In this document: one piece after another, positions 1-44,714 of the stretch
Numbering within the stretch: position 1 is the stretch's first letter
Layout of the letters: the number at the start of each line of letters is the position of its first letter
Source: Paludibacter jiangxiensis
Lineage (GTDB): Bacteria; Bacteroidota; Bacteroidia; Bacteroidales; Paludibacteraceae
Reading direction: 5' to 3'
Length of the DNA: 44,714 nt
Assembly (NCBI GenBank): GCA_945897785.1
Contig: CAMDGD010000011.1
Location: 1 to 44,714, forward strand
The notes under the pieces: model-generated
The model's database searches: none
The model's input: only the letters and a program-made list of their open reading frames with translations
Told to the model about the DNA's origin: nothing
Program-made: the position numbers and the translations under genes

Positions 1-384
1 ACACTGCTAAACTTAAATACAGGCGAAGAACAAAACCTAAAAGTGAATCCTGAATATGTGTTGAATTACGATAGTGTAGATACAGACGGGTATTTGTTTA
101 TTGAATTCAGAAAGGCCGGTACATATACAAATGTAAATGAAGAAAAAGACTGTATTCGATGTATTCGCGTATATCAAAAAGACAACAAAACTATAGGAGT
201 AGAGAGTCCGATTGACGATAAAATTGACAACATTACGGTTTGGGAACAGTCAGGTAAAATGCTGTACAATAAGTTTCAAATTAATCATACGGTACATAAT
301 ATAAGTGTTTCTCCACATCAAGCTTGTGTAGTACGAGTGGCAACGGAAAGTTCTACTTATGTAGTTAAATTGCTTATGAAGTAA
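1..384 (+). CDS. 3' end of a probable type IX secreted protein (5' end outside window)
   Basis: The reading frame is open to the first base of the window, so this is the C-terminal 127 residues of a longer gene; the GTG at 43 is not needed as a start. The last ~65 residues (ITVWEQSGK, a polar stretch, then a beta-hairpin-like segment ending in VVKLLMK) resemble a type A C-terminal sorting domain of Bacteroidota, which is recognised by the type IX outer-membrane translocon and removed by PorU. That fits the porZ gene 4 kb downstream. The catalytic or adhesive part of the protein is not visible, so its function is unknown. Confidence 0.6.
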   Translation, partial: TLLNLNTGEEQNLKVNPEYVLNYDSVDTDGYLFIEFRKAGTYTNVNEEKDCIRCIRVYQKDNKTIGVESPIDDKIDNITVWEQSGKMLYNKFQINHTVHNISVSPHQACVVRVATESSTYVVKLLMK

Positions 385-404
385 GTGCTTGTTCATACAT
401 TGAT

Positions 405-440
405 AATAGCCGGCTAGTGTTTAGTCGGCTATTTTTTTAG
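405..440 (+). terminator. Rho-independent terminator
   Basis: AATAGCCG at 405-412 pairs with CGGCTATT at 426-433 and is followed by a run of T. It closes the partial gene at the left edge. Confidence 0.8.
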
Positions 441-464
441 TAAAAATTTGCGTGATTTTCCGTG

Positions 465-496
465 TTTGTTTATTTCGCCTTTTATCCTCATTTTTG
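465..496 (+). promoter_or_regulatory. Bacteroidota-type promoter for the membrane protein gene
   Basis: TTTG at 465-468, 20 bases, then CATTTTTG at 489-496, one base off the TAnnTTTG consensus. It lies 25 bases before the ATG at 521. Confidence 0.5.
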
Positions 497-520
497 TATA
501 AAATTTAATTCATTCGTATT

Positions 521-1150
521 ATGTGGCAATTAATTATCGGAAGCGTTTCCTTAAGTTTGGTCCATGCACTTATTCCTAATCACTGGTTACCCCTTATTGC
601 TATAGCAAAAACTGAAAATTGGAAAACAAGAGAAGCTCTATTTGCTACTTTTATTACAGCATTTTTCCATCTGTTAAGTACTGTTTTACTAGGTATTATT
701 GTTGGTCTTGTTGGCATTAAATTAATCGAGGAATTTGAACATTTTTCGCATATATTTTCACCGCTAATTCTTATTGGCTTAGGTCTTATTTATCTTTCGT
801 TGGATATTTTTAAGAGAGGAAGAAAACACGAACATACCATTGATGTGAGTAGTAAAAAATCGAAAGTCGCCATAATTACTACTTTAGCAATAAGCATGTT
901 TTTTTCGCCTTGTATTGAGCTGGAGGTGTATTATTTGGAGGCAGCAAAATTTGGCTTTTGGGGAATTTTTAATGTTTCTTTGATATACATGCTTGTAACT
1001 TTATCATGCATTATGCTATTGGTTTACATGGGACTTAAAAGTCTGAATAAATTTTCTTTTACGTTTATGGAAAAACATGCTAAGGGTGTAACCGGACTTG
1101 TTTTACTTGCGTTGGGCGTTGCTGCATTTTTTTTGGAGCATAGCCATTAA
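521..1150 (+). CDS. Polytopic membrane protein, NicO/LysE-superfamily-like
   Basis: A 209-residue protein with about six hydrophobic segments. It has an N-terminal HALIPNHW motif and a second half containing FFSPCIELE, ending in EHSH. Histidine and acidic residues placed inside membrane helices recall the nickel/cobalt efflux (NicO) and HupE/UreJ or LysE-type transporters, where a His-rich first helix is typical. I infer a small-ion or metabolite transporter, but the substrate cannot be read from the sequence. It has its own promoter and is followed 26 bases later by an SDR gene, possibly co-transcribed. Confidence 0.5.
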   Translation: MWQLIIGSVSLSLVHALIPNHWLPLIAIAKTENWKTREALFATFITAFFHLLSTVLLGIIVGLVGIKLIEEFEHFSHIFSPLILIGLGLIYLSLDIFKRGRKHEHTIDVSSKKSKVAIITTLAISMFFSPCIELEVYYLEAAKFGFWGIFNVSLIYMLVTLSCIMLLVYMGLKSLNKFSFTFMEKHAKGVTGLVLLALGVAAFFLEHSH

Positions 1151-1176
1151 TCTTTACGCTTAGCTTTTTACTGCTT

Positions 1177-1869
1177 ATGAAACGGATACTTATTACCGGA
1201 GGAAACAAAGGAATTGGTTTAGAAACAACCAAAATTTTATCGGAAAGAGGCCATCACACTATTGTAGTGGCCCGAGAAAATGTGAATTTAGAAAACATTA
1301 AAAACTGTCAATTCATCGGGTATGATTTGCGTAATGTTAGCGGTATTAAGGCTTTAGTAACTACACTAGGTGAGCTTGATGTGTTGATAAATAACTCCGG
1401 CATTATGCATGCTTGCTCGTTTGATAATTACCCAACTCAGTTAAAAGAAGATTTACTCCGTATCAATTTAGAAGCACCCATCGAGTTAATTACTTGTTTG
1501 TCAAAACAAATGACCGATAGAAAATCCGGCCGTATTGTAAATGTGGCTTCTGTAGCTGGTCAAATTGGTCATCCAGATGTGTGGTATGCTATTTCTAAAG
1601 CTGGATTGATTAATGCTACAAAAAGTTTTGCTAAATTAGTAGGCCCACATGGCGTTATTGTTAATGCCATAGCTCCCGGCCCTGTAGAAACAGACATGCT
1701 TAATACTATTCCCGTTGCAAGAAAGGAAGCTGTTTTGCGTACCGTTTATAGTGGACGATTTGCTACAGCCAAAGAAATTGCCGATACTATAGTTTGGTTG
1801 GCCTTGGATAGTCCGGAGTATATCAACGGTACCTGTATCGATTTAAATAACGGCAGTTTTCCTAGATAA
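1177..1869 (+). CDS. Short-chain dehydrogenase/reductase (SDR, FabG-like)
   Basis: A 230-residue classical SDR. The Rossmann motif TGGNKGIG is at residues 7-14, NNSG at 72-75, Ser125 in VNVASVAG, the catalytic YxxxK at 137-141, and PGPVET near 168. This is a soluble NAD(P)H-dependent oxidoreductase; residues after the dinucleotide fold do not identify the substrate. FabG (3-oxoacyl-ACP reductase) is the nearest well-known relative, but the gene is not beside fatty-acid genes, so a general oxidoreductase call is safer. It starts 26 bases after the membrane protein. Confidence 0.85.
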   Translation: MKRILITGGNKGIGLETTKILSERGHHTIVVARENVNLENIKNCQFIGYDLRNVSGIKALVTTLGELDVLINNSGIMHACSFDNYPTQLKEDLLRINLEAPIELITCLSKQMTDRKSGRIVNVASVAGQIGHPDVWYAISKAGLINATKSFAKLVGPHGVIVNAIAPGPVETDMLNTIPVARKEAVLRTVYSGRFATAKEIADTIVWLALDSPEYINGTCIDLNNGSFPR

Positions 1870-1920
1870 TAAAGTATTTAAGCTCTTTCTATCATTTTAA
1901 TAACTCCAATGCATTACGGG

Positions 1921-1952
1921 TTTGTTTATTCTTTTCAAAGCATGTATCTTTG
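1921..1952 (+). promoter_or_regulatory. Promoter of ahcY
   Basis: TTTG at 1921-1924, 20 bases, then TATCTTTG at 1945-1952: a full match to the Bacteroidota promoter. It shows that the ATG at 1922 lies inside the promoter and cannot be the start of ahcY. Confidence 0.85.
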
Positions 1953-1975
1953 CAACTCATTTTAAAATTATATTT

Positions 1976-3394
1976 ATGGCAACTTTATTTCCTACTGATC
2001 TGCCTTATAAAGTGGCAGATATGAGTTTGGCTACCTTTGGTCGTAAAGAGATCGAAATTGCTGAACACGAAATGCCCGGATTGATGTCGCTTCGCGAAAA
2101 GTACGCACAACAATTGCCTTTAAAAGGAGCGCGTATTACCGGATCACTGCACATGACTATTCAAACGGCAGTGTTAATCGAAACTTTAGTAGCGCTTGGA
2201 GCAGATGTGCGCTGGGCTAGTTGTAACATTTTTTCTACACAAGACCATGCTGCAGCAGCTATTGCTGAAAGTGGTGTGCCTGTATTTGCGTGGAAAGGCG
2301 AAAGCTTGGAAGAATATTGGTGGTGTACCGATATGGCACTCCGTTTTCCTAATGGCAAAGGCCCAAACTTAATTGTTGACGATGGTGGTGACGCTACCTT
2401 GTTGGTGCATTGGGGCTTTAAAGCAGAGAATGATGCTAAAACTATCGATAGAAAGGGAGCTAATCACGAAGAACAAGTGATTTTAGATACCTTGCATCGG
2501 ATATTAGCTGAAAATAATCAACGGTGGCATACTACGGTGGCTGAACTCAAAGGTGTTTCTGAGGAAACCACAACAGGCGTTCATCGCTTGTATCAAATGA
2601 TGGAAAAGGGCGAGTTGCTAATTCCGGCTATCAATGTTAACGATTCGGTTACTAAATCTAAGTTTGATAATTTATATGGTTGTCGCGAATCGTTAGCCGA
2701 TGGAATAAAAAGAGCCACTGATGTAATGATTGCCGGAAAGGTAGTTGTTGTGTTGGGGTATGGTGATGTAGGTAAGGGTTGTGCACATTCGATGCGCTCT
2801 TATGGTGCACGCGTTATTGTTACAGAGATTGACCCTATTTGCGCCCTTCAGGCAGCTATGGAAGGGTTCGAAGTAACCACCATGGAAGAAGCTGTGAAAG
2901 AAGGGAATATTTTTGTTACCACAACAGGCAATAAAGATGTGGTAACTATTGAGCATATGAAAGGCATGAAAGACCAGTCTATCTTGTGTAATATTGGTCA
3001 TTTTGACAATGAAATACAAGTAGATAAATTGTTGCAACATCCTGGTATTAAGCATTTAAACATTAAGCCTCAGGTAGACAAATATTCTTTCCCTAGCGGA
3101 AATAGTATCTTTTTGTTGGCCGAAGGGAGGTTAGTTAACCTTGGTTGCGCAACAGGCCACCCATCTTTTGTAATGAGTAACTCATTTACCAACCAAACCC
3201 TTGCTCAATTAGATTTGTGGAAAAATACTTACGAAATTGATGTATATCGTTTGCCAAAGTATTTAGACGAAGAAGTAGCTCGTTTGCATCTTCAAAATAT
3301 TGGTGTAAAACTAACCAAACTAACCCCAGAACAGGCTGCCTATCTAGGTGTAAATGAAAACGGACCGTTTAAACCGGAGCATTACAGGTATTAA
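1976..3394 (+). CDS. ahcY: Adenosylhomocysteinase (S-adenosylhomocysteine hydrolase)
   Basis: A 472-residue cytosolic enzyme that splits S-adenosylhomocysteine into adenosine and homocysteine, clearing the product of SAM-dependent methylation. Visible landmarks are the N-terminal [14 protein letters not shown], the family motif [13 protein letters not shown], the NAD-binding GYGDVGKG at residues 261-268, and the C-terminal KPEHYRY, which supplies residues to the neighbouring subunit's NAD site. The start at 1976 is chosen because an upstream ATG at 1922 falls within the promoter. The gene is monocistronic, with a promoter before it and a strong terminator after it. Confidence 0.97.
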
Positions 3395-3423
3395 TACCAA
3401 TATAAACTCTGATTATTATAAAT

Positions 3424-3460
3424 AAAAACCGTCGAATGATCGTATCATTCGACGGTTTTT
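3424..3460. terminator. Bidirectional terminator between ahcY and the leftward operon
   Basis: A 17-bp perfect stem (3424-3440 with 3444-3460) around a 3-base loop, with an A tract on the left and a T tract on the right. It serves ahcY rightward and the glycosyltransferase gene leftward. Confidence 0.95.
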
Positions 3461-3481
3461 ATGTTTTAGCAAACTAGGTTT

Positions 3482-4618
3482 TTATTCAGGAGCATTTAGG
3501 TTCTTCGACGATGCTTTAATTGTAGCATTTGCTACTACAAAGATTATAAAGGGTAAGGCCATGTTGAAATAAGTGATATCATATGAAACACTGAACAATC
3601 CGTTTTCAAAATTATTCGGAATCATTCGGTGAAGAAAAGAAGATACAACCATTAGCAGTAAACTAATGCTTATAAAGGAAAAACAGGTTTGAATGCTTTT
3701 CCATTTTAGTGCAAAAAATATACTGATAATGCCAATTAGTAACAACTCAACAATTGATCCCTGACGGGTTTGTAACACAAAGGGGTTATATGTAAAGGAG
3801 AAAAGCATATCAGCGTCCCAAAGCACAAGGGGAAAAAAGCTTCCGGCAAAGACAAGCATACCTGTAAAAGCAAATACTAATTTAGCCTTTGCACTTGCCT
3901 CAAAAAAACTCGAAAACAGAAAAATGGTAAACGGTACAACAATAGTTACTCGAGTAGATAAAAATAATCCGCATAATATACCCAGTAAAAGATAGTTTGA
4001 TTGAATAGTGTATTGTTTCTTATATACGATTGAAATAGTTAAGAAACAAAGAAAGAAATTGTAAATCAAATCACTCCTTACTGCAATTTCATACCAAAAA
4101 GAGGGAGAAATAAGTACAAAAAAAATGTAAATAAATGCTTTTTTATATGAGTCAAGCAACCAAACTAAAAGAATGGCTATTCCAATAAATGAGAATAAAC
4201 TTGCCAAACCAACATCGCCTAACAAGAAAAATGGTATATGAGAAAACTGCCATACAGGAAATGGAGAGCCATACCCACCCAAATGAGTTTGCGCTCCATA
4301 AGGATATTTTCCATCAAAAAGATATTCAATAAAGTTATGGATAGCAGACCATCGGTCAACTTGTACAGCGTGTGGATTGATATAATATAAAAGCAAACTA
4401 ATACCTACAATCATTAATACTACGGCAGCACCATAAATCACTTTATAATTAAGTTGCTTAGGTAAGCTATTTTTTGCAGAAATAAAATAAAAAACACCAA
4501 GAACAAAAACCGTATATATAAGGTTACAGAGTATGAAATAGGGTGTAATACGACTACAGTATTTTGCGATAAAAAGGTTGTTTATCAGTATAAAAAACAA
4601 TAACTGAATTATTCTCAT
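3482..4618 (-). CDS. Multi-pass membrane protein, probable GT-C type glycosyltransferase
   Basis: A 378-residue protein with roughly ten hydrophobic helices and an extracytoplasmic loop after helix 3 holding VDRWSAIHNF and a KYPYG turn. That acidic/aromatic first loop is typical of GT-C enzymes (GT39, GT83, GT87), which transfer sugars from polyprenyl-phosphate donors on the outer face of the inner membrane. I cannot assign donor or acceptor. It is the last gene of the rdgB-porZ operon, 12 bases after porZ, and ends at the bidirectional terminator. Neighbouring PorZ binds anionic LPS, so a role in LPS sugar modification is possible but inferred. Confidence 0.5.
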   Translation of the reverse strand: MRIIQLLFFILINNLFIAKYCSRITPYFILCNLIYTVFVLGVFYFISAKNSLPKQLNYKVIYGAAVVLMIVGISLLLYYINPHAVQVDRWSAIHNFIEYLFDGKYPYGAQTHLGGYGSPFPVWQFSHIPFFLLGDVGLASLFSFIGIAILLVWLLDSYKKAFIYIFFVLISPSFWYEIAVRSDLIYNFFLCFLTISIVYKKQYTIQSNYLLLGILCGLFLSTRVTIVVPFTIFLFSSFFEASAKAKLVFAFTGMLVFAGSFFPLVLWDADMLFSFTYNPFVLQTRQGSIVELLLIGIISIFFALKWKSIQTCFSFISISLLLMVVSSFLHRMIPNNFENGLFSVSYDITYFNMALPFIIFVVANATIKASSKNLNAPE

Positions 4619-4630
4619 AAAGTCAATTGG

Positions 4631-6955
4631 TTATTTTATTATCATTATTTTTCCGATAGCGGTAGATGGGGATAGGTTGTTTTCAGAACTGTTTGAAACC
4701 ATAATAAAATAAATACCGGTACTTGCTTTTTGGCCGTTTTGAATAAAGCCATTCCAAGTAGCAGTTCCTCCGTTAGATTTTGTTTGATAAACAAGTTGTC
4801 CGGTAGTGTTGGTTATTTTAACCGTAGTATCATCCATTAAACCGTTTATCGTAATAAGCCCAGAAAAATTTTCCTTTACCGGATTTGGATATACTTGTAT
4901 ATTAGCGTAATTTTCTGTTGGACTTGTTGCATTGCTCATAAATGAAATAAGACCGAGGTCTGTTGCAAAAAACACCTCTCCTGTTTTATCATTAATAGCA
5001 ATAGAAAGAATAGTATTTGATAATATGGGGCTATTTTCTGTAGTAAAATGATGAATTGTTTCGATACCATCTTCCGACATTAAGTATATGCCAGAACCGG
5101 CAGTGCCTATCCATTTTCTGTTGGCTCCATCTACTGCGATAGATTTTACCATTTCGCCTTCTAATAAGAAATCGGCATAATTTGATCCGTCATTTCTAGC
5201 AATTTTTGGGCGAGTAACCCTATAGTTACTAGAAAAAACCTGCTCAATATTATCAAACACAATTACTCCTGTTGATGTGCCAATCCACACACTTTCCTTT
5301 TTATCGTTTGCTAAGCAGAATACAGGGTCAATGGATACTTCGTTGCCATCTTGATCTATTACTGATGAAAAATAGCGGTATTGGTGTTCATAATAGTTAG
5401 AAGGATTGTTTTTATCATCCAAAACAAAAACACCACCCTCACACTTAGTACGCGATAAATTCATCCATTTATAGTTATTTTTGGTAACAATAATTTTATC
5501 CAAGTTGCATTTGTTCGAAATTGGAGGATAATTCATTTCTATCCAGGTTCCGTTATTTAACATTACCTTGATGCTGTTTGCCACGAAAGTAGCATTCATC
5601 CACAAATGATTGTTGTTGTCATAACAAACCCCGTCCATGTTTTGTAGCCCATCAATATTATAAGTGTCGCAATCTTCTATGGTGCTGTTTGTATAATTGT
5701 ATCTTTTAACAAATAAATCATTTTTAAACTCATATACACCTTCTCCCCACGAGGAAACAAAAAAATGGGTTAGATCTACTTTATCAACGGCAATTTGTGT
5801 GAGGTCGGCGAAGTCTTTATTTGCATAAGCACTTACATCCATATTTACAATATTCTTCCAACGATTATTTTCAAATATCATTACTGCACCAACTCTATCT
5901 TCATCTTCGGTGTCCCACGAACCTCCTGTTATAGCAAAAAGCCTATCATTTTCGTGTGTAACCGTGAAGATATCATTTGTGGCAGGCCCATCCGGTTTGT
6001 ATTGATTTGTAATACTGCCCGATTGAATTTTAAGAATTCCGCTAGAGTCGGCAGAAGCAACCCAAAAAACAGCTTCGGTTGTATTGTACAAAACATCGTT
6101 CATTTTTAGTCCGCTTAAAGACTCGCTACTCAATGCCTGATTGTATTTAACTATCGTATGTTGATTGTGTAACAGTAATTGATTATCGCAAACACGCAAG
6201 CCTGTAAAAGCAAGCGAATTATCAAAAACAGTCCAATCTATCGCATCTGCTGATGAATATACTTCTCCGGTAGTTTTGAGTAGATACAAGCGGTTATTAA
6301 AGAAGGATAGTTTCTTGTTTTCTGCCGATGAAAGCACTGTATTTGTTCTGAAATGCCAATTGTTATAATCTACCAGTATCGGATTATTTTTTTTAGCAAC
6401 ATACAATCCATCTGCCGTTAATGCATATATTGAGTCGGCAAAAAAGGCAACTGATTTAACGCCAACGGGTGTGTTATTATGTCCAATAATATAGCTATCG
6501 GTTATCTCCTTTTTTGACAAATTTACTACCACTATCCCAATGCCCGAAGATATATAAGCAAATTCATTGTCAAAAAAAATGTCGTTAGCAGTTTTGTCGG
6601 CTGCAATGGTTTTGTTTTTTATATCCGGAATATTATCTATGCCGTATTCAGTAAGCAGATCCAAATTCCCGTTTTGGTATGAAATAAGTAAGGACTTTGT
6701 GGTTTTGTTATACCGAATAAGAGAAGCATTAAAGTCGTTTTGTCCGGTAATTTTTGAATAAGTTTTAACTTCATCACTTGATTTTTCAATGGAGAATAAC
6801 GCACCATCACTAATTCCAAAAATTTCGGTATCCGTTTCTTCAATTAGTGTAGTTTCGTTATAGCTAAAATGAGTACGCCATTGTCCCATACCTACTTGCG
6901 CAAATAATCCAGTAGTAAGAACGGTGGCCAAAAATAACAGTAAATAGGTACGCAT
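4631..6955 (-). CDS. porZ: PorZ, type IX secretion attachment-complex protein
   Basis: A 774-residue secreted protein: signal peptide at 1-19 (ends LFAQ), then GQWRTHFSY and repeated beta-propeller blades (for example GISDGALFSI, ISSGIGIVVV, VWIGTSTGVI, RKWIGTAGSGIYLM). It ends in a type A sorting domain from about 690 (YPNPVKENFSG to GKIMIIK). The GQWRTHFSY start, two propellers and a retained C-terminal domain match PorZ. In Porphyromonas, PorZ sits on the cell surface with PorU, PorV and PorQ, and presents anionic LPS for attachment to type IX cargo. It is two bases downstream of rdgB and 12 upstream of a probable glycosyltransferase. Confidence 0.85.
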   Translation of the reverse strand: MRTYLLLFLATVLTTGLFAQVGMGQWRTHFSYNETTLIEETDTEIFGISDGALFSIEKSSDEVKTYSKITGQNDFNASLIRYNKTTKSLLISYQNGNLDLLTEYGIDNIPDIKNKTIAADKTANDIFFDNEFAYISSGIGIVVVNLSKKEITDSYIIGHNNTPVGVKSVAFFADSIYALTADGLYVAKKNNPILVDYNNWHFRTNTVLSSAENKKLSFFNNRLYLLKTTGEVYSSADAIDWTVFDNSLAFTGLRVCDNQLLLHNQHTIVKYNQALSSESLSGLKMNDVLYNTTEAVFWVASADSSGILKIQSGSITNQYKPDGPATNDIFTVTHENDRLFAITGGSWDTEDEDRVGAVMIFENNRWKNIVNMDVSAYANKDFADLTQIAVDKVDLTHFFVSSWGEGVYEFKNDLFVKRYNYTNSTIEDCDTYNIDGLQNMDGVCYDNNNHLWMNATFVANSIKVMLNNGTWIEMNYPPISNKCNLDKIIVTKNNYKWMNLSRTKCEGGVFVLDDKNNPSNYYEHQYRYFSSVIDQDGNEVSIDPVFCLANDKKESVWIGTSTGVIVFDNIEQVFSSNYRVTRPKIARNDGSNYADFLLEGEMVKSIAVDGANRKWIGTAGSGIYLMSEDGIETIHHFTTENSPILSNTILSIAINDKTGEVFFATDLGLISFMSNATSPTENYANIQVYPNPVKENFSGLITINGLMDDTTVKITNTTGQLVYQTKSNGGTATWNGFIQNGQKASTGIYFIMVSNSSENNLSPSTAIGKIMIIK

Positions 6956-6957
6956 AA

Positions 6958-7542
6958 TTAGGAGTTTTTTTCTAAAAAAGAAACAAGTTGTGCAATGGCT
7001 TTTGCGCGGTGACTAATTTTGTTTTTCTCCGACAAGGGTAATTCTGCAAATGTTTGCGTATAACCATCGGGCATAAAAATAGGGTCGTAGCCAAAGCCCT
7101 CTTTTCCACGTTTTTGTTCGCATATTATGCCATAAACAGCCCCTTCAAAAAAATGTGTTTCACCGTTCATTATTAGTGCAATCACCGTTCTGAATCGGGC
7201 TTTTCTGTTTCTCTTTCCGTTTAATTCTTTTAGTAATTTTTGCATGTTTGCTTCGGCATTTTTGTCGTCTCCGGCATATCGAGCCGAATAAATGCCCGGA
7301 GCATTATCTAAGGCTTCAACTTCCAGCCCTGTATCATCAGAGAAGCAAGCTAGACCATATTGTTCTGAAACAAATGTAGCTTTAAGCAAGGCATTGCCTT
7401 CTAAGGTTTCGGCCGTTTCTGGAATGTCTGTGGTACATCCAATATCGCTAAGGCTAAGCAACGGATATTTTTCAGGAATTAGCACCGACACCTCACTTAA
7501 TTTATGTGCATTATTGGTAGCAAATACTATTTCTTGCTTCAT
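6958..7542 (-). CDS. rdgB: dITP/XTP pyrophosphatase (RdgB/HAM1 family)
   Basis: A 194-residue house-cleaning nucleotide pyrophosphatase that hydrolyses dITP, XTP and other non-canonical purine nucleotides to monophosphates. Family motifs are all present: ATNNAHK at 8-14, SDDTGLEV from 68, the GFGYDPIF substrate loop at 149-156, and SHRAKA at 177-182. The ATG at 7542 is preferred over a TTG four codons upstream because the conserved N terminus [11 protein letters not shown] begins there. It is the first gene of a leftward operon with porZ and a glycosyltransferase. Confidence 0.95.
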
Positions 7543-7956
7543 GGATAGTAGCAATTAGTTGAAAAGATGAGTTCTCGATAAAAGGTTTCTTTCATTTACA
7601 GATAAAAAAATAATCAATAGAGAACAGCTATTGTTTTGCCTTATGGGGTTACTAACATGCAAAAAACAAAGATAGTTTTTTTTTGACAATCTAATTGCTT
7701 CACTGTTTACAATTATTCTTTTCTCAAGCTATCTTTTTTTAAATACTAGCCATATACTACTCTGTTTTTTTTACTTTTGTCAACTACTTTTTGTTAGGTA
7801 GTTAGTATTTACACTCATAACTAAGCAATGAGAATATATTTTTGTCGTCCTTTCTCTTTGAGTTTGGTATTAATTCGCATAAATAATACATTGCTTCACT
7901 TTGTGCAGTCAATCATAATTAGTAATAAATAGCACTTACTTAGTAACACTATACTC
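7543..7956. other. Divergent intergenic region, about 410 bases
   Basis: No gene is seen. On the minus strand TATCTTTG (7674-7667) is a good -7 element for rdgB-porZ. On the plus strand TACTTTTG (7772-7779) and TATTTTTG (7837-7844) are candidate -7 elements for the protease gene, both lacking a clear -33 TTTG. The leader of the protease gene would then be over 100 bases. Confidence 0.5.
7667..7674 (-). promoter_or_regulatory. -7 element for the rdgB-porZ operon
   Basis: TATCTTTG on the minus strand, about 125 bases before the rdgB ATG. No convincing -33 box is present. Confidence 0.5.
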
Positions 7957-9594
7957 ATGAAAAAATTATTCTATTTGTTTCTTGTCTTGTCTTTTTCGCT
8001 TGGCTTATCAGCGCGAAATAACCCTCCTTCTGAAGCCGATTTAAAAGGTGTTTTTAATGAAATAATTCGTTTTAAAAATGAATATGGTAAATTATACGAA
8101 GCTACGGTAAAAATTCGGGGTCTCTATGTAGATACGGTCGATATTGAAAAAATGCAAGAAGATGCCATTATCGGTATTTTGCAAGAACTTGATCCTCACT
8201 CTGTATATATTCCAAAAGATGAAGTTAAAGAGATGAATGAGCCATTAGTTGGCAGTTTTGATGGCATTGGAGTACAGTTCCAGATGATAGAAGACACCCT
8301 TTTTGTTGAGCAAACTATTGCGGGCGGTCCATCAGAAAAAGTAGGGATATTGCCCGGCGACCGTATTATCGTTGTAAATGATACAGCTATTGCCGGTGTT
8401 AATATGTCAACTACCAAAATTATGAAAAGATTGCGGGGAGAGAAAGGAACTCAAGTGATGATAAAAGTCCTTCGCAGAGGAACCAAAGAGCTGATCGAGT
8501 TTAAAATCATTCGAGATAAAATACCTCTTTTTAGTCTTGATGCTTCATATATGGTAGCGCCTGGAGTTGGGTATATCAAACTAAATAAATTCAGTGCTAC
8601 TTCGAAAGAGGAGTTTGATGTAGCGTTAGATCAGCTACTTGCTAAAGGAATGACCGATTTGATATTCGATTTGCAATCAAACGGAGGTGGATATCTTCAA
8701 GCGGCGTATAAAATTGCAGATGATTTCTTAAACAACAAACAGCTAATCGTTTATACCGAAGGAAGAACAGGCCGAATGAACTATATGGCATCGGATAAAG
8801 GCAAGTTTAAAGAAGGAAGGTTAATCCTCTTAGTCAATGAATATGCTGCTTCGGCAAGTGAAATATTAGCCGGTGCAGTGCAAGATTGGGATAGAGGCCT
8901 AATTGTTGGTCGCCGTACTTTTGGCAAGGGCTTGGTGCAACAGCCGGTTGGTTTAAGCGATGGCTCGATAATTCGATTAACTTCTGCGCGGTACTATACT
9001 CCTTCTGGCAGGTGCATTCAAAAACCATATGATGAAGGCGTAGATAAATATAAACGAGATGTTATAGAGCGCTATAATCGTGGAGAGTTAAGTATTGAAG
9101 ACAGCATACATTTTCCCGATTCATTGGTAAGAGAGACCTTACTTTTAAAGAGACCTGTTTATTGTGGCGGAGGTATAATGCCGGATTATTTTGTACCTAT
9201 AGATACCAGTTTTACTTCTCCTTATTTAACAAAAATTATTGCTCGTGGAGTAGTAAACGAATTTGCGTCAAAGTATTTAGAGAAAAATAGAGATCAAATG
9301 CAAGTAGATTATCCCTCTTTTGATCGGTATAAAAAGGAATTTGAACTTTCTGACACTGCCATGCAAGAACTGATTGATTTAGCTGCAACGGAAAAAATCC
9401 CTTTTGATTCTATTGACTATGCCAAATCAAAACAATTTGTAAAAACACAACTAAAAGCATTGTTTGCCAGACGGCTATGGGATATAAATAGTTTTTATCA
9501 GGTAATCAATCAAGAGAATGAGGCTTGTAAGAAAGCCATAGAAATTCTAACAACTCCGGGTATGTACGAAGCCAAACTAAAAAACAGAAAATAG
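7957..9594 (+). CDS. S41 family C-terminal processing peptidase
   Basis: A 545-residue periplasmic serine protease of the CtpA/Prc family. It has a signal peptide at 1-20, an N-terminal helical region with DPHSVYIPKDE, and a PDZ domain (about 95-180, including FDGIGVQF and PGDRIIVVND). The tail-specific protease core carries the nucleophile Ser299 in AASASEI and general base Lys324 in TFGKG, 25 residues apart as in the family. A C-terminal helical extension (about 400-545) follows. Such enzymes trim or degrade envelope proteins from their C termini. It ends two bases before pnuC, so the genes may be co-transcribed. Confidence 0.92.
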   Translation: MKKLFYLFLVLSFSLGLSARNNPPSEADLKGVFNEIIRFKNEYGKLYEATVKIRGLYVDTVDIEKMQEDAIIGILQELDPHSVYIPKDEVKEMNEPLVGSFDGIGVQFQMIEDTLFVEQTIAGGPSEKVGILPGDRIIVVNDTAIAGVNMSTTKIMKRLRGEKGTQVMIKVLRRGTKELIEFKIIRDKIPLFSLDASYMVAPGVGYIKLNKFSATSKEEFDVALDQLLAKGMTDLIFDLQSNGGGYLQAAYKIADDFLNNKQLIVYTEGRTGRMNYMASDKGKFKEGRLILLVNEYAASASEILAGAVQDWDRGLIVGRRTFGKGLVQQPVGLSDGSIIRLTSARYYTPSGRCIQKPYDEGVDKYKRDVIERYNRGELSIEDSIHFPDSLVRETLLLKRPVYCGGGIMPDYFVPIDTSFTSPYLTKIIARGVVNEFASKYLEKNRDQMQVDYPSFDRYKKEFELSDTAMQELIDLAATEKIPFDSIDYAKSKQFVKTQLKALFARRLWDINSFYQVINQENEACKKAIEILTTPGMYEAKLKNRK

Positions 9595-9595
9595 C

Positions 9596-10207
9596 ATGCA
9601 AGATGTCTTGGTTGTAGGGTTTCGTTTTGTACAAATGCATGTTGAACTAATTGCTGTAGTACTTAGCTTGGTATATATCTTTTTATGCATTTTTCAAAAC
9701 AATTGGTGCTGGTTGTTTGGAGGGTTAGGAGCTGCTTTGTATATTCCTACTTTTTATACCCATGGTTTTTATGCCGATATGAGTTTGCAGTTTTATTATG
9801 TATTTATAAGCATTTATGGTTGGTATAATTGGAAATACGGAAAACATAAAAAATCAGCAGATACTATCCCTATATTGCGTATTAGTTTGAAGAAAGCCCT
9901 TCAGTTAAGTGCTGTTGGGTTACTTGTTTTTGGTTTGTATGTATGGGTACTTTCACAAACCGATTCTCAATTTATTTGGAGCGATTCTTTTGTAACCGCT
10001 AGTGCTATTATAGCAACTTATATGCTGTCTAAAAAGTATATCGAAAATTGGTTGGTTTTTTTGGTGTCCGACTTGGCAGCCGTTGCCTTATTCTTATATA
10101 AAGAGATGTATCCAACAGTTTTTCTAACAGCCGTTTATACCCTTATGTGTATTTGGGGATATATTGATTGGCACAAGGCCTTACAAAAACAAAATGCGGT
10201 AGCATGA
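9596..10207 (+). CDS. pnuC: PnuC nicotinamide riboside transporter
   Basis: A 203-residue inner-membrane protein with about seven helices and PnuC landmarks: FQNNWCWLFG, SLQFYYVFISIYGWYNWKYG, and a late YTLMCIWGYIDW. The family imports nicotinamide riboside by facilitated diffusion, driven by intracellular phosphorylation. The stop codon overlaps the start of a kinase gene (ATGA at 10204-10207), and that kinase is exactly the one needed to trap the substrate. No NAD-sensing riboswitch is apparent, since the gene follows the protease gene directly. Confidence 0.9.
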   Translation: MQDVLVVGFRFVQMHVELIAVVLSLVYIFLCIFQNNWCWLFGGLGAALYIPTFYTHGFYADMSLQFYYVFISIYGWYNWKYGKHKKSADTIPILRISLKKALQLSAVGLLVFGLYVWVLSQTDSQFIWSDSFVTASAIIATYMLSKKYIENWLVFLVSDLAAVALFLYKEMYPTVFLTAVYTLMCIWGYIDWHKALQKQNAVA

Positions 10208-10728
10208 AAATAATTAGTATCATCGGACCGGAATCTACCGGAAAAACAATGCTTGCAAGTGCCTTAGCAAAACAATATGCTTGCCCTTGGATACCGGAAT
10301 ATGCCCGTACTTATATCGAAAGCTTGACACGCCCGTACAATTATCAAGATGTTGAGTTTATTGCGCAAAAGCAAGTGGCTGCACAAAAACAAGCAATAGC
10401 AACTTTTGCGCACGAAAAACCGTATTTATTTCTTGATACCGATTTGATTATTACCAAAGTGTGGTTTTTGCACGTATATCAAACTTGTCCTAATTGGTTA
10501 CAAGATGCTATTGTAGCTACACAAATTGATGCTTTTTTGCTTTGTCAGGCAGACCTCCCTTGGGAGGCAGATCCGGTAAGAGAAAACGGCCATCTACGAA
10601 CTTTCTTTTATGATTGGTATCAGCGAGAAATTGAAGCATTAGATACACCCTTTTTTATAGTTAATGGAGTTGGAGCTAAGCGAATCCAAACTGCTATAAA
10701 AGCTATTGAAGATTGGTGTGCGAAATAG
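10204..10728 (+). CDS. NadR-type nicotinamide riboside kinase (stand-alone kinase domain)
   Basis: A 174-residue P-loop kinase: MKIISIIGPESTGKT gives the Walker A (GPESTGKT), followed by EYARTYIE, a FLDTDLI Walker-B-like segment, and DPVRENGH in the lid. This matches the C-terminal kinase domain of NadR, which phosphorylates nicotinamide riboside to NMN. The adenylyltransferase and repressor domains of enterobacterial NadR are absent. The start at 10204 is chosen over an upstream ATG because it begins the P-loop strand and overlaps the pnuC stop as ATGA. With pnuC it forms an NAD-salvage pair. Confidence 0.85.
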   Translation: MKIISIIGPESTGKTMLASALAKQYACPWIPEYARTYIESLTRPYNYQDVEFIAQKQVAAQKQAIATFAHEKPYLFLDTDLIITKVWFLHVYQTCPNWLQDAIVATQIDAFLLCQADLPWEADPVRENGHLRTFFYDWYQREIEALDTPFFIVNGVGAKRIQTAIKAIEDWCAK

Positions 10729-10788
10729 CGTTTTCTTTTGCCAAATGCGAGTCTATTTTTAGGTGTCGGTAAGCACAAAACAATTTTG

Positions 10789-10796
10789 TATCTTTG
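10789..10796 (+). promoter_or_regulatory. -7 element of the serine acetyltransferase gene
   Basis: TATCTTTG, 21 bases before the ATG at 10818; the -33 region is weak. It overlaps an upstream in-frame ATG at 10794, arguing for the later start. Confidence 0.65.
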
Positions 10797-10817
10797 TTGT
10801 TCAAAAATATACATAGT

Positions 10818-11699
10818 ATGAGTAAATCTAATCAGCCAATTATTGCCAAGGCTATACAAGCCTTAAGCGATTTGGATACCATCAAAAAAGTTTGTTACCA
10901 AAAACAACGTGGCGTACCCATGCCTTCTGTTGAGGCCTTAAAAGATGTGGTTACTTTAATTCGAGGCATCGTGTTTCCCGGATATTTTGGAAACGCCGCA
11001 GTTACTGCCCAAAGTATGCAAAAGCATATAGCCGATAGTGTACAAAGATTACATATTCAATTAACCGAACAGGTGTTGGCGGGTTTGAGTTTTTATAAAG
11101 AGAGTGAAGAAGATACGGCTATGCTGATGGAAAAAGCTAACGACATAGTTCTTTCATTTATTGCCAAATTGGCTGATATACGAGAAACACTGGCAACCGA
11201 TGTGCTGGCAGCGTATAATGGTGATCCGGCGGCAAAAAGTTTTGGAGAAATTATACTTTGCTATCCTGCTATTCGTGCTATTAGTAGCTACCGTATTGCG
11301 CATCAGCTTTTACTGTTGGATGTGCCACTTATACCAAGAATTATTACAGAGATGGCGCATTCCGAAACCGGAGTAGATATTCATCCGGGGGCAAAGATAG
11401 GTGACTTTTTCTATATTGACCACGGCACGGGCGTTGTTATTGGCGAAACGGCAATTATTGGCAAACATGTGCAGTTGTATCAAGGCGTAACCTTAGGAGC
11501 CAAAAGCTTTCCTATGGATGCACAAGGAAATCCGATAAAAGGAATTGATCGTCATCCTATTTTAGAAGATAATGTTATTGTTTATTCCAATGCTTCTATT
11601 TTAGGTAGAATAACGATTGGCAAGGGAGCTATTATTGGTGGCAATATTTGGGTAGATCAAAATGTACCTGCGGGAGGTAAGGTGCTACAAAAGAAATAA
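10818..11699 (+). CDS. cysE: Serine O-acetyltransferase
   Basis: A 293-residue enzyme that acetylates serine to O-acetylserine, the first step of cysteine synthesis. An N-terminal helical domain is followed by a left-handed beta-helix: HPGAKIGDFFYIDHGTGVVI, GETAIIGKHV, then HPILEDNVIVYSNASILGRI and GKGAIIGG. The catalytic region DHGTGVVIGE is intact. Length and architecture match the Bacteroidota EpsC-like form, longer at the N terminus than E. coli CysE. The start at 10818 is supported by the -7 element overlapping the earlier ATG. No cysK is adjacent. Confidence 0.92.
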   Translation: MSKSNQPIIAKAIQALSDLDTIKKVCYQKQRGVPMPSVEALKDVVTLIRGIVFPGYFGNAAVTAQSMQKHIADSVQRLHIQLTEQVLAGLSFYKESEEDTAMLMEKANDIVLSFIAKLADIRETLATDVLAAYNGDPAAKSFGEIILCYPAIRAISSYRIAHQLLLLDVPLIPRIITEMAHSETGVDIHPGAKIGDFFYIDHGTGVVIGETAIIGKHVQLYQGVTLGAKSFPMDAQGNPIKGIDRHPILEDNVIVYSNASILGRITIGKGAIIGGNIWVDQNVPAGGKVLQKK

Positions 11700-11750
11700 T
11701 TAACATTTTTGGTTTTTTTCATAGTAGAAAACGGATAGAAATAAATATTG

Positions 11751-12920
11751 ATGAAAGCATCTTTCCAAATCATAGCAAAAACTTTTAAAGGGTTAGAAGA
11801 AGTGCTAGCCACCGAACTTATTAATTTAGGGGCTGATGAAGTGCAAATTGAACGCCGAGCGGTTAGTTGTAAAGGAGATAAGGCCTTTTTGTATAAGGCA
11901 AATTTGCACTGCAGAACGGCTTCTCGTTTTTTAGTGCCTATAAAACAGTTTGAGGCTAAAAATGCCGATGATGTGTATGCGCAAGTTAAAACAATTGATT
12001 GGGAGCAATACATCGGATTAAAAACTACATTTTCAATCGATGCTACTGTTTTCTCCGATGTTTTTACTCATTCAAAATTTGTTTCATATAGGGTAAAAGA
12101 TGCTATAGTAGATCAATTTAAAGAGAAATATGATAATCGACCTTCAGTAAGTATTACAAATCCCGATCTGGTGATTAATATTCATGTGGCTCAAACTCGT
12201 TGTACAATTTCTATTGACAGCTCTGGCGAATCATTGCACAAAAGAGGTTACCGTAACACGCAAACAGAAGCTCCTATTAACGAGGCTTTAGCCGCAGGAA
12301 TGTTATTACTAGCCGGTTGGGATGGCAAAATGAATTTTGTTGATCCAATGTGTGGCTCCGGAACTTTCTTAATTGAAGCAGCTTTAATTGCTTTAAATAT
12401 TCCTCCGGGTATATTCCGCAAAGCTTTTGGATTTGAGAAATGGAAGGATTTTGATAAAGAACTTTTTGATCAACTATATAATGACGATAGTTACGAACGC
12501 GAATTTGCTTTTAAAATTATTGGCTCCGATATATCTCCAAATGCGATAAAAATTGCCGAACAAAACATAAAAAGTGCCGGTTTAAGTAAGTATATCGAAC
12601 TTAAAATGGAATCAATAGCCGATGTTCAATTCCCTGAAGACAAGTGTTTGATGGTTTGTAATCCTCCTTATGGAGAGCGTTTGCAATCGAAGGATCTTTT
12701 TGGTTTGTATGAAAATATCGGTCGTATGTTGAAATTTAAGTTTGCCGGAAACCAAGCATGGATTATTAGTTCTGACGAAAATTGTTTGTATAAAATCGGG
12801 TTAAAACCATCGCAAAAAATAGCCCTGCTTAATGGAGATTTGGACTGTTGGTATTGCAATTATGAGCTATTTGCAGGAAAACGGAGCGAATTTGTTCGCG
12901 ACAAAAACACCAACGATTAG
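11751..12920 (+). CDS. rlmL: THUMP-domain 23S rRNA methyltransferase (RlmL-like)
   Basis: A 389-residue class I SAM-dependent RNA methyltransferase. The N-terminal ~160 residues form the ferredoxin-like plus THUMP RNA-binding region (KTFKGLEEVLATEL, FTHSKFVSYRVKDAIVDQF). The catalytic part has motif I DPMCGSG at 198-204, GSDISPNAI, and motif IV NPPYGER at 304-310, as in N2-guanine methyltransferases of the RlmL/RlmK group. It corresponds to the N-terminal half of E. coli RlmKL; the RlmK half is missing, as is usual outside gamma-proteobacteria. A TTG immediately before the ATG is not used as start here. It converges with the radical SAM gene, four bases apart. Confidence 0.9.
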   Translation: MKASFQIIAKTFKGLEEVLATELINLGADEVQIERRAVSCKGDKAFLYKANLHCRTASRFLVPIKQFEAKNADDVYAQVKTIDWEQYIGLKTTFSIDATVFSDVFTHSKFVSYRVKDAIVDQFKEKYDNRPSVSITNPDLVINIHVAQTRCTISIDSSGESLHKRGYRNTQTEAPINEALAAGMLLLAGWDGKMNFVDPMCGSGTFLIEAALIALNIPPGIFRKAFGFEKWKDFDKELFDQLYNDDSYEREFAFKIIGSDISPNAIKIAEQNIKSAGLSKYIELKMESIADVQFPEDKCLMVCNPPYGERLQSKDLFGLYENIGRMLKFKFAGNQAWIISSDENCLYKIGLKPSQKIALLNGDLDCWYCNYELFAGKRSEFVRDKNTND

Positions 12921-12924
12921 TTAC

Positions 12925-13902
12925 TTATACTATGCAATTGCGGCAAATTTCAATCCCTTTTCTATCGGTTAGTACTTGTTCTCTAAATGCTTGTGCCTTT
13001 TGGCTGTGCCAAATTACTCGCAAGGAGTGTTCTCGAATGTTTCCAAATACATGTGTTCCGTTTTTATCAAAGCTACAAGGCACTACATCGCCTGTAACAG
13101 TGATTACCGCACCGCTAAATGCACGCCAACATCGATTGCGCATTTTCTTTTTACGCCGATAAGTGCCATCGGCATTTTTCTTATACCTAGCATATTTTTG
13201 CTTTGTAGGAATTAAATCGCTGCCATGTTTATAATCACATATTTGTGCAGATTTTAACGATAGTTTATCCACTTCAAGTTGTTTTGCTAATTTTTTTACA
13301 GCAACAAGTTGATGCTCGTTATGCTTAAGTACTAAAAATTGCATTTCCAACAAAGGTGTTTTTTTGTGCATGGCTCTTTTCCATTTTTGTATGTTTGCAA
13401 TCCCATTTATAGCAAGAGATAGCAAGCCATTCTGACGGTATTTTTCGTACACTTCTTGTGTAGTGCCATCAATCGAAACAATAAGTTTATTTACTCCTGA
13501 CTCCACAATATTTTTTGCCATTTCATCGTTAAGTAGCTGTGCATTGGTAGAAATGGCTACATAAAGATTGGCTTTCTTTGCAATTTGGATCATTTTAATT
13601 ATTTCGGGATGCAATAGAGGTTCTCCTTGAAAATAAAGCGTAAGATAAAAAAGTCCTTGCCGTGATTGCTGAATGATGTTGCGGTAAGTTTCGAGCTCCA
13701 TTTGTGCTTTCTTTCGAGCTAAAGTTCCATTTCCTACAGGGCATTCCGGACAAGATAAGTTGCAAAAATTTACCGGTTCTACAGATAAAGTTAGTGGCAT
13801 ACCAAAAGCAATGGGTTTCTTTAAAAACAAGGAGATGAGAAACCCACTAAAAACAAGTACGGCATTTTTAATTTTCAGCACCGAAAATAGCATGAGGGAC
13901 AT
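12925..13902 (-). CDS. Radical SAM/SPASM domain protein
   Basis: A 325-residue protein with a hydrophobic N-terminal segment (about 11-28) and then the radical SAM cluster motif CNLSCPEC (Cys47, Cys51, Cys54). YFQGEPLLHPE, ISTNAQLL and VSIDGTTQEVY follow. A C-terminal SPASM-like cysteine set (CW near 260, VPCSFDKNG, ICRNC at the very end) should bind a further Fe-S cluster. Members modify peptides or small molecules, but no precursor peptide is visible nearby. The product ends immediately after the last Cys-Ile-Val. A second ATG at codon 4 is an alternative start. Confidence 0.85.
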   Translation of the reverse strand: MSLMLFSVLKIKNAVLVFSGFLISLFLKKPIAFGMPLTLSVEPVNFCNLSCPECPVGNGTLARKKAQMELETYRNIIQQSRQGLFYLTLYFQGEPLLHPEIIKMIQIAKKANLYVAISTNAQLLNDEMAKNIVESGVNKLIVSIDGTTQEVYEKYRQNGLLSLAINGIANIQKWKRAMHKKTPLLEMQFLVLKHNEHQLVAVKKLAKQLEVDKLSLKSAQICDYKHGSDLIPTKQKYARYKKNADGTYRRKKKMRNRCWRAFSGAVITVTGDVVPCSFDKNGTHVFGNIREHSLRVIWHSQKAQAFREQVLTDRKGIEICRNCIV

Positions 13903-14134
13903 ATCAATTAATTGTTAAAAAAAAAATGACAAGCAAAGTTTTAGTAATTAATTACATAATTTACAATAAAGAGGCGAATATTAATATAAATTAACTAAAC
14001 TTACACCGTTACCGTTCATCTTTTTTTACTGTAAAAGTAGGTAATCTAATTTATTATTATGAATTTTGTCAATTCTAATTTAAAAAAAAATACAATTTAT
14101 AAACAGAACATTTTCAATTAAAACTATTATTTTT

Positions 14135-15829
14135 ATGAAAAAGCACTTATTTCTAGCAACTGCTGCGCTTGTTATGGCTTTATCTTTTATGTCATGTAAA
14201 AACATGGGCCCATTAGCAACGGAGTATTTTAAAGTTGACCCTCCTGTATTAGAAGCCAAAGCCGGTAAGGTTGAAGCTACTATCTCAGGAACTTTCCCTG
14301 AAAAATATTTCAAGAAAAAATCTATCGTAGTGGTTACTCCTGTGTTGAAATACAACGGTACAGAAGAAAGACTTGCTACAGCTACTTTCCAAGGGGAGAA
14401 AGTGCAAGGAAACAACAAAAAAATTCAATACAAAGCCGGTGGAACTTACACGCACAGAGTGTCTTTCGATTTTAAACCGGGCATGGAAAAATCGGAATTG
14501 TATTTGCAGTTTGAAGTAAAAGAAGGTAACAAATCTACAGCTTTACCTGAAGTTAAAGTTGCTGATGGTATCAATTGTACTTATATGCTTGCTAAAGCTG
14601 TTCAATTAGAGCCTGCATTTGCAACTGATCAGCTCCAACGCACTATTGCTTCTCAACAAGAAGCGCAAATCAATTTCTTGGTAAACCAAGCAAGTATTCG
14701 TCCAACTGAATTGAAATCAGAAGACATTCTTGCTTTAACAGCAAAAATGCAAGAAGTTGCTGCTAATGAAGGTTCAAATGTAACCGGGATTGAAATCTTA
14801 GGATATGCTTCTCCTGAGGGTTCTATAGATATTAATACTAGTTTAGCTGAAAAAAGAGAAAAAGTTGCGGTTGAGTATATCAATAAACAAATGAAAGCGC
14901 TTCAAACGCAAGTAAATGTTGATTCAAGAAATACGCCGGAAGATTGGGAAGGTTTCCAACAACTGGTTCAATCTTCTTCTATTGAAGATAAGGAGCTTAT
15001 TTTAAGTGTATTGGCGCAATTTACCGATCCTGAACAACGGGAAGTAGAAATTCGTAAAATTGCAGCAGCATATAAAGTATTGGCAGACGATATCCTTCCT
15101 CAACTACGTCGTTCTAAAATGAAAATAAGTTTCGAAATTTCAGGAAAAACAGATGAGCAACTTATCGAAGCGGCTAAAAATACTCCAGATTCACTTACCG
15201 TAGAAGAATTGTTGTTTTCAGCTACTTTAGTACCTGACCTAGAAACAAAAGCTGTTATATACGAAAAGGCAGTAGATTTATTTGGTGGCGACTGGAGAAC
15301 GGTAAACAACTTAGGTGCTGTTAAATTGCTTCAAGGAAATGTAGATGAAGCAGAAAAACTATTTTCTAAAGCTATCGACCTAAATTCTTCTGTAAAAGAA
15401 ACAAATTACAACTGGGGTATAGTTAAAATGATGAAAGATGAATTGAAAATCGCTGAATCATTCTTAGGTAAAGCTGCTGGTATCGGTGCTAAATTAGATG
15501 CTGCTTTAGGTGTTATATACTTACATAAAGGAGATTATGGTGCAGCAAACAAAGCGCTAGGAGAAGACAAATCAAACAATGCTGTTATTGCAAAACTAGT
15601 AGTAAAAGACTTAGTTGCGGCTCAAAAAGTATTGAACGATATTAAAGCTCCTAACGAAATGACTAGCTATCTAACCGCAATTATAGCTGCAAGATCAGGG
15701 GATAAAGAAGGCGTATTATCTAACTTAGCAAAAGCAGTTAAAGATCCTGCTTTGAAATCGCGTGCAGCAGTGGATATCGAATTTGCAAAATTTGCTGCTG
15801 ATCCTGCTTTCGCAGCTATCGCAAAATAA
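14135..15829 (+). CDS. OmpA-like/TPR lipoprotein
   Basis: A 564-residue envelope lipoprotein. A signal peptide ends in the lipobox LSFMSC with Cys21 as lipid anchor. A beta-rich region (about 30-165) precedes an OmpA-like segment (about 215-255: ITGIEILGYASPEGS-type motif, then NTSLAEKREKVAVEYI) that in relatives contacts peptidoglycan. TPR-like helical repeats lie near 385-450 (NNLGAVKLLQGNVDEAEKLF). Codon usage is more uniform than its neighbours, which suggests high expression. It is probably a structural outer-membrane/periplasm protein; its precise role is not known to me. A strong terminator follows. Confidence 0.75.
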   Translation: MKKHLFLATAALVMALSFMSCKNMGPLATEYFKVDPPVLEAKAGKVEATISGTFPEKYFKKKSIVVVTPVLKYNGTEERLATATFQGEKVQGNNKKIQYKAGGTYTHRVSFDFKPGMEKSELYLQFEVKEGNKSTALPEVKVADGINCTYMLAKAVQLEPAFATDQLQRTIASQQEAQINFLVNQASIRPTELKSEDILALTAKMQEVAANEGSNVTGIEILGYASPEGSIDINTSLAEKREKVAVEYINKQMKALQTQVNVDSRNTPEDWEGFQQLVQSSSIEDKELILSVLAQFTDPEQREVEIRKIAAAYKVLADDILPQLRRSKMKISFEISGKTDEQLIEAAKNTPDSLTVEELLFSATLVPDLETKAVIYEKAVDLFGGDWRTVNNLGAVKLLQGNVDEAEKLFSKAIDLNSSVKETNYNWGIVKMMKDELKIAESFLGKAAGIGAKLDAALGVIYLHKGDYGAANKALGEDKSNNAVIAKLVVKDLVAAQKVLNDIKAPNEMTSYLTAIIAARSGDKEGVLSNLAKAVKDPALKSRAAVDIEFAKFAADPAFAAIAK

Positions 15830-15852
15830 GAAGCACTACAGTATTATATAAG

Positions 15853-15884
15853 AAGTCCGATTCTTTTGGGAATCGGACTTTTTT
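15853..15884 (+). terminator. Rho-independent terminator
   Basis: An 11-bp perfect stem (15853-15863 with 15870-15880) around a 6-base loop, followed by T residues, 24 bases after the OmpA/TPR lipoprotein gene. Confidence 0.95.
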
Positions 15885-15958
15885 ATACCAAAATTTTGTA
15901 TAAAAAAAGGGTAATTTTAGTGAATTGTGAGCAAATTTTATTATTCATAATTTCAATG

Positions 15959-15966
15959 TATATTTG
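15959..15966 (+). promoter_or_regulatory. -7 element for the rsfS-ftsH-lutC operon
   Basis: TATATTTG, 69 bases before the rsfS start; TTTT about 20 bases upstream may serve as -33. Confidence 0.6.
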
Positions 15967-16034
15967 CAAAGAAATTTAATTACTTATAAATTGGTCTAAA
16001 TACGGCAAAATAGTAAGCTTACGAAACAATATAT

Positions 16035-16394
16035 ATGATTGATAATAAAAAAATTGCAGAAACGATTGTTGAAGGAATTCAAGAACTAAAGGGAAAAAAA
16101 ATTGTTGTTGTGGATATGACTATGCTGTTTGAAAGAGCTTGCGATTATTTTGTTATTTGCGAAGCAAATTCATCAACTCATGTTGGTTCAATATCCAATT
16201 CTATAAGGACAGTAGTAAAAGAACGGATAGGAATTAAGCCTTTTGCTGTTGACGGACAAGAAAATGCCCAGTGGGTAGCATTTGATTACGGACAAGTACT
16301 AGCTCATGTCTTTCAGCCTGAAGTTCGTTCATTTTATGATTTAGAACACTTATGGGCAGATGCTCAAACAATAGAAATCGAAGATATTACTTAA
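16035..16394 (+). CDS. rsfS: Ribosome silencing factor RsfS
   Basis: A 119-residue protein of the RsfS/Iojap (DUF143) family, which binds ribosomal protein uL14 on the 50S subunit and blocks joining of the subunits under nutrient limitation. Conserved features are VVDMT, ACDYFVICEANSSTHV, the VDGQENAQWVAFDYG stretch, and VHVF-type AHVFQPEVRSFYDLEHLW. Length is normal. It is first of a three-gene operon with ftsH 10 bases downstream, an order common in Bacteroidota. Confidence 0.95.
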   Translation: MIDNKKIAETIVEGIQELKGKKIVVVDMTMLFERACDYFVICEANSSTHVGSISNSIRTVVKERIGIKPFAVDGQENAQWVAFDYGQVLAHVFQPEVRSFYDLEHLWADAQTIEIEDIT

Positions 16395-16404
16395 GTATAC
16401 ATAC

Positions 16405-18429
16405 ATGGAAAACGAAAAAAAAACTAAGCCGGATTTATCAGGGAAAAATAATAAGAATTTTTTCAAAAAGTACCTTAATTTAAATTGGATTTTCTTGGCC
16501 ATCTTTATTGTATTGATTGCCATGAATTTTGTTGGCGAGGATGTGAGTGTAAAAACCATTCCTTATACAGAATTTGAGAAATTAGTCGAGAATAAATCTG
16601 TAGAGAAAATCACTATCGTAACCAACGACAATTTCTTAGCTAGAGCTGAAATTAAAAAAGATTTAATTAGCACTGTTTTTGAAAAAAAGGAAATAAAAAA
16701 TCCAGAAAAGGGAATTGTAGAGGTTAACATTCCTTCGGTAGAGAAGGCTTCGGAGATGATTCGTGAAAAAGGATTTACCGGCGAGGTAAAGTATGTCCAA
16801 GACACCAATATTCTTAAAACCATATTATTCACTTTTGGACCTATTTTGTTATTGGTATTTTTATGGTTGTTTTTAATGCGAAAAATGGGTGGTGGAGGTC
16901 CTGCGGGCAACGTATTTAACGTTGGAAAATCTAGAGCTCAGCTGTTTGATAAAAACAATGTTTCAGTAAAAACAACTTTTAAAGATGTAGCCGGCCTTGC
17001 TGATGCAAAACAAGAGATTGAGGAAATTGTATCGTTCTTAAAGAATCCTTCTAAATATACCGAGTTGGGTGGTAAAATTCCTAAAGGAGCCTTACTTGTA
17101 GGCCCTCCCGGAACAGGAAAAACACTATTGGCTAAAGCTGTTGCCGGTGAAGCTGATGTGCCGTTCTTTACCATTTCCGGTTCTGATTTTGTTGAGATGT
17201 TTGTTGGTGTAGGGGCATCGCGTGTACGGGACTTATTCCGTCAGGCTAAAGAAAAATCACCATGTATTATTTTTATAGATGAGATAGACGCTGTTGGTAA
17301 AGCAAGAGGTAAAAACCCAAATTTTGGCTCAAACGATGAAAGAGAAAGCACCCTAAATCAATTATTAACTGAAATGGACGGCTTTGGAACAAATAGCGGC
17401 GTTATTATCTTAGCAGCAACCAACCGAGCTGATATTTTAGATAAAGCCCTATTGCGAGCAGGTCGTTTTGATAGACAAATACATGTTGGTTTGCCCGATG
17501 TAAACGAACGAAGAGAAATTTTTCATGTACACCTTAGGCCGTTAAAAATTTCTAGTGACTTAGATGTGGAGTTTTTAGCCAAACAAACACCCGGGTTTTC
17601 GGGAGCCGATATTGCTAATGTTTGCAATGAGTCTGCTTTGATTGCAGCAAGGAAAGATAAAAAAGTAATCGAAAAGGGAGATTTTCTTGATGCTGTTGAC
17701 CGTATAGTTGGGGGATTGGAGAAAAAAACAAAAATTATTACTTCAAGTGAAAAAAGAGCTATTGCTTTTCATGAAGCCGGACATGCAACTATTAGCTGGA
17801 TGATAGAATTTGCAGCTCCTTTGGTTAAAGTGACTATAGTACCTCGCGGAGAAGCCTTGGGTGCTGCTTGGTATTTGCCTGAAGAAAGAGTGATAACGAC
17901 CAAAGAGCATATGTTGGACGAGATGTGTTCTACCTTAGGAGGAAGAGCTGCGGAGGAAGTGTTTTTTAATACAGCTTCGACAGGAGCAATAAGTGATTTG
18001 GAAAGAGTAACCAAGCGAGCGTATGCCATGGTTGCATATTTCGGAATGAGTGAAAAGTTATCCAACTTAAGTTTCTACGATTCTTCGGGTTCAAACGAGT
18101 ATGGGTTTACCAAACCGTATAGTGAAAAAACGGCCGAATTGATAGACAGTGAAGCTAAGTCAATTGTTGCCGAACAATACAAAAGAGCCAAGCAAATTTT
18201 AGTCGAGAACAAGAAAGGGCACAATGAATTGGCTGAATTACTCGTTGAAAAGGAAGTTATTTTTACTGAAGATTTGGAGCGGATTTTTGGCAAACGACCT
18301 TGGCAAACTAGAACCGATGAGCTGATGCGTGAAAGCACAACAAAAAAGGTAGAAGAGAACATAGAAGAGAACATAGTGTCAACCCCTACCGAACAAACAA
18401 GCACAGAAGACACCCCTACCAATGCCTAA
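16405..18429 (+). CDS. ftsH: ATP-dependent zinc metalloprotease FtsH
   Basis: A 674-residue membrane-anchored AAA+ protease that degrades misfolded and regulatory membrane and soluble proteins. Transmembrane helices lie at about 24-45 and 130-155, flanking a periplasmic domain. The AAA module has Walker A GPPGTGKT at 233-240, Walker B IIFIDEID, and the second region of homology [21 protein letters not shown]. The zinc site HEAGH is at 456-460. The acidic, Thr-rich C-terminal tail is variable in the family. Its last eight bases overlap the lutC gene. Confidence 0.97.
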
Positions 18430-19060
18430 TATTGATTCAAGAGAATTGATTTTAAGTAGGATACGGAAAGCAAAGACTATGCATTTGCCGCAAATACCTG
18501 CTCAGCCGGAACAAAACGCCTCTGTTTTTCATCCTATAACCGAGTCAGAGGCAACTTGTTTTAAAAAAGAGCTTGAGCTAGTGTCAGGAAAATGCGAAAT
18601 TTGCCCTACAGAGGCTGTGATGGCAAAAAAAATTCACCATTTTATTACAGACTCTGCTATAGATAAGCTCTTTTGTCGCGATAATGCTATTATCGAATTT
18701 TTACAAAAGAATAAGATTCCATATACTAACGATGAGGCTGAATTTACTACTATGCAAGCTGCGATTACTTCTTGTGAGTTTTTAGTGGCACGCACCGGTA
18801 CTGTCGTAGTTTCTTCTGCTGGAAATTCCGGTAGGCAACTGATGGTTTTTCCACCAATACATCTCGTAATTGCAACTAAAAAACGGCTCGTGCCTTATTT
18901 ATCTGATGCTATTACGGCCTTGCAACATCAATATGGAGACAATTTTCCTAGCTTGGTTTCCTTTGTAAGTGGTCCGAGTAGAACGGCAGATATAGAAAAA
19001 ACCTTGGTATTGGGAGCTCATGGACCAAAACAATTACAGGTTTTTTTGCATAATGAGTAG
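18422..19060 (+). CDS. lutC: LUD-domain protein, LutC/YkgG type
   Basis: A 212-residue protein of the LutC/YkgG (LUD, DUF162) family; features are the N-terminal SRELILSRIRKA, TRTGTVV-like ARTGTVVVSS, HLVIATKKRLVPYLSDA, and the family end motif SGPSRTADIEKTLVLGAHGPKQL. In Bacillus, LutC is part of the LutABC iron-sulfur complex that oxidises L-lactate to pyruvate. Here it overlaps ftsH by eight bases. Its expected partner, the lutB-like gene, lies 2.4 kb away after three phospholipid genes, and no lutA is seen in the window. Confidence 0.85.
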   Translation: MPNIDSRELILSRIRKAKTMHLPQIPAQPEQNASVFHPITESEATCFKKELELVSGKCEICPTEAVMAKKIHHFITDSAIDKLFCRDNAIIEFLQKNKIPYTNDEAEFTTMQAAITSCEFLVARTGTVVVSSAGNSGRQLMVFPPIHLVIATKKRLVPYLSDAITALQHQYGDNFPSLVSFVSGPSRTADIEKTLVLGAHGPKQLQVFLHNE

Positions 19061-19222
19061 AGATATATGCCTCTTTGAAATTGCAATAGCAGTTTTCTTA
19101 TAAAGTGTATATTAAGTATATTATATATTTGCTATGGCAATTAATTTCGATAAAAATATAAGCACTACAAGCTTTGAGTTGTTTTTATCACTATAGATTA
19201 CTTTATTTAAAATACTAAAGGC

Positions 19223-20035
19223 GTGAAAAATTTTGTGCAGCGATCAATAACAGGTTTCATTTTTGTGTTAGTCGTGTTGGCTTCTATTCTTTTTAGTGCC
19301 TACACTTTTGGTTTGTTATTTTTATTTTTCTCTGGGCTTGCATTAATAGAGTTTCATCGATTAGTTGAGATAAAATTAGATGTACAGTTCGAGTCATGGT
19401 TGGCCGTTCTTATGGCCGCTGTGCTATTTGTAAGTATGTTTGCTTTCAGTGCAAATTGGGTTGATTACACTGTTTTTGCTGTGTATTTTGTGTTGTTATG
19501 TATTGTTTTTATTGCCGAGTTATACCGTAAAAAAGAAAATCCCATTTTAAATTGGGCTTCATTTACCCTTGGGCAAACCTATATCGCCCTGCCATTTGCT
19601 ATGTTAACTATCATCGCTTTTATTCAAGGGACTTATAATCCAATTTTTTTACTAGCATTTTTTATTACTATTTGGGCTTACGATTCTGGCGCTTATTTAG
19701 TGGGTATTGCTATTGGAAAACACCGTTTATTTGAACGAATCTCACCTAAGAAATCGTGGGAGGGCTTTTTCGGGGGACTTGTTTTTGCATGTGCAACAGC
19801 CATTGTTTTTTCTCGTTTTGAACCAGGGTTGAGCGTAAATAAATGGATTGGGTTTGCTTTAGTAAATGCAATATTTGCTACCTTTGGAGATTTAAGCGAG
19901 TCCTTGTTTAAACGAACCATCGGTGTAAAAGAATCGGGCACCTTTTTTCCCGGTCACGGTGGCATTTTAGATCGATTTGATAGTATTCTTTTTTCAACAA
20001 TAGCCATTTCAATATACCTTCATTTAACTTTATAA
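19223..20035 (+). CDS. cdsA: Phosphatidate cytidylyltransferase
   Basis: A 270-residue inner-membrane enzyme that makes CDP-diacylglycerol from phosphatidic acid and CTP, the entry point for all phospholipids. It has about eight hydrophobic helices and the C-terminal CdsA signature: SPKKSWEGFFGG, then SLFKRTIGVKESGTFFPGHG and GILDRFDS with the metal-binding acidic residues. The start codon is GTG at 19223, preceded by AAAGG. It is followed after four bases by psd, then pssA, giving a compact phosphatidylethanolamine pathway. Confidence 0.95.
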   Translation: MKNFVQRSITGFIFVLVVLASILFSAYTFGLLFLFFSGLALIEFHRLVEIKLDVQFESWLAVLMAAVLFVSMFAFSANWVDYTVFAVYFVLLCIVFIAELYRKKENPILNWASFTLGQTYIALPFAMLTIIAFIQGTYNPIFLLAFFITIWAYDSGAYLVGIAIGKHRLFERISPKKSWEGFFGGLVFACATAIVFSRFEPGLSVNKWIGFALVNAIFATFGDLSESLFKRTIGVKESGTFFPGHGGILDRFDSILFSTIAISIYLHLTL

Positions 20036-20039
20036 GGTC

Positions 20040-20723
20040 ATGAAAAGAATTAGACGAATAAAAATTCACAAAGAAGGACGGAATATAATTTTGTATTTAC
20101 TATTTTTTTTGTGTGTTATTAATGTGCTTATTTACACACAATTTGATAAACCTTTGGCAGTAGTGAATTTATGCCTTTCTATACTGGCATTTTCCTTTTT
20201 TCTCTACTTCTTCCGAAGTCCTTCGCGGGTAGTGGTTATTGATGATCCCAGTTTAATTATTGCTCCTGCCGATGGTACAATAGTAGTAATTGAGCCAACT
20301 GAAGAGCTTGAATATTTTGGCGATAAACGAATACAAATTTCAATTTTTATGTCGGTTTTTAGCGTGCATGCCAATTGGTATCCTATTAACGGACTGGTAA
20401 AATATGTAAAACACCATTCCGGTCGCCATATGGCTGCTTATTTACCTAAGTCGAGCACCGAGAACGAGCGCTCTACCATTGTTATTGAATCCGAAGGTAA
20501 AACACCAATTTTGATGCGTCAAATTGCAGGAGCTCTTGCTCGAAGAATTGTAACTTATGCCCATCCCGGACACCATTGTAGAGTTAACGAACATGTTGGA
20601 TTTATAAAATTTGGGTCGCGCATAGATATTTTTCTTCCTATCGATGCCGAAATTTATGTAGCCGTTGGTGAAAAATCGGTTGGTAACGAAACCATTATTG
20701 CACGTTTAAATGAAGATGCATAA
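20040..20723 (+). CDS. psd: Phosphatidylserine decarboxylase (short form)
   Basis: A 227-residue pyruvoyl enzyme that converts phosphatidylserine to phosphatidylethanolamine. Two N-terminal hydrophobic helices (about 15-65) anchor it, followed by IIAPADGTIV, SVFSVHANWYP, AYAHPG-like TYAHPGHHCRVNEHVG, and FIKFGSRID. Self-cleavage between Gly and Ser of GSR would create the pyruvoyl group. GSR in place of GSS is normal for the short form found in Bacteroidota. Its substrate is made by pssA, which starts six bases downstream. Confidence 0.93.
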   Translation: MKRIRRIKIHKEGRNIILYLLFFLCVINVLIYTQFDKPLAVVNLCLSILAFSFFLYFFRSPSRVVVIDDPSLIIAPADGTIVVIEPTEELEYFGDKRIQISIFMSVFSVHANWYPINGLVKYVKHHSGRHMAAYLPKSSTENERSTIVIESEGKTPILMRQIAGALARRIVTYAHPGHHCRVNEHVGFIKFGSRIDIFLPIDAEIYVAVGEKSVGNETIIARLNEDA

Positions 20724-20729
20724 GAGGTA

Positions 20730-21449
20730 ATGAAAAACATAGTAAAACATATTCCAAATTTCATAACTTCACTCAATATAGTTACTGGGTGTTTAGCTTG
20801 TGTAAGTGCTTTGTTTGGAGCCTATGAATGGAGTGCGTATTTTATTTTGCTAGCTGCGGTTTTTGATTTTATGGATGGCTTTGCCGCACGCTTACTAAAG
20901 GCATATTCGCCATTGGGCAAGCAGTTAGATTCTTTAGCTGATGTAATTAGCTTTGGGGTTGCTCCGGCTTTTGTGCTTTTTGCTTTCTTATCACAAAATA
21001 TGGGCATTTATTGGGCCCTTACAGCTTTTGTTATTCCGGTTTTTTCTGCCTTACGCTTAGCAAAATTTAATATTGATGAACGACAAAGCAGTTCTTTTTT
21101 AGGATTGCCAACTCCTGCAAATGCTTTGTTTTGGGCATTTCTGATTTATGGGGCCAACAACTATTTTGCAATAATGTCCACAGATCAAATTAGGCTGGCA
21201 AAAATTGCCGTTTTTGTGTTATTGCCTCTCTTTAGTTTTTTGCTGGTGTCAGAAATCCCTATGTTCTCACTAAAGTTCAACTCATTTTCCCTAAAAGACA
21301 ATCGTCTTCGTTATATTTTTCTGTTGAGTTGTATAGTATTATTGGCTATATTTCAACTATTGGCTTTCCCTTTACTAATTCTTTTATATATACTATTGTC
21401 TTTATTGCATTGGGCTTATCAAGCTATTTATGTCAAATCAAGCAACTAA
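20730..21449 (+). CDS. pssA: CDP-diacylglycerol-serine O-phosphatidyltransferase
   Basis: A 239-residue integral membrane enzyme that joins CDP-diacylglycerol and serine. The CDP-alcohol phosphotransferase signature is complete: DFMDGFAARLLKAYSPLGKQ followed by LDSLAD, giving DGxxAR, G and the DxxxD metal site. About seven to eight helices are present. With cdsA and psd immediately upstream it completes the route to phosphatidylethanolamine. Its last 20 bases overlap the lutB-like gene, so translation of the two is probably coupled. Confidence 0.95.
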   Translation: MKNIVKHIPNFITSLNIVTGCLACVSALFGAYEWSAYFILLAAVFDFMDGFAARLLKAYSPLGKQLDSLADVISFGVAPAFVLFAFLSQNMGIYWALTAFVIPVFSALRLAKFNIDERQSSSFLGLPTPANALFWAFLIYGANNYFAIMSTDQIRLAKIAVFVLLPLFSFLLVSEIPMFSLKFNSFSLKDNRLRYIFLLSCIVLLAIFQLLAFPLLILLYILLSLLHWAYQAIYVKSSN

Positions 21450-22815
21450 ATTTTCGCAGGCAGCTACTCGTATTGCTTTTGATATGCGTCATAGGCAAAC
21501 CATCCGTTTTAATATAGCTAAATATGATTTTGCCGTTAACAATGGTCGCCAACGATACCAAAGTTTGGCCTTGGCAAAGCAACGAGCAGCCTATCTTAAA
21601 CGACTTGTTTTAGCTAACTGGGACACCTATTTGTGCACCTTCGAAGCTAAAGCCACACAAAATGGCATTCAAGTATTATGGGCAAAAGATAGCAAAGAAG
21701 CTACAACATATATTCAACAAATATTACACGATGAAAAGGCACATTTGCTGGTGAAAAGCAAATCGATGACGACCGAAGAAATTATGCTCAACGAATGTGC
21801 TGAGGCCCTTGGGTGCGAGTCGTTAGAAACTGATTTAGGTGAATTTATTGTTCAGCTTGCCGGCGAAAAACCCTATCATATTGTAACACCGGCTATGCAT
21901 AAAAGCAAAGAAGATGTAGCGCTGCTTTTTGCCGAAAAATTTCAAACTCCCTTGCAAAGTACTCCGGAACAATTAACGAATTTTGTACGCGAGTTGTTGC
22001 GCCAAAAATATACGCAGGCGGATATTGGGGTAACCGGGGCAAACTTCTTGATTGCTGATATTGGGGGTGTTGCACTAACAGAGAATGAAGGCAACGGTTT
22101 GATGAGTACAGCGTTTCCTAAAGTGCATATTGTTATTGCCGGCATAGAGAAACTAATTCCCTCTGTAAACGATTTAGGCCTACTTTGGCCTTTGTTGGCA
22201 GCCCACGGAACCGGTCAGCAAATAACCAATTACAATACTATTTTTACAGGACCCCGTCGTAAAGGCGAAGCTGATGGTCCAGAAAAAATGATTGTTATCT
22301 TGTTGGACAATGCTCGTACCGATTTATATGCAGATGCAGCTTGTAGCGAGTCCTTGGCTTGTATCCGCTGTGGCGCATGTTTAAATGCTTGCCCGGTGTA
22401 CAAAACTGTAGGAGGATATACTTACGACACAACGTACAGTGGCCCTATAGGTTCTGTAATTACGCCATTTCTTAAGGGTTTTATAAATTTTGGTCATTTG
22501 AGTACAGCCTCTTCACTTTGTGGGGCTTGTGCTACCGTTTGTCCGGTGTTAATACCCTTGCCTCAGCTTTTACTAGAAAACAGACGAAAGTCGGTTGAGA
22601 AAAACTTGCGCCCCATGGCAGAAAAAATGCTTATGCAAGGCTTTCGTTTACTTAGCAGTAGTAGAATGGCTTACGATATTTTTCCTGCCGAACTAAAAAA
22701 TTTGGCTTTTGCACCATTTAACTTTATCTTATGGGGACCTAAGCGAAAAATGCCTACTTTTGCAAGCAAATCGTTTTCACAACGATATAAACAACTTAAC
22801 TCGTACAAAAAATGA
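21430..22815 (+). CDS. lutB: LutB-like iron-sulfur protein with LUD domain
   Basis: A 461-residue protein: a LUD domain (about 60-300, with LLVKSKSMTTEEIMLNE, VTGANFLIADIG and TENEGNG) followed by a ferredoxin-type double cluster region. CIRCGACLNACP at 311-322 and CGACATVCP at 364-372 should bind two 4Fe-4S clusters. The C-terminal region (PLPQLLLENRR) matches LutB. In LutABC this is the electron-transferring subunit of L-lactate oxidation. It overlaps pssA by 20 bases; lutC lies upstream beyond cdsA-psd-pssA. Confidence 0.88.
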   Translation: MSNQATKFSQAATRIAFDMRHRQTIRFNIAKYDFAVNNGRQRYQSLALAKQRAAYLKRLVLANWDTYLCTFEAKATQNGIQVLWAKDSKEATTYIQQILHDEKAHLLVKSKSMTTEEIMLNECAEALGCESLETDLGEFIVQLAGEKPYHIVTPAMHKSKEDVALLFAEKFQTPLQSTPEQLTNFVRELLRQKYTQADIGVTGANFLIADIGGVALTENEGNGLMSTAFPKVHIVIAGIEKLIPSVNDLGLLWPLLAAHGTGQQITNYNTIFTGPRRKGEADGPEKMIVILLDNARTDLYADAACSESLACIRCGACLNACPVYKTVGGYTYDTTYSGPIGSVITPFLKGFINFGHLSTASSLCGACATVCPVLIPLPQLLLENRRKSVEKNLRPMAEKMLMQGFRLLSSSRMAYDIFPAELKNLAFAPFNFILWGPKRKMPTFASKSFSQRYKQLNSYKK

Positions 22816-22855
22816 TTAAGATATATACAGAAAAATACAACCTTACTACAAAAAA

Positions 22856-23356
22856 ATGATATTAATGAAAAAAAAATATTTATATATTGTTTTACTATCA
22901 TTGCTGATAGTTTTATTTACTAGTTGCGATAAGGAATACTACGACACTAAAAACGCCGGAGAAGAGTACTTGGCTTTAAATGCTAAGAACGATTCGGTTA
23001 TTGTGTTACCTAACGGCATTCAATACCAGGTAATTTCTACCAACAGCTATGGCTTTTACCCACAATTTACATCCCCGGCTAATCTTACTATTGTAGCAAA
23101 GTACGGTATTCGTTTTATTGATGGATCAGTGTATGTAGCAAACACCAGCGAAGCTAGAACACTTACATTACTAAATGCTACCGAAGGTTTTTGGGTACAA
23201 ATTATTCCGAAAATGCGCATTGGGTCAAAGTGGCGTGTTTGGGTGCCATATAATTATGCTTTTGGAGAAGATGGTAGTGGAGAATTTGAGAAGTCGTACG
23301 AAATAGACCCCTATACGGTTTTGGTGTACGATATTGAATTAATTAATGCTTATTGA
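22856..23356 (+). CDS. Lipoprotein with degenerate FKBP-like prolyl isomerase domain
   Basis: A 166-residue lipoprotein with lipobox LFTSC (Cys24, or Cys21 if translation starts at the ATG at 22865, which gives a more typical MKKKYLY signal start). The mature part follows an FKBP fold: IRFIDGSVYVAN, GFWVQIIPKMRIGSKWRVWVPYNYAFGEDGSGE, then TVLVYDIELINAY. Active-site aromatics after the DG of FKBP are not conserved (YV instead of the usual FD), so it may fold without being an efficient isomerase. It is probably anchored in the envelope. Confidence 0.65.
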   Translation: MILMKKKYLYIVLLSLLIVLFTSCDKEYYDTKNAGEEYLALNAKNDSVIVLPNGIQYQVISTNSYGFYPQFTSPANLTIVAKYGIRFIDGSVYVANTSEARTLTLLNATEGFWVQIIPKMRIGSKWRVWVPYNYAFGEDGSGEFEKSYEIDPYTVLVYDIELINAY

Positions 23357-23429
23357 TACAAAAAATTGCCCCGATTAATTACAAAGAGTTACAAACGAAA
23401 CGAAAACAGTTGTCAAATAAAATAAATTG

Positions 23430-24119
23430 ATGAATAAAAAAAGAAATACAATTTTACTGATGCTAATGTTGCTAGTTTCTGTTGTGTATGCACAACGGAT
23501 AGGCATACAAGGCGCCGGTGTACTTAGTGGTTTACAACAAGAAAGCGCTTCTAAACAAGGTGAATTTAACATACTTACAGGAGCTGTTGGTGGGTTTGAT
23601 TTTGAGTGGCGATTAAAAGGGAATTTAAGTTTAAGCACTGCAGCATTGTTTGAGTTTCGCGCCGCAAGATATGATATATCTTGGTATAAGCCAGGTACTA
23701 CTTACACGCGCATACTATATTACGGTCAAGTTCCTTTATATCTAAACTATCGGTTGCCAAAAAACAAAATTAACTGGCTTTACTATGGAGGCCCCCGAGT
23801 AACAGCCGGATTATTTGGTTCTACGAATGAGCATTATTATTTGGCTTCTCGTCCGAAGCTAATAGAAAATAATCCTTTTGGAGGCGCAAATTCCTTACAT
23901 CGCATGGAGCTGTATTTTGATGCCGGTTTCGGATTGGAAGTGCAACAGTTTCAATTTAAATTGCACTATGGCCTTCCCTTGGTTAACAATGCAAATGTAT
24001 CTGATTTAAGCTTGTTAAAGCAGCATCAATTACAACTAACGGTAGGGGTTACGCTGCGTAAACTTAAGCCAAAAAAAGATAAAGTTTTACCAGAAACGAC
24101 AGCTGTCGATACTAAGTAA
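23430..24119 (+). CDS. Small outer-membrane beta-barrel protein
   Basis: A 229-residue protein with a signal peptide (about 1-20, ending VVYAQ) and alternating hydrophobic beta strands such as [36 protein letters not shown] and [17 protein letters not shown], ending in [14 protein letters not shown]. This matches the eight-strand OmpW/outer-membrane beta-barrel group common in Bacteroidota. A TTG precedes the ATG at 23430, which I take as the start. It is two bases upstream of metG. No ligand can be inferred. Confidence 0.65.
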
Positions 24120-24120
24120 T

Positions 24121-26160
24121 ATGACACAGTTTAAACGCACTACGGTTACTTCTGCTTTGCCTTATGCCAATGGTCCGGTGCATATAGGTCATTTGGCCGG
24201 CGTATATATTCCGGCAGATATTTTCGTTCGTTACCTTCGTTTAAAAGGCGAATCGGTGCTTTTTGTTGGTGGCTCAGACGAACATGGCGTACCCATCACT
24301 ATAAAAGCAAAAAAAGAAGGCCTTAGTCCGCAAGACATAGTTGACCGCTACCATACGATTATAAAAGCATCTTTCGAAGCTTTTGGCATCTCATTCGATG
24401 TTTACTCGCGCACCACTTCTAAAACACATCACGAAGTAGCCTCCGAAATTTTCAAAACCATTTACGATAAAGGTGGCTTTATAGAGCAAACCAGCGAGCA
24501 ATATTACGATCAAGAGGCCAAGCAATTTTTAGCAGATAGATACATTATCGGTACTTGTCCGCATTGCAAAAGCGAAGGGGCTTATGGCGACCAATGTGAA
24601 GCCTGCGGTACATCATTGAATCCGCTAGATTTGATTAAGCCAAAGTCAACCATTAGTGGCAGCACTCCTATTTTAAAAGAAACCAAGCATTGGTATTTGC
24701 CTTTAGATAAACATGAGGCTTGGTTGCGGCAATGGATTTTAGAAGAGCATAAGGAGTGGAAACCCAATGTATACGGACAATGTAAAAGCTGGTTGGATAT
24801 GGGCTTACAGCCTAGAGCTGTTAGTCGCGATTTAGACTGGGGCATACCTGTTCCTGTACCCGGAGCAGAAGGCAAGGTATTGTATGTATGGTTTGATGCT
24901 CCTATAGGCTATATTTCAAATACGAAAGAACTGTTGCCCGATTCATGGGAACAGTGGTGGAAAGACCCGGAAACCCGTTTGTTGCATTTTATTGGAAAAG
25001 ACAATATTGTGTTTCATTGCATTGTTTTTCCGGCCATGCTTAAGGCAGAAGGGAGTTATATTTTACCAGAAAATGTGCCTGCAAATGAATTTTTAAATTT
25101 AGAGGGAGATAAAATTTCTACCTCACGCAATTGGGCGGTGTGGCTACACGAATACCTGGTCGATTTTCCCGACAAACAAGATGTGCTTCGTTATGTATTA
25201 ACGGCCAATGCTCCGGAAACAAAAGACAATGATTTTACTTGGAAAGACTTTCAGGCTAGAAATAATAATGAGTTAGTTGCCGTATTTGGTAACTTTGTTA
25301 ACCGCACGTTGGTGCTTACCCACAAATACTTCGATGGAAAGGTGCCTGCTTGTTCTGAACTAAGCGATTACGATAACCAAACTTTGAAGGAATTTGCCGA
25401 TGTAAAGCAAGCGCTCGAGAAACACTTAAATGTATTTCGTTTTCGCGATGCACAAAAAGAAGCCATGAACTTGGCCCGTATCGGAAATAAATACCTCGCC
25501 GATACAGAGCCTTGGAAGTTGGCAAAAACATCGATGGATAGGGTTGGAACTATCTTAAATATCAGTTTACAAATAACAGCCAATTTGGCCATAGCTTTTG
25601 AACCCTTTTTGCCATTTACGGCAGCAAAATTACGTACACTTCTTAACTTGTCCGATTTTGTTTGGGCGTCATTAGGTAGTATTGATTTATTGCCTGCCGG
25701 ACAGCTTATCAATACTCCTGAACTGTTGTTCGAAAAAATTGAAGACGAAGCCATTGAGGCTCAGGTACAAAAACTTTTAGCCACCAAAAAAGCCAACGAA
25801 TTAGAAATGACGCAATTAATACATCCGATACGAGAGAATATTGCTTTCGAAGATTTTACCAAGTTGGATATTCGAATTGGCACTGTAGTCGATTGTCAGA
25901 AAGTGCCTAAAGCCGATAAACTATTGGTTTTTAAGATTGATGATGGGTTAGCCGGTCGCACAATTGTTTCTGGTATTGCAGCCTATTATCAAGCCGAATC
26001 TTTAGTAGGCAAACAGGTGTGTTTTATTGCAAATTTATCTCCTCGTAAGTTAAAAGGAATTGATTCTGAAGGCATGATTCTCTCGGTAGAAAATACGGAT
26101 GGGACTCTAGTGCTTCTTGCTCCAAGCCAAGCCGTTGTTCCGGGCACTGAAGTGAAATAA
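24121..26160 (+). CDS. metG: Methionyl-tRNA synthetase with C-terminal tRNA-binding domain
   Basis: A 679-residue class I aminoacyl-tRNA synthetase. HIGH is at 21-24, the zinc knuckle CPHC...CEAC at 146-162, and the KMSKS loop as KISTS at 331-335. After the anticodon-binding helical domain, the C-terminal ~110 residues ([44 protein letters not shown]) form the Trbp111-like dimerisation and tRNA-binding domain. All elements are intact. It is an essential gene; translation may be coupled to the beta-barrel gene two bases upstream. Confidence 0.97.
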
Positions 26161-26198
26161 ATTAGGATTTTTTTGAACATTAATTGTGTAATTTAATT

Positions 26199-27158
26199 AT
26201 GGCCGTTCTATTTCTTTTATTGGGGTTTATTTTAGTTGTAGGTGGTGGAAAATACCTTGTAAGCAGCAGTGTTCAAATTGCTAGGCACTATAAACTATCG
26301 GCTATGGTTGTTGGACTAACGGTGGTTGCCTTTGGCACATCGGCTCCCGAGTTATGGGTAAGTATGGGAGCTAATTTAGCCGGACATCCCGATATTGCTA
26401 TTGGCAATATACTGGGGTCAAACATTGCCAATATTGCCTTGGTTTTAGCTTTTGTTGCTGTTATTTGTCCCATAGAAATAAAAAGCAAAACAATTATACA
26501 CGATTGGATTATAATGATTGTTTTGTCTGTGTTATCCTTATTGTTTCTTGCAATCGACGGCAAGCTGTCAACCCTTGAAGCAGCTGCATTATTTGCTATA
26601 TTGTTATTGTTTACATACCGTTCGTTACACAAGAATACTGCACAAAAAGAAGCCGCAAAAGAAGCCGATTTTATTGCACCAACAATGCCAATTTGGAAAG
26701 CAGCAGGTATAATTGTGTTAGCTTGTGTGGCGTTGAGTTTTGGTTCTGACTTTTTGGTTAAAGGAGCTTCGTCTATTGCAGCGTATTTTGGGGTTGATGA
26801 ACGAATAATATCCATGACTCTTATAGCTTTTGGCACGAGCATTCCCGAATTATCTACCTCTGTTATTGCCGCATTAAAAAAAGAAATGGATATTTCTGTA
26901 GGGAATATTATCGGATCAAATATCTTTAATATTGGCGCTGTGTTTGGCCTTACAGGAATGGTCAAACCTATAAACACCCCTGACTTCTTTCAGCGATACA
27001 ATCTAGACATGCTTATGGTTCTGCTCGTGGCATTGCTGTTATTGCTGTTTATCATTCCTTTATATAAAGCCAAAATTACCCGTTTAAAAGGCTTGTTTTT
27101 CTTACTACTGTATGTAATGTATTTAGGTGCACTTTTTTATAGCGTGTCACTTGTTTAG
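26199..27158 (+). CDS. CaCA-family Na+/Ca2+ exchanger (YrbG-like)
   Basis: A 319-residue inner-membrane antiporter with two homologous halves in inverted topology. The alpha-1 repeat reads VAFGTSAPELWVSM...GNILGSNIANI and alpha-2 reads IAFGTSIPELSTSV...GNIIGSNIFNI. The Glu in each PEL is the ion-binding residue. The ATG at 26199 is chosen over an upstream TTG because the first helix begins there. It exports calcium in exchange for sodium or protons. It is the last clearly chromosomal core gene before the accessory region. Confidence 0.92.
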   Translation: MAVLFLLLGFILVVGGGKYLVSSSVQIARHYKLSAMVVGLTVVAFGTSAPELWVSMGANLAGHPDIAIGNILGSNIANIALVLAFVAVICPIEIKSKTIIHDWIIMIVLSVLSLLFLAIDGKLSTLEAAALFAILLLFTYRSLHKNTAQKEAAKEADFIAPTMPIWKAAGIIVLACVALSFGSDFLVKGASSIAAYFGVDERIISMTLIAFGTSIPELSTSVIAALKKEMDISVGNIIGSNIFNIGAVFGLTGMVKPINTPDFFQRYNLDMLMVLLVALLLLLFIIPLYKAKITRLKGLFFLLLYVMYLGALFYSVSLV

Positions 27159-27519
27159 ATGCTTTTATCTTTATTTCTTTAATGCAAATTATTTACTATA
27201 GATTAAGAATGCTTTAGTAAGAATTTTTTCTGTTCTAACATACCTTAGCAAGAAATTTTCTAACCAATTTCTACCTGTAATTATTAGCCAATTAATGGGT
27301 AAATTGCAACCACGAAATGTTGGTTTTACTAATTGAATTTTTCCAAAACTAATAGAATTAATAATAAAAGTTTTAATTACAACTGAAATATCACGAGCTG
27401 ACACAAAAATAATTCTGCACCATGCCAAAATATGACTTACTCATAAATATTTAAAAACTAATCTACTTGCAAACCAAGACCGAAAATTTTTATCTTTGTG
27501 AAAACTCATAAATATAAAG
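27159..27519. other. AT-rich intergenic stretch at the core/accessory boundary
   Basis: I see no convincing gene here. It ends with the promoter of the first AlbA_2 paralog: TATCTTTG at 27491-27498, with a poor TTG around 27467 as -33. Confidence 0.5.
27491..27498 (+). promoter_or_regulatory. -7 element of AlbA_2 paralog 1
   Basis: TATCTTTG, 22 bases before the ATG. The stretch from here to the start is nearly identical to that before paralog 2 at 41986. Confidence 0.65.
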
Positions 27520-28846
27520 ATGCCTGAAAATCAAAACATAGAGTGGAAAGAAAGTTGGCGAGATGAATACCTAAAAATGGATTTGTGGTTTTGCAAATGC
27601 TAAAGGCGGTACTATCTTCATCGGCAAAGACGATACAGGTAAAGTGGTTGGTGTTGCTGATGCTGATGCTAAGAAGTTATTGGAAGAAATTCCTAACAAG
27701 GTCAAAGATATTTTGGGCATATTGGTGGATGTGAATCTACACGAAGCTCCAAACGGCAATTTCCTAGAAATAATTGTAGACCCCTACCCTAATGCTGTAA
27801 ACTACAAAGGGCAATATCATTACCGTAGCGGTAGTACCAAGCAGGAATTGAAAGGTGCTGCATTGGATAAATTCCTTTTACAGAAAAAAGGTAAGCGTTG
27901 GGATGGCGCACCAGTTCCAAATGTATCAATAAACGACCTTAAGCAAGAAACATTTGAGTTTTTCCGCAAGCGTGGAATTAAAAGTAAACGGCTTTCAGAT
28001 GAAATTCTAACTGACAATAACGAACACTTACTTGAAAACCTTAATCTTATAGAGAACGGCTATTTGAAACGAGCAGCAATTCTGCTTTTTCATCCCGACC
28101 CTGAAAAGTTTGTTACAGGTGCCTATATCAAAATCGGATACTTTGAGAACGAAACCGATTTAATATTTCAAGACGATGTTCATGGTAACTTATTCGAACA
28201 AGTTGAAAAAACGATTGACTTACTATTTACAAAATACATCAAGGCAATAATTAGTTACGAAGGAATCCATCGTGTAGAAACCTATGAATATCCTAAAGAC
28301 GCAATAAGAGAGGCCTTACTTAATGCCGTGGCACATAAAGACTATTCCGGCTCTACAACTATTCAAATCAGAGTTTACAAAGACAAAATAATGATATGGA
28401 ACGAAGGTCATTTACCAGAAGACTGGACAATTAATAACCTAATAAACAGCCATTCTTCTAGACCGTACAATCCGGACATTGCAAATGCATTTTTCCGTAG
28501 TGGCTATGTAGAATCATGGGGGCGTGGAATAAGCAAGATGTCTGAACTTTGTATTGCCGAAGGTCTTCCCGAACCATCTTATCTTGTAAATGGTTTAGAT
28601 TTCTGGGTGGAGTTTAGAAAAAACATTTATGATGAAGCGTACCTAAAAACTCTTGATCTAAATGAGCGACTAATTAAAGCATTGCTTTATGTAAAAGAAA
28701 ATGGTAAAATCACTAATAGTATTTATAGAGAACAGTTCAATTTGATTGATAAAACAGCTTATAGAGACCTTGAAATACTTGTATCAAAAGGCTTATTAAA
28801 GAAAGTTGGAGAAAAAAAGGGAGCTTATTACACCCTAAATGTCTGA
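27520..28846 (+). pseudogene. AlbA_2/HATPase regulator-like protein, copy 1, frameshifted
   Basis: Alignment with the intact copy at 42015 shows the same start (MPENQNIEWKESWRDEYL), then five A at 27573-27577 where the intact copy has four. The extra base gives a stop 25 codons after the ATG region, and the remaining 400 codons are open from a GTG at 27644. Without it the protein would be ~441 residues: an AlbA_2 (Schlafen-like) nucleic-acid-binding domain (1-125), an HATPase_c_4 domain (KDAIREALLNAVAHKDYS; SWGRGISKM), and a C-terminal winged helix (GKITNSIYREQFN). It could be a true pseudogene, an assembly error in a homopolymer, or a reversible switch. The stop codon lies inside the first of four 11-base repeats. 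Confidence 0.85.
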
Positions 28847-28892
28847 TAAATGTCCGATAAACGGCGTATATGTCCGATAAATGTCCGATAAA
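28840..28892 (+). repeat. 11-base tandem repeats over the stop codon of AlbA_2 copy 1
   Basis: TGTCTGATAAA at 28840-28850, TGTCCGATAAA at 28851-28861, a 9-base spacer, then TGTCCGATAAA at 28871-28881 and 28882-28892. The TGA stop at 28844-28846 is inside unit 1. Confidence 0.9.
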
Positions 28893-28987
28893 AAGAAAAA
28901 AGAAATTAGTTTTTCGGACTTAACCAAAAACAATTCAAAGCCATTAATTTCATAAAAGAAAGAAAAAGAAAGCTTAACGAATAGTGA

Positions 28988-29047
28988 GTATTCAAAAAGG
29001 TTGGTCTAACAGGTGTAGGAACCGTTTATGTTTTAATGGGCTCATAA
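28988..29047 (+). pseudogene. C-terminal remnant of a third AlbA_2 paralog
   Basis: An in-frame stretch of 19 codons ending in TAA reads VFKKVGLTGVGTVYVLMGS. It matches the ends of the other two paralogs (GLLKKVGEKKGAYYTLNV and GLLKSSESKGAGSYYEL). Upstream of 28988 the frame is closed and homology stops, so only the tail survives. Like the others, its stop codon sits inside tandem 11-base repeats. Confidence 0.6.
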
Positions 29048-29136
29048 AGGGCTCATGAATATCACCACTAATCAAGTAAGTTATTGTAAACAATAGTATT
29101 ATATTATTGCAAAAGGGCTCACAATGGGTTCATATT
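29038..29136 (+). repeat. 11-base repeats after the third AlbA_2 remnant
   Basis: GGGCTCATAAA at 29038-29048 and GGGCTCATGAA at 29049-29059 are tandem. About 55 bases on, a degenerate pair follows: GGGCTCACAAT at 29115-29125 and GGGTTCATATT at 29126-29136. The TAA stop at 29045-29047 is inside the first unit. Confidence 0.8.
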
Positions 29137-29227
29137 TAAGTAAATGGATTTATTTTTTATATCTAGGATTTCCGATAAAACGGGGCAAAAGGGGAGCAAA
29201 ACGAACAAAAATAGATAGCTCTATGCC

Positions 29228-29249
29228 ACAGCCACACCCTTTGCCAAGC
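29228..29249 (+). repeat. Half of a CAAGC-type hairpin repeat
   Basis: ACAGCCACAC, three bases, then TTGCCAAGC: the left arm of the hairpin repeat at 43399-43468, with the right arm missing. It runs directly into a second repeat type at 29250. Confidence 0.65.
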
Positions 29250-29295
29250 CCCGTTCGCCTTAGCGTAAAATAGCGGACAGGGTTTAGCTGATGGC
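29250..29295 (+). repeat. Dispersed repeat, copy also at 31860-31905
   Basis: CCCGTTCGCCTTAGC then TAAAA, AGCGGA and GCTGATGGC with a few substitutions is found again in the same orientation at 31860. It is non-coding on inspection. Confidence 0.7.
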
Positions 29296-29435
29296 CCAGC
29301 TAGGCGAAGCGTCTTCTTCCCTATGATTCGCGACAAAAAGCCGGTCTCCGGCCGGCAAAAAGCAAAAGATAAAAGAACAACCAACGGTTATAAAAAAAGA
29401 CTTTGCAGGATAAGTTTACATTTTGTGTAGTAAGG
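29295..29435 (+). repeat. Left arm of a ~140-bp inverted repeat
   Basis: It matches the reverse complement of 32175-32317 with a modest number of differences. Both contain a palindromic core (AAAAAGCCGG...CCGGCAAAAAG, 29336-29362) and end in GGATAAGTTTACATTTTGT. The right end touches the truncated oadB remnant. Confidence 0.8.
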
Positions 29436-29737
29436 GCGTAGGCAAGAGCCGTACGGCAATCTGGGGTATTATGGTAGGCGGTTTCCTTGCATTTGCTGTT
29501 TCTATTGCCGGTGGTATTGTGGATGTGAAAGTTTACAATTTATTTGCAAAGAAGAAAATCAATCCACTTATTGGAGGAACCGGTTTAAGTGCTGTACCTA
29601 TGGCATCGCGTGTTGCAAACGAGTTGGCCTTGAAGCACGATTCAAACAATCATATTTTGCAATATTGTATGGCAAGTAATATCTCAGGTGTTATTGGTTA
29701 TGCAGTTGCTGCAGGGGTACTTATTTCGCTTTTGTAA
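29423..29737 (+). pseudogene. oadB: 3' remnant of a Na+-translocating decarboxylase beta subunit
   Basis: From about 29450 the frame reads RTAIWGIMVGGFLAFAVSIA, then NPLIGGTGLSAVPMASRVAN, and ends YAVAAGVLISLL. This is the C-terminal ~95 residues of OadB/GcdB, the membrane subunit that couples oxaloacetate or glutaryl/methylmalonyl-CoA decarboxylation to sodium export. The usual protein is about 400 residues; the N-terminal three quarters are gone. Homology begins just inside the left arm of the inverted repeat, so the truncation is an insertion or rearrangement scar. The preserved part has no internal stop. It cannot be functional alone. Confidence 0.85.
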
Positions 29738-29761
29738 GAGTATATTTATTAAACAGGAAAA

Positions 29762-29787
29762 GCCTCAATCCGATAATGAATTGAGGC
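29762..29787 (+). terminator. Terminator-like hairpin after the oadB remnant
   Basis: GCCTCAAT pairs with ATTGAGGC around a 10-base loop. The T-rich tract after it is interrupted. Probably the native oadB terminator. Confidence 0.55.
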
Positions 29788-29879
29788 CTATCTATTTAAT
29801 TTTTATGTGAATTAGATATAAGAATTCTTGTATGTTTAAGCTTACGTTTTTAAATGATTTTCAAGTAATTTATATCACC

Positions 29880-30845
29880 TTAAAAATTCTCAATAATCGT
29901 TTTTAAACCTGTTAGTGTTGTTCCTACCATGCTTGTAATGGTTACTTGGTGATTAGCTCCAATAGCTGCAATATTTTCCGTTTGATAGAAATAGCTGCTC
30001 CCTACTTTGGCAATTACCAAGATTTTTGCTGCACGTCCTTGTACTACTTGGTAATGTCCACCTATGGTACTAAATTTCTGCAACGAGAAATTAGACGGAA
30101 TATAGGCGGCCGAGTTTTCCCCAGTGTATTTCATGAAACATTCTGTATTCACATTGGTATAGCCAGTTGGTGTACTCACCGATATGTCCGTAAGTGGCGT
30201 TTCATTCATCCAGCGGTCGAGGTTGCAAAATTCAAATAATTGTCCGATGTTATCAATGCCAACTCCACCGCCTATCTCGCCACCTCGACCTTTAATATCC
30301 GTAGAATCCCATTGAACCGTATTTTCATCGTTAGTAACTTCCTCTCCAATAAATAATTTCTGATCAGGATCCAAAGTAGCATTTTGGAATTCGAGGCTGA
30401 AGGTTTTTCCTGCTGCTAAAACCAATTTATTATTGGAATTATCTCTTGCATTAATTTTCAACATACCATCCGAAAGGATTAGCTCTCCTGCTGCTGTTGC
30501 TGTAATGCCACTAAAAAGCATGTCGGATACACTGTTAATTGTTTGCATTTTGATGGTTACAGTGCCCGTATAAGGGGTTCCGTTTTCTAAAGCAAAAGCA
30601 TCTGCAGGGAAAATTGCAGCAATGCCTTCGTTGGTTACAGTACCACCCGTTGAAGCATTGAGCGTGTATTCATTGTCATGCGGTTCAAATTGCTTAAGGT
30701 CGTTTAAAACTTCTGAGATAGCTGGTCCATTTGTCCATACTACAGGTTCTTCTTCATCATCCTTTTTACATGAACTGGTAAATGCCAGGGTGAAAAGTGC
30801 TAGGATGAGAAGCAATTGTTTTGGGTTTAAAAATATATTTTTCAT
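29880..30845 (-). CDS. Bacteroidota lipoprotein of unknown function
   Basis: A 321-residue lipoprotein: signal peptide with lipobox ending in Cys26 (TSSCKKDDEEE), an acidic tether, then beta-rich sequence. The segment STGGTVTNEGIAAIFPADAF, followed by TGTVTIKMQTINSVSDML, TAAGELILSDGMLKINA and LAAGKTFSLEF, is a pattern I recognise from secreted or surface Bacteroidota proteins with ZU5-like beta-sandwich modules. I do not know its function. It is transcribed away from the RNA and peptidase unit at 31081-31700, so the ~230 bases between are a divergent control region. Confidence 0.6.
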   Translation of the reverse strand: MKNIFLNPKQLLLILALFTLAFTSSCKKDDEEEPVVWTNGPAISEVLNDLKQFEPHDNEYTLNASTGGTVTNEGIAAIFPADAFALENGTPYTGTVTIKMQTINSVSDMLFSGITATAAGELILSDGMLKINARDNSNNKLVLAAGKTFSLEFQNATLDPDQKLFIGEEVTNDENTVQWDSTDIKGRGGEIGGGVGIDNIGQLFEFCNLDRWMNETPLTDISVSTPTGYTNVNTECFMKYTGENSAAYIPSNFSLQKFSTIGGHYQVVQGRAAKILVIAKVGSSYFYQTENIAAIGANHQVTITSMVGTTLTGLKTIIENF

Positions 30846-31042
30846 ATGTGTATATAATTATATCCCTACTTGGTTACGGCATCAGGAATCCGTTTATATA
30901 TATATTGATGTTAAAGGTAATGAAATTATTTTAATTAGGTACAGTAATACCTAAATAAAATTCATCAGATAAAATTTTAGCACATGACTAAAATTATATA
31001 GCAATATAATTATTTAATATTCAATATATTAACTGCTTTTTA

Positions 31043-31074
31043 TTTGGAAAAGACCTTGAAATTTTGTATCTTTA
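31043..31074 (+). promoter_or_regulatory. Promoter of a short leader or small RNA
   Basis: TTTG at 31043-31046, 20 bases, TATCTTTA at 31067-31074. AGACCTTG at 31051-31058 between the boxes is repeated inverted (CAAGGTCT, 31115-31122) in the transcript and might be an operator pair. Confidence 0.6.
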
Positions 31075-31080
31075 TAGCTG

Positions 31081-31181
31081 ACTACCAATCGGTTATAATG
31101 AAAACAAGAGATTCCAAGGTCTCACACAAAAGTGTGATTTAACCTCAGCAAAGCGTAGCGTTCCGCGCTAGGCTTTTTTGT
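31081..31181 (+). ncRNA. Short transcript with a 14-codon ORF and terminator
   Basis: From the promoter at 31043-31074, transcription would begin near 31081 and end at a terminator: AAGC-G-TAGCG at 31151-31160 pairs with CGCTA-G-GCTT, followed by six T. Inside it, ATG at 31098 opens a 14-codon frame (MKTRDSKVSHKSVI) with a CACAC/GTGTG mini-hairpin at its end. It could be a small RNA, a leader peptide/attenuator for the peptidase gene 55 bases further on, or a microprotein. The promoter-ORF-terminator order is seen; function is inference. Confidence 0.45.
31147..31181 (+). terminator. Terminator before the M15-like peptidase gene
   Basis: Stem AAGC-G-TAGCG / CGCTA-G-GCTT (one G-G mismatch, 5-base loop) and T tract 31174-31179. 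Confidence 0.75.
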
Positions 31182-31197
31182 TTTCCAAAAATTACTA

Positions 31198-31205
31198 TAT
31201 CTTTG
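31198..31205 (+). promoter_or_regulatory. -7 element of the M15-like peptidase gene
   Basis: TATCTTTG with TTTG at 31177-31180; the 17-base spacer is short. It is 31 bases before the ATG, just after the terminator of the upstream short transcript. Confidence 0.6.
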
Positions 31206-31235
31206 GGTTTTTATTTCTAATTAAAACTTAATTCT

Positions 31236-31700
31236 ATGACACGCTTAGAAATCATTACCGCATTAAAGCCATATTTTAAAATTCAGGAATTGGTATGCAA
31301 ACATACTTACGATGCTTTTGGTGAGAAGAGCTGGCAGTTTTTTGATAAAGACTATTTGGAAACCTTGCTGGTATTGCGTCGAGATATTTTTAAAGCACCT
31401 ATGACAATTAACGATTGGCTGTGGGGAGGTAATTTTTCACAACGTGGTTTCCGTTGTAATATCTGCCAACTGACAAAAGAAAAAACTCTGGCAGGTAAAA
31501 TATACCTTACCGCACATGCCAACGGTTGTGCTACCGATAGTTCGTTAAAAGGGTTAACAGCAGAACAAGCCCGTAAGAAAATAAAAGATAACCAAGACTT
31601 ATTGCCTTGTAATATACGCGTAGAAAAAGGAGTAAGTTGGTTGCATACGGATATTTATGATAATGGTAGTGCTAGTAAATATTCGGAGTTTGAGGGGTGA
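31236..31700 (+). CDS. M15-like peptidase (D,D-carboxypeptidase/endolysin fold)
   Basis: A 154-residue protein with the M15/VanY zinc signature: TAHANGCATD at 92-101 corresponds to SxHxxGxAxD (His94, Asp101 as ligands), and WLHTD at 135-139 supplies the third ligand His137. F.IQELV and TINDW upstream also fit the fold. No signal peptide is visible, which is typical of phage or prophage endolysin-type members released by other means; a cytoplasmic role is also possible. It sits in the accessory region with its own promoter and terminator. Substrate is presumably peptidoglycan stem peptides, by family. Confidence 0.65.
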   Translation: MTRLEIITALKPYFKIQELVCKHTYDAFGEKSWQFFDKDYLETLLVLRRDIFKAPMTINDWLWGGNFSQRGFRCNICQLTKEKTLAGKIYLTAHANGCATDSSLKGLTAEQARKKIKDNQDLLPCNIRVEKGVSWLHTDIYDNGSASKYSEFEG

Positions 31701-31753
31701 TACAATGGTTAACGATTAATGATAAATCATTTCCGGGTATTCTAATAATATAG

Positions 31754-31782
31754 GGACAAGGCAAAAAGCTTTGTCCTTTTTT
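31754..31782 (+). terminator. Rho-independent terminator of the peptidase gene
   Basis: GGACAAGGC at 31754-31762 pairs with GCTTTGTCC at 31768-31776 (one G-T) around AAAAA, followed by six T. Confidence 0.9.
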
Positions 31783-31859
31783 GTATTAATTATTATAATA
31801 ACTTTTTGGTTTTTAATATGGAATTATTAATTTTAAGGCACAAGAAAAGGCGAGTTTCT

Positions 31860-31905
31860 CCCGTTCGCCTTAGCCTAAAACAGCGGACCGGTTTCGGCTG
31901 ATGGC
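31860..31905 (+). repeat. Dispersed repeat, second copy of 29250-29295
   Basis: Same orientation and core (CCCGTTCGCCTTAGC, TAAAACAGCGGA, GCTGATGGC). Downstream hairpins ATCCCG/CGGGAT and GCAAAGC/GCTTTGC (near 31930-31970) fill the rest of this gene-free stretch. Confidence 0.7.
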
Positions 31906-32015
31906 TCCGCCTCAGTCGTATTTAAAACAATCCCGATCCTTCGGGATTGGCAAAGCCTAAGCTTTGCTACAATAACTATCTACTTCCAATAATTACAAAA
32001 TGTACTATATAATCG

Positions 32016-32153
32016 TTATTTAAAGAAGTTCGGTAAGTTGACGGTTGTTACTTGTGGAACCACTTGTACAATATCTAACAAACAAGATTTTTCAGCATAA
32101 AAGCGGGCATTTGAATACAAATAATCTTCTGCATTCTCTACAATACCTGCACG
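32016..32153 (-). pseudogene. C-terminal remnant of a Y1 transposase (RAYT type)
   Basis: Reading leftward from 32153, RAGIVENAEDYLYSNARFYA then KSCLLDIVQV matches the C-terminal end of IS200-like REP-associated tyrosine transposases, whose hallmark NPVxAGxVxxAEDYxYSSAR includes this block. The catalytic HUH and Tyr region is missing. The open frame continues upstream to 32213 only because it runs into the inverted-repeat arm (32175-32317). RAYTs act on palindromic REP elements, so this remnant is relevant to the hairpin repeats nearby. Confidence 0.65.
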
Positions 32154-32174
32154 AACCCCCGCTGCCGCGCGAAT

Positions 32175-32317
32175 CCTTCCTAAACAAAATGTAAACTTAT
32201 CCGGCAAAGCCATTTTTAATAACCGCTGGTTGTTCTTTTTATCTTTTGTCTTTTTGCCAGCCGAAGGCCGGCTTTTTGTTCCGAGACATCGGGACGAAGA
32301 CGCTTAGCCTAGCTGGG
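32175..32317 (-). repeat. Right arm of the ~140-bp inverted repeat
   Basis: Reverse complement of 29295-29435 with moderate divergence. It contains the palindrome GCCAGCCGAAGGCCGGC and flanking T/A tracts, which could also act as a bidirectional terminator. Its inner end touches the transposase remnant. Confidence 0.8.
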
Positions 32318-32341
32318 ATATTTAACAAACAAAAATTCACA

Positions 32342-32375
32342 TTTGACGATTTATAAAAAAAAATACTTATTTTTG
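32342..32375 (+). promoter_or_regulatory. Candidate promoter of the three-gene HATPase/helicase/HEPN operon
   Basis: TTTG at 32342-32345, 22 bases, TATTTTTG at 32368-32375. It would give a leader of about 330 bases that includes hairpin A at 32624-32684. The spacer is one or two bases longer than ideal. Confidence 0.45.
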
Positions 32376-32623
32376 GAAAAATATAATTACACAAAAGGTG
32401 TACATACACACCCATAATAGTATGTATTATCCACCTTTATGATACATATAAACAAGTTACCAACAAGCATAAGAAAAAAGACAGCGACATGAAAATTGAC
32501 AAGACGACATGCAAAGACAGAAAAGAAACACAAATCGGAATGACTGTCGACTACGCCAGCCGACCCGATAAAGTTTTATTTTTTGCCAACACACATTTTT
32601 TGTTTTTTAAGAGCCGACCCACA

Positions 32624-32684
32624 TTGCACACATTGTCAAGCCGCACATGCCGACACACAAACCAAAGCTTGCCAAAGAGTGCAA
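32624..32684 (+). repeat. Hairpin repeat A
   Basis: Outer stem TTGCAC/GTGCAA, internal loop ACA/AGA, inner stem TTGTCAAGC/GCTTGCCAA, 25-base loop. It lies 27 bases before the ATG of the large ATPase gene. Confidence 0.85.
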
Positions 32685-32710
32685 TCTTACCAACACTGAA
32701 CTAAAGAATT

Positions 32711-35700
32711 ATGAGTAAGAAAGATTTCATTGACACACTGTATAAGAAGCGTTCAACTTTTATTGACCCAGACCAAGCTGAAATGCTTGCTAATTTGCTT
32801 GATACTGTTTCAAGTGATATATATTCTGAAAGTCAACGATTCATTTTTGAGCTTATTCAAAATGCTGACGATGCTGCATTAACCGACAGCAATGAAATTC
32901 ATTTTGACTTTCATTCCCATTCATTAATTGTGTCACATAAAGGAAAATCTTTTGATGAAGCTGACATTTATGGGATAACAAATGCGGGAAAAGGAACAAA
33001 AGGTTCTGATGCCACAAAAACAGGTTACAAAGGAATAGGGTTTAAATCAGTTTTTGGCAAGTCAAACCGAGTAACTATACTTTCTGATGATTATAGTTTT
33101 AGGTTTGACAGGACCTTAATCAGACAGTCGTTTGATGGTATAAAAATGCCTTGGCAAATTATTCCCATATGGACTGACGCAATTGATTTTCACAATAATA
33201 CTAATAGCAATAGTTTAAAGGATACATTTAATGTTTCCACCATAATTGAACTTGAAAATTCGCTAAGCTTAAAGAATGAATTAAACGATTTATTGAGTAA
33301 TGGTAAAATTCTATTATTTTTAAGGAAGATTACTAAAATTTCTATTTCTATAAACGGGAATTTGGATTACACCATTGAAAAGCTAATTCATAAAATCGAA
33401 GAAAGCTATAACGAGGTCAAACTTCTTAAAAATGATAAAGAATTATCAAGTTGGATTGTTACGACTTTTGACAAAATACCTATAGATGATGAAACGCAAA
33501 TAGCCTTAAAACAGGATGACAAAACACCCGACAAGCTTAAAGAAGCAAAATTTACCGAAATTTCATTTGCAGCTAAAATAGAAAACGGGAAATTAAAAGA
33601 AATTAAGGGCGAAGAAAGTTTAATTTTTACCTATCTTCCAACAAAGGTGTTAGATTTTGAATTTCCCTTTCTCGTAAATGGTAGCTTTTTAACTAATGCA
33701 AGTAGAGAGGGCATTCATGAAGATAGAGTATGGAATCAATGGCTTTTTCAACTTATTGGAGAAAAAATATTTGATTGGTTTGAATCACTATCACATAGTA
33801 AATACAAATTCCAGATTTTACATTTATTGCCAAATAAATTCAACAGTATTTATAACGAATTGAAAATTTCTTTTGACAAGTCCTTTGATGTATACGGCAG
33901 ACATAAATGTTTCATCCCAAATAAATCTTCTCAATTAAAAAAAGCACCCGAGTTACTAATAGATAAAACTGGTTTGTCGGATCAGGATTTTATTCCAACT
34001 GATGCAATAATTGAATATATAAACAGAGAAACTGAAAAAGCATATTCCGTTAGTTCATTTGTGCATCCAAAATTAGAATCAAAACACAAATTAAACAGTT
34101 TAGGTGCATATACATTTGATTTGGAAAATCTGGAAGAATTTTTCATTGACGAAATTTTCAAAACCAATCATCAACCATCTCAAAATTTTTCATTGATTAA
34201 ATACTTTTTTGAAAAGGCTAATAGCTCAAGCAATAAGGAACTCAATGAAAAACTAAAAACCATCCCATTTATATATGCAAAAGGCAAAAAATTAAAAAGC
34301 CCAAAAACGGTTTGCTTTCCATCTATAAATTTTCAAGCAGAATCAGGTGAAAGTTTATCAGTAATACACAGTGACGTTTATCCAAAAATCGAATCAGAGC
34401 CGAATATAAAATCATGGCTTGAATTACTTGGTGTTAAGGAACCATCAGATTTAGCATATATTGAAAACGAACTGATTGGTAATATTGAAACTTGCATTAC
34501 AGATAAGAATTACAAGCAAGTAACACGGTATTTGCTAAATCAGCATAAAAAAGGATTGTTGAGTGAATGGCATTATAGGAAACTACAAGATTTGCCCATT
34601 TATACTACAAAAAAAGAGTTGATTCCAGCTAAACAATGCTATTTATGCGACATCTTAGAACCTTTATTACGCATTGAGAAAATTAACGAAAATGGAAAAT
34701 ATGTTTCAGAATCGTACAAAGAAAGAGGAGACTTAGCAAGTGAATGGAAAACTTTTTTCCTTAAAATTGGAATTTCAGAAAACATTTCAATTCAATCAAT
34801 AACTACCAGCAGACATTACTTAACTTCTACTGGAATCGAGAAAAAGTATTTTGAGGACATGGGTGCAAAAGCCAAAGAAAATCATGGCTATCCTCATTTA
34901 GTTGATTGTTGGAATAATATAGAATTGGATAAAATAAGGTATAGTGAGTTTGCTCATGAATACAGGTTTTCGAAAGAATTCTGGAAGGCTGCATTAACCT
35001 CCATTGAACCTTCATTTATAAAAGATTACGCATTAATGCCATGGGGATATTATGGTAGTAAATGTCGAGTTGATAATTATTTTCAATGGTGTTTAAGTAA
35101 CTCAGAGTTTTTTCCAACGAAAAAGAAAAATTGTCTTAGAGCATCAGAAGTATTTTTAAATAATAGAGAAATCGTTGATCTTGCTGGAAAGTACTTACCA
35201 ATTTTTGATTGTGAAATTATACCTGATGAGGACTGGTTGAAATTTATACCTTTTAAACAGAAACTGGAAATAGACGATTACTTGCAGGTAATTGAAGCAA
35301 TTGGAATTGATACTGAAAAAGATGAAGAATTAAAGAACATTAATAAAAAGAGATTAGGTTTAGTTTATAATAAGCTATCATCTCTAATTCCTAATTTATC
35401 AGCAAAAAAGAAGAACATAATATCTGAATGGGCAGATTGTCATAAGTTACTTTGTGATAATGAAAGTTTTGAAAATGCCCACCATTTAAAATGGGTAAAG
35501 ATTGATGGTTTTACAAACACTTCAGAGCATTTAAAACTTTTATTCATTCCCGAAAATTGTGAAACTAATACAAATGAATTTGAAGAATTATTGGAGTTAT
35601 TCGGGGTTCAGATTATAGATAGTTTTATTCCTGATATTAAAAATAAAGAACCAAATGCAACATTGAAAATTCAACTTCAAGTTGTTTTGCCATTCTTTAC

Positions 35701-36649
35701 CGCTATACTTGAACGTAAGCATTATTTAGACTATTCTGTTGAATTTAAAAGATTATCAACAATCATTGATAATACTGAGTTTTACAACGCCTCAGAAATT
35801 GTTCTTTCATTCAAAAATCAAGATGAAATCATTTTAGGTCCATCATTACACGCTTATTTGGATGATTCGGAATTATCATTTAAAGGAAAATGGACAAGTC
35901 CAATAACTTTATATGCACTTATACCTGAACTATTAAAGCTATTTAAATTATCAGGTCTTTCCGATGAATTAATGCTGTTAATTCAACTTGATGAAAATGA
36001 AATAAAACAATGGCTCGTTGAACAAGGCTATGAGCTTACATATATTCAGGAAAAACCGGAGTATGCTACTGCAATCGAAAAAGTAAAATCATATACAACA
36101 GAAGAAGACATTGAGCAGTCTTTTGATTTAGTTGATAATTCTGATGAAAGGTCAAGAATATCAATTAGTCAAGATGCAAAAGAAAATATTTTTGAAACAT
36201 TGAAAAGAAAGGGATTTAATGTTCCTGATACGTTAGATATTAATTATACAATTGTCAAAGGAATAAAAAATCCTTCTGGACTTCCTATTAAGATAGTTGT
36301 CAAAAGCGGAAAGGCGGGCAAATTATATTTTAATCCAAGCGAGTGGCTTGCTTTAACAGAGGCTGACACACAACTTTTTGTAGTAACACGAGGTAATATT
36401 GTAAGAAACATTACCCTGAATGACCTTTCTGCAATAAATGATACTTTTCATATGAGATTCAATACACAAGCTTTTGCAGTTAATACTAACCTTAAAGCTT
36501 TTGCCAACTTTTTCAGGTATTTACCATATACACATTTTATTTTTGATACTCCAGAAAGCACTTCAGATTATTTACAACAGTTTGGTTTAAATGAAAGAAA
36601 TCCTAGCTCAAAAGAATTATCATCAGACGACAAAAAATTACTTCACTAA
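32711..36649 (+). CDS. Sacsin-like Hsp90-type ATPase (1312 aa), probable defence protein
   Basis: A large cytosolic protein whose N terminus is a GHKL/Hsp90-like ATP-binding domain: FELIQNADDAA (Glu47, Asn51, Asp53-54 of the N box) and GYKGIGFKSVF at 105-115 (G2 box). FLVNGSFLTNASREG follows near 325. This layout is that of sacsin N-terminal-like ATPases. The remaining ~900 residues are mostly helical with no enzyme motif I recognise; the C-terminal ~120 residues look like a compact alpha/beta domain. ATP-driven sensing or scaffolding is the likely role. The stop overlaps the helicase start by one base (TAATG), so the two products are made in coupled fashion. Confidence 0.8.
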   Translation: MSKKDFIDTLYKKRSTFIDPDQAEMLANLLDTVSSDIYSESQRFIFELIQNADDAALTDSNEIHFDFHSHSLIVSHKGKSFDEADIYGITNAGKGTKGSDATKTGYKGIGFKSVFGKSNRVTILSDDYSFRFDRTLIRQSFDGIKMPWQIIPIWTDAIDFHNNTNSNSLKDTFNVSTIIELENSLSLKNELNDLLSNGKILLFLRKITKISISINGNLDYTIEKLIHKIEESYNEVKLLKNDKELSSWIVTTFDKIPIDDETQIALKQDDKTPDKLKEAKFTEISFAAKIENGKLKEIKGEESLIFTYLPTKVLDFEFPFLVNGSFLTNASREGIHEDRVWNQWLFQLIGEKIFDWFESLSHSKYKFQILHLLPNKFNSIYNELKISFDKSFDVYGRHKCFIPNKSSQLKKAPELLIDKTGLSDQDFIPTDAIIEYINRETEKAYSVSSFVHPKLESKHKLNSLGAYTFDLENLEEFFIDEIFKTNHQPSQNFSLIKYFFEKANSSSNKELNEKLKTIPFIYAKGKKLKSPKTVCFPSINFQAESGESLSVIHSDVYPKIESEPNIKSWLELLGVKEPSDLAYIENELIGNIETCITDKNYKQVTRYLLNQHKKGLLSEWHYRKLQDLPIYTTKKELIPAKQCYLCDILEPLLRIEKINENGKYVSESYKERGDLASEWKTFFLKIGISENISIQSITTSRHYLTSTGIEKKYFEDMGAKAKENHGYPHLVDCWNNIELDKIRYSEFAHEYRFSKEFWKAALTSIEPSFIKDYALMPWGYYGSKCRVDNYFQWCLSNSEFFPTKKKNCLRASEVFLNNREIVDLAGKYLPIFDCEIIPDEDWLKFIPFKQKLEIDDYLQVIEAIGIDTEKDEELKNINKKRLGLVYNKLSSLIPNLSAKKKNIISEWADCHKLLCDNESFENAHHLKWVKIDGFTNTSEHLKLLFIPENCETNTNEFEELLELFGVQIIDSFIPDIKNKEPNATLKIQLQVVLPFFTAILERKHYLDYSVEFKRLSTIIDNTEFYNASEIVLSFKNQDEIILGPSLHAYLDDSELSFKGKWTSPITLYALIPELLKLFKLSGLSDELMLLIQLDENEIKQWLVEQGYELTYIQEKPEYATAIEKVKSYTTEEDIEQSFDLVDNSDERSRISISQDAKENIFETLKRKGFNVPDTLDINYTIVKGIKNPSGLPIKIVVKSGKAGKLYFNPSEWLALTEADTQLFVVTRGNIVRNITLNDLSAINDTFHMRFNTQAFAVNTNLKAFANFFRYLPYTHFIFDTPESTSDYLQQFGLNERNPSSKELSSDDKKLLH

Positions 36650-38418
36650 TGATTTACGGAAGACAAGAACATTGGCAGTTTTTAGAAGAAGAGCTTAGGG
36701 CACAAACCGAGGCTTACAAGCAGAAGTTAGATACTTCTGCTATGTTCCTATTACAAGACCGTGAAGAACTTTTTGTTGCTCAATTCTTAAAATTCCAAGA
36801 TGGAGAAATGATATTAAAATTCTCCAATAAGCGTGGGCTGCCAAGACAAGGCGAATATCTTTATTGCTTCACAGTTCAAAAAGAGCTAAGAGATTACAGA
36901 AATTGGGAGAATAAAACATATGGTGATTTAGTTAAAGCAAAAACTAATTATTCGGAAATTGTTTGCATTTGGCAAGCACCTTCAAATGAAAAGGATTTTA
37001 GCATTGCAGGTTTTAGAGGTGTTGAATTAGAGTTTTCAACTCATATTCAAGATACAGAAGGTATGATTTTAATACTTGGTCCCAATAAACCACCATTTGA
37101 ATATATCGCTAATCTCCAAAAAATAGTACAGAATGAGAGCAACGAATCAGTGAATAGAATTCTTGACCAAGATTTTAGTTTTTCTGATTGGACACCTTCA
37201 TTACTTGACAACAAAAAGGATATTTCCTACTTCGTTTTAACGCAATTGGCTCTACAAGACACATTAATTATACAGGGCCCGCCTGGGACAGGTAAAACAT
37301 ATTTAATAGCTGAAATCTGCGAAAAACTATGTCAACAAGGTAAAACCGTTTTAGTAACAGCTTTGACTAATAGAGCATTGATTGAAATAGTTGAGAAGCC
37401 AGCATTACAAAGTCTTTTAGAAGAACATCGGATTTTCAAAACAAAACTTTCTGTTGACGAAGCAAGATCTAATAAAGATTTGCAACAAACAAAAGATGTA
37501 AGCCCACAGCCCGGAAATCTAATTTTATCAACCTTTTACATCATTAGCGGACAAGCAGCACAGACATTTAATGAGCCACCTTTTGACTATGTAATAGTTG
37601 ATGAGGCAAGTCAGGCATTACTTGGAATGTTTGGCGGTGCAAAACTTTTAGGTAAAAAGAATATTTGGATTGGTGACACTAAACAATTACCACCTGTGGT
37701 TGCATTAAGTGACGACAAAGTAAATCGAAAAAACTATGGAGCATTAGTTGACGGACTTAAAGCCCTTTCCGATAACGCTTCAATGCCCATATTTCAATTG
37801 ACTGAAACGCATCGTCTTACTGATAGGGCAGCAAGTTATACCAGTCTTTTTTACAAAGGCAGTTTAAATTCAAGAGCAAAGAAGGACATCCGACTTTCGT
37901 TTAGTGAAACAGCATTTGACATTAGAAAGTATTTTAATCCGCAAGGAGGCCCGACACTTATTAAAACTGACTTAAAAGTAGGTGATTTTAAGCCAAAACA
38001 AGCGTTGAAATTAGCAACAGAATTAGTAATGCACCTTTTATCTACAAATGAAAAATTGCATATTTCTGTTCTGACTTATTTTATTGAAACAACAAAATCG
38101 CTTCAAAAAAGTATTTTTCAAACAGTTGGCTATCACAAAAACCTACTGATAGAAACAGTATCAAGAGTTCAAGGTTTAACGACCGATGTTACAATATTTG
38201 TTGTTCCAAATTCTAGCTATCATCGTTCATTAGAAAACAGACTTTTCAACGTGGCAACAAGTCGTTCGAAAAGACATACACTAATTATCGCTGATAAAAA
38301 TATTTTAAACCGTTCACAGGCTGACAATGAAGTTAAGCAATACCTTCAAAAACTTGACAATGAATTTTCATTTTATATTCCAGTTGAACCAGAATTTAAA
38401 ATGTTATCAGATAAATAA
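36649..38418 (+). CDS. UPF1/DNA2-like superfamily 1 helicase
   Basis: A 589-residue SF1 helicase. An N-terminal ~185-residue domain precedes the motor: Walker A GPPGTGKT at 210-217, motif Ia TALTNRAL, motif II VDEAS at 317-321, motif III GDTKQLPP at 342-349, motif IV TETHRL at 385-390, motif V SRVQGLTTDVTIFV, and motif VI NVATSRSKRHTLII. The DEAS box and NVATSR are typical of UPF1-type RNA/DNA helicases. No nuclease domain is visible. It starts on the last base of the ATPase stop and its own stop overlaps the HEPN-like gene in the same way. Confidence 0.9.
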   Translation: MIYGRQEHWQFLEEELRAQTEAYKQKLDTSAMFLLQDREELFVAQFLKFQDGEMILKFSNKRGLPRQGEYLYCFTVQKELRDYRNWENKTYGDLVKAKTNYSEIVCIWQAPSNEKDFSIAGFRGVELEFSTHIQDTEGMILILGPNKPPFEYIANLQKIVQNESNESVNRILDQDFSFSDWTPSLLDNKKDISYFVLTQLALQDTLIIQGPPGTGKTYLIAEICEKLCQQGKTVLVTALTNRALIEIVEKPALQSLLEEHRIFKTKLSVDEARSNKDLQQTKDVSPQPGNLILSTFYIISGQAAQTFNEPPFDYVIVDEASQALLGMFGGAKLLGKKNIWIGDTKQLPPVVALSDDKVNRKNYGALVDGLKALSDNASMPIFQLTETHRLTDRAASYTSLFYKGSLNSRAKKDIRLSFSETAFDIRKYFNPQGGPTLIKTDLKVGDFKPKQALKLATELVMHLLSTNEKLHISVLTYFIETTKSLQKSIFQTVGYHKNLLIETVSRVQGLTTDVTIFVVPNSSYHRSLENRLFNVATSRSKRHTLIIADKNILNRSQADNEVKQYLQKLDNEFSFYIPVEPEFKMLSDK

Positions 38419-39314
38419 TGAGAAGGAAAAATCTATATTATGCCCAACTTGGTAAAGCAATAAAACTAGCTCGAAGCTCAATTTTTGAGTATAAACGTAT
38501 TAGTCTAATATTGCTTGATAATATTGTTGAGAATTTATTGATTACTCAGAATTCAATAAAACTGCATCATTTACTTGTAATGGGTAATTTAGAAAGAACA
38601 GAATACGAAAAAATTATCAGCAGCTTTAATCGTTTTGAGAAAATAATACAGCAATCGGCAAATCTTGAAATAATTACTGTTTCTGAAAAAAACATATTTG
38701 ATTACTGTCACAAAGCAAGGAATAATCTATATCACAATCTTTTTGCTGATACACGAGTTACGGACTTCTGTATCATTTATTATTGTAACTTTTTAGAAAA
38801 TAATTTCAACAATTATATAGAGATTGGTATCACAAGTTATTCAGAAAGTGAATCAAAATCAACAAATGAAATTCTTAAAGTTGAAAAAATAAATAGTTTG
38901 GAGGGAATATTAATAAATATCAAAGAATTTAATAATTCACAGAAAGATTTATCTCAAAAAATACTTGCTGATATAATTGAAGATTACATTTTGCAGATAG
39001 CAGACACAATGGAAAATGAAACCTTTGAGACATATGATATTTTAAATAGTACAGCAAAGGATTTTTATAACGATTATTTTAGGAATACAAAATACAATGG
39101 ATTAAACCCGTCTGGTTTTATCAAACAATGGTACAGTATTAATGAACGAAAAATCGTTGAGATAAAGCATGAGATTGCAGAAATAAGAAATTCAAAAATG
39201 GAGATGGCTTTTGATAAATTTCATACATTAATGCTTAAAACAGAGCCAACTTATATTGGACTAATGTTGTATTATAGCAATGAAGAATATTTAGCAAGTT
39301 TAAACGAAGATTAA
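38418..39314 (+). CDS. Putative HEPN-type ribonuclease, third gene of the operon
   Basis: A 298-residue, mainly helical protein I do not recognise as a whole. Residues 95-108 (DYCHKARNNLYHNL) contain RNNLYH, an exact match to the RNxxxH catalytic motif of HEPN ribonucleases, preceded by a long helix ISLILLDNIVENLL like the first HEPN helix. HEPN RNases are common effectors in toxin-antitoxin and abortive phage defence. The C-terminal half (160-298) is helical and charged. Translation is coupled to the helicase (TAATG). Hairpin B begins 14 bases after the stop. The RNase call rests on one motif plus helical context. Confidence 0.55.
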   Translation: MRRKNLYYAQLGKAIKLARSSIFEYKRISLILLDNIVENLLITQNSIKLHHLLVMGNLERTEYEKIISSFNRFEKIIQQSANLEIITVSEKNIFDYCHKARNNLYHNLFADTRVTDFCIIYYCNFLENNFNNYIEIGITSYSESESKSTNEILKVEKINSLEGILINIKEFNNSQKDLSQKILADIIEDYILQIADTMENETFETYDILNSTAKDFYNDYFRNTKYNGLNPSGFIKQWYSINERKIVEIKHEIAEIRNSKMEMAFDKFHTLMLKTEPTYIGLMLYYSNEEYLASLNED

Positions 39315-39327
39315 AATGCCGACACAC

Positions 39328-39394
39328 AAAGCATACACATTTGCAAGCCGCACAAGCCCTGACACAAACCAAAGCTTGCAAAAGAGTATGCTTT
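39328..39394 (+). repeat. Hairpin repeat B
   Basis: Outer stem AAAGCATAC/GTATGCTTT, internal loop ACA/AGA, inner stem TTTGCAAGC/GCTTGCAAA, 25-base loop closely similar to that of hairpin A. It bounds the three-gene operon on the right. No T tract follows, so it is not a classical terminator. Confidence 0.9.
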
Positions 39395-39743
39395 TCCCAA
39401 CCCTGAGAAAAAACAAAAAATCTCCCCTCACTTTAAAAAATAAAACTTTGCAAACGCACAACCCGGCAGACAACAACGGAATGACAGAACAGACTGAAAA
39501 TATTAAAGGTATGTCGCTTGAAAAGAAAGAAGGCCAGTTGGTAACAAAGGCTATATGCAATAAGGGTTTCAGAGGTATTTCAAGCATTCTGCCCCGCATA
39601 AAATTTCGTATAGGTGGACAGGAAAGTAGCCCGCATTCCCTTACTCCACATAGCCTCAACCGTTACAAGCAAGCTGTAGAAAGAGAGAAACAGCCTAAAC
39701 AAGCGGCAAAAAGAAAGAAAATTGAAGTTGCTCTATGCTCACC
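39395..39743. other. Gene-poor stretch between hairpins B and D
   Basis: An ATG at 39481 opens a frame (MTEQTENIKGMSLEKKEGQL...) that continues past hairpin D to 39828. Its composition is irregular, it spans a repeat, and I recognise no family; it may be a decayed cassette gene. Otherwise nothing is seen. Confidence 0.35.
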
Positions 39744-39788
39744 ACAGCACATTTGCAAGCTTCATACTTCAGCTTGCAAAAAAGCTGT
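39744..39788 (+). repeat. Hairpin repeat D
   Basis: Outer stem ACAGC/GCTGT, internal loop ACA/AAA, inner stem TTTGCAAGC/GCTTGCAAA, short 11-base loop. Same architecture as A, B and C with a different outer stem. Confidence 0.85.
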
Positions 39789-39873
39789 TACGATTTGTGC
39801 TAACACAAACTTTCATCCTTTTGGGTAATAAGTTAATTATTTTACAAGATAGTTGAATTGTAAAATATATTTT

Positions 39874-39881
39874 TACTTTTG
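39874..39881 (+). promoter_or_regulatory. Candidate -7 element upstream of the structured RNA
   Basis: TACTTTTG with a weak TTG about 18-20 bases upstream. A hairpin with T tract (ACAGAAA/TTTCTGT, 39887-39921) lies at the expected transcription start, so this site may instead be read through or attenuated. Confidence 0.35.
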
Positions 39882-39886
39882 TATAT

Positions 39887-39921
39887 ACAGAAACCAAAAC
39901 AGCGGTTTTATTTCTGTTTTT
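39887..39921 (+). terminator. Terminator-like hairpin
   Basis: ACAGAAA...TTTCTGT with an inner AAAAC/GTTTT stem and trailing T residues. Confidence 0.6.
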
Positions 39922-39957
39922 ACTACATAATTTTATAGAAAGCGTTTTAAAATATTA

Positions 39958-40118
39958 TCCTCTCTGAAATCTCGACAATTTCACTGAATGCAGGATGATA
40001 GCAACAAACGCTCCGCGTCTATATACAATATGGGCGTGGGGCTGTTGCTTATCTAGCATTCAGGGAGTCGAGACCCTCAGAGTAGATAAGTTTAACAGTT
40101 CCCACGCCTTCTTTTTTT
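39958..40118 (+). ncRNA. Structured RNA with competing hairpins (6S-like or attenuator)
   Basis: A long bulged hairpin is formed by CTCTGA 39962 with TCAGAG 40077, TCTCGAC 39970 with GTCGAGA 40067, CTGAATGC 39984 with GCATTCAG 40056, and GATAGCAACA 39997 with TGTTGCTTATC 40043. A second hairpin uses the same middle strand: GGCGTGGG 40033 with CCCACGCC 40101, CTGTT 40042 with AACAG 40094, TTATCT 40049 with AGATAA 40084, ending in a T tract. A rod-like hairpin followed by a terminator recalls 6S RNA, of which Bacteroidota have a divergent form (6S-Flavo). The exclusive pairings also fit an attenuator for the lipoprotein gene 42 bases on. Structure is seen; identity is not established. Confidence 0.6.
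40033..40118 (+). terminator. Terminator hairpin of the structured RNA
   Basis: GGCGTGGG...CCCACGCC with internal supporting stems, then TTCTTTTTTT at 40109-40118. It is mutually exclusive with the longer upstream hairpin. Confidence 0.7.
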
Positions 40119-40159
40119 AAACCTACCACTTGGGGAATTGGGGTGAAATACTTCAAATT

Positions 40160-40828
40160 ATGAGAAAAATATTCTTTTGGGTTATTTTGACATTAAGTTC
40201 TCTTACTCTATTAAATGGATGCAATGAAGATTCAGACCCTACAAGTTCAGATAATAATAAAACTATTTATGTTACTGCTATTAATCTAAACAAATCAACA
40301 TTATCTCTTGCTAAAAATGAGGAGTATATACTTACTGCAACCATAAGCCCGACTAATGCCTCTAATAAAGAAGTAATATGGTCAAGCAGCAGTTCAAGTG
40401 TCGCAACTGTTTCTAATGGTAGAGTTACAGCTTTATCAAATGGAACAACCACTATTACAGCTAAAGCTGGTACATATACAGTAACTTGTTTCGTAACTGT
40501 AAGTACAGCTGCAACAACTGGATCTGTTTATCTTAAAGTTACTACCCCTCAAACTGGCTATGGTTCTTATAGCTATGGAACTTTAAAAGCAGGTATAGGT
40601 TTTACAGCTTATGATGTGCAAACAAACACATTTTTAGTATATAAGGAATGTACTAATAAAGGAGAACTAATAATTGAAAAAAGTAATTTATCTCCAGGAG
40701 TTTATTACTACAAAGTGGTATTAGTATCTGGTGGGACAATATCTGATTCTGTAAAATCAGGTTCTTTCATTATAACAGCAGGAGAAAAAAGTAATGTGAC
40801 TGTTAATATAATTCGAAGCAGTCATTAA
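40160..40828 (+). CDS. Lipoprotein with bacterial Ig-like (BIG2) domain
   Basis: A 222-residue lipoprotein: signal peptide with lipobox LLNGC (Cys21), a Ser/Asn-rich tether, then a BIG2 Ig-like domain at about 45-125 (VTAINLNKSTLSLAKNEEY, ATISPTNASNKEVIWSSS, VATVSNGRVTALSNGTTTIT). A second beta-rich domain runs to the end. BIG2 domains are surface adhesion or spacer modules. The ATG at 40160 is chosen over a TTG at 40130 because the signal peptide starts there. It is followed 12 bases later by two small unknown genes, and preceded by the structured RNA. Confidence 0.75.
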   Translation: MRKIFFWVILTLSSLTLLNGCNEDSDPTSSDNNKTIYVTAINLNKSTLSLAKNEEYILTATISPTNASNKEVIWSSSSSSVATVSNGRVTALSNGTTTITAKAGTYTVTCFVTVSTAATTGSVYLKVTTPQTGYGSYSYGTLKAGIGFTAYDVQTNTFLVYKECTNKGELIIEKSNLSPGVYYYKVVLVSGGTISDSVKSGSFIITAGEKSNVTVNIIRSSH

Positions 40829-40840
40829 AATTATATTTTT

Positions 40841-41248
40841 ATGAAAACCTACGATTCATTTCCAGTCAATTTGCTTGAAACAAGCGGAAGAATTGACAGA
40901 GAACCATTTACATTTACTGCAAACAAGTATGAAATTTGGCAAAATGGTCAATGTATTGAAAACGAAACTTGCGAAAGTGTAATTACTACTAATATTGACT
41001 CTATTGGAAATATAAATGTTCAAATAGAAGATAGTTCGTTTTCTGATTATATTATACCTTCTATGACTTTTTCTGAGATTTCAGAAAATAAAGACAGAAT
41101 ACTTTGGAGTAACGATTTATTTGGTGGCGGGTTTAATGCAGAATATAAAGAAGCAAGTTTTATGTCTTTATTCTTTATCTCGGGAATATTAAGTAAAGTC
41201 GCTTTTAGCATAAATGAACCTAAAACAATGATTGAATTTATATTATGA
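40841..41248 (+). CDS. Unknown protein, 135 aa
   Basis: I do not recognise this protein. It is soluble and acidic, with no signal peptide or transmembrane segment; recurring hydrophobic/polar alternation (NIDSIGNINVQIEDSSF) suggests beta structure and a C-terminal FMSLFFISGIL helix. It starts 12 bases after the BIG2 lipoprotein and overlaps the next gene by four bases (ATGA at 41245-41248), so the three are probably one transcript. The tight pairing of two small unknown soluble proteins is the layout of toxin/immunity or effector/partner pairs, but no motif supports that. Confidence 0.6.
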   Translation: MKTYDSFPVNLLETSGRIDREPFTFTANKYEIWQNGQCIENETCESVITTNIDSIGNINVQIEDSSFSDYIIPSMTFSEISENKDRILWSNDLFGGGFNAEYKEASFMSLFFISGILSKVAFSINEPKTMIEFIL

Positions 41249-41883
41249 ATACAAACGAAGAAATTAAATCTCTTTTAGAGAAATGCAAGAATGCAAATGA
41301 AGCTTGTAGAAGATCATCTCCAATAGCAAGTCTAGATTTAGATGTAGCTTGGAACTTAATTCAAAGATATGAGGGTCTCTTAAGAAACATTCCTGAAGAT
41401 GACTGTAAAATAATAGGCGAAACCTTTTATAACCTATTAAGAGTTGCCCCTGAAAATAATCTCAGTCTATTAAAAGTATTCTCTACTTTAGGTTATTTCT
41501 TCCTTTCACGATCATTGCAAAAAGAAAAGGCTATAGATTTATTGATAATGCGAATTCATCTTCTGAATTTAGGCGCAAGAACTTTCTATCCTGTTGTTGC
41601 AGAAGCTACTAATGTGCCTTCCCCTAAATATGTAAATTATAATGATTTAGACAATCTACCTACATCAATGAAATATATATTAAATATGGAATTAACGGAT
41701 TTTGATGATTTAAAAAATACAAATCTAACAAACGACTTAATTTCTAGGAAAGAATGGCTTTATTCTCAAACAAAAAGAGATTTTTTTGAAAGGTTTGAGA
41801 ATAATACAAATATTATTGAACAAGGCAAGGCAATTCACAAAACTGTATTGTCTTACATTGGTAGTAGATATAAACTAAATTGA
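41245..41883 (+). CDS. Unknown helical protein, 212 aa
   Basis: I do not recognise this protein. It is predicted largely alpha-helical throughout (for example LDVAWNLIQRYEGLLRNI, KEKAIDLLIMRIHLLNLGA), with no membrane segment or signal. No catalytic motif is apparent. It overlaps the preceding gene by ATGA, implying coupled translation and a functional pair. About 130 bases separate it from the AlbA_2 paralog, which has its own promoter. Confidence 0.6.
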   Translation: MNTNEEIKSLLEKCKNANEACRRSSPIASLDLDVAWNLIQRYEGLLRNIPEDDCKIIGETFYNLLRVAPENNLSLLKVFSTLGYFFLSRSLQKEKAIDLLIMRIHLLNLGARTFYPVVAEATNVPSPKYVNYNDLDNLPTSMKYILNMELTDFDDLKNTNLTNDLISRKEWLYSQTKRDFFERFENNTNIIEQGKAIHKTVLSYIGSRYKLN

Positions 41884-41960
41884 GGTTTTTCTTTAAACAT
41901 TTGCTTAATTATTAACTCTATGTTTTTGAACCTTTGTCCGTTAGCATAATTAACTGACTG

Positions 41961-41993
41961 TTTGCAAACGAACATTAAAATTCTTTATCTTTG
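41961..41993 (+). promoter_or_regulatory. Promoter of AlbA_2 paralog 2
   Basis: TTTG at 41961-41964, 21 bases, TATCTTTG at 41986-41993; the ATG is at 42015. The -7 to start segment is nearly the same as at 27491-27519. Confidence 0.8.
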
Positions 41994-42014
41994 TGAAAAC
42001 TCATAAATACAAAG

Positions 42015-43331
42015 ATGCCTGAAAATCAAAACATAGAGTGGAAAGAAAGTTGGCGAGATGAATACCTAAAATGGATTTGCGGTTTTGCAAATGCCAAAGG
42101 TGGCAGTATTTTTATTGGTAAAAACGATGCGGGTGATGTTGTCGGGCTTAAAGATTCAAAAAAATTACTGGAAGATATTCCCAACAAAGTTAAAAACATA
42201 CTGGGTATTTTAGTTGATGTTAACTTGCATCATACAGTCAAGGGTGAATTTATTGAGATTGTTGTTGAAGCCCAGCCCTTTCCTGTAAATTACAAGGGGC
42301 AATACCATTATCGAAGTGGAAGTACGAAACAAGAACTAACAGGTCTTGCTCTTGATAAGTTTATGTTACAACGAAAAGGAAAACATTGGGATTCGGTTCC
42401 CGTTCCTCATGTTTCCGTTTCCGATTTAAAGCAAGACACATTCAATTTTTTCAAAAAGAAAGCGATTAAGGCTCAGCGTATTGAACCTGATTCTTTAACC
42501 GACACCGATGAACAATTAATTGAGAATCTACAATTAACTGAAAGTCACTATCTAAAAAAAGCAGCAATTCTTTTATTTCATCCGAATCCGGATAAATTTG
42601 TAACAGGTGCCTATATTAAAATTGGATACTTTGAATCGGACATTGATTTAAAGTTCCAAGATGAAGTTCATGGAAATATCTTTGAACAAATTGAGAAAAC
42701 ATCAGACTTGCTTTTTACAAAATACATCAAATCATCTATTAGCTACGATGGATTAAATAGAGTTGAGAAATATGAATATCCAAGAGAAGCTATTCGTGAG
42801 GCTCTTTTAAACGCTGTTTCTCATAAGGATTATTCTAGTGGTGTTCCTATTCAAATAAGCGTTTATAACGACAAACTTATTTTTTGGAATGACGGACATC
42901 TTCCTGAAGACTTGACAATAGAGGATTTGAGTGTAAAACATCCGTCAAGACCGTTTAACCCAGATATTGCAAACGCCCTATTTCGAAGTGGGTATATTGA
43001 ATCATGGGGTCGCGGGACTCTAAAAATGATTAATGAATGTATTCAGTTCGGGATTCCACAACCAAAATATTTTTATGACATGGGTGGTTTCTGGGTTGAA
43101 TTCCGCAAAGATATTTTTACTATAGAATACTTCAAGTCAATTGGTTTGAATGAACGACAAATTCAAGCTATGAAATATGTAAAAGCAAATGGAAAGATCA
43201 CTAATAGTGAATATCAGTCGAATTTTAGTGTAGCAAGAAACACAGCATCAAGAGATTTAATGGAGCTTGTTGAAAAAGGGCTTTTGAAATCATCTGAATC
43301 TAAAGGAGCAGGTTCGTATTACGAACTTTAA
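42015..43331 (+). CDS. AlbA_2/HATPase regulator-like protein, copy 2 (intact)
   Basis: A 438-residue protein of the COG2865-type group often labelled RecG-like or ATP-binding regulator. The AlbA_2/Schlafen-like domain is at 1-125 (NIEWKESWRDEYLKWICGFA, GGSIFIGKND, YHYRSGSTKQEL). An HATPase_c_4 ATP-binding domain follows (REALLNAVSHKDYSSG, IFWNDGHLP, GRGTLKM). The C-terminal winged helix spans about 370-438 (NERQIQAMKYVKANGKITNSEYQ). By family it binds nucleic acid and ATP and may act as transcriptional regulator or in defence islands; the target is unknown. The stop codon begins a set of 11-base repeats. Hairpin C follows 68 bases later. Confidence 0.82.
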   Translation: MPENQNIEWKESWRDEYLKWICGFANAKGGSIFIGKNDAGDVVGLKDSKKLLEDIPNKVKNILGILVDVNLHHTVKGEFIEIVVEAQPFPVNYKGQYHYRSGSTKQELTGLALDKFMLQRKGKHWDSVPVPHVSVSDLKQDTFNFFKKKAIKAQRIEPDSLTDTDEQLIENLQLTESHYLKKAAILLFHPNPDKFVTGAYIKIGYFESDIDLKFQDEVHGNIFEQIEKTSDLLFTKYIKSSISYDGLNRVEKYEYPREAIREALLNAVSHKDYSSGVPIQISVYNDKLIFWNDGHLPEDLTIEDLSVKHPSRPFNPDIANALFRSGYIESWGRGTLKMINECIQFGIPQPKYFYDMGGFWVEFRKDIFTIEYFKSIGLNERQIQAMKYVKANGKITNSEYQSNFSVARNTASRDLMELVEKGLLKSSESKGAGSYYEL

Positions 43332-43361
43332 TTGCACCATAATTGCACCAATTGCACCATA
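43329..43361 (+). repeat. 11-base tandem repeats over the stop codon of AlbA_2 copy 2
   Basis: TAATTGCACCA at 43329-43339 and again at 43340-43350, then ATTGCACCATA at 43351-43361. The TAA stop is the first three bases of unit 1. Confidence 0.85.
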
Positions 43362-43398
43362 AAAGAAATAAAAAGAAGAAAAAGGAAAGTTATATCCC

Positions 43399-43468
43399 AC
43401 AGCCACACACATTGCCAAGCCCCGCAAAATCCACCCGCAACCCAAAGCTTGGCAAAAAGTGTGTCTGT
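43399..43468 (+). repeat. Hairpin repeat C
   Basis: Outer stem ACAG-C-CACAC/GTGTG-T-CTGT, internal loop ACA/AAA, inner stem TTGCCAAGC/GCTTGGCAA, 26-base loop. Its left arm matches the half copy at 29228. Confidence 0.9.
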
Positions 43469-43534
43469 CACAGTGCGTAGTCGATGTGGATACTGCTACA
43501 AACAGCCAGCTTGTAACAACCGCTCATAGCACAT

Positions 43535-43584
43535 GGGAGCGCGAGGTAGTTCTTCGGTTTGAAACCTCCTTTTCGGTCGCGCCC
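43535..43584 (+). other. Structured GC-rich hairpin
   Basis: GGG-GCGCGA on the left pairs with TCGCGC-CCC on the right, with an inner GAGGT..TTC / GAAACCTC stem. It has no T tract and is of unknown role. Confidence 0.5.
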
Positions 43585-43608
43585 CACGATGCCATAGCGG
43601 CAACCGTC

Positions 43609-43705
43609 AGTCTGTGCAAAAACTAAAAGCGTATTCGGGTAGGTATCTTAGAAAAATCATGAATATTCAAACCTCAGCGAGTTAAAATGAGTTTTTGCAC
43701 AGACT
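43609..43705. mobile_element. Possible MITE with 16-bp perfect terminal inverted repeats
   Basis: AGTCTGTGCAAAAACT at 43609-43624 and its exact reverse complement at 43690-43705 enclose 65 bases with no coding capacity. CCGT occurs next to each end and may be a target duplication. It has no transposase, so it would be non-autonomous. Confidence 0.45.
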
Positions 43706-43709
43706 CCCG

Positions 43710-43723
43710 TTAGGGTGCATTTA
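43710..43723 (+). repeat. Left arm of inverted repeat around the fic gene
   Basis: TTAGGGTGCATTTA; 13 of 14 bases match the reverse complement of 44557-44570. Confidence 0.65.
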
Positions 43724-43762
43724 AAAAAGGCATTCCTATATAGGTAAAACCGCCGAATTTAT

Positions 43763-43770
43763 TATCTTTG
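43763..43770 (+). promoter_or_regulatory. -7 element of the fic gene
   Basis: TATCTTTG, 24 bases before the ATG at 43795; no clear -33 TTTG. Confidence 0.6.
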
Positions 43771-43794
43771 AATAAGAAATAAATAAATTTAAAA

Positions 43795-44559
43795 ATGGAA
43801 ATAACTGACAAAAAATATTTAAAAGAATACTCAGAATTAATTGGAAATCAAATAGTCAGCTTAATTTCTAAATTCGACTTTTCTGAACAAATGGGAGGCT
43901 TTGAATATCTTACAAAAGCTTCTGCAGTTTTCTCCTCAAATATTGAAGGAAATAGTATTGATTTAAACTCTTACATGAATTATGAATTAAGTAAAGAGAA
44001 TTTCAAAGTTGGGAAAGAAATTGAAGAAATTGAAAATCTAATCAAAGCATACGAGTTTGCTCAAAATAACAAACTAACAGAATCTAATCTACTTCATTGC
44101 CACAAGGTCTTCGCCGAAACACTATTAATTAAAAGTAAAAGAGGAAAATATAGAACGGAACAAGTTGGTGTTTTTGGCAAATCAGGAATTGCATATTTAG
44201 CTATTGAACCGCAATTTGTTGAGAAGGAAATGAAACTATTTTTTAGTGGTATTTCAAATCTTCTAGAAAGTAAATTAACTGAAGAAGAAGTTTTTTATTT
44301 TGCGTCACTTATTCATCTTCGATTTGCACATATTCATCCATTTAGAGATGGAAACGGAAGAGCTGCAAGACTTTTAGAAAAATGGTTTATTGCACAAATG
44401 CTCGGCAAAAACTTTTGGAAAATACCCTCCGAAGAATTCTACAAAAACAATCAAGCAAAATATTACGAAACAATTAGCCTAGGAGTTAATTTTTATGAAC
44501 TTAATTACGATAAGTGTTTAACGTTCCTTGAAATACTTCCTAACTGTTTGAAAAAATAA
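43795..44559 (+). CDS. fic: Fic domain AMPylase, self-inhibited class II
   Basis: A 254-residue Fic protein. The catalytic loop HPFRDGNGR at 181-189 is complete (His181 base, DGN for phosphate and metal binding). An N-terminal inhibitory helix has SSNIEGN (Ser47, Glu51, Gly52), matching [ST]xxxE[GN], so the Glu finger that blocks ATP is on the same chain: a class II Fic. Such proteins transfer AMP to a target protein; the target is not evident. It has its own promoter and lies between inverted repeats, with the TAA stop inside the right arm. No antitoxin gene is seen, consistent with intramolecular control. Confidence 0.92.
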   Translation: MEITDKKYLKEYSELIGNQIVSLISKFDFSEQMGGFEYLTKASAVFSSNIEGNSIDLNSYMNYELSKENFKVGKEIEEIENLIKAYEFAQNNKLTESNLLHCHKVFAETLLIKSKRGKYRTEQVGVFGKSGIAYLAIEPQFVEKEMKLFFSGISNLLESKLTEEEVFYFASLIHLRFAHIHPFRDGNGRAARLLEKWFIAQMLGKNFWKIPSEEFYKNNQAKYYETISLGVNFYELNYDKCLTFLEILPNCLKK

Positions 44560-44570
44560 ACGCACCCTAA
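44557..44570 (-). repeat. Right arm of inverted repeat around the fic gene
   Basis: TAAACGCACCCTAA, containing the fic stop codon at 44557-44559. Confidence 0.65.
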
Positions 44571-44578
44571 TAAATAGA

Positions 44579-44653
44579 ACTCTGAGCGGTCTGCAAGACC
44601 CAGCGAGGAGTGCGTGTTGAACTACAAACCGCAGGGAAAGCACTGGGTTTGTA
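44579..44653 (+). other. Two hairpins downstream of fic
   Basis: GGTCT/AGACC (44588-44600) sits inside an outer ACTC/GAGT stem (44579-44611). A second stem TACAAACC/GGTTTGTA follows (44623-44653). No T tract is present. The outer-stem/internal-loop/inner-stem plan recalls hairpins A-D, but the sequence differs. The window ends without another gene. Confidence 0.45.
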
Positions 44654-44714
44654 TTATGTACATAAAGGCAGTTTTAAAGAATATAGGAGCGATAAACGGA
44701 AGTGAATTTTAAGA

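What the first reader, a model, noticed from the sequence alone, without database searches (positions are those of the whole stretch)
32711..39314. Three-gene ATPase/helicase/HEPN operon, candidate new defence system
A 1312-aa sacsin-like GHKL ATPase, a UPF1-like SF1 helicase and a helical protein with an RNxxxH HEPN motif are joined by two identical TAATG one-base overlaps, implying fixed stoichiometry and one complex. Sacsin itself combines Hsp90-like ATPase modules with a HEPN domain, so the operon looks like a split bacterial counterpart with a nucleic-acid motor added. A plausible model is that the ATPase senses, the helicase handles foreign or stalled nucleic acid, and the HEPN protein cuts RNA. 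I do not recognise this exact trio as a named system.
Basis: partly seen in the sequence, partly recalled or inferred. Interest (0 to 1): 0.85.

Follow-up and report, generated by a model that had tools for sequence, protein, structure and literature searches.

The report
Modular Tiamat-type defence with swappable RNase
Three tightly linked genes look like a bacterial anti-virus system in which a chaperone-like sensor and a helicase stay together while the probable RNA-cutting part is exchanged between bacteria; the sensor belongs to a known defence family, but I found no description of this combination.

Summary
The three genes are real, at the stated coordinates, coupled by two TAATG overlaps. 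Gene 1 matches PADLOC's TmtA, the Tiamat protein (1212.9 bits). Gene 2 is an IGHMBP2/UPF1-type SF1 helicase. Gene 3 carries RNxxxH, but no profile or structure test showed a HEPN fold.

The new result is comparative. Of 27 complete helicase genes (the window's and 26 found by helicase similarity), 25 follow a TmtA-like gene at -14 to +6 nt. What comes after the helicase varies: 14 of 27 carry a fused PIN domain, 3 a separate HEPN-like gene (window, L005, L017), 2 lie in ARMADA-like loci, 8 have nothing recognisable. The HEPN loci sit in one helicase subclade beside PIN-bearing ones. Sensor half, C-terminal domain and PIN domain have separate histories.

Best reading: a modular Tiamat-derived defence system, sensor plus helicase plus exchangeable RNase. 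RNA as target, HEPN activity and phage defence are inferred. The 'split bacterial sacsin' idea is not supported.

The parts
32628..32699 (+). Upstream copy of a 72-nt direct repeat, ending 11 nt before gene 1
   Evidence: 81% identical to 39335-39406; the DNA search of the own genome (86% complete) found only these two copies
32711..36649 (+). Gene 1: TmtA-like (Tiamat) sacsin/Hsp90-type GHKL ATPase, 1312 aa; presumed sensor
   Evidence: PADLOC PDLC03972 TmtA 1212.9 bits over residues 1-1144; SACS 4e-10; P_loop_sacsin 1.5e-22
32768..33787 (+). GHKL ATPase domain, residues 20-359, N-box ELIQNADD
   Evidence: own HMM, motif check
36104..36646 (+). C-terminal domain of gene 1, residues 1132-1312; proposed helicase-docking part
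   Evidence: HMM of this part hits the C-terminus of 19 of 25 helicase-paired TmtA and none of 20 unpaired GHKL proteins; 10 of the 19 were seeds of the model, and some of the 20 are short or cut by a contig end
36649..38418 (+). Gene 2: SF1 helicase of the IGHMBP2/UPF1/DNA2 type, 589 aa
   Evidence: AAA_11 1.1e-20, TIGR00376 4.4e-25 below cut-off; closest solved structures by sequence SMUBP-2, DNA2, UPF1
37276..37299 (+). Walker [10 protein letters not shown]216 invariant in a 10-sequence alignment
38418..39314 (+). Gene 3: 298-aa putative HEPN RNase, standing where a fused PIN domain stands in related loci
   Evidence: fold not confirmed
38718..38735 (+). RNxxxH motif (R101 to H106)
   Evidence: invariant in the 3 known members
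39335..39406 (+). Downstream copy of the 72-nt repeat, containing a strong hairpin
   Evidence: single-strand DNA fold z-score -4.87; related copies behind PIN-type loci L007, L008, L010, L011
39540..39669 (.). attC-like imperfect palindrome (GGTAAC ... GTTAC), near where similarity to L005 ends
   Evidence: by eye; fold, where the window copy has no unusual energy (z 0.18) and L005's has (z -4.19)

Best explanation
The operon is one form of a modular anti-phage system built on a Tiamat-type ATPase and a UPF1/IGHMBP2-like helicase. Shown by comparison: the TmtA-helicase pair is conserved and tightly spaced; the N-terminal sensor part, the C-terminal domain of TmtA and the nuclease part have separate histories; the part after the helicase core is most often a fused PIN domain and here is a separate gene with a HEPN motif. 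Inferred: TmtA, an ATP-driven Hsp90/sacsin-like clamp, recognises a phage product or assembly through its variable N-terminal part; its C-terminal domain docks the helicase; the activated helicase translocates on RNA (or single-stranded nucleic acid) and brings the RNase (PIN, or HEPN as a dimer) to transcripts, blocking phage production or the infected cell.
For: Tiamat match. 25 of 27 complete helicase genes (window plus 26 found by helicase similarity) have a GHKL/TmtA gene directly upstream. Ten of the 25 upstream proteins were scanned against PADLOC and match TmtA models of three clades. PIN_4 matches 3.5e-18 in L007 and 1.3e-20 in L013; PIN in 14 of 27 loci by own HMM. Separate histories: window vs L005 N-part 26%, C-domain 78%, helicase 97%; L007 vs L074 helicase 35%, PIN 84%; L007 vs L016 helicase 65%, PIN 89% (24-29% is what N-parts of different clades give there). 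The HEPN loci with L006 form a 4-row clade (100/99) inside a 10-row group (100/98) in which 5 rows carry PIN. Among 10 chosen proteins, most of them neighbours: DUF4007 and a PAPS reductase domain in L007, HsdR type in L011, HsdM type in L012, Piwi in L074, GmrSD in L051. One copy on an IMG/VR contig. Patchy distribution, own genome included: helicase in 10 of 393 genomes of the order (E to 1e-40), 4 of 315 of the class (E to 1e-60).
Against: HEPN fold unproven: no family or PDB sequence match, AF2 pLDDT 36 and 49, Foldseek best E 1.8, profile comparison negative though of low power. Gene 3 is rare: 3 loci in all; beyond the own genome only weak rows read as chance in 395 class and 395 phylum genomes, none in plasmids, phages or viral contigs; it was not itself searched in genome contigs. 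8 of 27 pairs have no recognisable effector (three within 750 nt of a contig end). L071 has a helicase-PIN gene without a detectable GHKL partner. L007's PIN lacks an acid that the 11 others shown have. Some neighbours are not defence genes: DNA ligase upstream in L008, a molybdopterin-binding oxidoreductase upstream in L006. No experiment.
Confidence: 0.6

Rival explanations
1. Plain Tiamat with passengers: TmtA defends alone, and the helicase and third gene merely travel with it.
For: The PADLOC models that ring for this protein are all TmtA, and Tiamat is recalled as a single-gene system; of 24 fetched TmtA-family neighbourhoods from the class scan only 2 (L074, L076) have this helicase beside it (L093 has a weak helicase hit, 2e-8, in the gene before).
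Against: 25 of 27 helicase genes are paired and lie at -14 to +6 nt; most paired TmtA share a C-terminal domain not found on the unpaired ones.
Confidence: 0.15
2. DNA-targeting system: the SMUBP2/DNA2-like helicase and PIN (FEN-like) act on phage DNA; gene 3 is a regulator.
For: SMUBP-2 and DNA2 are the closest structures by sequence; in L070 and L073, and probably G001, the pair lies in ARMADA-like loci with a MTase and a YprA/DruE-type helicase.
Against: PIN_4 and RNxxxH HEPN proteins are mostly RNases (general knowledge; for HEPN also the abstract of PMC3710099); that one stands where the other does is easiest to explain by a shared RNA substrate.
Confidence: 0.2
3. Toxin-antitoxin-like unit: gene 3 (or PIN) is a toxin held inactive by TmtA and helicase, which act as guard. 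This overlaps in part with the best explanation.
For: Nuclease-like part last in the operon and variable; unit bracketed by repeats.
Against: Two large ATPases (about 1900 aa together) are unusual as antitoxins; PIN is fused to the helicase rather than separable.
Confidence: 0.25
4. Housekeeping RNA surveillance, a bacterial analogue of UPF1-SMG6 decay, without a defence role.
For: UPF1-like helicase plus PIN resembles the parts of nonsense-mediated decay.
Against: Patchy distribution, defence-type neighbours in five loci, a copy on an IMG/VR contig.
Confidence: 0.07

Closest known systems
Tiamat (TmtA), PADLOC PDLC03964-03972
   Same: Gene 1 matches PDLC03972 over residues 1-1144
   Different: Tiamat is recalled as a single-gene system (naming paper not held); here TmtA is coupled to a helicase and a nuclease-like gene, and its last part lies outside the model match
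Mokosh (MkoA)
   Same: Best PADLOC match of the helicase is MkoA, 2.6e-27; the best stretch is in the helicase part
   Different: The match does not extend over the 1112-position model; Mokosh's PLD nuclease (recalled) was not among the 10 window proteins scanned
CoCoNuT Type II/III (CnuH; PMC11090510, passages seen)
   Same: UPF1-like SF1 helicase in a predicted RNA-targeting system
   Different: CoCoNuT is built on a McrB-type GTPase; none in the 10 window proteins scanned
ARMADA Type II (PMC12458937; outline, abstract and section 5 seen)
   Same: G001 has an SNF2-type helicase, an Eco57I-type MTase, TmtA and the first part of the helicase on one contig, and the rest of the helicase, a DruE/YprA-type helicase and a UvrD/GajB-like helicase on another
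   Different: The window has none of these; term searches of the paper's main text found no HSP90, GHKL, sacsin or Tiamat
Eukaryotic sacsin
   Same: SACS-type GHKL ATPase domain
   Different: One SACS stretch only, no J-domain match, no shown relation between gene 3 and sacsin's HEPN
UPF1-SMG6 of nonsense-mediated decay
   Same: SF1 UPF1-type helicase working with a PIN RNase (works-like comparison only)
   Different: Fusion in one chain, different partner ATPase, no evidence that the assembly is of common descent

Membership tests
Tiamat (TmtA) | TmtA model match over most of the protein | tested here: met
   1212.9 bits, residues 1-1144 of 1312, model 1-1129 of 1302
Tiamat (TmtA) | stand-alone single gene (recalled) | tested here: not met
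   coupled to helicase and third gene; pairing in 25 of 27 helicase loci
Tiamat (TmtA) | anti-phage activity | not testable with these tools
   needs plaque assays
UPF1/IGHMBP2-type SF1 helicase | Walker A/B and SF1 helicase domains | tested here: met
UPF1/IGHMBP2-type SF1 helicase | TIGR00376 score over cut-off | tested here: not met
   88.2 bits against 348.9
HEPN RNase | RNxxxH motif | tested here: met
   invariant in the window protein and both homologues; 2.3% of shuffles have it
HEPN RNase | match to a HEPN profile | tested here: not met
   no HEPN family among Pfam rows up to E 10 for residues 1-131 or up to E 1 for the whole; none in PADLOC or NCBIfam up to E 1; hhalign against 5 HEPN_RiboL-PSP proteins 0.1-0.2% (low power)
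HEPN RNase | HEPN helical fold | tested here: inconclusive
   pLDDT 36 and 49; Foldseek best E 1.8, HEPN toxins among the weak rows
Mokosh | MkoA match beyond the helicase part, PLD partner (recalled) | tested here: not met
CoCoNuT | McrB/CnuB GTPase partner | tested here: not met
   no such domain in the 10 window proteins scanned
[quoted passage not shown]
   absent among the 10 window proteins scanned
Sacsin | repeated SACS modules with J and HEPN domains in one chain | tested here: not met
   one SACS stretch only

The most novel reading that the evidence does not exclude
The TmtA-helicase pair is a general bacterial platform for delivering exchangeable RNases: PIN, HEPN, and perhaps in ARMADA-like loci a RelE-type partner (that part had no Pfam match here). 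It would be a prokaryotic counterpart of UPF1-based RNA surveillance turned to antiviral use, with sensor, adaptor and effector all swappable and the unit moved as a repeat-bounded cassette.
Probability: 0.3. Interest if true: 0.82.

Novelty: new variant of a known kind. Interest (0 to 1): 0.62.

Why it matters
Tiamat is catalogued by one protein and, in the passages I could see, without a mechanism. If a subset of Tiamat proteins works with a dedicated helicase and an exchangeable RNase, the missing effector of that subset is named and testable by point mutation. A HEPN-like gene standing where related loci have PIN is a natural experiment pointing to the effector. The arrangement also gives a bacterial setting in which a UPF1-type helicase is fused to a PIN nuclease.

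Tried and rejected
HEPN confirmation: AF2 with 3 rows on the full protein and on residues 1-131 gave low confidence; Foldseek on the second model had best E 1.8; Pfam up to E 10 gave only unrelated weak rows; profile comparison with five HEPN_RiboL-PSP proteins was negative, but of those controls only L104 and L105 found the rest firmly (one search was a first attempt with two wrongly chosen ORFs and is discarded). More homologues of gene 3: none in plasmids, viral contigs (24, 52) or phages. Weak rows in the class scan (2.6e-4 for residues 179-252; 6.4e-4 for residues 21-102 in a frame with three stops) and in the phylum scan (0.002 in a histidine-kinase-like ORF; 0.006 in a frame with two stops) were read as chance; the two were not looked at further. 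Gene 3 was not scanned in genome contigs, whose one scan went to the helicase. PF18739 in 31 genomes gave nothing above cut-off.

Helicase in plasmids and phages: window helicase none in plasmids; the L074 helicase none in plasmids or phages. Repeat as a pattern in viral contigs: 0. RNAalifold on the repeat alignment gave no consensus structure, so the hairpin claim rests on the single fold and on stem changes seen by eye. The repeat scan (65) also gave one isolated hit in L077; its control was one shuffled window. attC nature of the palindrome: z -4.19 in L005, -3.93 in L010, -2.45 in L008, -1.92 in L011, -1.15 in L007, -0.83 in L017, 0.18 in the window; not tested with an attC model.

Rows dropped from the 27: helicase fragments L019/L065 (same contig) and L020; G001, whose helicase is split over two contigs; L114 (31% over 110 residues, not examined). 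Of the 35 genomes, the own one and 24 others were looked at; 10 were not fetched (weak matches or matches only to the end of the model).

Papers: Tiamat's naming paper is not held. PMC3710099, PMC11090510, PMC12839542, PMC10853773, PMC13092281, PMC12629846: passages only; PMC12458937: outline, abstract, section 5 and term searches. Everything else: search listings, most of them capped.
Full report
OBSERVATION. Three ORFs of 1312, 589 and 298 aa lie head to tail at 32711-39314, and both junctions read TAATG. The genome holding the window is a 1.9 Mb, 77-contig assembly judged 86% complete. Loci with the closest helicases come from Bacteroidota records.

GENE BY GENE. Gene 1 matches Pfam SACS (4e-10), NCBIfam P_loop_sacsin (1.5e-22) and, far more strongly, PADLOC TmtA PDLC03972 (1212.9 bits, residues 1-1144). 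TmtA is the Tiamat protein (recalled; PADLOC gives the name TmtA). So the 'unnamed trio' contains a named defence protein. The last 168 residues are outside the model match. Gene 2 is an SF1 helicase nearest by sequence to SMUBP-2/IGHMBP2, DNA2 and UPF1 among solved structures (TIGR00376 4.4e-25 but below cut-off). Gene 3 matches nothing convincing. It has RNNLYH at 101-106; the motif is kept in both homologues, and the first 131 residues are more alike (60%) than the rest (38%) between the window and L017.

COMPARATIVE SURVEY. I searched with the helicase in genome contigs (16 loci), viral contigs (1), 393 genomes of the order (10 with a match, own included) and, with an alignment, 315 of the class (4, own included). 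After setting aside fragments and one split gene there are 27 complete helicase genes: window, L005-L018, L051, L064, L066-L074, L111. A GHKL/TmtA gene lies directly upstream in 25 of 27. L071 has another protein of 1197 aa without a GHKL or Pfam match (PADLOC not run on it), and L111 is cut by its contig end, though the stub carries the TmtA C-terminal domain. In the 26 loci measured, the gap between the upstream gene and the helicase is -14 to +6 nt. Ten of the 25 TmtA-like proteins were scanned against PADLOC; their best models are PDLC03972 (window, L067, L070, L074), PDLC03967 (L005, L006, L013, L014) and PDLC03970 (L010, L016), three of the nine TmtA models that rang.

EFFECTOR POSITION. 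In 14 of 27 loci the helicase continues into a PIN domain (PF13638 3.5e-18 in L007, 1.3e-20 in L013; own HMM for all). In 3 (window, L005, L017) the helicase stops at about 589 aa and the HEPN-motif gene follows. In 2 (L070, L073) the pair lies between a type IIG-like MTase and a DruE/YprA-like helicase (MTases; helicase of L070; that of L073 by its similar start). In 8 (L006, L009, L014, L015, L018, L064, L066, L069) nothing recognisable follows; L006, L009 and L015 are within 750 nt of a contig end, and L064 has an unmatched 157-aa ORF 8 nt after the helicase. In the helicase tree the HEPN loci plus L006 form a 100/99 clade inside a 10-row group with PIN-bearing L007, L008, L010, L011 and L012; deep branches of that tree are long and unsure. 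The simplest history is one replacement of PIN by the HEPN-motif gene; its direction is inferred.

SEPARATE HISTORIES. Identity by part: window vs L005 N-part 26%, C-domain 78%, helicase 97%, with gene 3 94%; window vs L017 61%, 90%, 96%, gene 3 48%; window vs L007 60%, 32%, 85%. Values of 24-29% are the floor of that alignment for N-parts of different clades. PIN against L007: L074 84% with helicase 35%; L072 75% with 31%; L016 89% with 65%; L008 77% with 92%. Among TmtA-family neighbourhoods of the class scan (35 of 395 genomes), 24 besides the window were fetched and 2 have this helicase (L074, L076); L093 has a weak helicase hit in the gene before, and L081 and L084 gave no GHKL hit with my model. 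So pairing is a property of a subset of TmtA. A model of the C-terminal domain hits 19 of 25 paired TmtA and 0 of 20 unpaired GHKL proteins; one unpaired locus (L087) has it on a neighbouring ORF. Ten paired sequences were the model's seeds and some unpaired ones are short or cut, so this is supportive, not independent.

CONTEXT. I scanned 10 chosen proteins, most of them neighbours: DUF4007 and a PAPS reductase domain in L007, HsdR type in L011, HsdM type in L012, GmrSD in L051, Piwi in L074. Against this, the neighbours that matched in L008 and L006 are a DNA ligase and a molybdopterin-binding oxidoreductase. L051 is an IMG/VR contig; of its neighbours only the GmrSD protein was put to a family scan. 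In the window an AlbA_2/HATPase_c_4 protein and a Fic protein lie further downstream.

BOUNDARIES. A 72-nt direct repeat brackets the operon (81% identical); the own-genome search found no other copy. Related copies bracket L005, L017, L066 and also the reverse-transcriptase plus TmtA operon of L092, and lie downstream only in L007, L008, L010, L011, with partial copies in L012 and L016 and one isolated hit in L077. The downstream copy folds strongly as single-stranded DNA (z -4.87). Further on, an attC-like palindrome lies near where similarity between loci ends (by eye; folds, strong only in some loci). The unit looks like a mobile cassette; how it moves is not shown.

MECHANISM. Shown by comparison: conserved pair, variable sensor part, variable nuclease part. 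Inferred from family knowledge: GHKL ATPases of the Hsp90/sacsin kind close around clients on ATP binding; UPF1-type helicases translocate on RNA or ssDNA; PIN_4 and HEPN proteins are mostly RNases. The most economical model is recognition by TmtA, activation of the helicase through the C-terminal domain, and RNA cutting by PIN or HEPN. I give this 0.6. A toxin-guard version, a DNA-directed version, a passenger version and a housekeeping version remain; the odds are not exclusive, since the toxin-guard reading overlaps with the best one.

COMPARISON WITH THE LITERATURE. Searches showed no title or abstract start describing TmtA with this helicase and a PIN or HEPN partner; several lists were capped (for example 20 of 93, 20 of 44), and the library lacks most subscription papers, including the one that named Tiamat, so absence here is weak. 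CoCoNuTs (PMC11090510, passages) pair a UPF1-like helicase with a McrB-type GTPase. ARMADA (PMC12458937, abstract and section 5) resembles the loci around L070, L073 and G001; term searches of its main text found no HSP90, GHKL, sacsin, Tiamat, PIN or HEPN. PMC3710099 (passages) notes HEPN fusions to SF1 helicases and HEPN in eukaryotic sacsin; the passages shown do not describe this trio. PMC12629846 (passages) reports Tiamat as frequent in a Pseudomonas genomic-island hotspot.

VERDICT. A real, conserved, modular assembly; the ATPase is already catalogued as TmtA, the assembly appears undescribed in what I could see. New variant of a known kind.

Noticed in passing
window 32628-32699 and 39335-39406; L005, L017, L066, L092 flanks: Direct repeats with a hairpin bracket this operon and related operons, suggesting a mobile cassette; an attC-like palindrome follows at 39540-39669.
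   Followed up: partly
L092 3117-10206 (- strand): A reverse transcriptase (RVT_1 1.3e-18), a 217-aa ORF and a 1574-aa SACS/GHKL gene lie in a row, bracketed by the same repeat; possible RT-TmtA system.
   Followed up: partly
L070; L073 with L116/L118; G001: L076/L119 and L115/L117: The TmtA-helicase pair sits in ARMADA-like loci. G001 has SNF2 helicase, MTase, TmtA and the start of the helicase at the end of one contig, and the rest of the helicase, a DruE/YprA-type and a UvrD/GajB-like helicase at the start of another; that the contigs join is inferred. The N-terminal part of the last protein had no Pfam match.
   Followed up: partly
L071 332-6270 (- strand): Helicase-PIN gene whose upstream partner (1197 aa) has no GHKL or Pfam match: possibly another sensor type.
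   Followed up: no
L007 4666-6990: PIN domain reads SPVNF where the 11 other PIN domains printed have D at the third place; a probable catalytic acid is lost.
   Followed up: no
L018: Record titled Phycisphaerales, but its helicase groups with those of Bacteroidota records; transfer or a misbinned contig.
   Followed up: no
window 42015-43331 and 43795-44559: AlbA_2/HATPase_c_4 protein and a Fic protein downstream; a similar AlbA-like ORF seems to follow the operon in L013 (by eye).
   Followed up: no
L064 992-1465 (- strand): 157-aa ORF 8 nt after the helicase with no Pfam match: candidate for yet another effector.
   Followed up: no
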